A stretch of 34,554 nt of DNA from Oscillospiraceae bacterium (lineage in GTDB: Bacteria; Bacillota; Clostridia; Oscillospirales; Oscillospiraceae). Location: the NCBI GenBank assembly GCA_021202795.1, contig JAJQCH010000013.1, positions 1 through 34,554 on the forward strand, given 5' to 3'. Positions 1-34,554 of the stretch are shown in pieces (positions within the stretch are counted from its first letter, which is position 1; each line of letters opens with the position of its first letter). The notes under the pieces were generated by a model. The model saw only the letters and a list, made by a program, of their open reading frames with translations, made no database searches and had not been told where the DNA came from. The position numbers and the translations under genes were made by a program.

Positions 1-60
1 CTATTGAAGCTTTTCGCGGATGTGTTCAACTTGCACTTGCAATTTTCGGATTTTTCCTAA
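1..60 (+). mobile_element. Possible 3' end of an insertion sequence (IS), cut by the window edge
   Basis: The first 60 bases form an open plus-strand reading frame that ends in TAA at 58-60, so the last 19 codons of some gene may be present. Bases 22-49 match the right edge of the window (34502-34529) in inverted orientation at 26 of 28 positions. Such a pair is expected if the left edge is the right terminal repeat of one IS copy and the right edge is the left terminal repeat of another copy in the same orientation. Overlap of a transposase 3' end with the terminal repeat is common in compact ISs. The family is not identifiable from this little sequence; an IS30-like element is only a guess. 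Confidence 0.35.
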
Positions 61-63
61 TTG

Positions 64-116
64 AAAAGGCCGCGCACGCGGACAGTGGCACCTTTGCCAC
101 AGCCCGTGCGCACGGC
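64..116 (-). terminator. Strong hairpin followed by TTTT, leftward
   Basis: Read on the minus strand, 116-104 pairs with 81-69 in a 13-bp stem containing two G-U pairs and one mismatch. An inner perfect 6-bp stem (100-95 with 90-85) closes a four-base loop. TTTT follows at 67-64. This is a good intrinsic terminator or attenuator shape. It could end pcrA transcription, but it also lies just downstream of a separate leftward promoter at 138-166, so it may end a short RNA or attenuate a gene now beyond the left edge. Confidence 0.5.
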
Positions 117-137
117 ACTCCGTTTCAGCTTGTCAAC

Positions 138-166
138 ACTATATCACAGCTTGCGGGCAGTTTCAA
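138..166 (-). promoter_or_regulatory. Sigma-A type promoter, leftward, downstream of pcrA
   Basis: On the minus strand, TTGAAA (166-161) is separated by 17 bases from TATAGT (143-138), so a transcript would begin near 131 and run toward the left edge. No gene starts between it and the edge. The first structure it meets is the hairpin at 69-116. From 167 to 288 I see no gene, only an imperfect inverted repeat around 230-265 that lacks a good T-run. Confidence 0.5.
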
Positions 167-288
167 CCAGAATCTGCGAAGAAAGAAAAGTTTTTTTCAT
201 CGGAGCGGTACGGAATGAAATGAGCAGTCATTATTGGCCATTCCTGCATGGAAAAACGGGAATTGCCAAAAATCAGCGTCGCGTGCCG

Positions 289-2700
289 CTATGATTCTTT
301 TTTCATATACCTGGACGCCGCTTTCAGCATCAGGCGTTTCATCCCGGTGTTTTCAAATTCGATTTCTACCAGGAAATCCCCGCCCATAGGCGTCATTTTT
401 TGGATGACGCCGGATTTAAAGGCGTTGTGGACAACGCGGTCGCCTACCTTGTAATCCATGGACAGCGTTGCCTGAGGCCTGGGCGGCGCGATGGTTTTCC
501 TTCCGGGCGTCCGCTCGGAGCTGCGCCGGGGTGTCTGCCCGAACGTCCGCTCATTTGTCTGCGGAACGTCGTCAAACTCGAAATAGCTGTTCTTCAGCGG
601 CTGATAGGGCCGGTCGATATGCTCCGGCGGTATTTCGTCCACAAAGCGGCTGACGCGGTGGGGAGCCGTCTGACCGAAAACCATGCGCTGTCGGGCGCTG
701 GTGATATAAAGCCTTCTTTTGGCGCGAGTGATGGCAACATAGGCCAGGCGTCGCTCTTCTTCCATCTGCTCCTGCTCTCCAATGGCTTGAAGGGAGGGGA
801 AGATGCCTTCCTCCATTCCGGCGATAAACACAGTGGGAAATTCCAGGCCCTTGGCGGAGTGAATGGTCATCATTGTGACGGTATTTTCGTCCAGATCTAC
901 GTTTTGCAGGTCGGTATACAGACTGACCTCGTCCAGAAAGCCTGCCAAGGAGTTGTCCTCGGTCTGCCGGACATGGGTGGCGATAAAGCTTTTCAGTTCC
1001 CGGACGTTTTCCAGCCGGTTCAGGCTGTCCTCCGTGTGGGCCTCCTCCAGCAGGCGGGCGTAGCCTGTCTTTTCCAGCAGTGCGTCGTACAAATCCTCCA
1101 GTCCGGCGGTCTGGGTCATCTGGGACAGCTCGTTCATCATCCGGGAAAAGCCTTTTAGCTTTTCCGCAGCGCGGGACAGCTCCGGGAAGCTGTCGGCGAT
1201 GGAAATAACCGTAAACAGGGGAATACCGTTTTGGGCGGCGATGGTTCTGGCACGGTCAAGAGTGGTTTGACCGATACCGCGGGGCGGCGTGTTGATGATG
1301 CGGGTCAGGCGCAGATCGTCCGCCGGGTTCAGCAGCACAAAAAAATAGGCCATGAGATCCTTGATTTCTGCCCGCTCAAAGAAAGGGTTGCCCTTCACAA
1401 TGCGGGGCCGAATGCCGCTGCGCAAAAATGCCTGCTCTAAAGCGCGGGACTGGGCGTTCAGCCGATACAGCACCGCATGATCCCGCAGGTTATCCCCCCG
1501 GTCTACGGCCTGAAGCACCTGGCGGACGATGTACTGGGCTTCGTCCTCCTCGTTTCTTGCCACATAGAGAGTGATGCGATCGCCTTCTCCCGCTTTTGTC
1601 CACAGGCGCTTTCCTTTTCGGCCTGTGTTATGGCTGACTACGCCGTTCGCGGCTTCCAGGATGTGTCCTGTGGAGCGATAATTCTGCTCAAGGCGGATCA
1701 CGCGAGTGTGATCATATTGGCTTTCAAAGGAAAGAATGTTTTCAATGGTGGCGCCGCGAAAAGCGTAGATAGACTGGTCGTCGTCTCCCACCACACATAT
1801 GTTTTTGCGTCCGCCGGCCAGGAGGGTTGCCAGCATATATTGCAGGTTGTTGGTATCCTGATACTCATCTATCAGTACATAACGGAATTTCTGCTGATAA
1901 TAATCCAGCACATCGGGAAATTCCTTCAGAAGGCGAACGGTGTTATAAATCAGATCCTCGAAATCCATGGCCCCCGCCTCCAAAAGGCGCTGGCTGTATG
2001 CCTTATACAGCTTGGCCGCCCCCTGGAGCCGAAAGTCTCCGGCCTTCTCCGCCAGGGCCATAAGCGCCTCCGGCGTCTGCATACGATCCTTGGCCTTGTC
2101 GATAACGCCCAGCACCCACTTGGGAGGGTACATTTTCTCGTCCCGATTCTGCTCCTTTATCAGTCGCTTCATCACAGCGGTGCGGTCAGCCGTGTCATAG
2201 ATGGTGAAGCTACTGGGATAACCCAGCTTGTCTCCGTCCCGCCGCAAAATACGCACACAGGCGGAGTGAAATGTCCTGGCCCAGACGCCCTCCGCCGCGT
2301 CCCCAAGCATGGAGGCAAGCCTGTCCTTCAGCTCGCCGGCGGCCTTATTAGTGAACGTGATTGCCAATATTTGCCAGGGAGCTGCCTGGTCATAGGCGGC
2401 GGCCTCCTCCGCCTGCTGCCGAAGCTCCTGCTCGCCCTCCAGATACCGACGCATGATTGCAAGCTTTTCCTCGTTGGCGTCCGGGGGCAGCTCCCGGCAG
2501 TCCGAGGCGCGGCCATATTTCATCAGATTCGTAATGCGGTTTATCAGCACGGTGGTTTTGCCGCTTCCGGCTCCGGCCAGAATCAGCAGCGGCCCCTCTG
2601 TGGCCAGCACCGCCTCCCGCTGGCGATCGTTCAGATGAGGGAAGCTGCGGGCGATAACCTCCCGGCGGGTCTCTATGTAATTTTTTGTAAAAGTATCCAT
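289..2700 (-). CDS. pcrA: ATP-dependent DNA helicase PcrA/UvrD
   Basis: This is an SF1 3'-5' helicase that unwinds DNA in repair and clears proteins from DNA. Visible motifs are the Walker A GAGSGKTT (residues 43-50), ITFTNKAA, DEYQDTN (Walker B), GDDDQSIYAFRG, QNYRST, TIHSAKGLEF and VAITRAKR. The C-terminal 50 residues (YKVGDRV...) match the Tudor-like domain by which PcrA contacts RNA polymerase, which favours PcrA over UvrD or Rep. Length is 803 aa. I start at the ATG at 2698-2700 because homology begins there; the frame stays open about 270 bases upstream but that part is not protein-like. No Shine-Dalgarno precedes this ATG, and a -10 box lies 7 bases away. About 40 extra residues (roughly 61-105) sit between motifs I and Ia, compared with Bacillus PcrA. 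Confidence 0.95.
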   Translation of the reverse strand: MDTFTKNYIETRREVIARSFPHLNDRQREAVLATEGPLLILAGAGSGKTTVLINRITNLMKYGRASDCRELPPDANEEKLAIMRRYLEGEQELRQQAEEAAAYDQAAPWQILAITFTNKAAGELKDRLASMLGDAAEGVWARTFHSACVRILRRDGDKLGYPSSFTIYDTADRTAVMKRLIKEQNRDEKMYPPKWVLGVIDKAKDRMQTPEALMALAEKAGDFRLQGAAKLYKAYSQRLLEAGAMDFEDLIYNTVRLLKEFPDVLDYYQQKFRYVLIDEYQDTNNLQYMLATLLAGGRKNICVVGDDDQSIYAFRGATIENILSFESQYDHTRVIRLEQNYRSTGHILEAANGVVSHNTGRKGKRLWTKAGEGDRITLYVARNEEDEAQYIVRQVLQAVDRGDNLRDHAVLYRLNAQSRALEQAFLRSGIRPRIVKGNPFFERAEIKDLMAYFFVLLNPADDLRLTRIINTPPRGIGQTTLDRARTIAAQNGIPLFTVISIADSFPELSRAAEKLKGFSRMMNELSQMTQTAGLEDLYDALLEKTGYARLLEEAHTEDSLNRLENVRELKSFIATHVRQTEDNSLAGFLDEVSLYTDLQNVDLDENTVTMMTIHSAKGLEFPTVFIAGMEEGIFPSLQAIGEQEQMEEERRLAYVAITRAKRRLYITSARQRMVFGQTAPHRVSRFVDEIPPEHIDRPYQPLKNSYFEFDDVPQTNERTFGQTPRRSSERTPGRKTIAPPRPQATLSMDYKVGDRVVHNAFKSGVIQKMTPMGGDFLVEIEFENTGMKRLMLKAASRYMKKES

Positions 2701-2707
2701 ACTCGCA

Positions 2708-2716
2708 AGTATACCA
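2708..2716 (-). promoter_or_regulatory. Extended -10 promoter directly before pcrA
   Basis: On the minus strand, TGG-TATACT (2716-2708) is an extended -10 element. Only seven bases separate TATACT from the pcrA ATG, which puts the start of transcription at or within a base or two of the ATG. No good -35 is present 17 bases upstream, which extended -10 promoters tolerate. Confidence 0.5.
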
Positions 2717-2784
2717 CACTTTCCGGCCTTATGGCTATATGTGATTCCCCGATGAACGCGCAATCCATGGGGAAATTGTGTGCA

Positions 2785-2828
2785 TTTCAAAGAAACAGGA
2801 ATCCATCCTTTCGGACGAACTCCTGTTT
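2785..2828 (-). terminator. Terminator after rpsU
   Basis: Read on the minus strand, an 8-bp stem AAACAGGA/TCCTGTTT (2828-2821 with 2800-2793) encloses an inner 5-bp hairpin with a GAAA tetraloop. T-rich sequence (TTTCTTT) follows. It lies about 50 bases after the rpsU stop and ahead of pcrA, separating the two transcripts. Confidence 0.6.
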
Positions 2829-2875
2829 TCATTGGGATTTTTGGATCCCTATGTGGTTTTGATAGGATAAAACGC

Positions 2876-3061
2876 TTAATAATAACGCTTATGTTTGTTC
2901 TTCCGTGCCGCTTCGGATTTTTTCCGACGCTTGACGCTGGGACTCTGATAATACTCCTTCCGACGAAGATCATTCATCACGCCAGCCTTGGCACAGCTCC
3001 GCTTAAAACGCTTGAGCGCGTTATCGAGAGATTCGTTCTCCTTCACATGGATTTCCGACAT
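2876..3061 (-). CDS. rpsU: 30S ribosomal protein S21
   Basis: This is a small basic protein of the 30S subunit platform, near the anti-Shine-Dalgarno region of 16S rRNA. The 61-aa sequence begins [20 protein letters not shown] and ends in a highly basic tail ([18 protein letters not shown]), typical of bacterial S21 in sequence and length. A very strong ribosome binding site (GGAGGGAGGG) lies about 7 bases before the ATG. The gene is a single-gene transcript with its own perfect promoter (3132-3160) and terminator (2785-2828). Confidence 0.97.
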
Positions 3062-3131
3062 TTTATTTTTCCCTCCCTCCGAATACGCCTCATTATGTGC
3101 TTAATATGGTCTTATTTCCCGAACCATGGTT

Positions 3132-3160
3132 ATTATAATGTTTTACCGCCGGGTTGTCAA
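3132..3160 (-). promoter_or_regulatory. Perfect sigma-A promoter of rpsU
   Basis: On the minus strand, TTGACA (3160-3155), a 17-base spacer and TATAAT (3137-3132) match the vegetative consensus at all 12 positions. The expected transcript starts near 3125, giving a leader of about 60 bases before the rpsU ATG. The -35 box lies 7 bases past the leuS stop, and no terminator is visible between them. Confidence 0.8.
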
Positions 3161-3167
3161 GAAATTC

Positions 3168-5579
3168 TTACTTTTTTGGCTTTAAAATTAGGTTGATCAG
3201 CCGGTTGGGAATGACGATGGAACGCACAAGCTCCATGCCCTCCATGGTCTTCTGTACCTTTTCGTTGGCCTGGGCTGCGGCCAGCACCGTTTCCTCTGAG
3301 GCGTCTGTAGCTACCGTGATGGTGGTTTTCAGCTTGCCGTTGATCTGTACAGCCAGCTCCTGCTCCGCCTCATGCGTCTTGGCCTCGTCGTATTCCGGCC
3401 AGGGCTGGGCCATGGCGCGGCCCTCAAAGCCCTGAATCTCCCACAGCTCTTCCGTTATGTGAGGAGCGAAGGGACTCAGAAGCATCAAAAGCTGCTTCAT
3501 GTCGCCCCGGCTGGGCTTGGTGTCATAAAACTGGTTCACAAGAGTCATCATGGCGGCGATGGCTGTGTTGAACTTCATCTCTTCGATGTCCTCGGACACC
3601 TTTTTGATGGTGCGATGGATGGCTCCTTCGTTGGCAGCGGTCAGATCATCCCCCTCCAGGGGATTTTCTGCCAGCGTCCATATTCTGTCCAGGAAGCGCT
3701 TGCAGCCCTTTACAGCCTTATCCGACCAGGTGGCGGCCTTTTCAAAGTCGCCGATAAACATGACGTATACCCGCAGGGTATCCGTGCCGTACTGGGCTAC
3801 CACGTCGCCGGGGTTCACCACGTTGCCGCGGGATTTGGACATCTTCACGCCGCCCTCGCCCAGGATCATGCCGTGACTGGTGCGCTTTTTATACGGCTCC
3901 TTGGTGGGAACCACGCCGATGTCATAAAGGAATTTATGCCAGAACCGGGAATACAGCAGGTGCAGCGTGGTATGCTCCATGCCGCCGTTATACCAGTCCA
4001 CGGGAGACCAATAGTCCAAGGCCTCCTTCGAGGCCAGGGCATCTTTGCCGTGGGGGTCGGTATACCGCAGGAAGTACCAGCTCGATCCGGCCCACTGGGG
4101 CATGGTGTCCGTCTCCCGCTCCGCCGGGCCGCCGCACTTGGGACATTTGCACTCCACCCAGCTACGCATATTATGCAGCGGGCTTTCGCCGGTGTCGGTG
4201 GGCTCATAGCTCTCCACCTCCGGCAGGACGATAGGCAGTTCCTCCTCCGGCACGGGAACCCAGCCGCATTCCGGGCAGTTTATCATGGGGATAGGCTCGC
4301 CCCAATACCGCTGGCGGGAGAATACCCAGTCCCGAAGCTTGTAGTTAATCTTCCGGGTTCCAAGGCCCTTTTCCTCCAGCCAGTCCAGCATTTTTTCCTG
4401 GGCCTCCTCCACATGGAGACCGTCCAGGAAGCCGGAATTGACCATGATGCCGGTGGAGCAGGCGGTGTATGCCTCCTTCTCTACGTCGCCGCCGGAGACC
4501 ACCTCGATAATAGGCAGATCAAAGGCTTTGGCAAAGTCCCAGTCGCGGCTGTCATGGGCCGGGACGGCCATGATAGCGCCGGTGCCATAGGTAGCCAGAA
4601 CATAGTCGGAAATGAAAATGGGAATCTCCGCTCCGTTCACGGGATTGATGGCCCGCACACCATCCAGCCGGACGCCGGTCTTGTCCTTGGCAAGCTCCGT
4701 GCGCTCAAACTCGGATTTGTGGGCAGCGGCGGTCTGATAGGCCCGCACCTCGTCCCCGTTTTTCAGCAGGGGCATCCATTTTTCCACCAGGGAATGCTCC
4801 GGGGCCACGACCATATAGGTTGCACCAAAGAGCGTGTCGCAGCGGGTGGTGAAAATGCGCATGGTGTCCCCGGCGGTGGTGGCAAATTCCACCTCCGCGC
4901 CGACGGAGCGGCCAATCCAGTTGCGCTGCTGAATCTTCACCCGCTCGATATAGTCCACATCGTCCAGGTCGTCGATAAGCCGCTGGGCGTAGGCGGTGAT
5001 TTTCAGCATCCACTGGCTCTTTTCCTTCTGAATCACCGGGGAACCGCAGCGCTCGCAGACGCCGTTGACCACTTCCTCGTTGGCAAGTACGCACTTGCAG
5101 GAGGTACACCAGTTTACCGGCATGGTGGCCTTATAGGCCAGGCCGTGCTTATAGAGCTGGAGGAATATCCACTGGGTCCACTTATAGTATGTAGGATCCG
5201 TGGTGTCCACGCAGCGATCCCAGTCGAAGCCAAAGCCAAGCATTTTTAGCTGTTCCGTGAAGTGCTTGATGTTCTGCCGGGTCACATCATGGGGGTGCAT
5301 ATGGTTTTTGATGGCGTAGTTCTCCGTGGGAAGGCCAAAGGCGTCGTATCCGATGGGGAACAGCACGTTATAACCCTGCATCCGCCGCTTTCTGGCCACG
5401 ATGTCCATTGCCGTATAGGGGCGGGCATGACCCACGTGAAGACCCTGCCCGGAGGGGTAGGGGAATTCTATCAGTCCGTACCACTTAGGCCGGGGGTCGT
5501 TGTCTATGGCGGCATAGGGCTTTTCCTGCTCCCACCGCGCCTGCCACTTTTTTTCGATTCTTTCAAAATCGTAAGCCAT
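3168..5579 (-). CDS. leuS: Leucyl-tRNA synthetase
   Basis: This class I aminoacyl-tRNA synthetase charges tRNA-Leu. The 803-aa protein has the HIGH-type motif HVGH in the N-terminal Rossmann fold ([20 protein letters not shown]), a CxxC...CxxC zinc knuckle (NWCTSCKC...CERCG), a CP1 editing domain with the [12 protein letters not shown] threonine-rich motif, and the KMSKS loop ([11 protein letters not shown]). Length fits bacterial LeuRS. The ATG is 3 bases after the rsfS stop with GAGG 8 bases upstream, so the two are translated from one message. No T-box leader is possible in such a gap; any leucine control must act further upstream. Confidence 0.98.
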
Positions 5580-5582
5580 CTG

Positions 5583-5936
5583 TCACGCCTCTATTTCTGC
5601 AATGTCAATTTCCTGCGCGTCGCTCCAAAGACGCTCAAGGTTGTAAAATTCTCTGGTTTCCTTCTGGAAAATATGGACAATCAGGCATCCAAAATCCAGC
5701 AGCAGCCAGTTGCTGTTTCGATAGCCTTCCCGGCGCACCGGCGGCATCCCTGCCTCCGACAGACGCTTGTCCACCTCATCGTACAGTGTGCGTACATGAG
5801 GCGTGGAGTTGGCCGTGCAGATCAGGAAATAATCCGCCAGCACCGTCAACTCCGTTGTTTTTAAAAGACGAATGTCAGACGCCTGCTTGTCCACCAGAGC
5901 CTGCACCGCCAGCTTTGCTGCTTCAAAAGGTTCCAT
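5583..5936 (-). CDS. rsfS: Ribosomal silencing factor RsfS (Iojap/YqeL)
   Basis: RsfS binds ribosomal protein L14 and blocks joining of the subunits when nutrients are low. The 117-aa protein has the family features DIRLLKTTELTVLADYFLIC near the N-terminus, then WLLLDFG and VHIFQ in the C-terminal half. Its position after nadD-yqeK and before leuS matches the conserved nadD-yqeK-rsfS order. A GGGAG-containing ribosome binding site precedes the ATG. The 88-base gap after nadD-yqeK is AT-rich; I saw no convincing promoter there. Confidence 0.95.
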   Translation of the reverse strand: MEPFEAAKLAVQALVDKQASDIRLLKTTELTVLADYFLICTANSTPHVRTLYDEVDKRLSEAGMPPVRREGYRNSNWLLLDFGCLIVHIFQKETREFYNLERLWSDAQEIDIAEIEA

Positions 5937-6024
5937 TCTCTTTCTCCCGCCTGCATAATTAATATGAATTTTATGGATTTTCCAGCGATTTTCTGAATTT
6001 GCGATAGGGGAAATATATGCGCGC

Positions 6025-7245
6025 TCAGTCAGGGATGGGCGTGTCCGCCGTCCAGGGAACAGGCTCCAGCCCCCGGCTTTTCAGCCGGGCCGAAAACCAT
6101 GCCTGGGCGTCCGCTGTATTTTTATGGGGCGCTTGTCCTTTGGCGCGAACCTCCGCCAGACTCATGCGAAGACCCAGCTCCATGGCCATATCCAAATCCT
6201 GGTAGGCCGCTTCCCGCAGCTCTGCAAGGCCGGAAAAGCCGTTTCGCCCAGGCTCGATATAGTCCGCCAGGTAGATAATCTGCTCCAGCGCCGTCATATC
6301 CGGGTGGCCTGTGGTATGCCAGCGGACAGCCTGGACAATATGCTCCGGGCATCCGAACAGCTCTGCCGCGAAGGCGGCTCCCGTTCGGGCATGGAGGAGC
6401 TTTTCACTGGTCAACTCACATTCATCTAAAATAATATCATATTTGTCGCAGAGAATCAACTGCTCTTCCATGGAGAGTTTTTTGGTTATGTCATGGACAA
6501 TGGCGGCCTCCGCCGCGTCCTCCACATTCTGTCCCCATCGCTCCGCCAGACGGCGGGCCTCCTGCTCCGTACCCTGCACATGAGCTATTCTCTTGGGGGC
6601 AAGATAGGCATATGCCTGTTCCCGCAGCCAGTCGAAATTTGGTTTGGCTCCATATAATCGGCGGCGGATGATGTATTCATAGACGGAGTCGGACAGCAAA
6701 TCCTTTCCCTGTCGCAGGGGAAGAAGCTCCCGTATATGCGTGGAGGCCGCCTCCACCGGCTCACCCGCCAGAACGTATATTGTGGCCCCGTATTTTTCGT
6801 GGAGCATTCGGGCTTTCTTTTCAACCGCGCCGGAGGTGTCCGTTTCCCTGGCAAACACGGCAATGGAGGCAAGGGTCATCACCGCCTCCGGCTCGTGCCA
6901 CTGGTCGATGGTCAGGAGCATATCCGTTCCCACCAGAAACACAAGCTCTGCTTCCGGGTAGAGGATCTTTAGCTGTCGGAGAGTGTCGGAAGTATAGCTT
7001 TTTCCCTCCCGCGCCAGCTCCACATCCAGCGCTTTCCCGCCGGGTACCTCCGTTGCGGCCAGCTTTGTCATGGCAAGCCGGTCGGAAGGGGAGGGGCTGC
7101 CTGCAGCCAGCTCCTTGTGGGGCGGGATGGCTGCAGGAATGAAAAATACGCTGTCAGGCTCCAGTGCCGCGGCGGCGATATTGGCTGAGCGCACATGGCC
7201 CAGATGGGGAGGATTAAAACTGCCGCCATAAATCAAAATACGCAT
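6025..7245 (-). CDS. nadD: Fused nicotinate-nucleotide adenylyltransferase (NadD) and HD-domain hydrolase (YqeK)
   Basis: Residues 1 to about 195 are NadD, which makes deaminated NAD from nicotinate mononucleotide and ATP: GGSFNPPHLGH (7-17) carries the nucleotidyltransferase HxGH motif, and STHIRELL (168-175) the second nucleotide-binding motif. Residues about 205-395 are a YqeK-type HD domain, a family shown to hydrolyse diadenosine tetraphosphate symmetrically. Its metal ligands are all present: H222, HD 251-252, H286, H310 and D328. At 406 aa the protein is about the sum of the two separate Bacillus proteins, so it is a true fusion rather than readthrough. Gene order yhbY-nadD-yqeK-rsfS is conserved. 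The ATG lies 3 bases past the yhbY stop. Confidence 0.93.
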   Translation of the reverse strand: MRILIYGGSFNPPHLGHVRSANIAAAALEPDSVFFIPAAIPPHKELAAGSPSPSDRLAMTKLAATEVPGGKALDVELAREGKSYTSDTLRQLKILYPEAELVFLVGTDMLLTIDQWHEPEAVMTLASIAVFARETDTSGAVEKKARMLHEKYGATIYVLAGEPVEAASTHIRELLPLRQGKDLLSDSVYEYIIRRRLYGAKPNFDWLREQAYAYLAPKRIAHVQGTEQEARRLAERWGQNVEDAAEAAIVHDITKKLSMEEQLILCDKYDIILDECELTSEKLLHARTGAAFAAELFGCPEHIVQAVRWHTTGHPDMTALEQIIYLADYIEPGRNGFSGLAELREAAYQDLDMAMELGLRMSLAEVRAKGQAPHKNTADAQAWFSARLKSRGLEPVPWTADTPIPD

Positions 7246-7248
7246 CTT

Positions 7249-7587
7249 TTATCCCTTTGGCAAGATAATTTTAGCCCCATTATCCCGTTTTTTATACAGG
7301 ACAAACACATTTCCGATAACCTGCACACCCTCGGCCTGACAAGCCTGACACAGAGCGGCCTGGGCTTCCGCCGCTGTCAGCATGGACGCCTCCTGAACAC
7401 GGCCCTTCACCAGCTCACGCGCTGCCAGGGCGTCTCTGGTCTCGGCGATCACCGGCTCACGCGCTGCCAGGGCGTCTCTGGTCTCGGCGATCACCGGCTC
7501 GGTAATGCCGGCCTTTCCCACATAGAGAATGGCGTCCTCCTTCTGGGCCAGAGAGCGCAGATAGGCCCGCTGCTTACCTGAGAGCAT
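7249..7587 (-). CDS. yhbY: YhbY-family RNA-binding protein with internal 14-residue duplication
   Basis: YhbY/YqeI proteins are small KH-like (CRM-domain) proteins that associate with pre-50S ribosomal particles. The start MLSGKQRAYLRSLAQ and the RNA-binding loop GKAGITEPVI are typical. The family is usually about 97 aa; this protein is 112 aa because 14 residues (EPVIAETRDALAAR) occur twice in tandem, coded by a perfect 42-bp repeat (7413-7500). Removing one copy gives 98 aa and restores the usual sequence running into ELVKGRV. The extra helix falls right after the GxxG loop, so folding or RNA binding may be affected. The gene overlaps the rdgB end by 14 bases. Confidence 0.92.
   Translation of the reverse strand: MLSGKQRAYLRSLAQKEDAILYVGKAGITEPVIAETRDALAAREPVIAETRDALAARELVKGRVQEASMLTAAEAQAALCQACQAEGVQVIGNVFVLYKKRDNGAKIILPKG
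7413..7500 (-). repeat. Perfect 42-bp tandem duplication inside yhbY
   Basis: Positions 7413-7458 are identical to 7455-7500, so the block is 88 bases at period 42, or 2.1 copies. The extra four bases (GCTC) are the short direct repeat expected to flank a unit duplicated by polymerase slippage. Copies have no mismatch, which implies a recent event. The length is a multiple of three, so the frame is kept. Confidence 0.97.
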
Positions 7588-8170
7588 AATATTTCTCCAA
7601 CTCCTCCCGAAACGCAGCCAGGGCCTTGGCCCGGTGCGAGATTTTATTTTTCAGCTCCTGTCCCAGCGCGGCAAAGGATTGATCGTAACTCTCCGGCGCA
7701 AAGACCGGGTCATAGCCAAAACCGCCCTCGCCCTGCGGGACTGATAATATCTGGCCCGGACATTCGCCTCTGGCCCGCAAAATGTCCCCATTGGGGAACA
7801 CACAGCAGATACTGCTGACGAATTTAGCACGGCGATTTTCCTCGCCCTCCAGCTTTTGAAGCAGGTATTCATATTTCTGCTGATCTGTCCATTCCTTACC
7901 GCCGCCGAAGCGGGCGGAGTGGACGCCTGGCTCGCCGTTCAGCGCTTCCACGCACAGGCCGGAATCGTCTGCCACAGCGGGAAACTGAGTGTATTGGCAG
8001 ACGGTGGACGCCTTTAGAAAGGCGTTTTCCTCAAAGGTCTCTCCCGTCTCATTGACCTCAAAATCCACCCCGGCCACAGCCTGCGGCACAAGGCCGATGG
8101 ACAGCGGCTCCAGAATTTCCTTAAATTCCCGCACCTTGCCCATGTTATTCGTTGCAAGTATAAATGTCAC
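7574..8170 (-). CDS. rdgB: XTP/dITP pyrophosphatase (HAM1/RdgB family)
   Basis: This enzyme hydrolyses non-canonical purine triphosphates (dITP, XTP) to monophosphates so they do not enter DNA or RNA. The 198-aa protein has the family signature ILATNNMGKVREF at the N-terminus, VADDSGLCVEAL, GVHSARFGG and GFGYDPVF, and ends with the SHRAKAL segment. The start is the GTG at 8168-8170, inside the ftsY stop region (4-base GTGA overlap), which indicates translational coupling. Length is normal. Confidence 0.96.
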   Translation of the reverse strand: MTFILATNNMGKVREFKEILEPLSIGLVPQAVAGVDFEVNETGETFEENAFLKASTVCQYTQFPAVADDSGLCVEALNGEPGVHSARFGGGKEWTDQQKYEYLLQKLEGEENRRAKFVSSICCVFPNGDILRARGECPGQILSVPQGEGGFGYDPVFAPESYDQSFAALGQELKNKISHRAKALAAFREELEKYYALR

Positions 8171-9036
8171 TGCACCATAGCCTCCGCAAATTCTCTGGCG
8201 TTAAAGGGCTGTAAATCCTCAGCCCCTTCGCCTACGCCCACCAGCTTCACTGGCACGCCCAGGCGGCTTGCGATGGAAAAGACCACCCCGCCCTTGGCGG
8301 TGCCGTCCAGCTTCGTAAGCACGATGCCGGTAACGCCTGCGGCCTTTGCAAACTGCTCGGCCTGGATGAGACCGTTCTGTCCCGTGGTGGCGTCCAGCAC
8401 CAGAAGTATCTCTCTGTCCGCCTCCGGCAGCTCCCGGCTTAATACCTTTGTGATTTTGGTCAGCTCGTTCATCAGGTTCTGCTTATTATGGAGCCGTCCA
8501 GCGGTGTCCACGATCATAATATCTGTTCCTCTGGCCTTGGAGGCGTTGCAGCCGTCAAACACCACAGCGCCGGGATCGCCTCCTTCGCCGTGACGAACGA
8601 TCTCCGCGCCGGTGCGCTTGGCCCAGATGCCAAGCTGCTCCGAGGCGGCGGCCCGAAAGGTATCTGCCGCGCACAGGAGAACCTTTTTCCCGTCCTGTAC
8701 ATAACGGTTCGCCAGCTTGCCGATGGTGGTGGTCTTTCCCACGCCGTTTACACCCACCATCAAAATGACGGATGGCTTTGTGTTCAGCGTAAGCTCCGGC
8801 GAACCGGCCTGCTCCATCAGCTCCGTCAGGATGTCCACCAGCTTCTGGCGCACCTGTTCGCCCTTTAAACCCTTTTGCTGGCGCAAAGCCTCTACTGTCC
8901 GTTCCGCCGTCTCGATTCCGGCGTCCGCCAGAATCAGCTTTTCCTCCAGCTCGTCCAGAAAATCCTCATCCACCCCGGAAAAGGCGGAAAACAGTCCGGA
9001 CAGAAAGCCCTTTTTCTTGTCGCCAAATAGTGCCAT
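8167..9036 (-). CDS. ftsY: Signal recognition particle receptor FtsY
   Basis: FtsY is the membrane-associated GTPase that receives the SRP-ribosome complex and passes nascent membrane proteins to SecYEG. The 289-aa protein is an NG domain with a short lysine-containing N-terminus instead of the long acidic A domain of E. coli. Motifs: G1 GVNGVGKT (95-102), DTFRAAA (125-131), DTAGR (177-181) and TKLDGTAKGG (241-250). AAGGAGT lies about 6 bases before the ATG. It follows smc by 14 bases, the widespread Firmicutes order rnc-smc-ftsY. Confidence 0.97.
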   Translation of the reverse strand: MALFGDKKKGFLSGLFSAFSGVDEDFLDELEEKLILADAGIETAERTVEALRQQKGLKGEQVRQKLVDILTELMEQAGSPELTLNTKPSVILMVGVNGVGKTTTIGKLANRYVQDGKKVLLCAADTFRAAASEQLGIWAKRTGAEIVRHGEGGDPGAVVFDGCNASKARGTDIMIVDTAGRLHNKQNLMNELTKITKVLSRELPEADREILLVLDATTGQNGLIQAEQFAKAAGVTGIVLTKLDGTAKGGVVFSIASRLGVPVKLVGVGEGAEDLQPFNAREFAEAMVQ

Positions 9037-9050
9037 GTGATTACTCCTTT

Positions 9051-12000
9051 TTATGCTTCTGCGGTCTTCTGCGCTTCTGCCAGGTCAAGCTCTATGACCC
9101 GGCTGACGCCCTTTTCCTGCATCGTCACGCCAAACAGCACGTCCGCCTGCTCCATGGTACCCCGGCGGTGGGTGATGACGATAAACTGCGTCTTATTCAG
9201 CCGGTGAAGGTAACTGGCAAAGCGGATAACGTTTTCCTCGTCCAGCGCCGCCTCGATCTCGTCCATAACGCAGAAGGGCGTGGGCTTCAGCTTCAAGATG
9301 GAAAAATACAGGGCGATAGCCACAAAGGATTTTTCTCCGCCGGACAGAAGGCTTATATTGGACACAGCCTTGCCGGGCGGCTGAACCTTGATTTCAATGC
9401 CGCAGTTGAGAACGTCGTCCTCATCCTCCAGGCGAAGAGACGCCTTGCCGCCGCCGAACAGCTCCAAAAACGTGGTTTGGAAGCTCTCGTTGATGGCCTG
9501 AAACTCCCGGCGGAAAATATCCTCCATCTGGCTGGTAATATCTCTGATGATGTCCAAAAGCTCGTTTTTGGCCTTGGCGATGTCGTCCCGCTGCTCTGTG
9601 AGGAAATCGTATCGCTGACCGACCCGCTCGCTTTCTTCGATGGCTCCCAGGTTCGGCGTGCCAAGCTCCCGAATTTTGCGGCGCAGCTCGGCGATACGCC
9701 GGTTGGCGGCGGTAAGGCTCTCGATGGGCTGACGCTGTGCCTGGGCCGCCGTGCGGCTCAGCTCATAGCTGTCCCACAGCTTGTCCACAAGTTGCTTTTC
9801 CTCCATCTCGGCGGCCATGGTCTGCCGCTCAATGGAGGCGACCAGCCGCTCCTGATCCAAAAGCGCCTCGTTTTGCCGCTGGGCGTCTCTGTCTGCCTGG
9901 GTTCGCTTGGCCTCCAACTCCAGCTTCTGGGCCGTTACGGCCTGTATCTCACTTCGAATGGATTCCGCCCGTTCTGCCAGACGCCGGCCCTTTTCAGCGT
10001 TAGTATCCAAATCGGCGCTGATTTGCTCGTCCCGCCGACGGTATTCCTCCATCAAAGCATGGCGTTGACTGTCACCGGCAGCCATGGCATCCTTCACATT
10101 TTCAAGTTGGGCGGCGCTGGCCTCCTTGGCTTCCCGTTCCGCCTGAAGGGTGGCTTCCTCTCGCTGGGCCTGGGACAGCTCCTGGCTTGCCACGTCCATG
10201 TCGTATCGGGCGGCGGCAAACTCCCGCTCTGCCTGCTCCAGCGACGCCGCCTTCTCCTTCTGGCGGGCGGCAAGAACCTGCCGTTCCTCCGCCAGACGCT
10301 TCAGCTCGTTGGCACGGGAAATAACGCCTGTACCCTTGGCCGCGCTGCCGCCGGTCATGGAGCCGCCGGCGTTTATCATCTGCCCGTCCAGGGAGACGAT
10401 GCGAAGCTGATTCTGATGCCTGCGGGCAATGGCGATAGCGTCGGAAAGGGTTTCCGCGATTATGGTGCGGCCCAGCAGGGAAGAGAATATCTGCCGATAG
10501 GCCTCGTCAAATTCCACCAAATCGACAGCCAGACCCAGATACCCTTTCTCTCCCACCGGGAGACGATCAAGAGTACGGCCCCGAATGTCGCTGATAGGCA
10601 GGAAGGTGGCCCGGCCTCCGTCCCGGCGCTTCAAAAACTCGATGGCGGCCCGTCCATCTTCCGGCGTGTCCACAATAATATTCTGGGCCGCTGCCCCCAG
10701 GGCCGTCTCTATAGCCAGGGCAAAGCGATCCTCTGTGCGGACAAGATTTGCCACCGGGCCGTGGATGCCCCGCAGGGAACCTCGCTCCTTCTCCCGCATA
10801 ACGGTTTTGACTGCCCGGTTGAAGCCCTCGTAGTCCTTTTCCATTTCTGTCAGCATGGCGATGCGCCCGTCCATGCTGCGTCCGTCCACAGTCAGCCTGG
10901 TAAGCTCTTCACGCAGGGAGGAAACCCTACTCTCCCGGCCAGACATCTTCATTCTGTGACCGTTCACGATATTGGATAGCTGGCCGATCTTTTCCGCCAG
11001 CGTCCGTCCTGCCTCTGAAAGCTCCTCCACCCGGCGGCGCAGGGACTCTATCTGTTCATCCAGAGCCTGAACCCGACCGGCATCCTGGCTCATATCATCT
11101 TCCAGACGGCGTATGCTGGCCTGATTGTTTTTTTGGTCTGTCTCCAGCACGGCCCCGGCGCTGCGGTTTTCCGCAATATCGCTCTCCGCTGCCGCAAGCC
11201 GCTCCCGAAGGGTTTCGGTCTCCAGATCCTTTTCCCGCATACGTTCGGAAATGGACTCCGTGTAGCGGTAATTTTCTGTTACCTGCGCACGGGCCTTTTC
11301 CAAATCAGTTTGAGCCTGGGCGTAGCTTTCCTTGATAGCCTTGGTCTGTCCGGCCAGCTTGTCCAGCGTCTCCATCCAGGCGGAAACCTCCAGCGTGCGA
11401 AGCTCTTCCCGGAGAAGAAGGTATTTTTTTGCCACTTCCGCCTGCTTGCGCAGGGGCGTGAGCTGAAGCTCCAGCTCGTCTATTTTGTCTCCGACTCTGA
11501 GAAGGGTCTCGTCTGTAGCGGCCAGCTTCCGTTCCGCCTCCTCCTTGCGGAAGCGATAGCGGGAAATTCCGGCGGCCTGCTCGAAAAGCTCCCTGCGGTC
11601 GGTGCTTTTAGCGGAGACAATCTCACTGATACGGCCCTGGCCGATGATAGAGTATCCGTCCCGGCCAAGGCCCGTGTCCATCAGAAGCTCGTTTACATCC
11701 CGAAGACGAACGGACTCCCGATTTATGTAGTATTCGCTGTCTCCGCTTCGGTAATACCGGCGGGAGATGGACAGCTCGTCGCTGTCCACGGGAAAAATAT
11801 GGGCGGTGTTATCCAGCACCAGCGTCACCTGGGCAAAGCCCAGCTTACCCCGCTTTTCCGTTCCGCCGAAGATGACATCCTCCATCTTACCGCCCCGCAG
11901 GGTGCGGGTACGCTGCTCGCCCATGACCCAGAGAACCGCGTCGGATATATTGGACTTGCCCGACCCGTTCGGCCCCACGATCATAGTGACATCCCTGTCG

Positions 12001-12065
12001 AAAACAAGGGTGGTTTTATCCGGGAAGGACTTGAAGCCCTGTATTTCAAGAGCCTTTAAATACAA
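9051..12065 (-). CDS. smc: Chromosome segregation ATPase SMC, with shortened coiled-coil arms
   Basis: SMC forms the condensin core that compacts and separates sister chromosomes. The N-terminal head has Walker A GPNGSGKS (31-38) and the Q-loop region; a coiled coil spans about 170-405; the hinge about 410-580 contains GGSMTGG; the second coil about 581-800; the C-terminal head has signature LLSGGEKS (906-913), Walker B FCVMDEIEAALDE and ITHRRGTM. At 1004 aa it is about 180 residues shorter than Bacillus SMC (1186 aa), with loss from both arms and intact heads and hinge. The start is TTG at 12063-12065, with GAGGTG 6 bases upstream. It has its own promoter at 12114-12142. Confidence 0.96.
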   Translation of the reverse strand: MYLKALEIQGFKSFPDKTTLVFDRDVTMIVGPNGSGKSNISDAVLWVMGEQRTRTLRGGKMEDVIFGGTEKRGKLGFAQVTLVLDNTAHIFPVDSDELSISRRYYRSGDSEYYINRESVRLRDVNELLMDTGLGRDGYSIIGQGRISEIVSAKSTDRRELFEQAAGISRYRFRKEEAERKLAATDETLLRVGDKIDELELQLTPLRKQAEVAKKYLLLREELRTLEVSAWMETLDKLAGQTKAIKESYAQAQTDLEKARAQVTENYRYTESISERMREKDLETETLRERLAAAESDIAENRSAGAVLETDQKNNQASIRRLEDDMSQDAGRVQALDEQIESLRRRVEELSEAGRTLAEKIGQLSNIVNGHRMKMSGRESRVSSLREELTRLTVDGRSMDGRIAMLTEMEKDYEGFNRAVKTVMREKERGSLRGIHGPVANLVRTEDRFALAIETALGAAAQNIIVDTPEDGRAAIEFLKRRDGGRATFLPISDIRGRTLDRLPVGEKGYLGLAVDLVEFDEAYRQIFSSLLGRTIIAETLSDAIAIARRHQNQLRIVSLDGQMINAGGSMTGGSAAKGTGVISRANELKRLAEERQVLAARQKEKAASLEQAEREFAAARYDMDVASQELSQAQREEATLQAEREAKEASAAQLENVKDAMAAGDSQRHALMEEYRRRDEQISADLDTNAEKGRRLAERAESIRSEIQAVTAQKLELEAKRTQADRDAQRQNEALLDQERLVASIERQTMAAEMEEKQLVDKLWDSYELSRTAAQAQRQPIESLTAANRRIAELRRKIRELGTPNLGAIEESERVGQRYDFLTEQRDDIAKAKNELLDIIRDITSQMEDIFRREFQAINESFQTTFLELFGGGKASLRLEDEDDVLNCGIEIKVQPPGKAVSNISLLSGGEKSFVAIALYFSILKLKPTPFCVMDEIEAALDEENVIRFASYLHRLNKTQFIVITHRRGTMEQADVLFGVTMQEKGVSRVIELDLAEAQKTAEA

Positions 12066-12113
12066 ATCTTACACCTCTGTTGGTAGTATTGCTAGCAAAC
12101 GCACACAAAATGT

Positions 12114-12142
12114 AGTATACCCTGTTTATGCTCTTACGTCAA
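12114..12142 (-). promoter_or_regulatory. Promoter of the smc-ftsY segment
   Basis: On the minus strand, TTGACG (12142-12137), 17 bases, then TATACT (12119-12114) make a strong sigma-A promoter, 10 of 12 to consensus. The -35 box lies within the last codons of the radical SAM gene. It would transcribe smc, ftsY and the genes beyond independently of the upstream series. Confidence 0.65.
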
Positions 12143-13133
12143 CAATGATAATTTCATCACCAATTCCCTCCACCGAGCGAACGGACAGATCCGCAAGATT
12201 CAGCGCGGAGCAGAGAGATGTAATGTTGCAGCGGTGCTGGCCAATCATGGCGGATACGGCCCTCGGCTCCACACCCAGGGTAACGGCGGCTCCGGCAGGA
12301 ACGCCCAGCAGCAGCGCCTCCGCGCGGCGCCGCAGCACCTCGGAACGCACCAGCTCTCCCAGAGCCGGATGATAGGCTCCGCCCACGGCGCCGCCATGAG
12401 AAAGCTCCTCCGTGGGGTTTAAGCCCATGCGAATAACGGGGATATTCGCGGTCTGGAACAGGGGCAGAATATCGGCGCAGACAGCTACTGCCGCTTCCAC
12501 CGTATGCTCCTGATACAGCCCCGCCCGCCACATGGCTTCCAGCGCCGTACCTTTTACGATGACAGTGGGGTATATCCGCACGCCGTCCGGCCTCAGGGCA
12601 ATGATGTCCCTGGCGGTCTGGACGTCTGATGCCCGGCTGGAGCCTGGCAGCCCGGTCATCATCTGCAAAATCAGGTTCAGGCCCGCCGCCTTGACAAGCC
12701 CGGCAGCCTGAACGGTTTCCGCCGCCGTATGGCCGCGTCCGCTTGCTAGAAGCACCTGGTCGTCCATGGACTGCGCTCCCAGCTCCACAGTTTGCACACC
12801 CCAGAATTTTAAAAATTCAAGAATGTCCTGGTCTATGGCATCCGGCCTGGTGGAGAGGTGTATGGTCTGTACCGTTCCGTCCGCCCGATAGGGAGCGGCG
12901 GCAGACAGCAGCTCCCGCTGCGTTTCCCGGTCAACTGCGGTGAAGCTTCCGCCGTAAAAGGCCAGCTCCACGCGCTGCTGTCCCCGCGCTTTGGCCGCTT
13001 TCAGGGTGCGTGTTACATCCGCCCCGCAAACGGGCAAAGGGCTGCCGGAAATGCGCTTTTGGTCGCAAAAGACGCAGTCGTTTGGGCAGCCCAGATGAGG
13101 GACAAACAGGGGAATAATGCTTCTTCTTGCCAT
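12126..13133 (-). CDS. Radical SAM protein (Elp3-like clade, no GNAT domain)
   Basis: The 335-aa protein has the radical SAM 4Fe-4S motif CPNDCVFC (CxxxCxxC) near residue 15, then AFYGGSFTA (glycine-rich SAM contact) and a TIM-barrel-like core with VELGAQSMDD and MTGLPGSS, as in Elp3-like and YhcC-like proteins. The acetyltransferase domain of true Elp3 is absent, so tRNA wobble-uridine modification like Elp3 should not be assumed. The C-terminal 100 residues match the small radical SAM C-terminal domain of this clade. This gene between rnc and smc is recurrent in Clostridia. Its ATG overlaps the rnc TGA by one base (TGATG). The substrate is unknown. Confidence 0.85.
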   Translation of the reverse strand: MARRSIIPLFVPHLGCPNDCVFCDQKRISGSPLPVCGADVTRTLKAAKARGQQRVELAFYGGSFTAVDRETQRELLSAAAPYRADGTVQTIHLSTRPDAIDQDILEFLKFWGVQTVELGAQSMDDQVLLASGRGHTAAETVQAAGLVKAAGLNLILQMMTGLPGSSRASDVQTARDIIALRPDGVRIYPTVIVKGTALEAMWRAGLYQEHTVEAAVAVCADILPLFQTANIPVIRMGLNPTEELSHGGAVGGAYHPALGELVRSEVLRRRAEALLLGVPAGAAVTLGVEPRAVSAMIGQHRCNITSLCSALNLADLSVRSVEGIGDEIIIVDVRA

Positions 13134-13804
13134 CAGTCTGCCAGCGTTTGCAGAGCTGCCTTGGCGGCCATCTGCTCCGCCTCTTTTTTGCTTTTTCCCT
13201 CTCCCAGAGCCTGGGAGCCGTCGTGGAGAGTAACGCTGGCGGTAAAGCTCTTGTTGTGATCCGGGCCGCTCTCCGCCACGATCGCATAGACGGGGGAGGC
13301 CCCTCCCGCCCGCTGCATAAGCTCCTGAAGCTGGGTTTTATAATCCGTTCGGACAGGGCGGTGTCCGGCCCGCAGATCCTTGAGGATGTATTCCTCAATA
13401 AACGCCTCCACCGGGGCCAGCCCTCCGTCCAGGTACATGGCAGCGATAATGGCTTCCACGCAGTCGGCCAGGATGGAAGTGCGATCCCGTCCGCCGTTAC
13501 ATTCCTCATTTTTGCCCAGGCGGATATACTGCCCCAGATTCAGGGACAGAGCTACCTGATGCAGGCTTGTCTCACATACCAGCTCTGCCCGCAGACGGGT
13601 CAGCCCGCCCTCCGGCATATCGGGATACATTTGCCACAGCGATTTGGCCACGCAAAAACCCAGCACAGAATCCCCCAGAAATTCCAGGCGTTCATTGCTG
13701 TGCTGGTGTCCCTGCTCATTGGCGTAGGAGCTGTGGGTCAGCGCTGTTTCCAGATAGACATGGGTTGCGAAGCTATAGCCAAGCCGCTGCTCCAGCTTGT
13801 CCAT
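13133..13804 (-). CDS. rnc: Ribonuclease III
   Basis: RNase III cuts double-stranded RNA in rRNA processing and mRNA turnover. The 223-aa protein has the signature NERLEFLGDSVLGF with catalytic acidic residues, and the second metal-binding segment ADCVEAIIAAMYLDGG. The C-terminal 75 residues are a double-stranded RNA-binding domain (DYKTQLQELMQ ... GKSKKEAEQMAAKAAL). Length is typical. One-base TGATG overlaps on both sides (acpP before, radical SAM after) indicate coupled translation. Confidence 0.97.
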   Translation of the reverse strand: MDKLEQRLGYSFATHVYLETALTHSSYANEQGHQHSNERLEFLGDSVLGFCVAKSLWQMYPDMPEGGLTRLRAELVCETSLHQVALSLNLGQYIRLGKNEECNGGRDRTSILADCVEAIIAAMYLDGGLAPVEAFIEEYILKDLRAGHRPVRTDYKTQLQELMQRAGGASPVYAIVAESGPDHNKSFTASVTLHDGSQALGEGKSKKEAEQMAAKAALQTLAD

Positions 13805-14040
13805 CAGATGTCCGCGTGAGTGCGTACGTACTCGGCCAGATCGCCGATGGTGCGCATTTTCTTCAGATCCTCCTCCGGGATCTCGGACATACCGAACTCG
13901 GCCTCCAGCTCTACCACCAGCTCTACCACGTCCACGGAATCTATGCCAAGATCCTCCGTGAAGGTGGAGCTTTCGCTCAGCTCCTCCGGCTCCATGCCGA
14001 ACTGTTCGCAGATCATGCTCACGATTTTTTCATACACCAT
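13804..14040 (-). CDS. acpP: Acyl carrier protein
   Basis: ACP carries growing acyl chains on a phosphopantetheine arm in fatty acid synthesis. The 78-aa acidic protein has the attachment serine in GIDSVDVVELV (the common form is DSLD; valine is a mild variant) and the four-helix ACP sequence pattern. Its ribosome binding site AAGGAG lies inside the final codons of plsX, and the ATG is 5 bases past the plsX stop. Position between plsX and rnc is the usual one. Confidence 0.97.
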   Translation of the reverse strand: MVYEKIVSMICEQFGMEPEELSESSTFTEDLGIDSVDVVELVVELEAEFGMSEIPEEDLKKMRTIGDLAEYVRTHADI

Positions 14041-14045
14041 GGGTT

Positions 14046-15068
14046 TTAGGTCTCCTTTTCGATTTTCATATATTCTATGTTAGCTGCGATGGCACCGGCC
14101 ACATCAGCCTCTGCGCAGGCTTTCGCCTGCCGGATGGCGTTGAATATGGCTCGTCCGTCTGAGCTTCCATGCGCTTTGATCACCGGCTTGGAAATGCCAA
14201 GCATGGCCGTCCCGCCTACCTCGGAGGGATCAAGCATGGCTTTCATGCCGGAAAGATCCTTTTTGATTGCCAGGGCTGCCAGCTTGTTTTTTGTGCTGGC
14301 ATATAGCACGTCCTTGAGTTGACTGAACATAAATTTTGCCGCACCCTCTACGGTTTTCAGCATGATGTTGCCGGAAAAGCCGTCTGTCACCATCACGTCC
14401 ACACGGCCTGTCATCAGGTCGCTGCCTTCGGCGTTCCCGATGAAATTGATTCGTCCAGCATCCGCAGCCTCGCGCAGAAGGGCAAAGCTCTCCTTTTGCA
14501 GCGCACCGCCCTTCGTGTCCTCCGTGCCAACGTTTAAAAGGGCCACACGGGGATTTTTGCAGCCCATGATCCGCTCAGCATAAAAGGAACCCATATAAGC
14601 GAACTGCAGCAGATATTCCGGCGTACAGTCCACATTGGCGCCGCAGTCCATCAGCAGCACGCCCTTGCCGCCGTTTGGCAGGACGGGCCCCATAGCCGCC
14701 CGGCGGATGCCCCGGATGCGCTTGACAATCAAGGTGGCTCCGGTCAGCAACGCGCCGGTGCTTCCGGCGGATACCACCGCATCCCCCTCGCCGTTTTTCA
14801 GCATGGTCAAGGCCACGGTCATGGAGGAATCCTTTTTCCGGCGGGTGGCCATGCTGGGGTCGTCCTCCATTGTGACCACTTCGGTGGCGTTCACCACCTG
14901 AATATGCTCGTTGCTGTTGATGCCGAGGTTTGCGAGACATTGGTTGATCTCCGCTTCCCGGCCAACCAGAACCACGTCTACGCCCAGCTCTTCGCAGGCA
15001 CGAACTGCGCCCTCTGCCACGGAAGCGGGTGCATTGTCCCCGCCCATGGCGTCCAGTATTATCTTCAT
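14046..15068 (-). CDS. plsX: Phosphate acyltransferase PlsX
   Basis: PlsX converts acyl-ACP to acyl-phosphate, the acyl donor for the first acylation of glycerol-3-phosphate in phospholipid synthesis. The 340-aa protein begins MKIILDAMGGDNAP, the family hallmark, and contains SAGSTGALL and VTDGFSGNIMLK. It directly precedes its substrate carrier gene acpP. GGAGGG precedes the ATG. Because plsX sits only 26 bases after trmFO, it is probably within the same long transcript, though a separate promoter in the trmFO end cannot be excluded. Confidence 0.97.
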   Translation of the reverse strand: MKIILDAMGGDNAPASVAEGAVRACEELGVDVVLVGREAEINQCLANLGINSNEHIQVVNATEVVTMEDDPSMATRRKKDSSMTVALTMLKNGEGDAVVSAGSTGALLTGATLIVKRIRGIRRAAMGPVLPNGGKGVLLMDCGANVDCTPEYLLQFAYMGSFYAERIMGCKNPRVALLNVGTEDTKGGALQKESFALLREAADAGRINFIGNAEGSDLMTGRVDVMVTDGFSGNIMLKTVEGAAKFMFSQLKDVLYASTKNKLAALAIKKDLSGMKAMLDPSEVGGTAMLGISKPVIKAHGSSDGRAIFNAIRQAKACAEADVAGAIAANIEYMKIEKET

Positions 15069-15094
15069 CCTTTGTGTCCCTCCTTCTTCGGGCG

Positions 15095-16414
15095 TTACGC
15101 CTTAAAATCCGCACGCCCTATACGCTCATCCAACGCGGCCAGAGCTCGCTCTGCTATTTTCAAATTTCGCTCCCGCTTGCCGCGGATGCGTTCGCCATAC
15201 GGCTCGATGATGCCAAAGTTTATGTTCATTGGCTGAAAATCACCGCTTGCTCCGCCGCCGGAGACATACAGCGCCAGTGCGCCGGTGGCCGTGGTTCGGG
15301 GCAAGTCCAGAGGCTCCAGGCCCGTTAACCGGCGCGCCGTCTCGATTCCGACCAGAAGGCCGGAGGCACAGGATTCCACATAGCCCTCCACTCCTGTTAT
15401 CTGACCGGCAAAGGACAGCCGAGGCTCGCTGCGCAGGCGATAATACCTGTCCAACAGGGCGGGGGAATTCAAAAAGGTATTGCGGTGCATTTTGCCGTAT
15501 CGCAGATACTCCGCTTCCGCCAGGGCGGGAATCATGCCAAAAACTCGCCGCTGCTCCGGGAAGGTCAGGTGAGTCTGAAACCCAACCAGATTATACACCG
15601 TTCCCTCCTGGTTGTCACGCCGGAGCTGAACCACGGCGTAAAAGCTCTCTCCCGTCTCCGGGTGGCGCAGGCCCACAGGCTTCAGCGGCCCATAGCGCAG
15701 GGTATCCTGACCCCGGCGGGCCATGACCTCCACCGGCATACAGCCCTCGAACACGCCTCCGTCCTCAAAGCCGTGAACCTCCGCCTGTTTGGCGGAAGCA
15801 AGGGCCTCCGTGAAGGCGATGTATTCCTCTTTGTTCATGGGGCAGTTGATATAGTCCGCTGTTCCTTTGCCATAACGGGAGCCGAACCAGGCTTTTTTCA
15901 TGTCGATGCTCTCCGCCGCGATCAGCGGCGCGGCGGCGTCATAAAAATGGAGAAAATCCTTGCTCCCGCATTTCTCCCCAATGGCGGGGATAAGTCCGTT
16001 GCTGGTCAGCGGCCCTGTGGCGACGATGCACTCTCCCACCGGAAAATCTGTCCGTTCCCCCTCGATTACCTGGATGTTTGGATTACTGCGGATCATGTCC
16101 GTAATCGTCTGGGCGAAGGCCGTCCTGTCTACTGCCAGCGCCCCGCCGGCGGGAACCCGATGCTGCTCGGCTGAAAGCATGATAAGGCTTCCCATGCGGC
16201 GCAGCTCCTCCTTCAAAAGACCTACGGCATTGGAGAGGTCGTCCCCCCGCAGGGAGTTGGAACAGACAAGCTCCGCGAACAGCGGAGAGGTGTGGGCGGG
16301 GGACATCCTTTCCGGCTTCATCTCATACAGCCGCACAGGAACGCCCCGCACCGCAAGCTGCCAGGCTGCCTCGCATCCGGCCAGACCCGCCCCGATAACA
16401 GAGACTGGTTCCAT
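15095..16414 (-). CDS. trmFO: Folate-dependent tRNA (uracil-54-C5)-methyltransferase TrmFO
   Basis: TrmFO makes ribothymidine at tRNA position 54 using methylenetetrahydrofolate and FADH2, in place of the SAM-dependent TrmA. The 439-aa protein begins with a dinucleotide-binding motif VIGAGLAGCEAAWQLA, followed by the family segments PVRLYEMKP, ELVCSNSLRG and GSLIMLSAE, and ends with QPMNINFGIIEP. Length is normal. Its ATG overlaps the topA TGA by one base. The topA-trmFO order is common in Firmicutes. Confidence 0.97.
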   Translation of the reverse strand: MEPVSVIGAGLAGCEAAWQLAVRGVPVRLYEMKPERMSPAHTSPLFAELVCSNSLRGDDLSNAVGLLKEELRRMGSLIMLSAEQHRVPAGGALAVDRTAFAQTITDMIRSNPNIQVIEGERTDFPVGECIVATGPLTSNGLIPAIGEKCGSKDFLHFYDAAAPLIAAESIDMKKAWFGSRYGKGTADYINCPMNKEEYIAFTEALASAKQAEVHGFEDGGVFEGCMPVEVMARRGQDTLRYGPLKPVGLRHPETGESFYAVVQLRRDNQEGTVYNLVGFQTHLTFPEQRRVFGMIPALAEAEYLRYGKMHRNTFLNSPALLDRYYRLRSEPRLSFAGQITGVEGYVESCASGLLVGIETARRLTGLEPLDLPRTTATGALALYVSGGGASGDFQPMNINFGIIEPYGERIRGKRERNLKIAERALAALDERIGRADFKA

Positions 16415-18792
16415 CAGCCTGCCTCCTCCGTTTTTGCTGTCTTTGCAGTTTTTGCCGTCCTGGTCTTAGAAGCGGCGGTTTTCTTCGCGGCAGTTGGTTT
16501 GGAGGCGGTCTTTTTTGTGGTGCCGGTTTTGCCGGTTGTAGTTTTTTTGGCCGTGGCTGTCTTCGCCGTGGATTTTTTCGCGGAACCTGCCTTTTTATCC
16601 GGCTTTTCCTCCTCCACAGCCGCCGTCTCGCTTCCCTCCGCGTTTTCTCCGGCGGTCTCAGCGGTCTTTTTGGCCCGATAGCGATAGCCGCGCTTTTCCT
16701 CAGGCAGGAAGTTTTCACATTCCTCGTTAATGCAGAAGGGCTTGCGCTGGCCTTTGCCGGAGAGCTTGAACATGGTTTTGCCGCAGGAGGGACATTCATC
16801 CGCTGTGGGAACGTCCCAGGTCATAAAGCCGCAGGCCGCGCCCTTTTCGCAGGCGTAATAGGGATAGCCTTTTTTGGACGTGCGCTTCAGGATGCGGGAG
16901 CCGCACCTGGGGCATTTTCCCGGCATTTCCACCACTACAGGCATGGTAAAGCTGCAGTCGGGATAACCCGGACAGGCCAGAAACCGGCCAAACCGGCTTT
17001 TTTTATACACAAGGTTCTTGCCGCATTTAGGGCAGACCTCCGAGGATACCTCGTCCGGCACCTTGAGATGAACGCCCTCCAGGGCGACCTCCGCATTTTC
17101 CAGCTCCTGGGAGAAGCCATCGTAAAACTCGTGAAGAACCTGCTTCCAGTCCTCCTTGCCGTCCTCAACCTTATCCAGAGATTCCTCCATCCGGGCGGTG
17201 AACTGCACGTCCACCACGTCCGGGAAGCGTTCCTCCATAAGCTGGGTAACAGTCTCTCCAAGGGGCGTGGGCCGGAGGTACTTACCCTCCTTGACCACAT
17301 ATTCCCTGGCGGTAATGGTGGAAATGGTGGGGGCATAGGTGCTGGGGCGGCCAATGCCCTTTTCCTCCATGGCGCGAATCAGGGTGGCCTCCGTGTAGCG
17401 AGGAGGGGGATTTGTGAAGTGCTGCTCTTTTTCCAGCTTGGCGGGTGTTACGGCCTGTCCCTCCTCCAGGTTGGGGAGAGGTTTTTTCCCGGCTGCTTCC
17501 GTCTCTTCCTCATCCTTGTTTTCTTCATAAACGGCGGTGTAGCCAGGGAAGGAGAGCCGGGAATAGGAGGCGCGGAACACATAGCCCTCGCAGGCGGTGT
17601 CCACGGAGATGTTGTCATAGACGGCGTTCGCCATCTGACAGGCGGTAAAGCGCCCCCATATCAGGCGATACAGCCGATACTGGTCGCCGGTCAGACTGCT
17701 CCGAACTCGATCCGGGGAGAGACTGGGAATACTGGGCCGAATGGCCTCATGGGCATCCTGGGCGTTGCTGCCGGTTTTGTAATGCCGTGGCTTGCCATAA
17801 TAATATTCCTCTCCATAACGGCTACGGATAAAGTCCGCCGCTGCGGAAAGAGCGTCCTCGGAAAGGCGCAGGGAGTCAGTACGCATATAGGTGATAAGGC
17901 CAACAGTGCCTTCTCCCTCAATGTCCACGCCCTCATAGAGCTGCTGGGCAATGCTCATAGTGCGGCGGGGGGTCATTCCAAGGCGGCGGGAGGCCTCCTG
18001 TTGGAGCGTGGAGGTGATGAATGGGGGAGCGGGGCTGCGCTGCTTTTTCCCGTGCTTCACATTGACGACTGTGAAGGGCTTACCCTCTACCGCCTTAACG
18101 ACAGCTTCCGCCTCCGCTTCGCTGTGAAGCTCCATTTTCTTTTTTTCCGTGCCGTGGAACTGGGCGCGGAACGCCTCGCCCTTATCCGTGGCGAGCTGTG
18201 CAAAAATATACCAGTATTCCACCGGCTTGAAATCCCGTATTTCCCGCTCCCGATCCAGCACCATGCGCGTGGCCACAGACTGAACCCGCCCGGCGGAAAG
18301 ACCCTTGCGAACCTTCCGCCACAGCAGAGGGCTGAGCTTATAGCCCACCAGCCGGTCTAAAATGCGCCGGGCCTGCTGTGCGTCCACCAGATCCTGGTCG
18401 ATGTCTCTGGGATTTGCAATACCCTCCCGCACCACGTTTTTTGTTATCTCGTTAAACGTGACCCGGCGGGCCTTGTCGTCCGGCAGATCCAAAAGCTCCT
18501 TTAAATGCCAGGAGATCGCCTCTCCCTCCCGGTCAGGGTCTGTTGCAAGATACACAGTCTGTGCCTTTTTGGAGCGGGACTGCAGATCCTCTATCACGTC
18601 CTCCCGGCCCTTCACAGGCCGGTAGTCCGGCTGAAAATCGTGTTCCACATCCACACCAAGGGTGCTTTTGGGCAAATCGCGAAGATGGCCCATGGAGGCC
18701 ACTACTTTATAGCCGGTTCCTAAATATTTTTCAATCGTTCTCGCCTTTGCCGGAGATTCCACGATAACGAGATCGGTTTTCGTTTTTGCCAT
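16414..18792 (-). CDS. topA: DNA topoisomerase I with a Lys/Ala/Thr-rich tail
   Basis: This type IA enzyme relaxes negative supercoils. The 792-aa protein has the Toprim domain (IVESPAKARTIEKYLG; acidic TDPDREGEAISWH), the active-site tyrosine in GLITYMRTDS, and three C-terminal four-cysteine zinc modules (CPKCGKNL..., CPRCGSRI..., CPSCGKTM...). The last roughly 65 residues are a low-complexity tail of lysine, alanine and threonine (repeats like TAKKT and SKPTAAKK), coded at about 16417-16610. Basic tails of this sort occur on TopA in several lineages and probably bind DNA. GAGG precedes the ATG. It follows dprA by 29 bases, the usual dprA-topA-trmFO order. Confidence 0.97.
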   Translation of the reverse strand: MAKTKTDLVIVESPAKARTIEKYLGTGYKVVASMGHLRDLPKSTLGVDVEHDFQPDYRPVKGREDVIEDLQSRSKKAQTVYLATDPDREGEAISWHLKELLDLPDDKARRVTFNEITKNVVREGIANPRDIDQDLVDAQQARRILDRLVGYKLSPLLWRKVRKGLSAGRVQSVATRMVLDREREIRDFKPVEYWYIFAQLATDKGEAFRAQFHGTEKKKMELHSEAEAEAVVKAVEGKPFTVVNVKHGKKQRSPAPPFITSTLQQEASRRLGMTPRRTMSIAQQLYEGVDIEGEGTVGLITYMRTDSLRLSEDALSAAADFIRSRYGEEYYYGKPRHYKTGSNAQDAHEAIRPSIPSLSPDRVRSSLTGDQYRLYRLIWGRFTACQMANAVYDNISVDTACEGYVFRASYSRLSFPGYTAVYEENKDEEETEAAGKKPLPNLEEGQAVTPAKLEKEQHFTNPPPRYTEATLIRAMEEKGIGRPSTYAPTISTITAREYVVKEGKYLRPTPLGETVTQLMEERFPDVVDVQFTARMEESLDKVEDGKEDWKQVLHEFYDGFSQELENAEVALEGVHLKVPDEVSSEVCPKCGKNLVYKKSRFGRFLACPGYPDCSFTMPVVVEMPGKCPRCGSRILKRTSKKGYPYYACEKGAACGFMTWDVPTADECPSCGKTMFKLSGKGQRKPFCINEECENFLPEEKRGYRYRAKKTAETAGENAEGSETAAVEEEKPDKKAGSAKKSTAKTATAKKTTTGKTGTTKKTASKPTAAKKTAASKTRTAKTAKTAKTEEAG

Positions 18793-18821
18793 ATTCCTGG
18801 TTCCTCACTCAATATTGCTTG

Positions 18822-19988
18822 TCATTTCCGGCCCGTCATATCCTTGCGAGTATAGCGCTTGCCGGTGCTGCGGACGATAAAACCTGTAATCTCCAGCATA
18901 GTCAGAGCTGCCAGCGCCTCTGGCGCAGGCAGACTTGTAGCCTGAATAATCTCGTCGGCGTGCATATCGGGGCGGGTCATTGCCGTGATTATATCCCGCT
19001 GGGCTGCAGGCAGCATTTCCATTTCGTCCGTGAGGTCAATATAAACTATGTCCTCCGGCTTGTCAATCTCTTTTTTAATAGGTATGGGGGAAACGGCCTG
19101 GGAAAACAGATCTCTTCGGCCCTCATAAGCTGCCAAAACGTCTGCGCCGCAGGTGGCGACTGCCGCACCCTGGGCCAAGAGGTCGTTGCATCCGGCGCAT
19201 AACGCTGCATCCGCGTTGCCGGGAACGGCAAACAGATCCCGGTTCTGATCCAGTGCGTGCTGCACGGTGGTGCGGGTGCCGCTGTGGACGGGAGCCTCCA
19301 CCACTACAACGCCCAGGCTCAAACCAGTTATAATGCGGTTTCGCGCCACAAAATCCGCCGGATAGGTTCTCATTCCCGGCGGATACTCGCTTATTAGAGC
19401 GCCCCGCGTGCGCAGCTCATCGAAAAGCCATTTATTCTGCCGGGGATAAACCTGATCTACCGCCGTTCCCAAAACGCCTACCGGCGAACCGCCTGCCTCC
19501 AGCGCGCCCTGGATGGCCGCGCCGTCACAGCCGAGAGCAAGGCCGGAAACAATGACGCCGCCCCCGGAGGCGATCTCCCGGCCCATTTTCGTCGCCATGC
19601 GTATGCCGTAGGCCGTGGCCTTTCGTGTTCCCACGATGGCGATCAGGGGTAGCTCGTCTACGGCGGGCATTTGCCCGATGACATACAGCGCCACCGGCGG
19701 ATCGGCTATCTGCCGGAGCCGGTCGGGGTAATCCGCATCCTGAAGGGTCAGGATAGAGATGTTTTTCTCTCCGCACCGGCCTATGGCCTGGGAGGCGTTT
19801 TCCAGACTTTTGTCCGCCAGCCGCTCCGCTTCAGAGGGACGAATCAGTCCGCAGACGGCCTGCATTTCCTCCTTCGTGGCAAAAAACAGCTTGTCCGGCC
19901 CGCCCATAGTCTGTACCAGTTGATATTTTACCAGGGGCCGCACGCCATTTATGCAGGACAGCCATACCCAATATTTCAGTCTAGCCAT
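18822..19988 (-). CDS. dprA: DNA processing protein DprA/Smf
   Basis: DprA loads RecA on incoming single-stranded DNA during transformation and is widely kept in Firmicutes with or without known competence. The protein is 388 aa from the ATG at 19986-19988. The Rossmann-like core has VGTRKATAYG, VSGLALGCDGAAIQGAL, GVLGTAVDQVYP, SEYPPG, RNRIITGLS and FAVPGN. A C-terminal winged-helix segment (about 325-380) completes the DprA form. I chose the ATG over the GTG at 20004-20006 because GGGAG lies about 10 bases before the ATG. The gene overlaps the methyltransferase end by 13 bases. Confidence 0.95.
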   Translation of the reverse strand: MARLKYWVWLSCINGVRPLVKYQLVQTMGGPDKLFFATKEEMQAVCGLIRPSEAERLADKSLENASQAIGRCGEKNISILTLQDADYPDRLRQIADPPVALYVIGQMPAVDELPLIAIVGTRKATAYGIRMATKMGREIASGGGVIVSGLALGCDGAAIQGALEAGGSPVGVLGTAVDQVYPRQNKWLFDELRTRGALISEYPPGMRTYPADFVARNRIITGLSLGVVVVEAPVHSGTRTTVQHALDQNRDLFAVPGNADAALCAGCNDLLAQGAAVATCGADVLAAYEGRRDLFSQAVSPIPIKKEIDKPEDIVYIDLTDEMEMLPAAQRDIITAMTRPDMHADEIIQATSLPAPEALAALTMLEITGFIVRSTGKRYTRKDMTGRK

Positions 19989-20713
19989 GAGTGTGTCATC
20001 TCCCACATTGCTATCGAGGCGGCCACCGCCGCGTTCAGCGATTCAGCGCTGGGGCGCATTGGTATAACCGTTTGTCCCCGGCACAGAGCCAGAAGCTCTG
20101 ATGACAGTCCCTTTCCCTCGTTCCCAACCGCTACGGCCAGCGGGGCAGGGGGAAGCTGCCGAATGTCTACTGCCTCCGGGGATAAGGCCGCCCCATACAA
20201 CGGCAAATCGCCCAACAGATCTTCCAGGTGGGAAACTGAAGTTTTAACTACCGGCTGGCGGAATATGGCACCCATAGTGGCCCGAACGGTTTTGGGATTA
20301 TATGGGTCGGCACAGGATCCGCACAGCGCCACCAGGTCGATTCCAAAGGCGTCCGCCGTCCGAAGTACAGTCCCCACATTTCCAGGATCCTGGACGTTTT
20401 CCAGCACCATGACCCGCCGCAGCGTATCCGGCGGGGGAGAGGGCTGCATACGCACGGAAAATACCGGCCCGGCGCTGTTTTGCAGGGGAGAGACAGCCTT
20501 TAAAAGCTCTGGCGTCACAGTTCGGCAGGGCAGACCGGGAAGCTCCTCCAGCGCCAGCACGCAGGTGATTTCCGCTCCGAAGGCCAGAGCTTCCTGAAGC
20601 ATGGTCTCGCCTGCACATAGGTATTCCCTCGACTCCAGACGGGCTTTGCCGTCGGAGCCGAGGGAGATAAAGCGTTTTATCAGCTCATTCTGCCGGGACC
20701 GTATGGCTTCCAT
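19976..20713 (-). CDS. TrmH/SpoU-family RNA 2'-O-methyltransferase
   Basis: This SPOUT-class enzyme transfers a methyl group from SAM to a ribose 2'-OH in rRNA or tRNA. From the ATG at 20711-20713 the protein is 245 aa. It has an N-terminal RNA-binding segment (NELIKRFISL) and the trefoil-knot SPOUT motifs VLENVQDPGNVGTVLRTADAFG (split by function, motif 1), VGNEGKGLS (motif 2) and IPMRPSAESLNAAVAASI (motif 3). A perfect AAGGAGG 4-5 bases upstream fixes the start; the frame continues 11 codons further upstream without a better site. It is the first gene of the long minus-strand series. The target nucleotide is not predictable. Confidence 0.93.
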   Translation of the reverse strand: MEAIRSRQNELIKRFISLGSDGKARLESREYLCAGETMLQEALAFGAEITCVLALEELPGLPCRTVTPELLKAVSPLQNSAGPVFSVRMQPSPPPDTLRRVMVLENVQDPGNVGTVLRTADAFGIDLVALCGSCADPYNPKTVRATMGAIFRQPVVKTSVSHLEDLLGDLPLYGAALSPEAVDIRQLPPAPLAVAVGNEGKGLSSELLALCRGQTVIPMRPSAESLNAAVAASIAMWEMTHSWLD

Positions 20714-20788
20714 CGCCCCTCCTTCGGCGCCGCAGGGAAAGCGCATTTTCTCCTGCTGGCCGCTGTTCTTTCTGTAAAATTTACCAAC

Positions 20789-20817
20789 ATTATAATCGCG
20801 CGGGAAGTATTTTTCAA
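20789..20817 (-). promoter_or_regulatory. Promoter at the head of the long minus-strand series
   Basis: On the minus strand, TTGAAA (20817-20812), 17 bases, then TATAAT (20794-20789) match consensus at 11 of 12 positions. Transcription would start near 20782, about 70 bases before the methyltransferase ATG. It probably serves the methyltransferase, dprA, topA and perhaps all genes onward to the smc promoter. Confidence 0.75.
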
Positions 20818-20864
20818 GACCTATTTAAGGAGCGCTTCATCTTAACAGAACGGGCCGTCTGCAG

Positions 20865-20888
20865 AAAAATCCCCCATTTGATTACGGG
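20865..20888 (-). terminator. Weak terminator after dapA
   Basis: A CCCC/GGGG stem (20888-20885 with 20875-20872) and TTTTT (20869-20865) follow the dapA stop closely on the minus strand. The stem is short, so termination may be partial. Confidence 0.35.
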
Positions 20889-20893
20889 GCGAG

Positions 20894-21784
20894 TTATACC
20901 GCAATTAGCCCGTGACAGGCAAGACAGGCACGCAGCCTTGTGCTGTTGGCTTCGCCCATGGGGACAAGAGGAAGGCGCATATCCGCCTTGCAGCGGCCCA
21001 GACAGGCCAGAGCGGTCTTGACGGGAATGGGATTTACCTCCCAGAACAGGTCGGCGAACAGATCCATGTATTCCTCGTTCAGCGCGGCGGCGGCCTGATA
21101 ATCCCCGGCAAGACACAGGCGGCACAGGCGGGAGACGACCTCCGGTACCAGATTCGATGCCACGGAGACCACGCCCTTGGCTCCCAGGGCCATCATGGCC
21201 ACCGTGTCGCTGTCGTTGCCGCTCCAAAAGGTCAGTTTATCGCCGCAAAGGGCCTTTGTCCGGGCAAATTCACCGATGTTGCCAGACGCCTCTTTGACGC
21301 CGTTTATATTCGGATGCTCCGCCAGAATGGCATAGGTCTCCGGCGCGATGCCTATCCCGGTGCGGGTGGGAACGTTATAGACGATGACCGGCAGCGCCGA
21401 TCGGTCGGCCACATAGGTAAAGTGACGCACGAGGCCGGCCTGGGTGGTTTTGTTGTAGTAAGGCGTGACCATCAGAAGACCGTCGGCTCCCGCCTCCTCC
21501 GCCATATGCGCGAGTTCCAGGGCTGCGGCGGTGTCGTTGGAGCCGATGCCTGCGATGATTTTCATGCGCCCACCGCTGTGCCGCACAGCGAAGCGATACA
21601 GCTCCTCATGCTCCTGGGGCGAGAGAGTGGCCCCCTCACCGGTGGTGCCGCATATGATTAAGGCGTCCGTGCCTCCGGCGTGTTGCAGTTCGATAAGATG
21701 GGCCAGGGCGGGGAGGTATATCTCGCCGCCGTCCATGGGCGTGACAAGAGCAGTGCCGGAGCCGGTAAACAGGGGTGTTTTCAA
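20894..21784 (-). CDS. dapA: 4-hydroxy-tetrahydrodipicolinate synthase
   Basis: DapA condenses aspartate semialdehyde with pyruvate, the first step unique to diaminopimelate and lysine synthesis. The 296-aa TIM-barrel protein begins KTPLFTGSGTALVTP after the initiator and has CGTTGEGATL (substrate contact), VYNVPTRTG (tyrosine of the catalytic triad) and GVKEASGN with the Schiff-base lysine. The start is TTG at 21782-21784: AGGAGG lies six bases upstream and homology starts exactly there, whereas the upstream ATG at 21838 lies in a hairpin and would add 18 unrelated residues. It follows asd, which makes its substrate. Confidence 0.96.
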   Translation of the reverse strand: MKTPLFTGSGTALVTPMDGGEIYLPALAHLIELQHAGGTDALIICGTTGEGATLSPQEHEELYRFAVRHSGGRMKIIAGIGSNDTAAALELAHMAEEAGADGLLMVTPYYNKTTQAGLVRHFTYVADRSALPVIVYNVPTRTGIGIAPETYAILAEHPNINGVKEASGNIGEFARTKALCGDKLTFWSGNDSDTVAMMALGAKGVVSVASNLVPEVVSRLCRLCLAGDYQAAAALNEEYMDLFADLFWEVNPIPVKTALACLGRCKADMRLPLVPMGEANSTRLRACLACHGLIAV

Positions 21785-21801
21785 AATAATCCTCCTAATA
21801 A

Positions 21802-21840
21802 GAAATAGAAAATGCCGCAGGCGTTCAGCCCACGGCATCT
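21802..21840 (-). terminator. Hairpin between asd and dapA, possible attenuator
   Basis: A 6-bp stem ATGCCG/CGGCAT (21812-21817 with 21833-21838), an internal CA/CA loop, and a GGC/GCC extension with a five-base loop are followed on the minus strand by TTTTCTATTT. The T-run is broken and the dapA ribosome binding site follows within about 20 bases, so this is either a partial terminator that lowers dapA relative to asd or a processing site. Confidence 0.4.
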
Positions 21841-21868
21841 TTTGTGATTGAATATGATCAGTAGGAGG

Positions 21869-22954
21869 TCAGCGGTCTAGCCATCCTTCCGCGCAGAGCA
21901 GCTCGGCCAGCAGAACCGCGCCGCCTGCCGCGCCCCGCAGGGTGTTGTGGCTCAGGCAGACGAATTTATAGTCATACTGGGTGTCCGGGCGCAGGCGGCC
22001 AATGCTGACGGCCATGCCGCCCTCCAGATTGCGGTCGAGTTTAGTCTGGGGCCGGTTGTTCTCCTCAAAGTAATGCAGAAACTGCTTCGGCGCGGAGGGC
22101 AGGCCAAGCTCCTGGGGCTTGCCCTGATAGGCGGCCCAGCGGGCCAGGATCTCCTCCCTGGAGGGCTTTTTGGCAAAGCGGGCGAACACAGCCGCCATGT
22201 GGCCGTTGCTGCACGGCACGCGAAGGCATTGAGCCGTGATGGAGGGGCCGTCCGCGTTCACGATTTCACCGTTTTCAATGCGGCCCCACAGCTTCATCGG
22301 CTCCTGCTCGGATTTCTCCTCCTCGCCGCCGATATAGGGGATGACGTTGTCCACCATCTCCGGCCAGGTCTCAAAGGTCTTGCCCGCGCCGGAAATTGCC
22401 TGATAGGTGCAGACCAGCGCCTCCGTCAGGCCAAATTCGTCCTTCAGAGGGTGGAGGGCCGGAACGTAGCTTTGCAGGCTGCAGTTGGATTTTACGGCAA
22501 TGAAGCCCCGCTTCGTTCCCAGACGCTTGCGCTGGGCGGGAATAATCTCCAGATGACAGGGGTTGATTTCAGGCACCACCATAGGCACGTCCGGCGTCCA
22601 GCGGTGGGCGCTGTTGTTGGAAACCACGGGACATTCCAGCTTTGCATATGCTTCCTCCAGCGCTTTTATCTCGTCCTTCTGCATATCCACGGCGGAAAAG
22701 ACGAAATCCACCTGGGATGCGATCGCTTCCTTATCGTCGGTGGCGCTCTGCACCACAATGCCCTTGGCTTTCTCCGACATGGGTACCTCCAGTGCCCAGC
22801 GGCTCCCGGCGGCTTCCTCATAGGTCTTTCCGGCGCTGCGGCTGCTGGCGGCGATAACGGTCAGCTCAAACCAGGGATGCTCTGCCAGCAACGATACGAA
22901 TCGCTGTCCTACCATGCCTGTTCCGCCGATGACGCCCACTTTGAGTTTGTTCAT
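21869..22954 (-). CDS. asd: Aspartate-semialdehyde dehydrogenase (archaeal/fungal-type form)
   Basis: Asd reduces aspartyl phosphate to aspartate semialdehyde, the branch point to lysine, diaminopimelate, threonine and methionine. The 361-aa protein has the NADP-binding start KVGVIGGTGMVGQRF, the active-site cysteine in VKSNCSLQ, and the later catalytic histidine region (RVPCSNGHMAAVF). Length and motifs (NNSAHRW, VPEINPCHLEI) resemble the form first described in archaea and fungi rather than the ~340-aa enzyme of Bacillus or E. coli. I start at the ATG at 22952-22954, with AGGAGG 8 bases upstream; the open frame extends about 85 codons further upstream without protein-like sequence. Confidence 0.94.
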   Translation of the reverse strand: MNKLKVGVIGGTGMVGQRFVSLLAEHPWFELTVIAASSRSAGKTYEEAAGSRWALEVPMSEKAKGIVVQSATDDKEAIASQVDFVFSAVDMQKDEIKALEEAYAKLECPVVSNNSAHRWTPDVPMVVPEINPCHLEIIPAQRKRLGTKRGFIAVKSNCSLQSYVPALHPLKDEFGLTEALVCTYQAISGAGKTFETWPEMVDNVIPYIGGEEEKSEQEPMKLWGRIENGEIVNADGPSITAQCLRVPCSNGHMAAVFARFAKKPSREEILARWAAYQGKPQELGLPSAPKQFLHYFEENNRPQTKLDRNLEGGMAVSIGRLRPDTQYDYKFVCLSHNTLRGAAGGAVLLAELLCAEGWLDR

Positions 22955-23013
22955 TTCCTTGACCTCCTGATATAGTCTATGCCCTTGCGCTAAGATTGTG
23001 AGATGTCCTTGCA

Positions 23014-23069
23014 CAAAAGTCATTTGTCCGTGCGTGGTGTATCTTACCACGTTTAGCCCCTGGATGCAA
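23014..23069 (-). promoter_or_regulatory. Probable asd promoter with overlapping dyads
   Basis: On the minus strand, TTGCAT (23069-23064), 17 bases, then TGG-TAAGAT (extended -10, TAAGAT at 23046-23041) could start transcription near 23034. A 6-bp inverted repeat CGTGGT/ACCACG (23033-23051) straddles the -10 box, and a second inverted repeat ACAAA/TTTGT (23014-23028) follows. These are operator-like positions, but no regulator is identified. I found nothing resembling a lysine riboswitch in this leader. Confidence 0.4.
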
Positions 23070-23105
23070 GAGTTTTTTTGTGTACGCGCCGTCTTTTTCT
23101 CTGGA

Positions 23106-23134
23106 TTGACATAATTTCCGTCCGGCATTATAAT
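23106..23134 (+). promoter_or_regulatory. Perfect sigma-A promoter of the SLH/SpoIID protein gene
   Basis: TTGACA (23106-23111), a 17-base spacer and TATAAT (23129-23134) match consensus at all 12 positions. The transcript should start near 23141, leaving a leader of about 48 bases with GGAGG 7 bases before the ATG at 23189. This is a vegetative promoter, so the gene is not restricted to sporulation. Confidence 0.8.
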
Positions 23135-23188
23135 AAGCGAAGAAACTTTTGACCACCAAAACATCCAGATAGAGACGGAGGAACACCT

Positions 23189-25315
23189 ATGACGGAGGGG
23201 CGAGAGCATATCTTATTGAGTGTTTTGGGAATTTTGCTGGCGTTTGCCATGGGAATGGGACTACTGGTTCCGGCCATGGCGGCGTCGGTCAGCGATTTTT
23301 CCGACGTATCCAGCTCTGCCTGGTACTATGACGCTGTGTCCTATGTTACGGAAAAGGGGCTTTTTCAAGGCACCACAAGCTCCACCTTCACGCCCGGCGG
23401 CAGCATGACCAGGGCCATGTTCATCACGGTTTTGGGCCGCTATGCCGGGGTGAACGCAGACGCATGGTGCGCTGCTACCATAACCGGCTCCGGGGTGAAT
23501 CTCCGCAGCGGGCCGGGAACGTCATACAGCGCCGTCACCACGCTGAGCAAGGGAGCAACCGTTACCATTGTGGGACAGTCAGGGGACTGGTATCAGGTTT
23601 CCACAGGCACCTATACCGGCTATGTCAGTAGCGACTATATCCAGTCCAGCTATCACGTTTTTTCCGACGTGGACTACAGCCAATATTATGCGGGCTACGC
23701 CGTCTGGGCCTATGAAAAGGGCATTGTCACCGGCCTTGGATCCTCGGACATTTTTGCGCCAAGCAACCTCATTACCCGCGAGCAGATGTGCGCCATGCTG
23801 AACCGCTATATCGAAGCCTTCGGCCTGTCTCTGGAAAAATCGTCGGATACGACGACCTTCACGGATGACGGCTCCATCAGCTCCTGGGCTTATTCGGACG
23901 TATACGCCATGCAGCAGTACGGCATCATCCAGGGCCGCACCAGCGGCAGCTTCAGTCCCCAGGATGCGGCTTCCAGGGCGGAGGCGGCGGCCATTTTCCA
24001 GCGTCTGGCGGAGGCGGCGGGCAGCACTCAGAGCGCCACCTCTTCGGATTCGGAAACCACTACACCCGCTGCTACCACCTCGCCGGATAGCGTGACGGAC
24101 ACGCCGGCTACCTTCCTGAGCAGCACTGTGTCCGTTCCGGCCCAAATGATTCGGGTGGGGCTTTTCGTCAGCACAAAATATTATGACACCAGCGCCTCCA
24201 CCGTCACCCTGCAAAACAGCGGCGGCTTTACATACGGGACGATGTCCAACCGAACCTATACGCAAAGCGGAACCATTAACAGCAGCACCGTCACCGTGAC
24301 TACGGACGGCAGCACTTTTACCCTGAAGGATGGCAGCGGAAACAGCTATACCTTCTCCGACACCTTTGCTATCCGGCCTGCGGACACCAGCACTGTCACC
24401 TGCGTGAACAGCGAATACCGCTATTACGGCGCTTTTGAGTTCCGCCAGGCCTACTACAGCAGCGGTAAAATCACCCTGATAAACTATGTGGACGTAGAGG
24501 ACTATGTGAAGGGCGTAATACCCTATGAGGTCTCCAACACCTGGCCCAGCGAGACGCTGAAGGCCATGGCTGTGGCTGTACGCAGCATGGTGATGACCTG
24601 CGACTGGTCGGCCTATTCCCAATACGGCTTCGATGTGATATGCGACTATGGCAGCGCTCTGTATCGGGGCCGGGCCATCACTTATTCGGAAAGCTATTTT
24701 TCCGCTACCGATGCGGCGACGGACGCCACGAAGGGCGTATATCTGACCTATAACGGAGCTATCTGCTCCTGCGCCTTTTTCTCCTCCGACGGAGGGGCCA
24801 CGGAGGACGCGGCCCATGTGTGGGGCGGCACCGTCGCCTATCTCACCGGCAAGCAGGATCCCTATGAGGCGGCGGCCAAGAGCCTGATTTCAAATTATTC
24901 CTATACTATTACCGTGTCCAGAACGGGATCCGCCATGTCCTCTCTGGCTTCCAAACTGGGCCTTGGCACCATTGCCGCCGACGGCATTACGGTAAACACC
25001 TATTCGGCCACGGGCAATGTGGAGAGCATTACCGTTAAGGATGTGAACGGCAATACTGCCACCATCTCCCAAAGCTCGTCCTTCGACCGATGGGATTTTC
25101 TCAGCGCCTTTGGCTTTACGGCCTATTCCTACCGATACAGCGTCACCTATGACGCCGGTACGGACAGCTTTACCTGCACCCGTTATGGCTACGGCCATAA
25201 CGTGGGCATGAGCCAGTGGGGCGCCTATGCCATGGCCCAGTATTATGGCAAGGATTATCAGGACATTTTGGGCTTTTATTACACGGGTACAAATCTGCAA
25301 TACGGAGCGTATTGA
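23189..25315 (+). CDS. Secreted SLH-SH3-SLH-SLH-SpoIID/LytB cell-wall protein
   Basis: The 708-aa protein starts with a signal peptide (about 1-32, ending VPAMAA). An S-layer homology domain (about 36-86) is followed by a bacterial SH3 domain (94-152, with [13 protein letters not shown]), then two more SLH domains (156-210 and 222-277). A Ser/Thr-rich linker (279-310) leads to a SpoIID/LytB domain (about 318-705). That family contains peptidoglycan lytic transglycosylases; the segment IPYEV (445-449) includes the glutamate that is catalytic in SpoIID, and [19 protein letters not shown] near the end is typical. SLH domains bind secondary wall polymers, so the protein is probably a wall-anchored remodelling enzyme or amidase enhancer. 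queA follows after one base. A role in sporulation is not implied. Confidence 0.9.
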
Positions 25316-25316
25316 T

Positions 25317-26351
25317 TTGAAAACATCGGATTTTATGTATGACTTGCCGGAGGAGCTGATTGCGCAAACGCCGCTGGAGCGGCGGGACGGCTCCCGTCTT
25401 CTGGTGCTGGATAAGGACACCGGCGCAATTGAACACCGCCATTTCTATGACCTGCCGGACTATCTCCGCCCTGGTGACTGCCTGGTGATGAACGATTCCC
25501 GCGTTATTCCCGCCCGGCTTTTTGGTACACGTCCCACAGGAGGGGCGGTGGAGGTGCTATTGCTGCGCGATTTGGGGGAGAACTGCTGGGAGTGTCTGAC
25601 CCGTCCGGGCAAAAAAATGCGCCCCGGCACCGCCGTGACCTTTGGGGACGGGGAGCTGACCGGCGTTGTGGAATCCGTGGCCGAGGGGGGTAACCGGGTG
25701 ATTCGGTTTTCCTATCAGGGCATTTTTCTGGAGATTCTGGATCGTCTGGGTCAGATGCCGCTGCCGCCCTATATTAAGGCCCAGCTTGACGACCCGGAGC
25801 GGTATCAGACCGTCTATTCCCGCGAGCCGGGCAGCGCCGCAGCACCCACGGCGGGCCTGCATTTCACCCAGGAGCTGCTGGAAAAAATACGGGCCATGGG
25901 GGTGCAGGAGTGCTTTGTTACCCTCCATGTGGGCCTCGGTACATTCCGCCCTGTGAAGGTGGAAAATGTAGAGGAGCATGAGATGCACTCCGAGCTTTGC
26001 ACCGTCGGCCCGGAAACGGCGGATATCATCAACCGCACCCGCCGCCAGGGAGGCCGTATCATCGCCGTCGGTACTACCTCCTGCCGGACGCTGGAAAGCT
26101 TTGCCGATTCGGACGGTACTATACGGCCCGGCAGCCGCTGGACAGATATATTCATCTATCCAGGCTATCAATTCAAGTGTATAGACGCTCTGATCACAAA
26201 CTTCCATCTTCCTGGTTCCACTCTTGTGATGCTGGTCTCCGCCCTGGCCGGGCGGGAAAATATCCTGGCAGCCTATCGGGAGGCGGTGGAAAAGCGATAC
26301 AGATTCTTTTCATTTGGCGATGCTATGTTCATCGGAAACATGATGGACTGA
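25317..26351 (+). CDS. queA: S-adenosylmethionine:tRNA ribosyltransferase-isomerase
   Basis: QueA moves the ribosyl part of SAM to 7-aminomethyl-7-deazaguanine in tRNA to make epoxyqueuosine. From the TTG at 25317-25319 the protein is 344 aa and begins [20 protein letters not shown], where the family begins. Other family segments are [39 protein letters not shown] and [18 protein letters not shown] lies 9 bases before the TTG; an ATG at 25227 lies deep in the preceding gene and adds 30 unrelated residues. No other queuosine gene is in the window. It is co-transcribed with the preceding cell-wall gene. Confidence 0.95.
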
Positions 26352-26368
26352 CGAGAACTGAAAACGCT

Positions 26369-26412
26369 GGAACCCCTGAAGCCATAAGCATTCAGGGGTT
26401 CCGTTCTATTAT
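26369..26412. terminator. Bidirectional terminator between queA and rplT
   Basis: A perfect 12-bp stem GGAACCCCTGAA/TTCAGGGGTTCC (26369-26380 with 26391-26402) with a 10-base loop lies between convergent genes. T-rich sequence follows on the plus strand (GTTCTATTATT) and GTTTTC on the minus strand, so it can stop both queA and rplT transcripts. Confidence 0.8.
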
Positions 26413-26472
26413 TCCTTGGTTTAGAAAAAATAAGCTCCGATTTGGTTTCGAACCAGATTTAGTTCCGCGCTT

Positions 26473-26826
26473 TTACAGAGCAGCCTTGGCCTTTTCCACC
26501 AGGGCGGTGAAGGCGGCGGGGTCGTTGATAGCGGTCTCGGAAAGCATTTTGCGGTTCATCTCGATACCGGCCTGCTTCAGACCGTACATGAAACGGGAAT
26601 AGTTGATGCCGTTGAGCTTGCAGGCGGCGCTGATACGGGTAATCCACAGCTTGCGGAAATCGCGCTTGCGCTGCTTGCGGCCAATATAGGCATAACGCAG
26701 GCTCTTCATGACGGCCTGGTTGGCCATCTTATAGTGACGGGACTTGCTGCCCCAATAGCCCTTGGCCATGCCAAGAATCTTATTTCTTCTCTTGCGCGTC
26801 ATCATCGCGCCTTTTACTCGTGCCAT
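26473..26826 (-). CDS. rplT: 50S ribosomal protein L20
   Basis: L20 binds 23S rRNA early in 50S assembly and in Firmicutes represses its own operon by binding the infC leader. The 117-aa basic protein has [25 protein letters not shown] at the N-terminus (split: [16 protein letters not shown] then KGYWGSKS) and [17 protein letters not shown] in the C-terminal half. Length is normal. It is the last gene of infC-rpmI-rplT, 15 bases after rpmI. Confidence 0.98.
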
Positions 26827-26841
26827 CTTTTGTTGCCCTCC

Positions 26842-27045
26842 TTATTTATACGGGATCATGCGCTTGACAGTCGCGGCGTTGGTGCTGTCGGCATAAGCGC
26901 CCTTGCGCAGGCCGCGCTTACGCTTGGTGGTTTTGCCGTGGCCGTTGAGCAGATGGCTCTTATAGGCGTGGGCCCGCTTGACCTTGCCGTTCTTGGTCAG
27001 GGAAAAGCGTTTCTTGGATGCGCTGTGAGTTTTAAGTTTCGGCAT
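26842..27045 (-). CDS. rpmI: 50S ribosomal protein L35
   Basis: This is a small basic 50S protein. The 67-aa sequence starts MPKLKTHSASKKRFSLTKNG and contains KRAHAYKSHLLNGHGKTTKRKRGLRK in spirit of the family (basic, His-rich core), ending VKRMIPYK. Length is typical. Its ATG is inside the end of infC (14-base overlap), with AGGAG 9-10 bases upstream. Confidence 0.98.
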   Translation of the reverse strand: MPKLKTHSASKKRFSLTKNGKVKRAHAYKSHLLNGHGKTTKRKRGLRKGAYADSTNAATVKRMIPYK

Positions 27046-27613
27046 CGTTGTCGTTCTCCTTTGATTTTTCTTGCTTGGGCGTCTGCTTTTTGGCAGGCGT
27101 CTGGGCCTTGGGGGACAGGAACTCCGTCATCAGACGGCCTTCCAGCTTTGCGCCCTTGTCCACCTTGGCAATGTCCGCACACTCCCTGGCATACCGCTCC
27201 AAAAGTTGCTTGCCCAGGTCTGTATGCGCCATCTCGCGGCCTCGGAACCGCACCGTTACCTTCAGGCGGTTTCCCTCGGCCAGGAATCTCTGGCCACTGC
27301 GAAGCTTCGTCATAAAGTCGTTTTCACCAATGGAGGGAGACATCCGTATCTCCTTGACTTCAATGACGTGTTGATTTTTCTTGGCCTCTTTTTCGCGCTT
27401 GGCCTGTTCAAAGCGGTATTTTCCGTAGTCCATGATCTTGCACACCGGGGGCTTTGCCACCGGGGAAATCATGACCAGATCAAGATCCCGCTCCTGAGCA
27501 ATCTCTAATGCCTCCTTGGAGGACATAATGCCAAGCTGCTCTCCATCCTCGCCGATAAGACGAACCTGCGGCTCTCGGATATTCTCGTTCAACGGATGAG
27601 TCGTGTTCGCTAT
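27032..27613 (-). CDS. infC: Translation initiation factor IF-3, probable ATA start
   Basis: IF-3 keeps the subunits apart and rejects non-AUG starts. The N-domain (NENIREPQVRLIGEDGEQLGIM) and C-domain (IRMSPSIGENDFMTKLRSG, VTVRFRGREMAH) are clear. No ATG lies near the expected start: the first in frame (27685) is 24 codons upstream, inside the terminator-forming leader. GGAGGTG lies 8 bases before an ATA at 27613-27611, which gives 193 aa and the family's usual N-terminal length. Non-AUG starts (AUU in E. coli and Bacillus) are the known basis of IF-3 autocontrol, so ATA fits. A CTG two codons upstream is too close to the Shine-Dalgarno. The C-terminus has an extra Lys/Gln/Glu-rich tail of about 25 residues. 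Confidence 0.93.
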   Translation of the reverse strand: MANTTHPLNENIREPQVRLIGEDGEQLGIMSSKEALEIAQERDLDLVMISPVAKPPVCKIMDYGKYRFEQAKREKEAKKNQHVIEVKEIRMSPSIGENDFMTKLRSGQRFLAEGNRLKVTVRFRGREMAHTDLGKQLLERYARECADIAKVDKGAKLEGRLMTEFLSPKAQTPAKKQTPKQEKSKENDNDAET

Positions 27614-27791
27614 TGCCAGAGCACCTCCCTGTTTGTTATTCGCACACAAAAACGCGGATACAGAAGCTGTATCCGCGCACAACACAATTTTCCTTTAAAT
27701 CCCACGATGTGGTAAGGAAATGGTCTGCTGCCGCGGCGCACATATTTGTGGCCGGGCGAGGACGGATACCACTCAGTCCTGCTTTCATGCG
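27614..27791 (-). promoter_or_regulatory. infC leader RNA, likely L20-responsive
   Basis: About 180 untranslated bases separate the expected transcript start (near 27791) from the infC start. In Firmicutes the infC-rpmI-rplT leader is a known L20-binding regulator that ends in a terminator, and the same layout is present here (terminator at 27648-27677). The detailed L20-binding fold was not modelled, so the assignment rests on context, length and the terminator. Confidence 0.6.
27648..27677 (-). terminator. Attenuator in the infC leader
   Basis: A perfect 11-bp stem CGCGGATACAG/CTGTATCCGCG (27677-27667 with 27663-27653) with a three-base loop is followed on the minus strand by TTTTTGTGTG. 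It lies about 20 bases ahead of the infC ribosome binding site. This is a classic intrinsic terminator placed to attenuate the operon. Confidence 0.8.
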
Positions 27792-27797
27792 AAAAAT

Positions 27798-27826
27798 ATT
27801 TTAACAGGATACCCCCTATTTGTCAA
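27798..27826 (-). promoter_or_regulatory. Promoter of infC-rpmI-rplT
   Basis: On the minus strand, TTGACA (27826-27821), 17 bases, then TAAAAT (27803-27798) match consensus at 11 of 12 positions. It starts the leader described at 27614-27791. Confidence 0.75.
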
Positions 27827-27860
27827 GACTATTTTTTCAAAAAATGGGTATGCTCCTGCT

Positions 27861-28247
27861 ATGATGGGATTAGAGCTTTTGACTGCCCTGGCTGTGGGCG
27901 GCGCAATATATGGCGTCATTGAGATGCTTTGGCGGGGACACACCCACTGGTCTATGATTCTGACCGGCGGGGTGTGCTTCGCATTTATGTATCTGGTGGC
28001 AGTCCAGCCGAACCTGGCCCGTCCGATTCGGTATGTCTGGTGTGCGGTTCTGGTGACAGCGGTGGAATTTGTCTCCGGCGGGGTGTTTAACAGGCTCTTG
28101 GGCTGGCACATATGGGACTATTCCCATATGCGGCTGAATCTTTATGGGCAGGTGTGCTTGCGCTATAGTCTGTATTGGTTTTTATTAAGCGTTCCCGGCT
28201 GCGCCCTGGCCAGACTCATTCGCAGCAGTTTTTTTCTCAGCGGATGA
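27861..28247 (+). CDS. Small membrane protein, CmpB-type putative ABC transporter permease family
   Basis: The 128-aa hydrophobic protein has about four membrane segments (ELLTALAVGGAIYGVIEM, MILTGGVCFAFMYLVAV, YVWCAVLVTAVEFVSGGVF and YSLYWFLLSVPGCALARL). The segment EFVSGGVFNRLLGWHIWDYS and QVCLRYSLYWFLLS resembles a family of clostridial membrane proteins annotated as putative ABC transporter permeases (CmpB-like), of unproved function. The start is ATG at 27861 (or 27864); no Shine-Dalgarno is visible, and a TATGCT sequence lies 6 bases upstream. Its last 63 bases overlap the end of deoC on the other strand. Divergent from infC, it is a single gene. Confidence 0.7.
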   Translation: MMGLELLTALAVGGAIYGVIEMLWRGHTHWSMILTGGVCFAFMYLVAVQPNLARPIRYVWCAVLVTAVEFVSGGVFNRLLGWHIWDYSHMRLNLYGQVCLRYSLYWFLLSVPGCALARLIRSSFFLSG

Positions 28248-28913
28248 CGATGTGGTTCCCTGTTCCAGCTCTATGGCCAACTTCACAAGACGGCTGGTAC
28301 CCAGACGGTCGGCCCCCAGGGAAATGAAGTCCTCTGCATCCTGGAAGGTGGCGATGCCGCCGGACGCCTTCACCTTCACGCTGCTGTCGCAGCAGGCGCG
28401 CAGAAGCTGCACATCCTCGCGGGTGGCTCCGCCGGTAGAAAAGCCGGTAGAGGTTTTGATATAGTCTGCCCCAGAGGCGGACACCACGGCGCACATAATG
28501 CGTTTTTCATCCTCCGTCAGAAGGCAGGTTTCGATAATGACCTTCAGAATATGCCCCTTTGTAAATTCACGGACGGTTTTAATGTCCTGAAGCACGTCGT
28601 CCCAGCAGGCGTCCTTGATCATGGCAAGGTTCGCCACCATGTCAATCTCGCTGGCTCCGTTCTGAATGGCCTCCTGCGCCTCGAACGCCTTGGCCCGCGA
28701 GGTGCTGTAGCCGTTGGGAAAGCCCACCACCGTACAGATAGGCAGCTTGCCCTTCACGTAGCGGCTGGCCCCCGCCACATGGCAGGGCGGGATGCAGACG
28801 CTGGCCACGCCAAAGCGTATTCCCTCGTCGCAAAGGGTCATGATCTCTTCTCCTTTGGCATCCTGGCGAAGCAGGGTATGGTCGCAGTGCTTCAAAAGTT
28901 CGTATACATCCAT
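28185..28913 (-). CDS. deoC: Deoxyribose-phosphate aldolase
   Basis: DeoC splits 2-deoxyribose-5-phosphate into glyceraldehyde-3-phosphate and acetaldehyde in deoxynucleoside salvage. The 242-aa protein has CDHTLLRQDA, CTVVGFPNGYSTSRAKAFEA, the Schiff-base lysine segments DYIKTSTGFS and VKVKASGGI, and GADRLGTSR. It carries an extra tail of about 20 residues rich in Ser, Thr, Ala and Gly; that tail is coded in the overlap with the convergent membrane protein gene. AGGAGG lies 11 bases before the ATG. No other nucleoside catabolism gene is adjacent. Confidence 0.96.
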   Translation of the reverse strand: MDVYELLKHCDHTLLRQDAKGEEIMTLCDEGIRFGVASVCIPPCHVAGASRYVKGKLPICTVVGFPNGYSTSRAKAFEAQEAIQNGASEIDMVANLAMIKDACWDDVLQDIKTVREFTKGHILKVIIETCLLTEDEKRIMCAVVSASGADYIKTSTGFSTGGATREDVQLLRACCDSSVKVKASGGIATFQDAEDFISLGADRLGTSRLVKLAIELEQGTTSSSAEKKTAANESGQGAAGNA

Positions 28914-28955
28914 AAGTTATGATTCCTCCTATCGTGCTGGATAAATCTATTTTCG

Positions 28956-28976
28956 TCATGTCGTCTCAGGACATGA
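28956..28976. promoter_or_regulatory. Inverted repeat between deoC and the SSB-like gene
   Basis: TCATGTC and GACATGA (28956-28962 and 28970-28976) form a perfect 7-bp inverted repeat with a 7-base centre, about 45 bases upstream of deoC and 70 bases upstream of the divergent gene. It has operator-like size and position. No clear promoter was found for either gene in this gap (28914-29047). Confidence 0.35.
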
Positions 28977-29047
28977 GATTTTGTCATATACGTCGCCGCC
29001 GGCTTCATAGACTTGGTTATCAGAAACGATTCATGTGAGGTGCGGCA

Positions 29048-29653
29048 ATGGAGGAGATTTACATCACCAACCGGGCGGAGCTGTGCGGCAGGGCGCTGGC
29101 TGACCCGGAATATTCTCACGAGAGCCGGGGTATACGGTTTTTCACCTTTCCCCTGGAGATACGCCGTCTCAGCGGCACGGCGGACACACTGAACATTGTG
29201 GTGCGGCAGTCCATGCTCCAGGAAAGAGCGCTGGTTCAGGCTGAACGGCTGCATATTACAGGGGAGCTGCGTTCCTTCAACAACAAAAGCGGCTTGGGCA
29301 ATCGGCTGGTGCTGACCATTCTGGCCAGGGATATAGAGCCAGCTGACGGAGAGGATGAAAACCGCATTTTCCTTCTGGGAACGGTCTGCAAGACGCCTAC
29401 CCTGCGGGTAACGCCCCTGGGTCGGGAAATATGCGATGTGATTCTGGCGGTAGGGAGGAGGTATCACCGCAGTGATTACATTCCCGTCATCGCCTGGGGG
29501 CAGCAGGCGCAGCAGACGGCTCTGGCTGCCGTAGGAACGCGCCTTTCTGTCCAGGGGCGGCTGCAAAGCCGGCCCTATACCAAGGTCATCGACGGCCAAA
29601 GCTGCCAGCGCACGGCCTACGAGGTTTCCGCCGCGGATATTTTTCCCGTGTAA
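29048..29653 (+). CDS. SSB-like protein with two tandem OB folds
   Basis: The 201-aa protein contains two related segments: about 6-95 (NRAELCGRALADPEYSHESRG ... LHITGELRSFNNKSG) and about 103-201 (NRIFLLGTVCKTPTLRVTPLGREIC ... LSVQGRLQSRPY). Each follows the SSB/PriB oligonucleotide-binding fold pattern (N-x-x-x-L-x-G, FxL, GxL). It resembles clostridial proteins labelled single-stranded DNA-binding. Unlike the main SSB it has no glycine-rich linker or acidic DDDIPF-type tail; it ends ADIFPV. It may bind single-stranded DNA or RNA as a monomer with two sites; the function is not established. GAGGTG precedes the ATG by 5 bases. Confidence 0.75.
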   Translation: MEEIYITNRAELCGRALADPEYSHESRGIRFFTFPLEIRRLSGTADTLNIVVRQSMLQERALVQAERLHITGELRSFNNKSGLGNRLVLTILARDIEPADGEDENRIFLLGTVCKTPTLRVTPLGREICDVILAVGRRYHRSDYIPVIAWGQQAQQTALAAVGTRLSVQGRLQSRPYTKVIDGQSCQRTAYEVSAADIFPV

Positions 29654-29719
29654 TCGGTGACTTCAGCCGAATATGCCGAACATTTTAATATTACCCCAAC
29701 TTTCTTTTCCTGTCAATTA

Positions 29720-29748
29720 TTGAAAAACACGCCGCAATGTATTATTAT
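29720..29748 (+). promoter_or_regulatory. Promoter of glgB-glgA, placed for a leaderless start
   Basis: TTGAAA (29720-29725), 17 bases, then TATTAT (29743-29748) match consensus at 10 of 12 positions. The glgB ATG at 29755 lies six bases past the -10 box, just where transcription should begin. There is no Shine-Dalgarno before this ATG or before the in-frame ATG at 29737. Confidence 0.6.
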
Positions 29749-29754
29749 ATAGAC

Positions 29755-31611
29755 ATGAGTGTTTTAAATGACAATTCCTATAGAGCCTATGAATACTTAG
29801 GCTGTCATCCGCAGGGAGATGATCGGGTATTCCGGGTGTGGGCGCCGAACGCCAAAGCCGTCTCCGTCGTCGGGGATTTCAACGGCTGGGATAACGCCGC
29901 CGCGCCCATGGTCAGGGACATGGACGGCATATGGTGCGCCGTCCTCTCCGGCGTGCAGAACGGCGATATATATAAATATGCCGTCCTTGGCGCGGACGGA
30001 AAAACCGTTCTGAAGGCCGACCCCTTTGCCTTCCATGCAGAGACCGGCCCGGCCACCGGGTCAAAGGTCTGGGATCTATCGCTTTTCCCATGGGACGACC
30101 GAGAATGGATGTCAAACCGGGAGACGGCGGACATCCGCAAGGCTCCCATGAACATCTATGAGGTGCATATTGGCTCCTGGCGGGTAGATGAAAACGAGAC
30201 CTTCCCAAACTATCAGCGTATAGCGCCCATCCTGGCAGCCTACTGCCAGATGATGGGCTATACCCATGTGGAACTCCTGCCGGTGACGGAATACCCCTAT
30301 GAGGGTAGCTGGGGCTATCAGGCCACGGGCTATTTTGCCCCCACCAGCCGGTATGGGACGCCCCAGGATTTTATGGCCTTTGTGGACATCCTCCACCGGG
30401 CGGGCATCGGCGTAATTATCGACTGGGTCGCCGCCCACTTTCCGCGGGACGAGCATGGCCTAGCTCATTTTGACGGGACGGCGCTGTATGAATACGCCGA
30501 CCCCCGCATGGGTGAGCATAAAGAATGGGGTACCCTGGTGTTCGACTACGCCAGCCCGGATGTATGGGGCTTTCTTATCAGCTCCGCCTTATTCTTCCTG
30601 GAGCAGTATCACATCGACGGCCTGCGGTGCGACGCCGTCAGCTCCATGTTGTATCTGGATTATGGCCGCCAGGATGGTCAGTGGGTAGCCAACCGGGACG
30701 GCGGCAACATTAACTACGACGTAGTGTCCTTCTGGCAGGAGCTGAACAAAACCGTGGCAAATCGCTTCCCTGGTGCGTTCACTGTGGCGGAGGAGTCAAC
30801 TGCATTTCCAAAGGTTACTGCATTGCCGGAATATGGCGGTCTGGGCTTTACCTTCAAGTGGGACATGGGATTTATGCACGACACCCTGGACTACTTCCAG
30901 ATGGATCCTCTGTTCCGCAGTCATCACCATGGGAAGCTGACCTTCTCCATGATGTATGCCTATTCGGAGTATTACATATTGGCCTTCTCCCACGACGAGG
31001 TCGTTCACGGGAAAAAGTCCATGCTGGACAAGATGTATGGCACCTATGAGGAGAAATTTGCCACCCTCCGGGCTTTATATGGCTATCAGTTTGCCCATCC
31101 GGGGAAAAAGCTGACCTTCATGGGCGGAGAGTTTGGGCAATTTATCGAGTGGAATTACAAGCAGCAGCTTGACTGGCTTCTGCTGAATTATCCCGCCCAC
31201 AAAAAGCTTTTGGATTATTGCGCCGCCTTGGGACAGCTCTATCTCTCCCAGCCCGCCCTGTGGCAGATCGAGGACAGTTGGGAGGGCTTTACTTGGCTGA
31301 ACCCGGACGATGCGGAGCGCAGCTCCATCGCTATCATGCGTTGGCCCAAAAAGGACGGCCTGCCGGTGGTGTGCGTGTGCAACTTCACCCCAGTGGCATA
31401 CGACGGATTCCTGATCGGTCTGCCCGCCCCCGGACGGCTGAAACCGCTTCTTAACAGCAATGAGAAGCGCTTTGGCGGAAACGGCACAAAAGGCAGAATT
31501 ATCCGTTCCAAAAAGGGCAGCTTCCGGGAATTTAAAAACGTTGCCAGCGTTCCGCTTCCACCACTGTCCGCTCTGTATTTCCAGTTTGAGGAGGTTAAGA
31601 AAAAGCCATGA
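29755..31611 (+). CDS. glgB: 1,4-alpha-glucan branching enzyme
   Basis: GlgB makes alpha-1,6 branches in glycogen. The protein is 618 aa from the ATG at 29755. An N-terminal carbohydrate-binding (CBM48-like) domain (VFRVWAPNAKAVSVVGDFNGW) precedes a GH13 barrel with NIYEVHIGSW, the nucleophile in LRCDAVSS (D293), the acid/base in VAEEST (E346) and the third aspartate in FSHDEVVHGK (D414), then a beta-rich C-terminal domain. It lacks the long N-terminal module of the E. coli enzyme, as is common in Firmicutes. An in-frame ATG at 29737 is inside the promoter spacer and unlikely. glgA follows with a 4-base ATGA overlap. Confidence 0.95.
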   Translation: MSVLNDNSYRAYEYLGCHPQGDDRVFRVWAPNAKAVSVVGDFNGWDNAAAPMVRDMDGIWCAVLSGVQNGDIYKYAVLGADGKTVLKADPFAFHAETGPATGSKVWDLSLFPWDDREWMSNRETADIRKAPMNIYEVHIGSWRVDENETFPNYQRIAPILAAYCQMMGYTHVELLPVTEYPYEGSWGYQATGYFAPTSRYGTPQDFMAFVDILHRAGIGVIIDWVAAHFPRDEHGLAHFDGTALYEYADPRMGEHKEWGTLVFDYASPDVWGFLISSALFFLEQYHIDGLRCDAVSSMLYLDYGRQDGQWVANRDGGNINYDVVSFWQELNKTVANRFPGAFTVAEESTAFPKVTALPEYGGLGFTFKWDMGFMHDTLDYFQMDPLFRSHHHGKLTFSMMYAYSEYYILAFSHDEVVHGKKSMLDKMYGTYEEKFATLRALYGYQFAHPGKKLTFMGGEFGQFIEWNYKQQLDWLLLNYPAHKKLLDYCAALGQLYLSQPALWQIEDSWEGFTWLNPDDAERSSIAIMRWPKKDGLPVVCVCNFTPVAYDGFLIGLPAPGRLKPLLNSNEKRFGGNGTKGRIIRSKKGSFREFKNVASVPLPPLSALYFQFEEVKKKP

Positions 31612-33089
31612 CCGTTACCGCTATGAAGGAGCAAATCGCCGCCATGACCGCCGAAAAGGGGCTGGATCATCCCCCAAGAATTTTATTTGCCGCCGCAGAG
31701 TGCAGCCCCCTGGCCAAAACCGGCGGGCTGGCGGATGTGGTCGGCACTCTGCCGAAATACCTGAAAAAGCTGGGCTTTGACGCACGGGTTATAATCCCCT
31801 ATCATCGGGTCATCAAGGAAAAATACCGCGACCGGGTGCAGTATCTTTTCAGCTTTGACGTACATATGGGCTGGCGCACAAAGTTTGTGGGCGTGAACCG
31901 ACTGATGCTGGGGAAGGTCTGCGTGTGGCTCATCGAAAACGAGGAGTATTTTGGAGACAGCATTTACCTTCCTGATCGAGAGGGAGAGCAGTATGCCTTT
32001 TTCACCCGCGCTGTGCTGGAAGCGCTGCCTCAGCTTGATTTCATCCCTGACATTATCCACTGCAACGACTGGCACACAGGAATGCTTCCCTTCCTGCTGA
32101 AAACGCAGTATTATAATTCTCCCCTGGCGGGAACAAAGACCCTTCTTACCATCCACAATATCGCCTATCAGGGTCTGTGCAAGTTCGACTTTGTTCAGGA
32201 CTTTCTCTCCGTGCCGGAGGGCGGCTTCGGTCTGATGGAGCGGTTTGGTATGGCGGATTTTCTGAAGGCCGGCTGCATTATGGCCGACCGTGTGAACACC
32301 GTCAGCCCGTCCTATGCTCGCGAGATCTGCACCCCGGAGTATGGCGAGGGGCTGGACGGCGTGCTGGCCTTCCGAGAGGATGTGTCCGGCATTGTCAACG
32401 GCATTGACAAATCTGTTTGGAATCCCGGCAAGGACAGTAATCTGCCCGTTCCCTTTACCCGCTCCAAAATGGTTGGAAAAATCCAGTGCAAGACCGCCCT
32501 GCTGGAGGAGCTGGGCCTGGAAATTATCCCGACCCGGCCTCTGATCGGCATGGTAACGCGCCTGGCGGAGCAGAAGGGCATAGAGCTTGTTATGGAGGCC
32601 ATGGACAAGCTGCTGTGGGAAAACGATTTTGCCTTTGTGGTGCTTGGCAACGGCGCGTCCAAATATGAAAATTGGCTTCAGGGCCTGGAGGCCCGCCACC
32701 CCGGCCGGGCCTGCGCCTGGATCGGCTTTGCCGATGGTCTTAGCCACCGCATTTACGCCGGGTGCGACTTCTTCCTGATGCCCTCCCGCTTTGAGCCGTG
32801 CGGCATTAGCCAGATGATTTCCATGGCCTACGGCACGCTCCCCATCGTCCGGGAGACCGGCGGTCTGCGGGATACCGTTCAGCCCTACAACCAATACACC
32901 GGCGAGGGTAACGGCTTCTCCTTCGCCCGTATGGACGCCGGGGATATGTCCGATGCAATTTTGCGGGCTTTATCCGTATACAAAGATAAGGAGACCATGG
33001 AAAGCCTTATTCGTCAGGCCATGGAGGTGGATAATAGCTGCAACAAATGGGGCTATAATTACGGCGAGCTGTATTTAAGTATGCTTTAA
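31608..33089 (+). CDS. glgA: Glycogen synthase (ADP-glucose type)
   Basis: GlgA extends alpha-1,4 glucan from ADP-glucose. The 493-aa GT5 enzyme has AAECSPLAKTGGLADVVGTL with the KTGGL nucleotide-sugar motif, HCNDWHTGMLPF, LLTIHNIAYQG, and the C-terminal GT-B segment PSRFEPCGISQMISMAYG followed by RETGGL. The first 15-20 residues are longer than usual; ATG at 31608 overlaps the glgB stop, while an in-frame ATG at 31623 is an alternative. glgC, glgD and glgP are not in the window, so ADP-glucose supply is encoded elsewhere. No strong terminator is seen before the convergent MATE gene (33090-33165). Confidence 0.96.
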   Translation: MTVTAMKEQIAAMTAEKGLDHPPRILFAAAECSPLAKTGGLADVVGTLPKYLKKLGFDARVIIPYHRVIKEKYRDRVQYLFSFDVHMGWRTKFVGVNRLMLGKVCVWLIENEEYFGDSIYLPDREGEQYAFFTRAVLEALPQLDFIPDIIHCNDWHTGMLPFLLKTQYYNSPLAGTKTLLTIHNIAYQGLCKFDFVQDFLSVPEGGFGLMERFGMADFLKAGCIMADRVNTVSPSYAREICTPEYGEGLDGVLAFREDVSGIVNGIDKSVWNPGKDSNLPVPFTRSKMVGKIQCKTALLEELGLEIIPTRPLIGMVTRLAEQKGIELVMEAMDKLLWENDFAFVVLGNGASKYENWLQGLEARHPGRACAWIGFADGLSHRIYAGCDFFLMPSRFEPCGISQMISMAYGTLPIVRETGGLRDTVQPYNQYTGEGNGFSFARMDAGDMSDAILRALSVYKDKETMESLIRQAMEVDNSCNKWGYNYGELYLSML

Positions 33090-33165
33090 GGATTGCAGAG
33101 AGTTCGTTCCTGGGGAAAGAAAGCTGCGCGGTACTGCAAGTTTACGCCTATCGCATCTTCAAACG

Positions 33166-34494
33166 TTAATCCAGCACCTTTTTCCCCAGCCATTTGCCGC
33201 TGCGATACCGGGATATAAAGCAAATCTCCCGGAACAGCCAGTCTGTACACCAGCCTATCCATACGCCCCAGAGACCGATGGGGGTGGCACGGCACAGAAA
33301 CCAGCTTAACGCCACGCGGAACACCCACATACTGATGCCGCTGACCCACATGGTATAGGACACGTCCCCGGAGGCACGAAGGCCGTTGGGGAGCGTAAAG
33401 GCGCAGGGCCAGGTGAACACCTTCATGACAGAACTAAACCAGATTAGCTGACAGGCGAGGCTTGCCCCCGCTGCGGTCAGAGCAGTGAACCGAACAACCA
33501 CCGGCACGGAGACGGACAGCAGTATGCTTGTTGCCAGCACAATGCCGGTGGATATTTCTGTAAAGCGAACCATATAGTGCTTTGCTTCCTCTGTCTGTCC
33601 ACGGCCCAGACACTGGCCAGCCACAGTGAGAAGGCCGGTGCCGATGGCCATGGCCGGCATGGAGCCAAAGTTTTCCAGGGTGGAAACGATGGCCTGGGCC
33701 GCGATCGCGGTGGTGCCAAGACTGGCCACCGTGCTTTGTACTGCCAGCTTTCCAAACTGGAACATACTGTTTTCCACGGCGGTGGGCAGACCTATGCGGA
33801 TAATGCGCTTCATCATGGCCCCGTCTGGCCGGAAATCCCGAAGCCGACCTAACGTGATGACCTGACCGGGACGGCTTTGGAAATAAAGCATGACGCAGGC
33901 ACTCAGTATGCGGCTGAAAAGCGTGGAAAGGGCGGCGCCCAGCACGCCAAGTCCACAGGCGAATATTAAGACGGCGTTGCCGATAATGTTGACGCCATCC
34001 GCCACAGCCGCCACGATCATGGGCCGCCGGGAGTTGCCTGTAGCACGGTGCAGCGCTGCGCTGACGGAATACAATCCCAGAAAGGGATAGCTCAGAGCGG
34101 TGACAAGGAAATATATTTCGGCTGCCGCCAGTACGTCCGCTTCCACAGAACCAAAAATCAGCCGCAGAATAGGAGTGCGCAGGCTGGCCAGAGTAACGGT
34201 GAGGAACAGCGCCAGGATCAGCGCCGCAATCAGCACCTGACGGGAGGCGCGATTTGCCTTGTTCATCTCCTCATGGCCGATATATTGGGCGCAGACGATA
34301 GTGCCGCCCGCGCCCAATGCGGAAAAGAAATAGACTACCAGCGTACTGATGGAATCCACCAGGGATACGCCGGAAATGGCGGCCTCGCCAACATTGGAGA
34401 CCATCAGCGTGTCTGCCACGCCCATCAGGCCTGTTAACACCTGCTCGATAACCAGGGGAATAAGCAGGGCCCTAATCTGCGCTTTTGTAAACAA
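33166..34494 (-). CDS. MATE-family multidrug/metabolite efflux transporter
   Basis: MATE proteins export cationic compounds using Na+ or H+ gradients. The 442-aa protein has about 12 hydrophobic segments in two MatE repeats; IPLVIEQVLTGLMGVADTLMVS is the usual first helix and the second repeat begins near residue 235 (IIRIGLPTAVENSMFQFGK). It starts MFTKAQIRALLIP like many Firmicutes homologues, but the first codon is TTG (34492-34494) and no clear Shine-Dalgarno precedes it. The IS-like end begins about 8 bases upstream, so insertion may have removed the native start context and promoter. The substrate cannot be inferred. Confidence 0.88.
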   Translation of the reverse strand: MFTKAQIRALLIPLVIEQVLTGLMGVADTLMVSNVGEAAISGVSLVDSISTLVVYFFSALGAGGTIVCAQYIGHEEMNKANRASRQVLIAALILALFLTVTLASLRTPILRLIFGSVEADVLAAAEIYFLVTALSYPFLGLYSVSAALHRATGNSRRPMIVAAVADGVNIIGNAVLIFACGLGVLGAALSTLFSRILSACVMLYFQSRPGQVITLGRLRDFRPDGAMMKRIIRIGLPTAVENSMFQFGKLAVQSTVASLGTTAIAAQAIVSTLENFGSMPAMAIGTGLLTVAGQCLGRGQTEEAKHYMVRFTEISTGIVLATSILLSVSVPVVVRFTALTAAGASLACQLIWFSSVMKVFTWPCAFTLPNGLRASGDVSYTMWVSGISMWVFRVALSWFLCRATPIGLWGVWIGWCTDWLFREICFISRYRSGKWLGKKVLD

Positions 34495-34501
34495 AAAAAC
34501 A

Positions 34502-34554
34502 CCGCAAATTGCAAGTGCAAGTTGGACACTCGGTAGAATGAATTTATGAACCTT
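34502..34554 (+). mobile_element. Possible 5' end of an insertion sequence, cut by the window edge
   Basis: Bases 34502-34529 match 49-22 in inverted orientation at 26 of 28 positions, with a duplicated GCAAGT inside. Short frames beginning at ATG codons (34538 and 34545) run off the edge, as a transposase gene start would just inside a terminal repeat. Together with the left edge this fits same-orientation IS copies flanking the window. The family is not identified. Confidence 0.35.

Follow-up and report, generated by a model that had tools for sequence, protein, structure and literature searches.

A sigma-A-type promoter placed directly against the glgB start codon is likely to produce a leaderless glgB-glgA mRNA in an uncultured gut Oscillospiraceae bacterium, and glgB belongs to the small leaderless-type gene set of its genus. 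The window, i.e., the whole stretch of DNA analyzed here (34,554 nucleotides; contig JAJQCH010000013.1, assembly GCA_021202795.1), carries the operon on its plus strand, and the glgB message, as read from its sequence, very probably starts at its own start codon. We infer the transcript start, the sigma factor, the co-transcription of glgA and the translation of the leaderless end. Judged by conservation, a few genes (pcrA, folC, a YpsA-like gene and glgB) are probably leaderless in a genome that mainly uses Shine-Dalgarno (SD) sequences.

The glgB promoter and start codon

The glgB gene (29755-31611, plus strand) encodes a 1,4-alpha-glucan branching enzyme that scores above two curated cut-offs (NF008967, 836 bits against 577; NF003811, 832 against 741). 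It is followed by glgA (31608-33089, plus strand), encoding glycogen synthase (TIGR02095, 512 bits against a cut-off of 328), whose ATG overlaps the glgB stop codon and is preceded by a GGAGG that lies inside glgB. Upstream, sequence reading, a promoter scan and comparison within the genus all identify a -35 element, TTGAAA (29720-29725, plus strand), separated by a 17-nt spacer from the -10 element TATTAT (29743-29748, plus strand), which ends 6 nt before the glgB ATG (29755-29757). The scan lists this site with 10 of 12 consensus matches; its -10 element is not extended, unlike those of pcrA, folC and the YpsA-like gene. ATAGAC joins the hexamer to the ATG, whose A falls on the seventh base past the hexamer, a normal position for +1.

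With TTGAAA-17-TATTAT directly against the glgB ATG, RNA polymerase should start at, or no more than two bases from, the A at 29755; the promoter spacing would thus place +1 at 29755 and give a 5' leader of 0-2 nt. A leaderless glgB-glgA mRNA would result, and ribosomes would initiate on its leaderless end without an SD. This is the arrangement proposed in the first-pass annotation, and the promoter is positioned for +1 at the glgB ATG just as it described. Its further statement that neither this ATG nor the in-frame ATG at 29737 has an SD is borne out on the sequence, the score before 29755 being 0.

Comparison within the genus supports this reading. Forty-four glgB loci of the same genus reduce to 27 distinct upstream regions, window included; an earlier count of 25 loci, two of them identical upstream (five leaderless-type and 20 SD-led in all), was made without L028, L031 and L037. 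TTGAAA with a 17-nt spacer is present in 27/27 regions, followed by TATGAT in 21, TATTAT in five and TATAAT in one. In the five regions with TATTAT, 6 nt separate the hexamer from the ATG and the SD score is 0, whereas the other 22 have the -10 element 30-57 nt before the start codon and an SD of at least five bases; no region has an intermediate distance. The leaderless type is therefore a minority form, represented by the window, L092, L132, L093/L023 and L101/L029; L092, L093 and L132 come from Oscillospiraceae metagenome-assembled genomes with 92-96% protein identity. Among the five, the 6 nt between hexamer and ATG vary while the hexamer and the distance are constant. The glgB start codon at 29755 aligns with that of the SD-led relatives, and similar residues follow it in both groups. 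On this evidence the leaderless reading of glgB is well supported.

The in-frame ATG at 29737-29739 (plus strand) offers a different place to begin. Were glgB translated from it, with a promoter further upstream, TATTAT would be no more than Tyr codons or part of them; this ATG is in frame and open, is kept in four of the five leaderless-type loci, and was picked by a start chooser that weighs coding score. It is, however, CTG in L093/L023 as well as lacking an SD, and the codons that separate it from 29755 vary from locus to locus within the five while TATTAT stays unchanged, from which 29755 is most likely the start, with the promoter abutting it. The same -35/-10 pair also recurs in the 22 SD-led relatives, where coding at the glgB start cannot explain it. 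Translation from 29737 is accordingly quite improbable, and this ATG probably belongs to the promoter spacer. In several glgB loci outside the genus, the first listed in-frame start adds some 20-25 residues ahead of the aligned region, and the GlgB N-terminus appears to be shorter in the window's genus.

Transcription might also reach glgB mainly by read-through, from the ssb-like gene (29048-29653), which precedes glgB by 101 nt in the same orientation, with no plus-strand terminator-like site listed by the scan between the two, or from some other upstream promoter, to give a leadered but SD-less mRNA. We regard this as unlikely: read-through does not account for a promoter that is conserved and stays at one distance from the ATG in five genomes. 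It is scarcely credible that the hexamer beside the ATG is an AT-rich string there by chance, with glgB a weakly expressed SD-less gene. Dinucleotide shuffling of the 101-nt intergenic stretch does yield a site as good (at least 10/12) somewhere in 736 of 20,000 shuffles, so that spotting one by eye is in itself no rare event, and the genome shows no clear overall excess of such sites; but only 35 shuffles have one at 5-8 nt and 12 at exactly the glgB distance, and the -35/-10 pair with its 17-nt spacer is found in every one of the 27 genus regions. It is this conservation in relatives that marks the glgB site as more than chance. Initiation at the promoter-abutted ATG 29755 is the reading that we adopt below.

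Three other features of the region deserve mention. The sequence TGTCAATTATTGAAAAA (29711-29727) is an imperfect inverted repeat lying over the glgB -35 element, and recurs with few changes in glgB promoters of the genus. It is possibly an operator; an operator or regulon was not taken further as an explanation, since the window's genome contains a single copy of the repeat when up to two mismatches are allowed. A promoter-like TTGACA-17-TAATAT on the minus strand (29687-29716) overlaps the glgB upstream region and faces the opposite direction. A search for structured RNA gave no Rfam match in the window at gathering scores.

The extent of the leaderless-type set

The first-pass annotation also named pcrA as leaderless, and this proposal receives strong support. 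The pcrA-like helicase gene (289-2700, minus strand; TIGR01073, 826 bits, below the cut-off of 911) is preceded by the extended -10 element TGGTATACT (2708-2716, minus strand), whose TATACT (2713-2708) ends 7 nt before the ATG at 2700. Across 30 genus loci the extended -10 lies 6-7 nt from the start in 26 and 9 nt in three, a single locus (L241) having no match, and an SD precedes pcrA in none of the 30. The upstream sequences of these loci diverge widely except for TGnTATAmT directly before the ATG. Outside the genus, where 30 loci were returned from 79 genomes at the level of the order, an SD-like match accompanies some listed in-frame start in 23/30, and a -10 element lies near a listed start in two, at an SD-less ATG (L268) and at an internal GTG (L285).

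The pattern TGNTATAMT-N5-8-ATG occurs 14 times in the window's genome, compared with once when read backwards and 21 times with N25-28. Four of the 14 sites start recognizable genes: pcrA, folC, the YpsA-like gene (PF06908) and a molybdopterin oxidoreductase-like gene. For folC (28 of 30 loci used), the extended -10 is found at 6-7 nt in 24/28 genus loci; the exceptions, in G016, G019, G022 and G023, are divergent folC genes (44-47% identity) with an SD-like match. For the YpsA-like gene, 24 of 30 loci were retained after setting aside six distant paralogs, and L369, with no start within range, was then dropped; the extended -10 is at 6-7 nt in 21 of the remaining 23, and none has an SD. By their sequence, pcrA, folC and the YpsA-like gene are thus the more widely conserved leaderless-type members of the set, with the putative extended -10 TGnYATAmT.

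Some individual sites resemble these. The molybdopterin oxidoreductase-like gene (L254; G000:C161:11479-11497, minus strand) carries TGATATAAT, which is separated from its ATG by 7 nt, and similar strings occur in G043, G042, G004 and G005, possibly at orthologs. A further leaderless candidate is an rlmD-like gene (L193:4382, minus strand), which begins with ATG-ATG and carries TAAAAT 7 nt upstream.

The CmpB-like gene (PF06541), tentatively listed with pcrA and glgB in the first-pass annotation, is not supported as a further member. Its TATGCT (27849-27854, plus strand) lies 6 nt before the ATG at 27861 but is kept in only four of the 16 loci used (out of 30), namely the window, G043, G004 and G042, and an SD-like match is present in 7/16; some loose hexamer at 5-8 nt can be found in 9/16. 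Ahead of the CmpB-like gene, members of the genus keep a block (27798-27826 in the window) that carries a minus-strand TTGACA-17-TAAAAT, its -10 element preceded by TG, directed toward a minus-strand gene (27032-27592) that we take, from its protein sequence, to be infC. By eye, the block reads better as a promoter toward that gene.

How far the arrangement extends was assessed in the window's genome (G000; 2.25 Mb, 195 contigs, 97% complete) in a sample of 1.03 of the 2.25 Mb, comprising 101 stretches with the window included and the folC contig outside. Coding score, start codon and SD together decided the starts of the 721 predicted genes, of which 565 show an SD match four or more bases long. 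Errors in the starts weaken these tests: glgB was put at 29737, and the YpsA-like start 30 codons inside the gene. A first scan of every in-frame ATG gave no excess of -10 boxes near starts. Requiring a promoter score of 8 or more at 5-8 nt leaves 14 genes against a mean of 19.4 (13 against 8.8 among SD-less genes), and a score of 9 or more leaves seven against 9.9 (SD-less, seven against 3.8). The 118 SD-less genes with upstream room have a strong -10 element at 5-9 nt in five cases (mean of the other position windows 2.6, P 0.12) and, by the full promoter score, a promoter-like pair in seven (mean 2.7, P 0.02); the same test on 325 SD-led genes finds zero and four, respectively. An extended -10 lies near the start of one of the 118 SD-less genes, and at SD-less ATGs it is found in 5/667 in-frame and 5/789 out-of-frame cases (P 1.0). 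Over 31 genus genomes, an extended -10 followed by 6-7 nt and ATG occurs at 276 sites, versus 281 sites at 12-13 nt (Wilcoxon P 0.90).

With little or no excess in these tests, we favor a small conserved set over a broad leaderless class, for which neither the sampled genome nor the 31 genus genomes give clear enrichment. The proposal of a recurrent class of leaderless genes in this organism thus survives in part: pcrA, folC and the YpsA-like gene form a small conserved set, while the genome-wide enrichment of -10 boxes near SD-less starts that a recurrent class called for did not clearly appear.

Direction of change at glgB

The glgB tree groups the 20 SD-led loci (97/95) and unites the window with three others in a four-locus group (100/99), leaving L101 unplaced. 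On the pcrA tree, whose outgroups are long-branched, the genome of L101 (G023) falls outside a group (99/99) that joins the window's clade to the SD-led clade. Counted by hand on the pcrA tree, a single change suffices if the glgB ancestor was leaderless, and two are required if it was SD-led. The leaderless state, the more parsimonious of the two, may have been ancestral, though the evidence is weak; transfer of glgB between lineages may also account for the pattern. A first reading, loss of the leader in the window's lineage, was given up: on the pcrA tree, it is no less likely that the other clade gained a leader. We offer it as a possibility, somewhat short of even, that a single promoter which either abuts the ATG or has a 30-57 nt leader with an SD passed from the leaderless to the SD-led form of glgB through leader gain, with pcrA, folC and the YpsA-like gene staying leaderless in most of the genus.

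Relation to known leaderless genes

The arrangement at glgB is known but uncommon, and glgB is an ordinary kind of leaderless gene. Excerpts of a bacterial survey (Zheng et al., 2011; PMC3160421) describe leaderless genes with TANNNT about 12 bp before the start and report them in 56 of 209 Firmicutes genomes, mainly Lactobacillales and Mycoplasma. The genes described here resemble them in lacking an SD and in having a -10 element whose first T lies about 12 bp upstream of the start codon; unlike the surveyed genomes, as far as the excerpts describe them, the Oscillospiraceae genus considered here shows the arrangement at a few conserved genes and gives no signal across the genome. According to excerpts of a study of Deinococcus-Thermus, -10 elements adjacent to ORFs are common in that phylum and concern about one-third of D. 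radiodurans genes, and its discussion cites work in which 70S ribosomes start on leaderless mRNA (PMC12340547). The architecture and the proposed mechanism are the same here, yet only a handful of genes is involved and a -35 element is also present at glgB.

Clostridia offer a closer comparison. Excerpts of studies with mapped transcripts put leaderless ones at about 2-3% (PMC9045289) and 4% (PMC5171806), and the small set described here is in keeping with this 2-4%. Leaderless starts are rare in both cases; set against those clostridia, as excerpted, the genes named here are distinguished by the absence of an SD. Among the literature surveyed, titles and abstract openings contain no description of glgB, pcrA or folC as leaderless in Oscillospiraceae. 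Gene callers can misplace leaderless starts, as the start chooser used here did for glgB and the YpsA-like gene.

The nearest comparison lies within the genus itself. The 22 SD-led glgB regions share with the window a corresponding start codon, the promoter type, the 17-nt spacer and the enzyme, and differ from it in the 30-57 nt that separate the -10 element from the ATG and in the SD found there. Two useful twists are added to a known theme: an Oscillospiraceae genus whose leaderless-type genes form a conserved set, and a single glgB promoter that either abuts the start codon or is followed by an SD-bearing leader, so that leaderless and SD-led initiation become comparable on one gene and one promoter.
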